From: Actinomycetota bacterium
GTDB lineage: Bacteria > Actinomycetota > Thermoleophilia > RBG-16-64-13
Direction of reading: 5' to 3'
DNA: 12,429 nt
NCBI GenBank assembly: GCA_023488925.1
Contig: JAMDDA010000026.1
Span: 1-12,429, forward strand
The position numbers and the translations under genes were made by a program. Under the pieces are notes generated by a model, which saw only the letters and a list, made by a program, of their open reading frames with translations, had not been told where the DNA came from and made no database searches. This document shows, in pieces, positions 1 to 12,429 of the stretch; the stretch's first letter is position 1; every line of letters begins with the position of its first letter.

Positions 1-184
1 ACACGAGGAGCGGCAGCATCAGGAAAAGGACCAGCCACGCCATGGTGGGGAACAGCAGCAGGTTGGCGGCCGCGAAGGGCCGGCCCCTGAGCCGCCCGAA
101 CAGGCGACTCAGGAAGCCCGGATCTCCACCGAGAACGGCGGGGTGCTTGGCCCCGGCGGTCGTTCCGCGGTCGTCCGCCGCCAT
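1..184 (-). CDS. ABC transporter permease, N-terminal fragment (polyamine-type, PotB/PotC-like)
   Basis: Partial gene: it starts at ATG 184 and runs off the left edge, leaving about 61 residues visible. A hydrophilic N-terminus (MAADDRGTTAGAKHPAV) is followed by a basic stretch (LSRLFGRLRGR) and then the start of a first membrane segment (NLLLFPTMAWLVLFLMLPLL). That layout is normal for ABC importer permeases of the PotB/PotC group. The ATG overlaps the stop of the upstream substrate-binding protein gene in an ATGA arrangement, so the two are co-transcribed and probably translationally coupled. With potA and potD upstream, it would be one of the two inner-membrane permeases of the polyamine importer. 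The fragment is too short to tell PotB from PotC, and the EAA loop is outside the window. Confidence 0.8.
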   Translation of the reverse strand, partial: MAADDRGTTAGAKHPAVLGGDPGFLSRLFGRLRGRPFAAANLLLFPTMAWLVLFLMLPLLV

Positions 185-1344
185 CAGGCCGCCTTCAGCT
201 CCGCGTAGGCCTTGTTGTAGAGCTCGGTGTCCTTGCCGAGCTCCTCCAGCCAGGTCAGCTTGTCCATGACCTCCTTCGGCGGGTAGATCTGCGGGTCGTT
301 CAAGACCTCGGGATCGAGGAACTGCTCGGCCTTCTCGTTCGGACTGGCGTAGAAGACGTAGTTGCTGATGGCTGCAGCCACCTCGGGTTCGCAGATGTAG
401 TTCATGAACACCTCGGCGGTGTACTTGTGGGGCGCGCCCTTGGGGATGGCCATGGAGTCCACCCAGGTGAGGGCGCCTTCCGTGGGAACCGCGTACTTCA
501 CCGCATCGTTCTCGAGCGCCGCCTGGAACACGTCACCCGACCAACCGTGGCTGAGCCAGGAATCGTTGGACGCGAGCTCGTCGATATACGTGTCGGAGGT
601 GTAGTGCTTCAGCAGTGGTTTCTGCTGAATGAGCAGCTGCTTGGCCTCCTCGATCTGCTTGGGATCGCGCGTGTTCGGGCTGTAGCCCAGCTTGAAGAGG
701 GCTACCGCGAAGACGTCGCGGATTTCGGTCAGCATCGTGATGCGGCCCTTGTACTTCTCGTCCCAGAGCATGTCCCAGCTGGGCTTGAAGTCGGGCACCT
801 TCGCCGAGTTGTAACCGATACCGGTGGTGCCCCACTGCCACGGGATGGTGTATTTGTTGCCCGGATCGAAGGGGGCTTCGCGGAACCGCTGATACAAGTT
901 GACCACGTTGGGGATGTTGTCCAGATTCAGGGGCTGCAGCAGCCCGAGGCCCAGCATGGTGGTGACCATGTAATCGGTGGGCACGATGATGTCGTAGCCC
1001 GTGGCTCCACTCTGCAGCTTGGCGAGCAAGGTGTCGTTGCTCGAGTAGTTGTCGTAGATCACCTTCACGCCGAACCGCTTCTCGAAGTTGGGAATAGTAT
1101 CCTCGGCGATATAGTCCGACCAGTTGTAGAAGTAGAGCTCCTTGGACAGCGACTCGGTGGTCCCGCCGCTCCCGCCGCCGGCGGTGGTGGTGGTCTCTTT
1201 GCCACCCCCGCAGGCCGCCAGGAAGCCCGAGGCTCCCAGAAGAAGACCGGCGGCCCCGACCCGCTTGATGAACCCCCGGCGTGACATCGGGCCGCCAAGC
1301 CCGTCCAGCAACAACACGCGGAGCTCCTTGTCGATCTTCTTCAT
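184..1344 (-). CDS. potD: Spermidine/putrescine-type ABC transporter substrate-binding lipoprotein
   Basis: Extracytoplasmic polyamine-binding protein of 386 residues, close to the usual PotD/PotF length. It has a twin-arginine motif (SRRGFIKR, residues 21-28), a hydrophobic core, and a lipobox LAAC with the lipidated Cys at about residue 45. A Gly/Thr/Ser linker follows. The mature part carries family motifs: YNWSDYI, YDIIVPTDYMV, PWQWGTTGIGYN and TWVDSMAIPKGAPH, where the W and D are expected to contact the polyamine. At the acidic pair that I recall in E. coli PotD as Asp168/Glu171, this protein reads EIRDVF, so Glu and Asp are swapped. Start ATG 1344 has a strong upstream AGGAGGAGG six bases away and overlaps the potA stop (ATGA). 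Met20, just before the RR motif, is an alternative start. The ligand (spermidine, putrescine or another amine) cannot be decided from sequence alone. Confidence 0.93.
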   Translation of the reverse strand: MKKIDKELRVLLLDGLGGPMSRRGFIKRVGAAGLLLGASGFLAACGGGKETTTTAGGGSGGTTESLSKELYFYNWSDYIAEDTIPNFEKRFGVKVIYDNYSSNDTLLAKLQSGATGYDIIVPTDYMVTTMLGLGLLQPLNLDNIPNVVNLYQRFREAPFDPGNKYTIPWQWGTTGIGYNSAKVPDFKPSWDMLWDEKYKGRITMLTEIRDVFAVALFKLGYSPNTRDPKQIEEAKQLLIQQKPLLKHYTSDTYIDELASNDSWLSHGWSGDVFQAALENDAVKYAVPTEGALTWVDSMAIPKGAPHKYTAEVFMNYICEPEVAAAISNYVFYASPNEKAEQFLDPEVLNDPQIYPPKEVMDKLTWLEELGKDTELYNKAYAELKAA

Positions 1345-2474
1345 GCCGCATCCTCCTCCTGTGCGCTTGGGCTCCCCCCTGTGGGAAGCACACGGTTGTG
1401 AGACGGGTGCCAGGCGAGCTGCGTGCGTTCACCCGGGACCCAGAGAGTCTGGTCGGAGGCCACCTCGACGTTCTGCTCGAGCACGGTGAACTGGCGGGAC
1501 AGTGCCGGCACGTCGATCTTGTACTGGGTCGTCATCCCCAGATACACCACGTCGCGCACGGTCCCGCGCAGCAGACAGTAGCCTTCCGGGACCTCTTCGC
1601 CCATCTCGTGCAGCCGTATCTTCTCCGGACGCACGGCCAACTCCACGTAATCCCCCAACGACCCCTCCGGGGGGAGGGGTACGAAGACGCGCTGGCCATC
1701 GCCGAAAGACACGAGACCCATGTTTCCGTGCCGTTGGACCCGCCCCTCGATGAAGTTGGAGATGCCGATGAACCCCGCCACGAACCGAGTGCGCGGGTGC
1801 TCGTAGAGATCCTCGGGCGCGCCCACCTGCTCCACCCGGCCGGCGTTCATGACCGCGATGCGGTCGGACATGGTGAGGGCCTCTTCTTGGTCGTGGGTGA
1901 CGTAGATGAAGGTGATGCCCACATCGCGGTGGATATGTTTCAGCTCCAGTTGCATCTGGCGACGAAGCTTGAGGTCGAGCGCGCCCAGGGGCTCGTCGAG
2001 CAGCAACACCGACGGCAGGTTCACCAACGCCCGGGCCAGGGCCACGCGCTGTTGCATGCCCCCGGACAGTTGGCTCGGCTTGTACCGGCGGCGATCCTCG
2101 AGCTCGACCATGCGCAGGGCGTCGGTGACCCGCCTCTCGATCTCGTCCTTGGGCAGCTTCTTGCGCTTGAGCCCAAAGGCCACGTTCTTTTCCACGTTGA
2201 GATGGGGGAAGAGCGCATAGTTCTGGAAAACCGTGTTCACGTTGCGCCGGAAAGGAGGCAGCTTGGCTACATCGACGCCGTCCAGGAAAATGGCGCCCTC
2301 CGTCGGCTCCTCGAAGCCCGCGATCATCCGCAGCGTGGTCGTCTTCCCGCAGCCGCTCGGCCCGAGCAGAGAAAAGAACTCCCCATGGCCGATGCCCAGG
2401 TCCATGTTCTCCACGGCGGTCAACGCACCGAACCGCTTGGTAACGCCCTGGAGGTAGATCGCGAAGTCGTCCAT
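1341..2474 (-). CDS. potA: Polyamine ABC transporter ATP-binding protein
   Basis: Cytoplasmic ATPase that drives the importer; 377 residues from ATG 2474, normal for PotA-like proteins. Motifs seen: Walker A GPSGCGKTT (38-46), Q-loop Gln84, ABC signature LSGGMQQR (136-143), Walker B with VLLLDEP (156-162), D-loop GALD and H-loop His194 in VTHDQEEAL. A C-terminal TOBE domain includes VRPEKIRL near residue 290. I chose ATG 2474 because GAGGGG lies four bases upstream. A GTG five codons earlier (2489) has no ribosome-binding sequence. It is the first gene of a potA-potD-permease operon and its stop overlaps the potD start. Upstream lies a 258-base gap with a tandem repeat and a dyad symmetry, the likely control region. 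The motifs define the CUT1/polyamine ATPase group; the polyamine assignment rests on its neighbour PotD. Confidence 0.93.
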   Translation of the reverse strand: MDDFAIYLQGVTKRFGALTAVENMDLGIGHGEFFSLLGPSGCGKTTTLRMIAGFEEPTEGAIFLDGVDVAKLPPFRRNVNTVFQNYALFPHLNVEKNVAFGLKRKKLPKDEIERRVTDALRMVELEDRRRYKPSQLSGGMQQRVALARALVNLPSVLLLDEPLGALDLKLRRQMQLELKHIHRDVGITFIYVTHDQEEALTMSDRIAVMNAGRVEQVGAPEDLYEHPRTRFVAGFIGISNFIEGRVQRHGNMGLVSFGDGQRVFVPLPPEGSLGDYVELAVRPEKIRLHEMGEEVPEGYCLLRGTVRDVVYLGMTTQYKIDVPALSRQFTVLEQNVEVASDQTLWVPGERTQLAWHPSHNRVLPTGGSPSAQEEDAA

Positions 2475-2478
2475 GCGT

Positions 2479-2484
2479 CCCCTC
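2479..2484 (-). promoter_or_regulatory. Ribosome-binding site deciding the potA start
   Basis: Minus-strand GAGGGG lies four bases before ATG 2474. The in-frame GTG at 2489 lacks any purine-rich sequence upstream, so the shorter protein is preferred. Confidence 0.6.
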
Positions 2485-2564
2485 GTCACTTTTGGAAATG
2501 AAACGAGTCGGCCCCTGCGCCCACCTTACGACATGCGCGCCGATCTCTCAACAGGAAAACCAGA

Positions 2565-2600
2565 GAAAACGACAATCCTATGCATAACTCTGTCGTTTTC
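2565..2600. promoter_or_regulatory. 36-base interrupted dyad, candidate operator upstream of potA
   Basis: Perfect 10-base inverted repeat arms, GAAAACGACA (2565-2574) and TGTCGTTTTC (2591-2600), flank a 16-base spacer. At the exact centre of the spacer is a second palindrome, TATGCATA (2579-2586). The element is about 90 bases upstream of the potA start, in the only AT-richer stretch of the gap. Two nested symmetries on one axis are typical of a dimer or tetramer regulator site. The long loop and lack of a T-run argue against a terminator. The regulator is unknown, and I could not identify convincing -35/-10 boxes around it. Confidence 0.5.
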
Positions 2601-2629
2601 GGCAGCTATTATGCGCGTTTGTCGCCCGG

Positions 2630-2727
2630 CCGGCGTGTTGGGCGGGCGGACTGCGGCCGGCGGCAGCCGGCGTGTCGGGCGGGCGGACTGCGGCCGGCGG
2701 CGGCCGGCGGACTGCGGCCGGCGGCGG
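2630..2727. repeat. 37-base GC-only tandem repeat, 2 full units plus a deleted third
   Basis: Unit 1 (2630-2666) and unit 2 (2667-2703) match except at two positions. Unit 3 (2704-2727) is the same sequence with an internal 13-base deletion, leaving 24 bases. All three share the 20-mer GGCGGACTGCGGCCGGCGGC, at 2645, 2682 and 2706. The array begins within 6 bases of the icd stop codon and ends about 30 bases before the dyad. No spacers separate the units, so it is not a CRISPR array. The units are rich in self-complementary GGCCGGC/GCCGGC and could fold in the icd 3' RNA, perhaps as a termination or processing signal; that is inference. Confidence 0.75.
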
Positions 2728-2732
2728 CCGGG

Positions 2733-3746
2733 TCAGCCGGCCAGCTCGCGGACGCGGGCCGCGATAGCCCGGCCCATGGCCATGGTACCCGCGCTGCCGC
2801 CAAGGTCGTAGGTGACCATCTTCCCCGCCCCGATCACATCCTTGGTCGCCTGGAAGAGCCGGTCGGCCGCCTCGCGTTCTCCCAGGTGGCGGAGCATGAG
2901 CACGGCGGAGAGGATCAAAGCGGTGGGATTCACCTTGTCTTGCCCCGCGTACTTGGGGGCCGAACCGTGAACGGGCTCGAAGAGGGCCACCTCGACCCCG
3001 ATGTTGGCCCCCGGGGCCACCCCGAGACCACCCACCAGACCGGCGCAGAGGTCGCTCACGATGTCACCGTAGAGGTTGGGGCATACCAATACGTCGTACA
3101 GCTCGGGTTTCTGCACGAGCTGCATGCACATGTTGTCGACGATGCGATCCTCGAACTCGATGTCCGGATACCCGGCGGCCACGTCGCGGGCCGTCTCCAG
3201 GAAGAGCCCGTCGGTGAGCTTCATGATGTTGGCCTTGTGCACGGCAGTGACCTTGCGGCGACCCTCCCGGCGGGCATACTCGAAGGCGAAACGACAGATG
3301 CGCTCGGAACCCGCGCGGGTGATGATCTTGATGGACTCGGCCGCGTCCTTACCCACCATGTGCTCGATGCCGGCATAGAGGTCTTCCGTATTCTCGCGCA
3401 CTACGACCAGGTCGATGTCCTCGTAACGCGACCGCACACCGGGGATAGTGACCGCCGGCCGCAGGTTGGCATAGAGATCGAGGGCTTTCCGCAGAGCCAC
3501 GTTCACGCTGCGGAACCCGGAACCTACCGGAGTGGTGATGGGACCTTTGAGGCCTACCTTGGTCTCCCGCAGGGAAGCGAGCACCGCATCGGGAAGCGGC
3601 GTGCCGTAGCGTTCCACGACATCCGTCCCGGCCTCCATGTCGCGCCACTCGATGGCCACCCCGGTGGCTTCCACGGCCACCTTGGCGGCCGCCATGATCT
3701 CCGGGCCGATGCCGTCGCCGGGGATACAGGTGACTACGTGCGCCAA
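2733..3746 (-). CDS. icd: Isocitrate dehydrogenase, short NAD-IDH-type scaffold with NADP-type cofactor residues
   Basis: Oxidative decarboxylation of isocitrate to 2-oxoglutarate in the TCA cycle. The protein is about 337 residues, the short bacterial/IDH3 size. Motifs seen: N-terminal [11 protein letters not shown], substrate-binding [33 protein letters not shown], the catalytic Lys region [11 protein letters not shown], and metal-binding [17 protein letters not shown]. The C-terminal cofactor segment reads [15 protein letters not shown], which is the NADP-type sequence of E. coli Icd, instead of the D-I form of NAD enzymes. Start: TTG 3746 has AAGGAGGA four bases upstream. ATG 3776 is an alternative that overlaps the GNAT stop (ATGA), but it has no Shine-Dalgarno and would encode the ribosome-binding site as QGG. 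Homoisocitrate dehydrogenase was considered because homocitrate synthase genes lie upstream. The substrate loop is of IDH type, so I prefer isocitrate. Confidence 0.88.
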
Positions 3747-3749
3747 CAC

Positions 3750-3757
3750 TCCTCCTT
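3750..3757 (-). promoter_or_regulatory. Ribosome-binding site deciding the icd start
   Basis: Minus-strand AAGGAGGA is the strongest ribosome-binding sequence near the icd N-terminus. It lies four bases before TTG 3746, inside the frame that would be read from ATG 3776. A GTG at 3749 is too close to it. Confidence 0.5.
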
Positions 3758-3772
3758 GCCTCTTCCGGGCTC

Positions 3773-4162
3773 TCATCCCAGATACGTGTCAGGGGGCGCC
3801 TGCGGCACCCGGTACTCGATGGCGTCCTGCCCCGGATCGACGTTCTCCTGCCGGAACACCGCGATCCGCTCCACGGCCGAGGCTCCCGCGGTCAGACGCC
3901 GGACGATCTCGTCGTCCAGGCCGAGGCCGCGGTACTCCTCGTCGACCACTACGTCGAACACCAGCTTGTGCAGAGAATCGAGCTTGTGGATGCGCCCGAA
4001 TCCCACGAGCTGCCCTTCGCGGTGGCAGGTGACCCATTCCGCCGACGCGGCGATGGCCCACTCCACCTTGGCGGCGGATTCGTTCTCGCGCCAGCCGGCC
4101 CGGACGAAAAGGTCGGCCAAGGCGGCGACGTCGATCTCAGCGTTGTGGGCGAACTCGAACAC
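3773..4162 (-). CDS. GNAT-family N-acetyltransferase
   Basis: Small cytoplasmic acyltransferase of 129 residues. The acetyl-CoA-binding motif A is visible as [20 protein letters not shown] (about residues 71-90), with the R-x-x-G-x-G/L pattern. It is preceded by the usual beta-strand pairs ([14 protein letters not shown]). The C-terminus [15 protein letters not shown] resembles the end of small GNAT proteins of unknown substrate. The only usable start in the frame is GTG 4162, because an in-frame TGA lies six codons upstream; its ribosome-binding sequence is weak. An 81-base gap separates it from the small gene upstream. The stop overlaps the ATG 3776 codon of the icd frame, so it probably shares a transcript with icd. 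Substrate and role cannot be read from the sequence. Confidence 0.8.
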
Positions 4163-4243
4163 GGCCGCATCGTATCAGACGCATGGGAGGGCGCCCACCG
4201 GCGGCGGGCCGACCGGGGTTCGGCACAGCGCAGGCCGTGGTGC

Positions 4244-4447
4244 TCAAGCGAAACCGATCCCCTTCTCGGGGCGGAAGGTAAGATAGGCGATCTGGGAGAC
4301 GGCCAGGTAGTGCCTCTCCCCACCCACGTCCTCGACCACCAGCCACTCGGCATCGGCGCCGAGCGCGTCGTAGACGACCGACGGTTCCACGTCTGTATCG
4401 ATCGTGATCTCGGTACCACCCGCGAAGTGCACGACGAGAGACCTCAT
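4244..4447 (-). CDS. Small conserved-looking protein, 67 residues, function unknown
   Basis: Not assigned to a family. It begins MRSLVVHFAGGTEITIDTD and ends TFRPEKGIGFA. Alternating hydrophobic and charged residues suggest a compact beta-rich fold, with predicted strands RSLVVHF, TEITIDTD, EWLVVEDV, ERHYLAVSQIAYLTF. It has no signal peptide, membrane segment or cysteine pair. Support for it being real: ATG 4447 has AAGGAGG five bases upstream, one of the best ribosome-binding sites in the window. It also sits in a 34-base gap after the PimA-like gene, on the same strand. It could be a small cytoplasmic accessory protein, but no partner can be named. Confidence 0.75.
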   Translation of the reverse strand: MRSLVVHFAGGTEITIDTDVEPSVVYDALGADAEWLVVEDVGGERHYLAVSQIAYLTFRPEKGIGFA

Positions 4448-4481
4448 AAATGCCTCCTTGCGACAAATCGACAAGGAGATT

Positions 4482-5684
4482 CTACCGGGAGCGCCCCCGA
4501 GCCAGTAGAGGCAGCCGACAGGCGGGCCCAGCGTGCACGCCCCGGGGTCGGCGCACCCGCCCGACCGCCAGGGCCTCTTCATAGGCCAGCATGATCCGCT
4601 CCACCACCGTACTCCAGGCATAGCGTTCCACCGCGCGGATCCCCCGGGTGGCGGCGGCGGCTCGACCCCGCGGGTCGTCCAGGAAGTGCACGAGCTCCCG
4701 CGCCAGGGCGTCCGGATCGCCCGGAGGCACCAGCCGCCCGAGCGCGCCGTCGTGCAGGACACGGCGGTAGCCCGGCAGGTCCGAGGCCAGCACCGGTACC
4801 CCGGCAGCCAGACCCTCCACCAACACCAGCCCGAAGCTCTCCCCGGAGAGGGAAGGCACGCACAACACCTGAGCTTCCCCCATCTCCCGGACCTTCGTCT
4901 CATGATCCAGCCGCCCCAATGCGGCGAGGCCGCTGGTGCGCCTCACCGAGCAGCCATCGACCCTCGCAAGAGCCGCATGGACGTCGGCCCAGTCAGGTCC
5001 CACCATCACCAGGGTCGCGTCACGATGGTACATCCGCACCCGCGGGAAGGCCTGCAGGAGCACCGACAGCCCTTTGCGCGGCTCGGCGCGACCCACGAAG
5101 AGAATGCGGCCGGGCGTCTTCGCCATCCCCCGGGCCGCGGCATAGTCGGCCACCCGCACGCCGTTTGGAATCACGCGGTAATCTCCGGGAAACCGATCGG
5201 CGACGAAATCGCGGGCCGCCTCGGACACCGCGATTTTCACCGCCAGCCGATCGATGACACGCCGGGCCGCCGGAGCAAACGCTTTGTACAAGGGCGAGTT
5301 CTCTCCGGCCGCGTGGAACGTACCCACGATGGGCATGTCGCCGACCAGCACCGCGGAACCGGCCACCGACGGCGTGCAGGGCTCGTGCACGTGCAGGATG
5401 TCGAAACCGCCCTCCGCAAGAAGACGGGCCATGCGGCGCGGCATGAGCGGCCATACGTTGACGTACGCCTTGGAACCGTTCGAGGGAAAGGGGACCGCCG
5501 AGCCCGCAGACAATAGCCTGTCGAACACCGCGCCCCGGCGGCGCGGGCCCACGGGACGGCCGATCGGGGCTATGATCCAGGGGTCGTGGCCGTGGACCTG
5601 CAGTTCCCGAGCCAGCGAGGCGATATGGTCGTTGACGCCACTGGGCACGTCCCACGAATATGGAGACACCAGCCCGACACGCAT
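4482..5684 (-). CDS. GT4-family glycosyltransferase, PimA-like (phosphatidylinositol mannosyltransferase type)
   Basis: Retaining GT-B glycosyltransferase of 400 residues. The N-terminus MRVGLVSPYSWDVPSGVNDH closely follows the actinobacterial PimA pattern (CPYSWDVPGGVQxHV), and HVHEP (98-102) is the acceptor-side motif. The C-terminal Rossmann domain has GRAEPRKG (198-205), the phosphate-binding loop of GT4 enzymes. It also has the EX7E motif with E282 and E290 in GESFGLVLVEGLAAG, which binds the GDP-sugar. PimA adds the first mannose to phosphatidylinositol at the cytoplasmic membrane face. Start ATG 5684 has GGAGG seven bases upstream, 16 bases after the plsY stop. Residues after about 375 are Arg/Pro-rich and probably unstructured. 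Donor and acceptor are inferred from family resemblance, so a glycosyltransferase for another membrane lipid is possible. Confidence 0.85.
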   Translation of the reverse strand: MRVGLVSPYSWDVPSGVNDHIASLARELQVHGHDPWIIAPIGRPVGPRRRGAVFDRLLSAGSAVPFPSNGSKAYVNVWPLMPRRMARLLAEGGFDILHVHEPCTPSVAGSAVLVGDMPIVGTFHAAGENSPLYKAFAPAARRVIDRLAVKIAVSEAARDFVADRFPGDYRVIPNGVRVADYAAARGMAKTPGRILFVGRAEPRKGLSVLLQAFPRVRMYHRDATLVMVGPDWADVHAALARVDGCSVRRTSGLAALGRLDHETKVREMGEAQVLCVPSLSGESFGLVLVEGLAAGVPVLASDLPGYRRVLHDGALGRLVPPGDPDALARELVHFLDDPRGRAAAATRGIRAVERYAWSTVVERIMLAYEEALAVGRVRRPRGVHAGPACRLPLLARGRSR

Positions 5685-5700
5685 GAGATCGCCTCCACGT

Positions 5701-6327
5701 CTATGACGGTTCCCTGTCGAACATCAGCCTTTCCCAGACAACCCTGCCCGAAACCAACCCGGACCAAGCACCCGGGCCGCGCAGGCGTGGCTCTATGACC
5801 AGAGCCATCTGCGCGGCGGTCCAGGCGACCGCGACCCGCGACCGCCCCAGCAGGAGCCGGACCACCGGATACGTGACGTAGCCCGCGAGGACGGCCGGCG
5901 CGTGCAGCTTCACCAGCGTACCACTGACGATGCCGGAACCGACGATCACCAACCCGACAGGGTCGCCGGCCATGGCCGTCCCCAGAGCGGTGGCGGCGCC
6001 CTTTCCCCTCACGACAAAGACATGCGCGGCCACGGGAGCGAAGCCGAGGGCACCCAGGATTCCGGGGGAGGCCCCGCTCCTCCTGCCCAGGACCACGGGG
6101 ACGAAGCCCTTGGCCGCGTCCATGGCCAGCACCAGGGCCGCGGGGCCGAAACCCAACGAACGCCTCACGTTCGCCGTGCCGGGATTCCCCGTACCCACGC
6201 GGTCGATGTCCACGCCGAAGGCCCGGCCCACCAGGCGCGCACTGGGCAGGCTGCCCAGTGCGAATGCGGCTCCCAGGGCCAGCGCCGTGTGGCTGCGGGA
6301 TCTCGCCCCGCGCTTCTTGCGGCTCAC
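5701..6327 (-). CDS. plsY: Glycerol-3-phosphate acyltransferase PlsY
   Basis: Integral membrane acyltransferase that makes lysophosphatidic acid from acyl-phosphate and glycerol 3-phosphate, the first step of phospholipid synthesis. It is 208 residues, the normal length. The three family motifs are present: GSLPSARLVGR (motif 1), GTGNPGTANVRRSLG (motif 2, usually SGNxGATN) and RGKGAATALG (motif 3, usually GGKGVAT). Several hydrophobic helices separate them. Start GTG 6327 is preceded by GGAGGG about seven bases upstream and overlaps the stop of the flippase-like gene (GTGA). The frame is open further upstream, but that stretch lies inside the neighbouring gene. It sits between a flippase-like gene and a PimA-like glycosyltransferase, which ties the block to membrane lipid assembly. 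Confidence 0.92.
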   Translation of the reverse strand: MSRKKRGARSRSHTALALGAAFALGSLPSARLVGRAFGVDIDRVGTGNPGTANVRRSLGFGPAALVLAMDAAKGFVPVVLGRRSGASPGILGALGFAPVAAHVFVVRGKGAATALGTAMAGDPVGLVIVGSGIVSGTLVKLHAPAVLAGYVTYPVVRLLLGRSRVAVAWTAAQMALVIEPRLRGPGAWSGLVSGRVVWERLMFDREPS

Positions 6328-7325
6328 TGCCGGCCCTCCACCCCGCGGCGCAGACCGAGAGTCAGAGCTCCCAGGCCCACCGGGATCAGCCAGGTGGTCG
6401 CCCGCCAGACCACGAGCGACGCCAGCCGAATGCTTTCGGGAACCGAAGGGCCGATAAGACTCAGGTAGCCGAGCTCGGCGACACCCCCACCGCCGGGAAG
6501 AGGCGAGAGCGGCATCAGCACCTGCACCACGGCCTGGCCGACCACGATGGGCCAGATGCCCCCCCGCCAGCCGTACGCCAACAGGATCAAAACGAGGAGG
6601 GCGAACATGGCGACCCAGTAGACGACCTGCAGCGCCACCAGGCAGACCAGGATGCGCGTCTTTGCCCGTCCCAGGTCGGCCATCGCCCGCCGCATGGCGA
6701 ACACCCCGCGACGCACCCGCTCCGGCACCAAAGAGACACCCAGGGGCCGGCGCAGCCAGAGCCAACCGAGCAGCCACGCCGCTCCGAGCCCGATCGTGGC
6801 CGACACGAGGATCAGACGCTGCAGGGGGGTCAAGAGCGACGCCGTTCGCGGAAGCAAGGCGGCCAGAGCCACGCCGGCGAGCACCATGGTGTGGACGAAG
6901 CCCTTCACGATGACGGCCGAGGTGGCCTGCGAGACGGAGAGGCCGAGGCGGCGCAGGCGCATGACCTGATAAGGGATCTCCAGCCCTCCAAAAGACGTGG
7001 CTCCCCCCACCAGATGGGCCTCGAGGGCGGCTGCCACCGTCCCCCAGCGGGAAGCTTCCGGCACGAGCATGCGCACCGGGAGCACCAGGGAGGCGGCATC
7101 GGCCGCCAGAGCCACCGCCAGAGCCAAAGCCACGAGCCCGAAGAGCGCCGGCCGGCCGGCCTGGTCGCCTGCCGTCTCCAACTCCCGGCCCACGTGGGGG
7201 TTCACCACGAGCACGACAACCACCGCCACGCCAAGACCGGCGACCATGCCCAGCAGCATACGAGACCAGCGGAGCGGCCCGCGCACGCCGGCGGCGGAGC
7301 CGTTGGTCGGAACGCCCTCCTTCAT
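6324..7325 (-). CDS. YbhN/UPF0104 (AglD-like) flippase-domain membrane protein
   Basis: Integral membrane protein of 333 residues with about seven hydrophobic segments. These include LLGMVAGLGVAVVVVLVV near residue 25, LFGLVALALAVALAADAASL near 60, and a long pair around 225-255. The hallmark of the LPG-synthase transmembrane/UPF0104 family is present near residue 280: PLSPLPGGGGVAELGYLSL, matching the usual PTPGGxGxxE. The internal LVGGATSFGGLEIPYQVMRL also fits the family. Members are implicated in lipid or glycolipid transfer across the membrane, or are the membrane domain of MprF-like proteins; no synthase domain is present here. ATG 7325 overlaps the stop of the upstream GT4 gene (ATGA) and the downstream junction with plsY is GTGA, so translation is tightly coupled. 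The transported lipid is unknown. Confidence 0.85.
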   Translation of the reverse strand: MKEGVPTNGSAAGVRGPLRWSRMLLGMVAGLGVAVVVVLVVNPHVGRELETAGDQAGRPALFGLVALALAVALAADAASLVLPVRMLVPEASRWGTVAAALEAHLVGGATSFGGLEIPYQVMRLRRLGLSVSQATSAVIVKGFVHTMVLAGVALAALLPRTASLLTPLQRLILVSATIGLGAAWLLGWLWLRRPLGVSLVPERVRRGVFAMRRAMADLGRAKTRILVCLVALQVVYWVAMFALLVLILLAYGWRGGIWPIVVGQAVVQVLMPLSPLPGGGGVAELGYLSLIGPSVPESIRLASLVVWRATTWLIPVGLGALTLGLRRGVEGRQ

Positions 7326-8464
7326 CCCTGGGCCGCCCGTATCAAGAGCTCCCGATATCGCGGGCCCACCACTGCGGGAGCGTGGCGGCCCAGGCTGAGG
7401 CGCCGCCCCCGCTCGCCCATCCTGCGCCTGGCCGTCTCCGTCAGGCTCAGCAGACGGCCGAGCCCGGCCGCCACCTCCTCCGCCCGCCTCCCCTCGACGA
7501 CGATGCCGCCGTCTCCGGGAGACACCGCCTCCGGCGCGCCGCCCGACCGTCCGGCCAGGACAGGCAGGCCGGCAAGCGCGGCCTCGGTGAAAACCAGGCC
7601 GAAGCCCTCCACCTCGCGTCCACCCCAACGACTGCGGCAAGGCGAGGCGAACACGTCGGCCGCCCGTAGCCAGCGGCGGACCTCCTGTGCAGGGAGCGCC
7701 CCGAGAAGACGCACCCGGTCCGCCACGCCGCGCCGCCGGGCCCGCCTGTGTAAAGCCCGGTGCAGCCTTCCGTCTCCGATCAGCGCCAGCTCCACGGTGG
7801 GGTATGCGTCTGCGAGAAGGGCCAGCGCGTCGATCAGGACGTCCTGGCCCTTGCGGGGCACGAGCCGCCCCACACAGACCACCAAGGGTCCCCGGACTCC
7901 CAGATCCCGGCGCGTGGCCTCCACTCCCACCCGATCCCTCGGAAGGAACCCGCCCGGATCGATGGCGGGGCGAAGCACCGCCACCGGCGTCTCTCCACCC
8001 GCCTGGCGGTACGCCTCCGCGGCGGTGAAGCTACTTACCGCCACCAGCAAGGAGGCCCGGCGCAGGACGTGGCGGAGAGCCGAGCCGACTCCCGGGAGGG
8101 CCGCGGGCAGGGTGACCTCCGCCCCTCCCAGGAAAACCAGATACGGACGCCCGGTACGGCGGGCCAGGAGCGGGCCCAGCAAACCCACGGGCAGAGGATG
8201 CCCCAGCTGGACGAGGTCGAGCCGTTCCCCGCGGATCAGCTCCTCGGCGCGGTGGAGCAGCGAAGGGCTCGGCAACAGGATCGATTCGCGGGCCCGCACC
8301 ACCCGGTAGGGGTGGCGGGCATCGAACGCGGCCGCATCTCGATGCCCGGGAGCCAAGACCACGACGTCGGCCGGATCGAGGGTCCGGATAAGCCCCCAGT
8401 AATGCGACTGCGCCCCGCCGATGCGCGGGGGGAAGTCGTTGGTGAGGAAGAGGGACCGCGGTAC
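7322..8464 (-). CDS. GT4-family glycosyltransferase, PimB'/MgtA-like; 5' end unresolved
   Basis: Retaining GT-B glycosyltransferase of about 380 residues. N-terminal domain: RSLFLTNDFPPRIGGAQSHY, the PimB'-like start. C-terminal domain: VGRLVPRKGQDVLI (phosphate loop) and the EX7E segment EGFGLVFTEAALAGLPV followed by GRSGGAPEAV. PimB' adds the second mannose to phosphatidylinositol mannosides; here the donor and acceptor are inferred. The first canonical start in this frame is GTG 8362, but about 32 conserved residues lie upstream of it in the same open frame, from 8458. The frame stays open to a TGA near 8620 with no ATG, GTG or TTG between. I therefore mark the 5' end provisionally at GTA 8464. 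An ATC at 8509, with AGGA upstream, is another candidate. The stop overlaps the next gene's ATG. Confidence 0.82.
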   Translation of the reverse strand, partial: VPRSLFLTNDFPPRIGGAQSHYWGLIRTLDPADVVVLAPGHRDAAAFDARHPYRVVRARESILLPSPSLLHRAEELIRGERLDLVQLGHPLPVGLLGPLLARRTGRPYLVFLGGAEVTLPAALPGVGSALRHVLRRASLLVAVSSFTAAEAYRQAGGETPVAVLRPAIDPGGFLPRDRVGVEATRRDLGVRGPLVVCVGRLVPRKGQDVLIDALALLADAYPTVELALIGDGRLHRALHRRARRRGVADRVRLLGALPAQEVRRWLRAADVFASPCRSRWGGREVEGFGLVFTEAALAGLPVLAGRSGGAPEAVSPGDGGIVVEGRRAEEVAAGLGRLLSLTETARRRMGERGRRLSLGRHAPAVVGPRYRELLIRAAQG

Positions 8465-8510
8465 CGGCTCGAGCCCCCTCCGCGCGGTTGGACGTGGCCG
8501 GCCGTCGATC

Positions 8511-9734
8511 TCAGTCCTCGTCCGTGGCCCCGACGTGCTTGGCCTCCCGGCGTTCCTGGTCTCGGCGCATGAAGTCCTGGTAGATGTACATGAGCTCCTT
8601 GTCGAAGAGCGCGCGCTTCATCTCCACGGCCATCTTGCGCACCATCGCCAGGATCTCGGATGCCTCCTGGTCGGAGAGATCGATGCCGAACTCCTTGAAC
8701 TTGTGTTGGATCGTCCGGCTGCCGGAGTGCTTGCCCACCACCAGCTGCCGGGTGAGGCCCACCTCGTCGGGACTGAAGACCTCGTACGTGAGCGGATTCT
8801 TGATGACACCGTCGGCGTGAATGCCCGACTCGTGGGCGAACACGTTCGTGCCGACGATCGCTTTCCAGATGGGGATGGCCCGGCTCGAAGCCCGAGCCAC
8901 GTACTCCGAGATCTCCCGGAAGTGGTGCGTGGAGATGCCCAGGTCGAGATCGTCCAGAATCTTGAGGGCCATGACCACCTCTTCCAAGGCGGCGTTGCCC
9001 GTGCGCTCACCCAAGCCGTTCACCGAGACGGTGACGAACCGGGCTCCCGCGCGGATACCGGCCAAGCTGTTGGCGGTGGCCATGCCGAAGTCGTTGTGAC
9101 AGTGCACTTCCACATCGATCGACACCGTATCCAGTATGGTCTGGATAGTCTGGAAGGCACGGAAAGGATCGAGCACCGAGAGGGAGTCGCAGAAGCGGAA
9201 GCGCTCCGCTCCCATCTTCTCCGCGGTCACGGCGTAGGTGAGCAGGAAGTCCATGCTCGTGCGCGACGCGTCTTCGGCCGAGACGACGAAGGGCAGACCC
9301 CGATCGGCGGCCGCCAGGGCCGCCTCCTCCACCTGGCGCAGCACCCAACTGCGATCCTTGCCGTACTTCTTGCGGATGTGGATGTCGGAGGTGCTGGCCG
9401 AGATGACCACTCCGTCCACCCCGCATTCGGCGGCCAGAGCGATGTCGTCGGCGACGGCCCGGCAAAAAGCCAGAGTACGCGCCTCGAGGCCGGAGGCCGC
9501 GATCTCGGCCATGGCCTCGCGCTCCTCGGGGCACAGCCAAGGGCTGCCCACCTCGAGCTCGTGCACCCCGATGTCGGAGAGGAGCCGAGCGATGCGCACC
9601 TTCTCTTGATTCGCGAAAACCACGCCCGCGGTCTGTTCGCCGTCGCGCAGGGTGGTGTCGACCAGGTACACCTGGGCCTTGGCCCCCTTGAAATGGGATT
9701 CGAACTCCCCGGCCCGGCGCCCCCTAGGCTTCAT
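8511..9734 (-). CDS. Homocitrate synthase family protein (NifV-like), copy with intact HESGIHADG motif
   Basis: DRE-TIM metallolyase family aldol-type acyltransferase of 407 residues. NifV-type members condense acetyl-CoA with 2-oxoglutarate to homocitrate. TIM-barrel motifs: VDTTLRDGEQTAGVVF (25-40, the DRE signature) and VEVHCHNDFGMATAN with the metal ligands H211 and H213. The glycine-rich NGLGERTGNAALEE follows. The C-terminal subdomain motif AHESGIHADG is intact (H301, H306). The normally conserved barrel loop EAGIPxMG reads EVGSPWLCPEE (61-71), which may change acceptor specificity. Start ATG 9734 has GAGGTGG about five bases upstream and overlaps the end of its paralogue by 11 bases. 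It could serve lysine synthesis by the aminoadipate route, a cofactor pathway, or isopropylmalate/citramalate-like chemistry. No nif genes are visible. Confidence 0.85.
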   Translation of the reverse strand: MKPRGRRAGEFESHFKGAKAQVYLVDTTLRDGEQTAGVVFANQEKVRIARLLSDIGVHELEVGSPWLCPEEREAMAEIAASGLEARTLAFCRAVADDIALAAECGVDGVVISASTSDIHIRKKYGKDRSWVLRQVEEAALAAADRGLPFVVSAEDASRTSMDFLLTYAVTAEKMGAERFRFCDSLSVLDPFRAFQTIQTILDTVSIDVEVHCHNDFGMATANSLAGIRAGARFVTVSVNGLGERTGNAALEEVVMALKILDDLDLGISTHHFREISEYVARASSRAIPIWKAIVGTNVFAHESGIHADGVIKNPLTYEVFSPDEVGLTRQLVVGKHSGSRTIQHKFKEFGIDLSDQEASEILAMVRKMAVEMKRALFDKELMYIYQDFMRRDQERREAKHVGATDED

Positions 9735-10998
9735 CGCCCACCTCGCTCGGGACGGAGACGGTGTCGACGGCGGCGTCCTCGACCAGGTCGCGATCCGCCC
9801 TCTCGGCTTCCCGCAGCTCCTCGCGCACCTCGTCGATCATGCCTCGGTAGATATCGAGCAGCTCTTCGTCGAAGAGCGCCCGCTTCAGGGCCACGCTCTT
9901 CGAGCGGATCCGCAGGATGAGGGCGGCCGCCTCGTCGGGAGTGACCGAGATGCCGTGTTCCGCGAGCTTCAGGCGGAGCGAGTCGACGCCCGAGTACTTG
10001 CCGAGCAGGAAGCGTCGCTGCAGCCCCACCGCCTCGGGTGGGAAGATCTCGTAGCTGGTGGGATCGACGAGGGCGGCGGAGGCCCGGTTCTCGCTCTCGT
10101 ACACGAAGAGGTTGGCCCCCACGATGGGCTTCCAGGTAGGAATGGGGCGATTGGAGGCGTGGGCCACATACTCGGACAGCTCCCGGAACTTGCCCGTGTT
10201 CAGGTCGAGGTCGAGGCCCTCGATGTACTGGAGGGCCATGGCCACCTCCTCCAAAGCGGCGTTGCCCGCCCTCTCCCCCAGCCCGTTGACCGTGGTGTTC
10301 ACGAAGCCTGCTCCGGCCTTGATGCCGGCGATGGCGTTGGCCGTGGCCATGCCGAAGTCGTTGTGGGTGTGCATCTCCACGTCGATGCCAACCACGTCGA
10401 TGATCGTCTTGATCTTCATGAAAGTGTTGAAGGGATCGAGAATCCCCAGGGTGTCACAGAAGCGCAGACGGTCGGCGCCTGCCTCGCGGGCGACGCGGGC
10501 AAAGGCCAGCAGAAACTCCATGTCGGAGCGGGAGGCATCCTCGGCGTTCACCGAGACGTAGACGTTGGCCTCCTTGGCGAAGGTCACCGCTCTCTTGACG
10601 CATTCGAGGACCCACTCGCGGCTCTGGCGGAGCTTGTGCTCGATGTGGATGTCGGACGACGACATGGAGATGGCCACCGCATCCACCCCGCAGCGCAACG
10701 AGGCTTCGATATCGGAGACGACCGCGCGGTTCCAGGCCAGGATGCTGCAATTCAGGTCCATGGACGCGATCTGGCGAACCGCTTCCCATTCGTCCCCACC
10801 CATGGTGGGGATACCCGCTTCGATCTGGTAGACGCCGACCTCGTCCAGGAGCTTGGCGATGCGCAGCTTCTCCTCGTTGGCGAAAACAACCCCCGCCGTC
10901 TGTTCTCCGTCCCGGAGGGTAGTATCGTCGATGTGTACCTTGGCCGGTACCCCGTCGGACGGCCGCTGGAGAAAATAGCCCCCGAAATTCTCCCGCAT
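9724..10998 (-). CDS. Homocitrate synthase family protein (NifV-like), copy lacking the conserved His motif
   Basis: Second DRE-TIM metallolyase paralogue, 424 residues. About half of its positions match the downstream copy by eye. It keeps DDTTLRDGEQTAGVVFANEE (24-43), the canonical barrel loop EAGIPTMGGDE (60-70), the metal-binding MHTHNDFGMATAN (H210, H212) and NGLGERAGNAALEE. In the C-terminal subdomain, AHESGIHADG is replaced by VYESENRASA, so both conserved histidines are gone (Y300, R305). The following SYE is kept, and the C-terminal ALFDEELLDIYRG matches the paralogue. Start ATG 10998 has AAAGGAGA six bases upstream. The frame stays open to 11358, but that extension runs into the regulator gene and lacks a ribosome-binding site. 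It is the first gene of the long minus-strand set, directly behind the divergent promoter region. Confidence 0.84.
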   Translation of the reverse strand: MRENFGGYFLQRPSDGVPAKVHIDDTTLRDGEQTAGVVFANEEKLRIAKLLDEVGVYQIEAGIPTMGGDEWEAVRQIASMDLNCSILAWNRAVVSDIEASLRCGVDAVAISMSSSDIHIEHKLRQSREWVLECVKRAVTFAKEANVYVSVNAEDASRSDMEFLLAFARVAREAGADRLRFCDTLGILDPFNTFMKIKTIIDVVGIDVEMHTHNDFGMATANAIAGIKAGAGFVNTTVNGLGERAGNAALEEVAMALQYIEGLDLDLNTGKFRELSEYVAHASNRPIPTWKPIVGANLFVYESENRASAALVDPTSYEIFPPEAVGLQRRFLLGKYSGVDSLRLKLAEHGISVTPDEAAALILRIRSKSVALKRALFDEELLDIYRGMIDEVREELREAERADRDLVEDAAVDTVSVPSEVGDEA

Positions 10999-11002
10999 GT
11001 CG

Positions 11003-11009
11003 TCTCCTT
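11003..11009 (-). promoter_or_regulatory. Ribosome-binding site of the first homocitrate synthase gene
   Basis: Minus-strand AAGGAGA sits four to six bases before ATG 10998. It fixes the start of a frame that would otherwise be open for 120 codons further upstream. Confidence 0.65.
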
Positions 11010-11029
11010 TCGCCCGTGAGAGAGGGTCA

Positions 11030-11038
11030 AGTCTACCA
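11030..11038 (-). promoter_or_regulatory. Possible extended -10 promoter for the minus-strand genes
   Basis: On the minus strand the sequence reads TGG-TAGACT, matching the TGn-TAnnnT extended -10 pattern. Transcription would begin near 11023, giving a leader of about 25 bases to ATG 10998. No -35 box is recognisable at the expected distance. This is a weak call, made because the opposite promoter in the same gap has the same TGGTA form. Confidence 0.3.
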
Positions 11039-11144
11039 TACGGGGTGTGGGCTCCCGGGCGACCACGCTCGCGCCCCGGCCCTGCCCCACCCGACGGGCG
11101 GTCGCGAACGCCCGCCACACTGCCCAGACCGCCCAAGTGTACCC

Positions 11145-11153
11145 TGGTATTAT
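11145..11153 (+). promoter_or_regulatory. Extended -10 promoter of the Fur/Zur-family gene
   Basis: The sequence TGG-TATTAT fits the extended -10 pattern (TGn plus a TATAAT-like hexamer at 11148-11153). The predicted start is near 11160, giving a leader of about 29 bases. No good -35 is present, as is usual for extended -10 promoters. The downstream palindrome starts at the last base of the -10 and covers the predicted start site. Confidence 0.45.
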
Positions 11154-11169
11154 GGTCAGCCACTGACCA
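11153..11169. promoter_or_regulatory. 17-base palindrome, candidate operator over the regulator's start site
   Basis: Perfect inverted repeat TGGTCAG-CCA-CTGACCA: 7-base arms (11153-11159 and 11163-11169) around 3 bases. It lies between the -10 and the ribosome-binding site, where a bound repressor would block transcription. The obvious candidate is the metal regulator encoded just downstream, acting on its own gene and the metal-binding protein gene. The sequence does not resemble the AT-rich Fur/Zur boxes of model organisms, so the regulator is inferred from position only. Confidence 0.5.
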
Positions 11170-11188
11170 CAAAGATCGTGGAGGAAAG

Positions 11189-11665
11189 GTGGACGGCAAC
11201 CCGGAACCGCAGCTCGGCCTGGACATGGGCCGCATCGCTTCCGACCTGCGCGAGAAAGGGCTGCGGCTCACCCGCCTGAAGCGGGCCGTGCTGCGGCAAT
11301 TCGCCGACGGCGCCTGTGCGTTCACGGCGGAGGAGCTGGGGATGCGCATCGGCATCACCGGCGACCTCTCCCCCCTCTACCGCTGCCTGGCCTCGCTGGA
11401 GGACGCCGGCGTTCTCACCCATCTGTACTTGGACGAAGGCTTCCGCCGATACGATCTGGCCGACGCCTACGGCCGTCACCATCACCATCTGCTCTGCACC
11501 GGCTGCGCCTCGGTGGAGCGCATCGAGTGCGGTCTGGCCGAGCACCATGTCGCCCGCCCGGCGCACGAGCAGGGCTACGTGCTGCGCGACCACCACCTGG
11601 TGTTGCGCGGGCTCTGCCCCAACTGCCAGAAGATCGGCAGGAGGCGGGAGGCGCGGGATCCATGA
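11189..11665 (+). CDS. zur: Fur-family metal-dependent regulator, probably Zur
   Basis: DNA-binding metalloregulator of 158 residues, normal length. The winged-helix N-terminal domain includes GLRLTRLKRAVLRQF (25-39) and the recognition helix SPLYRCLASLEDAGVL (61-76, usually STVYRTLxxLExxGLV). The dimerisation domain has HHHH at 97-100. It also has two cysteine pairs, C103/C106 (CTGC) and C143/C146 (CPNC), that form the structural zinc site. GTG 11189 follows GGAGG by four bases. ATG 11225 (residue 13) is an alternative start without a clear ribosome-binding site. The stop overlaps the next start (ATGA). Zur is preferred over Fur or PerR because the partner gene encodes a ZnuA-type binding protein; the sequence alone cannot fix the metal. 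It is divergent from the homocitrate synthase genes, with a shared 190-base promoter gap. Confidence 0.85.
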   Translation: MDGNPEPQLGLDMGRIASDLREKGLRLTRLKRAVLRQFADGACAFTAEELGMRIGITGDLSPLYRCLASLEDAGVLTHLYLDEGFRRYDLADAYGRHHHHLLCTGCASVERIECGLAEHHVARPAHEQGYVLRDHHLVLRGLCPNCQKIGRRREARDP

Positions 11666-12429
11666 CCCGGGAGCCCCGTCTCGGCCCGACGGCACGCCCG
11701 TGCATGAGGTACTCGGCCGGGGCGGCGCCGGTCACGCCTCCCCGGGCCGTCACGCGTCCGGTCGTCGCGCCTCTGGCCGCGGTGCCCCTGGTCGGCGTGC
11801 TCCCGGTCGCCGCGCCTCTGGCCGCGGTACGCGCCCTCGGGCGTCTGGTCGCCGGGCGCGCCGCCGTGCCTCTGGCCGCGGCCGGCGCCGCCGCGCGTCT
11901 GGCTGTGGTGCTACTGGCTGTGGTGCTGTCGGCGGGTCTGCCGGTCGCCGGCGGTTGCGGGGGGCCGGCTGCGAGCGACGGCCGGCCGCTGGTCGTGACC
12001 TCGGTACCCCTCATCTACTCCTTGACCGCCAACGTAGCCGGTGAGGCCGTGCGGGTGGAGGAGCTCCTCCCCCCCGGAGCCTCCCCCCACCAAACCAACT
12101 TCACCCCGGCTCAGGCCAGGCTGCTGGCGGAAGCGGATATGCTCATCGTCAACGGAGCCGGCCTGGAGCTCTGGGTGGACGATCTGGTGAAGAGCTCGGG
12201 CAACCCGGACCTGCGGGTGGTGGTGGCTTCCAAAGGCGTCACCCTGCTGCGGCCCAACGAGCCGACCCCCATCCCCGGCTCGGCCGGCGGCGGCGAAAGC
12301 ACCGGCGGCGCCGACCCCCATGTCTGGCTCGATCCGGCCAACGCTCTCGTGATGGTGGACAACATCCGTGCCGCCCTGAAGGCGCTCGACCCGTCCGGCG
12401 CTGCCGGCTACGCCCGCCGCGCCCCGGCG
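11662..12429 (+). CDS. znuA: ZnuA-type metal (zinc/manganese) ABC transporter binding lipoprotein, 3' end cut
   Basis: Substrate-binding protein (cluster A-I/ZnuA family) of a metal importer, 256 codons visible and open at the right edge. Family motifs: VVTSVPLIYSLTANVAGE, LPPGASPHQTNFTPAQARLL with the first metal His, ADMLIVNGAGLELWVDDL, and DPHVWLDPANALVMVDNI with the second metal His. The His-rich loop typical of ZnuA is replaced by a short Gly/Ser/Pro segment (PTPIPGSAGGGESTGGA). The lipobox is AGGC, with Cys at residue 99 when read from ATG 11662, which overlaps the regulator stop (ATGA). That gives an unusually long leader of repeated Ala/Pro/Leu/Val. GTG 11866 would give a normal signal peptide (Cys at residue 31), but it lacks a clear ribosome-binding site. 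Permease and ATPase genes are expected just outside the window. Confidence 0.85.
   Translation, partial: MTREPRLGPTARPCMRYSAGAAPVTPPRAVTRPVVAPLAAVPLVGVLPVAAPLAAVRALGRLVAGRAAVPLAAAGAAARLAVVLLAVVLSAGLPVAGGCGGPAASDGRPLVVTSVPLIYSLTANVAGEAVRVEELLPPGASPHQTNFTPAQARLLAEADMLIVNGAGLELWVDDLVKSSGNPDLRVVVASKGVTLLRPNEPTPIPGSAGGGESTGGADPHVWLDPANALVMVDNIRAALKALDPSGAAGYARRAPA
11762..11882 (+). repeat. In-frame degenerate repeats in the ZnuA leader
   Basis: The 17-mer GCGCCTCTGGCCGCGGT occurs exactly at 11767 and 11812, with a close variant at 11866. The spacings are 45 and 54 bases, both multiples of three, so the reading frame is kept. The encoded peptide repeats as APLAAV / APLAAV / VPLAAA. The surrounding bases are almost all G and C with short CTGGCC/GCCGCG words, which suggests slippage expansion. 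Confidence 0.6.

Follow-up and report, generated by a model that had tools for sequence, protein, structure and literature searches.

Two adjacent genes within a 12,429-nucleotide stretch of actinomycetotal DNA (the window), here called copies A and B, have both been annotated as NifV-type homocitrate synthase, and each departs from its family's motifs in a different place, raising the question of whether they encode two enzymes or the two subunits of one. We consider it likely that A and B together form a single enzyme, most plausibly a Re-type citrate synthase. Comparison of the sequences leads us to strongly infer an obligate A-B heteromer, and the name "homocitrate synthase" is probably mistaken, with Re-citrate synthase the better fit.

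Table 1 Positions of the gene pair, its motifs and a neighbouring gene in the window
Feature	Positions	Strand	Details
Copy A, putative barrel (catalytic) subunit, lid motif lost	9724..10998	-	424 aa; ATG at 10998, stop ends at 9724
Copy B, putative lid-donor subunit, barrel altered	8511..9734	-	407 aa
A/B overlap	9724..9734	-	11 bases, ATGAAGCCTAG
A barrel loop EAGIPTMG, canonical	10798..10821	-	residues 60-67
A metal site HTHND	10357..10371	-	residues 210-214
A degenerate lid motif VYESENRASA	10075..10104	-	residues 299-308
B altered barrel loop EVGSPWLC	9531..9554	-	residues 61-68
B metal site HCHND	9090..9104	-	residues 211-215; intact in window genome
B intact lid motif AHESGIHADG	8808..8837	-	residues 300-309
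Isocitrate/isopropylmalate-family dehydrogenase	2733..3776	-	best model PRK08997, 441.9 bits, under cut-off 510

The overlap of two full-length paralogues and their crossed motif states, both described in the initial annotation, are borne out by the coordinates and motifs in Table 1. A GAGGTG stretch resembling a ribosome site lies immediately ahead of the ATG of B, and translation of the two genes is presumably coupled. Both proteins contain DTTLRDGEQ as well as HMGL-like (PF00682) and HCS_D2 (PF22617) domains, with HCS_D2 scoring 48 bits in A vs. 96.3 in B, and all the residues we checked, five in the barrel plus those of the lid, are present in the B of the window. The further claim that the DRE signature and metal site are kept in both copies is true of the window; in one group of relatives, however, B lacks metal ligands. 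Rfam and tRNA scans over the window returned no matches.

Recurrence of the pair with the same motif swap had been proposed as a check on the heteromer, and such recurrence is what we observed. Among 238 matches, reduced to 163 by removing near-identical ones, the pair recurs in Actinomycetota and Chloroflexota, with the motif swap, strand arrangement and gene order (A then B) alike in all 43 scored pairs, and with an A-to-B gap, based on B starts assigned by a simple rule, of -20 to +3 bases in 31 pairs and -20 to +144 across all 43. The refuting case, a histidine-less copy by itself, was also sought, and no A-type gene in the inspected genomes lacked its B, loci at contig ends excepted. Seven genomes appeared unpaired: in four (G404, G408, G413 and G420) the partner is present in frameshifted or cut form, in two (G412 and G422) the locus stops at a contig edge, and one (G403) carries a single-copy gene with an intact lid. 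In G001, a genome from the same genus, B is spread over two frames, which is either real or an assembly error. Internal TGA codons flagged in some f4 genomes were dropped from consideration, the aligned part being stop-free in the six sequences fetched. The sole histidine-bearing protein among the 120 matches listed (P0041) was considered as a lid-bearing A and rejected, since its barrel is 88% identical to A rows of the window's family while its lid and C-terminus are 100% identical to L108 from Bacillota, suggesting an assembly chimera; a viral-contig scan with P0041 found no relative.

The crossed losses are consistent across the alignment. The lid histidine occurs in 0/45 distinct A-type rows vs. 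47/47 B-type rows, and in all 67 rows filed as single-copy (a column that takes in two plasmid nifV rows, L165 and L167), plus L066, a single-copy gene first filed under A that is left out of these A counts and included in the A barrel count (44/44). Having lost its lid, A does not carry both a complete barrel and a complete lid in a single chain. Among B rows, a metal ligand is lost in 31 of 46 (one of them, L040, from an Omnitrophota bin), none of these being from the window's family or Chloroflexota, and the checked barrel and lid residues are incomplete in 32 of 46 and complete in the B of the window. When compared with the single-copy consensus (nifV rows excluded, L066 moved to single-copy), all 39 complete pairs show a better-matching barrel in A than in B and a better-matching lid in B than in A, with mean identities of 0.73 (A) and 0.51 (B) for the barrel and 0.50 (A) and 0.77 (B) for the lid. 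Constraint within the window's family follows the same division: dN/dS for A is 0.03-0.09 in the barrel (four comparisons, the fifth being saturated) and 0.13-0.39 in the lid plus C-terminus, and for B it is 0.08-0.21 in the barrel and 0.01-0.10 in the lid plus C-terminus. Ten whole-gene comparisons with relatives, five for each copy, give dN/dS of 0.07-0.19 (B vs. G001 covering only the first part of B, and A vs. L160 having synonymous sites near saturation), and together with the recurrence of the same motif states across the inspected pairs this argues that the swap is not due to chance.

All A sequences fall into one clade (SH-aLRT 98) and all B sequences into another (100), the two dividing into matching main groups, and in a quick tree A, B and the single-copy rows group together at 99, with three plasmid nifV rows outside on long branches. 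This group falls with the clostridial Re-citrate synthase type, a placement linked through Thermoanaerobacter relatives and the identities given in one report (PMC12016533), as the characterised Heliomicrobium protein HM1_2993 is itself absent from the tree.

These patterns suggest that the pair goes back to an ordinary single-chain enzyme that was duplicated, one in which the lid subdomain of each monomer crosses the dimer to enter the barrel of the other. Such a lid in trans is described in relatives (PMC8276798), and a docking paper places His379 and Tyr410 of chain B close to the active site (PMC5498780). A would then have retained its barrel and lost its lid, and B would have retained its lid while its barrel drifted, so that a complete site would exist only in the A-B dimer, built from the A barrel and the B lid, with the second site (B barrel and A lid) dead or changed. 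The dimer would thus have one live site, in which acetyl-CoA and oxaloacetate, the acceptor we infer, would be converted to citrate. The pair appears to have been retained in several bacterial groups, with the good half of one copy completing that of the other. In Chloroflexota and in the window and its family, B keeps its metal ligands, so there B could be active as a homodimer. Alignments judged by eye revealed no consistent pairing between Arg/Lys305 of A and the changed residue 91 of B.

As to the reaction, the initial annotation had proposed a possible obligate heteromer of homocitrate synthases; the paired motif swap on which the heteromer rested recurs, while the homocitrate name agrees less well with genome content and neighbourhood than Re-citrate synthase does. 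Both copies pass the NifV model TIGR02660 (A 478.3 and B 483.7 bits vs. a cut-off of 462.9) and fail those for LysS/Lys20 (TIGR02146; 299.6 and 297.4 bits vs. 413.55) and LeuA (TIGR00973; 267.4 and 290.3 bits vs. 598.7). The ordinary Si-type citrate synthase (PF00285) is missing from 30/30 relatives in the class that carry the single-copy form, and is found in 75/81 relatives with neither pair nor single-copy form, the other six having neither form and no PF00285. Outside the class it is missing from 8/10 single-copy genomes (G147 has a full match and G148 a short one), and outside the window's family from 23/25 pair genomes. Within that family, a complete PF00285 gene is found in 5/8 pair genomes (the window's own, G001, G004, G012 and G013), with a 100-residue fragment in G008 and none in G003 and G007. 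Clostridium thermocellum is reported to have both Re- and Si-citrate synthase (PMC6115520).

The gene neighbourhood also points toward citrate. The dehydrogenase in Table 1 is probably an isocitrate dehydrogenase of the same pathway as A and B; of 23 pair rows whose DNA extends at least 3.3 kb past the pair, 19 carry a homologue no more than 6 kb downstream on the strand of the pair. An aconitase-family large subunit lies downstream in 12 of the 23 pair rows and in 40 of 50 rows scored single, the latter including pair loci L152, L153, L154 and L164 (rows L037/L161 and L038/L160 each come from the same genome). Where a hydro-lyase lies between B and the dehydrogenase, it passes only broad aconitase/homoaconitase subfamily models (scanned beside pairs L044 and L060), and no such intervening gene is found in the window's family. 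Loci L067 and L070 have a PEP carboxylase gene immediately upstream of A, and in L061 and L064 one lies upstream of the single-copy gene. Neither an aconitase-family nor a dehydrogenase neighbour is present in rows L051, L065 and L110, all from Chloroflexota.

An obligate heteromer that nevertheless makes homocitrate, whether for aminoadipate lysine synthesis, for the nitrogenase cofactor or for another 2-oxo acid elongation, is in our view unlikely. It would account for the NifV scores of both copies, and the neighbouring hydro-lyase and dehydrogenase families also serve homocitrate pathways, but the near absence of Si-citrate synthase from pair genomes outside the family counts against it. 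We reject homocitrate for nitrogenase, as nifH is over cut-off in 0/33 pair genomes tested (0/8 in the window's family, where the window's own genome is 65% complete, and 0/25 elsewhere), with G139 giving a nifH-like match of 336.5 bits, under the cut-off of 394.35. For lysine, LysX is over cut-off in 5/32 pair genomes, all Chloroflexota (L049, L054, L060, L067 and L070), lying no more than about 5 kb from the pair in G138 and on the same contig as the pair in G132. This reading is weakened by a separate LysS-type homocitrate synthase over cut-off in all three LysX genomes checked (L054, L060 and L070), immediately ahead of A in L060 and L054, and by LysA over cut-off in 8/8 genomes of the window's family, where LysX is over cut-off in 0/8 (best 183 bits vs. 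275.6).

Three further alternatives concern the division of labour between the copies. That A is an enzyme working without the lid histidine, with B as a regulatory or stabilising partner, seems to us quite improbable. A has the best-conserved barrel among A, B and the single-copy enzymes (A-A 0.78), the change in the A lid is patterned, unlike random decay (Glu303 in 42/45 distinct A-type rows, and at position 305 Arg in 30 and Lys in 15 of the 45), and most B rows lack metal ligands, all of which would suit catalysis by A alone; yet the conserved region of B is its lid (B-B 0.86 vs. 0.80 among single-copy enzymes) and not its barrel, as would be expected were B still involved in catalysis. 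Two separate, subfunctionalised homodimers with different acceptors are very unlikely: the B of the window does combine DRE, metal site and lid with a changed acceptor loop, but the lid histidine is absent from every A-type row, metal ligands are lost from B in one whole group, and the inspected genomes never have A and B apart, loci at contig ends excepted. Least credible, and in our judgement hardly tenable, is a working B with A as a decaying duplicate in the window's lineage, which would fit the checked residues of the window's B and the lost lid of A but not the stronger barrel constraint in A than in B, nor the retention of the pair in two phyla.

If the two-subunit Re-citrate synthase is correct, an enzyme of central metabolism has turned into an obligate heteromer through reciprocal loss, and the persistence of the single-chain type in close relatives would provide a clean natural experiment in the locking-in of complexity. 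It would also correct the NifV homocitrate synthase annotation given to both copies, and explain a possible supply of citrate and glutamate in those Actinomycetota and Chloroflexota that lack ordinary citrate synthase.

Several known systems resemble parts of this arrangement. The Clostridium pasteurianum homocitrate synthase, encoded by nifV-omega and nifV-alpha, is one protein cut into two genes; as is probably the case here, it yields one DRE-TIM synthase from two genes, but here each of the two proteins is full-length, their losses are complementary, and the pair genomes tested have no nifH over cut-off. Paralogues of homo-oligomers also form heteromers in the yeast isopropylmalate synthases Leu4 and Leu9, each of which can work alone, and in mitochondrial NAD-isocitrate dehydrogenase, which has one catalytic and one regulatory site; we know of no crossed barrel and lid loss in either. 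By analogy with the latter, we raise as a tentative possibility that the dead site of a two-subunit Re-citrate synthase, formed by the B barrel and the reworked A lid with Glu303 and Arg/Lys305, may now be an allosteric sensor controlling carbon entry into the citric acid cycle. Titles and abstract openings in the open-access literature yielded no description of a two-subunit Re-citrate synthase. The closest comparison is with the Re-citrate synthases themselves, whose genes are reported to be misannotated as homocitrate or isopropylmalate synthase; in that report, HM1_2993, annotated as homocitrate synthase, was identified as Re-citrate synthase by deletion, with about 62% identity to the confirmed Clostridium difficile enzyme and 68% to a proposed Thermoanaerobacter one (PMC12016533). 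Similarly, the Thermoanaerobacter single-copy proteins L087 and L114 are each 62% identical to A, and the relatives found here often adjoin aconitase-family and isocitrate dehydrogenase genes. Unlike the Re-citrate synthase described as a single gene, however, the function would here be split between two full-length paralogues.

A domain search placed an HMGL-like TIM barrel and an HCS_D2 lid domain in both of the tandem paralogues, with the lid domain scoring 48 bits in A (the upstream gene, with lid motif VYESENRASA) vs. 96.3 bits in B (the downstream gene, with lid AHESGIHADG and barrel loop EVGSPWLC). These motifs are as described in the initial annotation, which had viewed the genes as homocitrate synthases with complementary motif loss. 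The genes share 11 bases, and a GAGGTG stretch stands directly 5' of the ATG of B. Their contig comes from genome G000, which is 65% complete. In a genome of the same genus (G001), B lies in two frames near the lid end (residue 310-322; locus L035, 7262-8489; one assembly), reflecting either a frameshift or an assembly error.

Features of the window around the A-B pair
Feature	Coordinates	Strand	Remarks
A	10998-9724	minus	full-length paralogue, 424 aa
B	9734-8511	minus	full-length paralogue, 407 aa
Two GT4 glycosyltransferases, LPG-synthase-type membrane protein, PlsY-type acyltransferase	4485-8362	minus	between B and dehydrogenase
Dehydrogenase	2733-3776		4.7 kb downstream of pair; lipid and glycosyltransferase genes between
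Polyamine-type ABC transporter binding protein and ATPase (PotD/PotA-like)	184-2489	minus	
Fur-family regulator	11228-11662	plus	divergent from A
ZnuA-type metal-binding protein	11806-12429	plus	divergent from A

Across homologues, the two genes have lost motifs in a crossed fashion. After near-identical rows were removed (238 reduced to 163), the GIH histidine of the lid (A position 305) was missing in 45/45 A-type rows (30 Arg, 15 Lys), but kept in 47/47 B-type rows, in all 67 rows filed as single-copy—i.e., one-chain relatives, though two are plasmid nifV rows—and in locus L066. Among the 120 protein matches listed (of 7999), 119 lack this histidine (57 Arg, 57 Lys, 4 Trp, 1 Gln). The remaining match, P0041, bears it, but one half of this protein is window-family A and the other half Bacillota L108, so that it probably arose as a chimera of two species during metagenome assembly. 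Conversely, all five scored barrel residues (D30, R91, H210, H212 and R243, A numbering) are retained in 44/44 rows filed as A (one being L066) and 67/67 single-copy rows, but in only 14/46 B rows. A full set of three metal ligands occurs in 15 of these 46, and the 31 B rows that lost ligands comprise 30 from the class of genome G124 and one from an Omnitrophota bin (L040). B ligands are retained in the window, its family and Chloroflexota, and the window's B could be active on its own, a weak point of the heteromer reading; in two family genomes (G003 and G008) B lacks the SDIHIEHKL stretch, the ligands not being the loss.

The crossing over whole regions is complete: in all 39 pairs with both genes complete, the barrel is closer to the single-copy consensus in A than in B, and the lid closer in B than in A. 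Mean within-group identity is 0.78 (A), 0.59 (B) and 0.73 (single-copy) for the barrel, and 0.57, 0.86 and 0.80 for the lid, respectively. Within the window's family, dN/dS points in the same direction, at 0.03-0.09 for the A barrel (four comparisons, a fifth being saturated) and 0.13-0.39 for the A lid and C-terminus, vs. 0.08-0.21 and 0.01-0.10 for the corresponding regions of B. In a quick IQ-TREE phylogeny of 91 rows, all A rows formed one clade (98) and all B rows another (100), both nested in a group with the single-copy enzymes (99), with three plasmid nifV rows outside on long branches. Chloroflexota, the window family and G124's class are the main groups common to both clades, and the branching order among A, B and single-copy groups is not resolved in this tree.

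We take the GIH motif of this family, via SGSH/SGIH correspondence, to match IPMS residue 379. Among relatives of known structure, the lid subdomain extends from its own chain into the partner's active centre, as described for SpHCS, TtHCS and a Lys20 model (PMC8276798). A docking study of M. tuberculosis IPMS places two chain B residues, His379 and Tyr410, near the active site (PMC5498780). With a lid acting in trans as in these relatives, an A homodimer would lack the lid histidine at both sites despite its well-conserved barrel, and the adjacent gene B would supply an intact lid for A's site. The comparisons very strongly support complementary degeneration into a putative barrel subunit and a putative lid subunit, and A-B is very likely a heteromer. 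Literature searches confined to open-access papers brought up no description of a two-subunit enzyme of this kind among the entries listed.

Searching 119 relatives with A, we found the pair in 8 of 18 window-family genomes (own genome counted; in one, G012, B is split by a contig break). A genome-contig scan (best 80 of 571) extended the pair to further Actinomycetota and to Chloroflexota, Anaerolineae among them, with one case in an Omnitrophota bin (G120) on a short contig (L040, 3.6 kb); the A motifs there are identical to those of Actinomycetota L041, and the pair is possibly misbinned. In G124's class, 33 of 40 genomes matched with an E-value of at most 1e-95. Both genes were seen directly in 26 of these; in 4 the partner was cut or frameshifted, 2 stopped at a contig edge, and 1 had a single-copy gene, lid intact. 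The pair is rare in Chloroflexota (2/251 sampled genomes; any match in 3). An Actinomycetota sample gave matches in 78/396 genomes, the two-match genomes being G001 and members of group f13, whose coordinates show them to be the genomes already counted in the G124-class sample; single matches elsewhere were inspected in part. Gene order was A then B on the same strand in 43/43 scored pairs, with gaps of -20 to +144 bases (-20 to +3 in 31), gene starts being picked by a simple rule.

As to product, NCBIfam assigns both A and B to NifV (TIGR02660 equivalog model, above cut-off), yet nifH over cut-off was found in none of the 8 window-family pair genomes (own genome incomplete) and none of the 25 others, G139 matching at 336.5 bits, below the 394.35 cut-off; the TIGR02660 cut-off may thus over-call this clade. 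A homocitrate synthase role in lysine synthesis would fit the five of 32 pair genomes with LysX over cut-off (G129, G132, G138, G140 and G141), but LysA is over cut-off in 21/32; these include all 8 window-family genomes, whereas the five with LysX are not among them. Moreover, a separate LysS-type homocitrate synthase lies directly before A in L060 and L054 (482 bits vs. a 413.55 cut-off), with LysX genes further upstream, and L070 also carries one (439.9 bits), so that A-B would need another job in these three of the five LysX loci, the ones that were checked.

Re-citrate synthase is the likely activity of A-B, and the combination of heteromer and Re-citrate synthase is fairly likely. Judged by identity, 30 of the 119 relatives carry a single-copy gene (fragmentary in 4; lid motif intact in the 22 inspected). 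The ordinary Si-citrate synthase (PF00285) is absent from all 30 but present in 75 of the 81 with neither single copy nor pair. Outside the class this link is less clean, with PF00285 absent in 8/10 single-copy genomes (the match is full-length in G147 and short in G148). Of the 25 pair genomes that do not belong to the window's family, 23 lack it; the other two are the Omnitrophota bin G120 and, with a short match, G132. The family itself is a weak point of the Re-citrate synthase reading, as five of eight pair genomes (G000, G001, G004, G012 and G013) carry a complete Si-type gene in addition to the pair, and that of G008 is a fragment; in the three scanned (G000, G001 and G004) the best model was 2-methylcitrate/citrate synthase II, below cut-off. 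Both citrate synthase kinds are in use in C. thermocellum, according to PMC6115520.

Gene neighbours fit citrate as product. PEP carboxylase, whose product is oxaloacetate, lies directly upstream of A in L067 and L070 and upstream of single-copy genes in L061 and L064. Downstream DNA of 3.3 kb or more was available for 23 pair rows: an isocitrate dehydrogenase homologue follows within 6 kb on the same strand in 19 of them, and an aconitase-family large subunit lies downstream in 12; the 50 rows scored single gave 38 and 40, with pair loci L152, L153, L154 and L164 filed among singles, and L037/L161 and L038/L160 being the same genomes. Neither neighbour was seen in Chloroflexota L051, L065 and L110. 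The hydro-lyase in L044, L060 and L073 passes only broad aconitase/homoaconitase subfamily models, so the hydro-lyase alone does not settle the A-B substrate. The window has no hydro-lyase between B and the dehydrogenase; a long aconitase-family gene occurs elsewhere in the seven other family pair genomes, and none was found in the incomplete own genome. Homologues of the four intervening window genes were not found there in G004 (L162) and G013 (L036), in which the dehydrogenase follows B by ~0.8-0.9 kb. Fur and ZnuA homologues adjoin A in G004, G012 and G013 (ZnuA also in G001), and PotD/PotA-like homologues lie downstream in G001, G004 and G013. Two Anaerolineae loci, L054 and L060 (245-5120), carry aminoadipate lysine genes immediately upstream of the A-B operon; family models identify those of L060 as LysX, LysZ, LysS and an ArgC-family member.

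Among known systems, Heliomicrobium HM1_2993 is annotated as a homocitrate synthase, yet its deletion is reported to show that it is a Re-citrate synthase (PMC12016533). The same paper puts its identity at ~62% with the C. difficile enzyme, which is confirmed, and at 68% with a proposed Thermoanaerobacter one, but at only 28% with the C. kluyveri enzyme. Thermoanaerobacter loci L087 and L114 each hold a single-copy member with 62% identity to A. The gene after that of L087 yields a 423-residue piece matching an aconitate hydratase model at 733 bits vs. a 612 cut-off.
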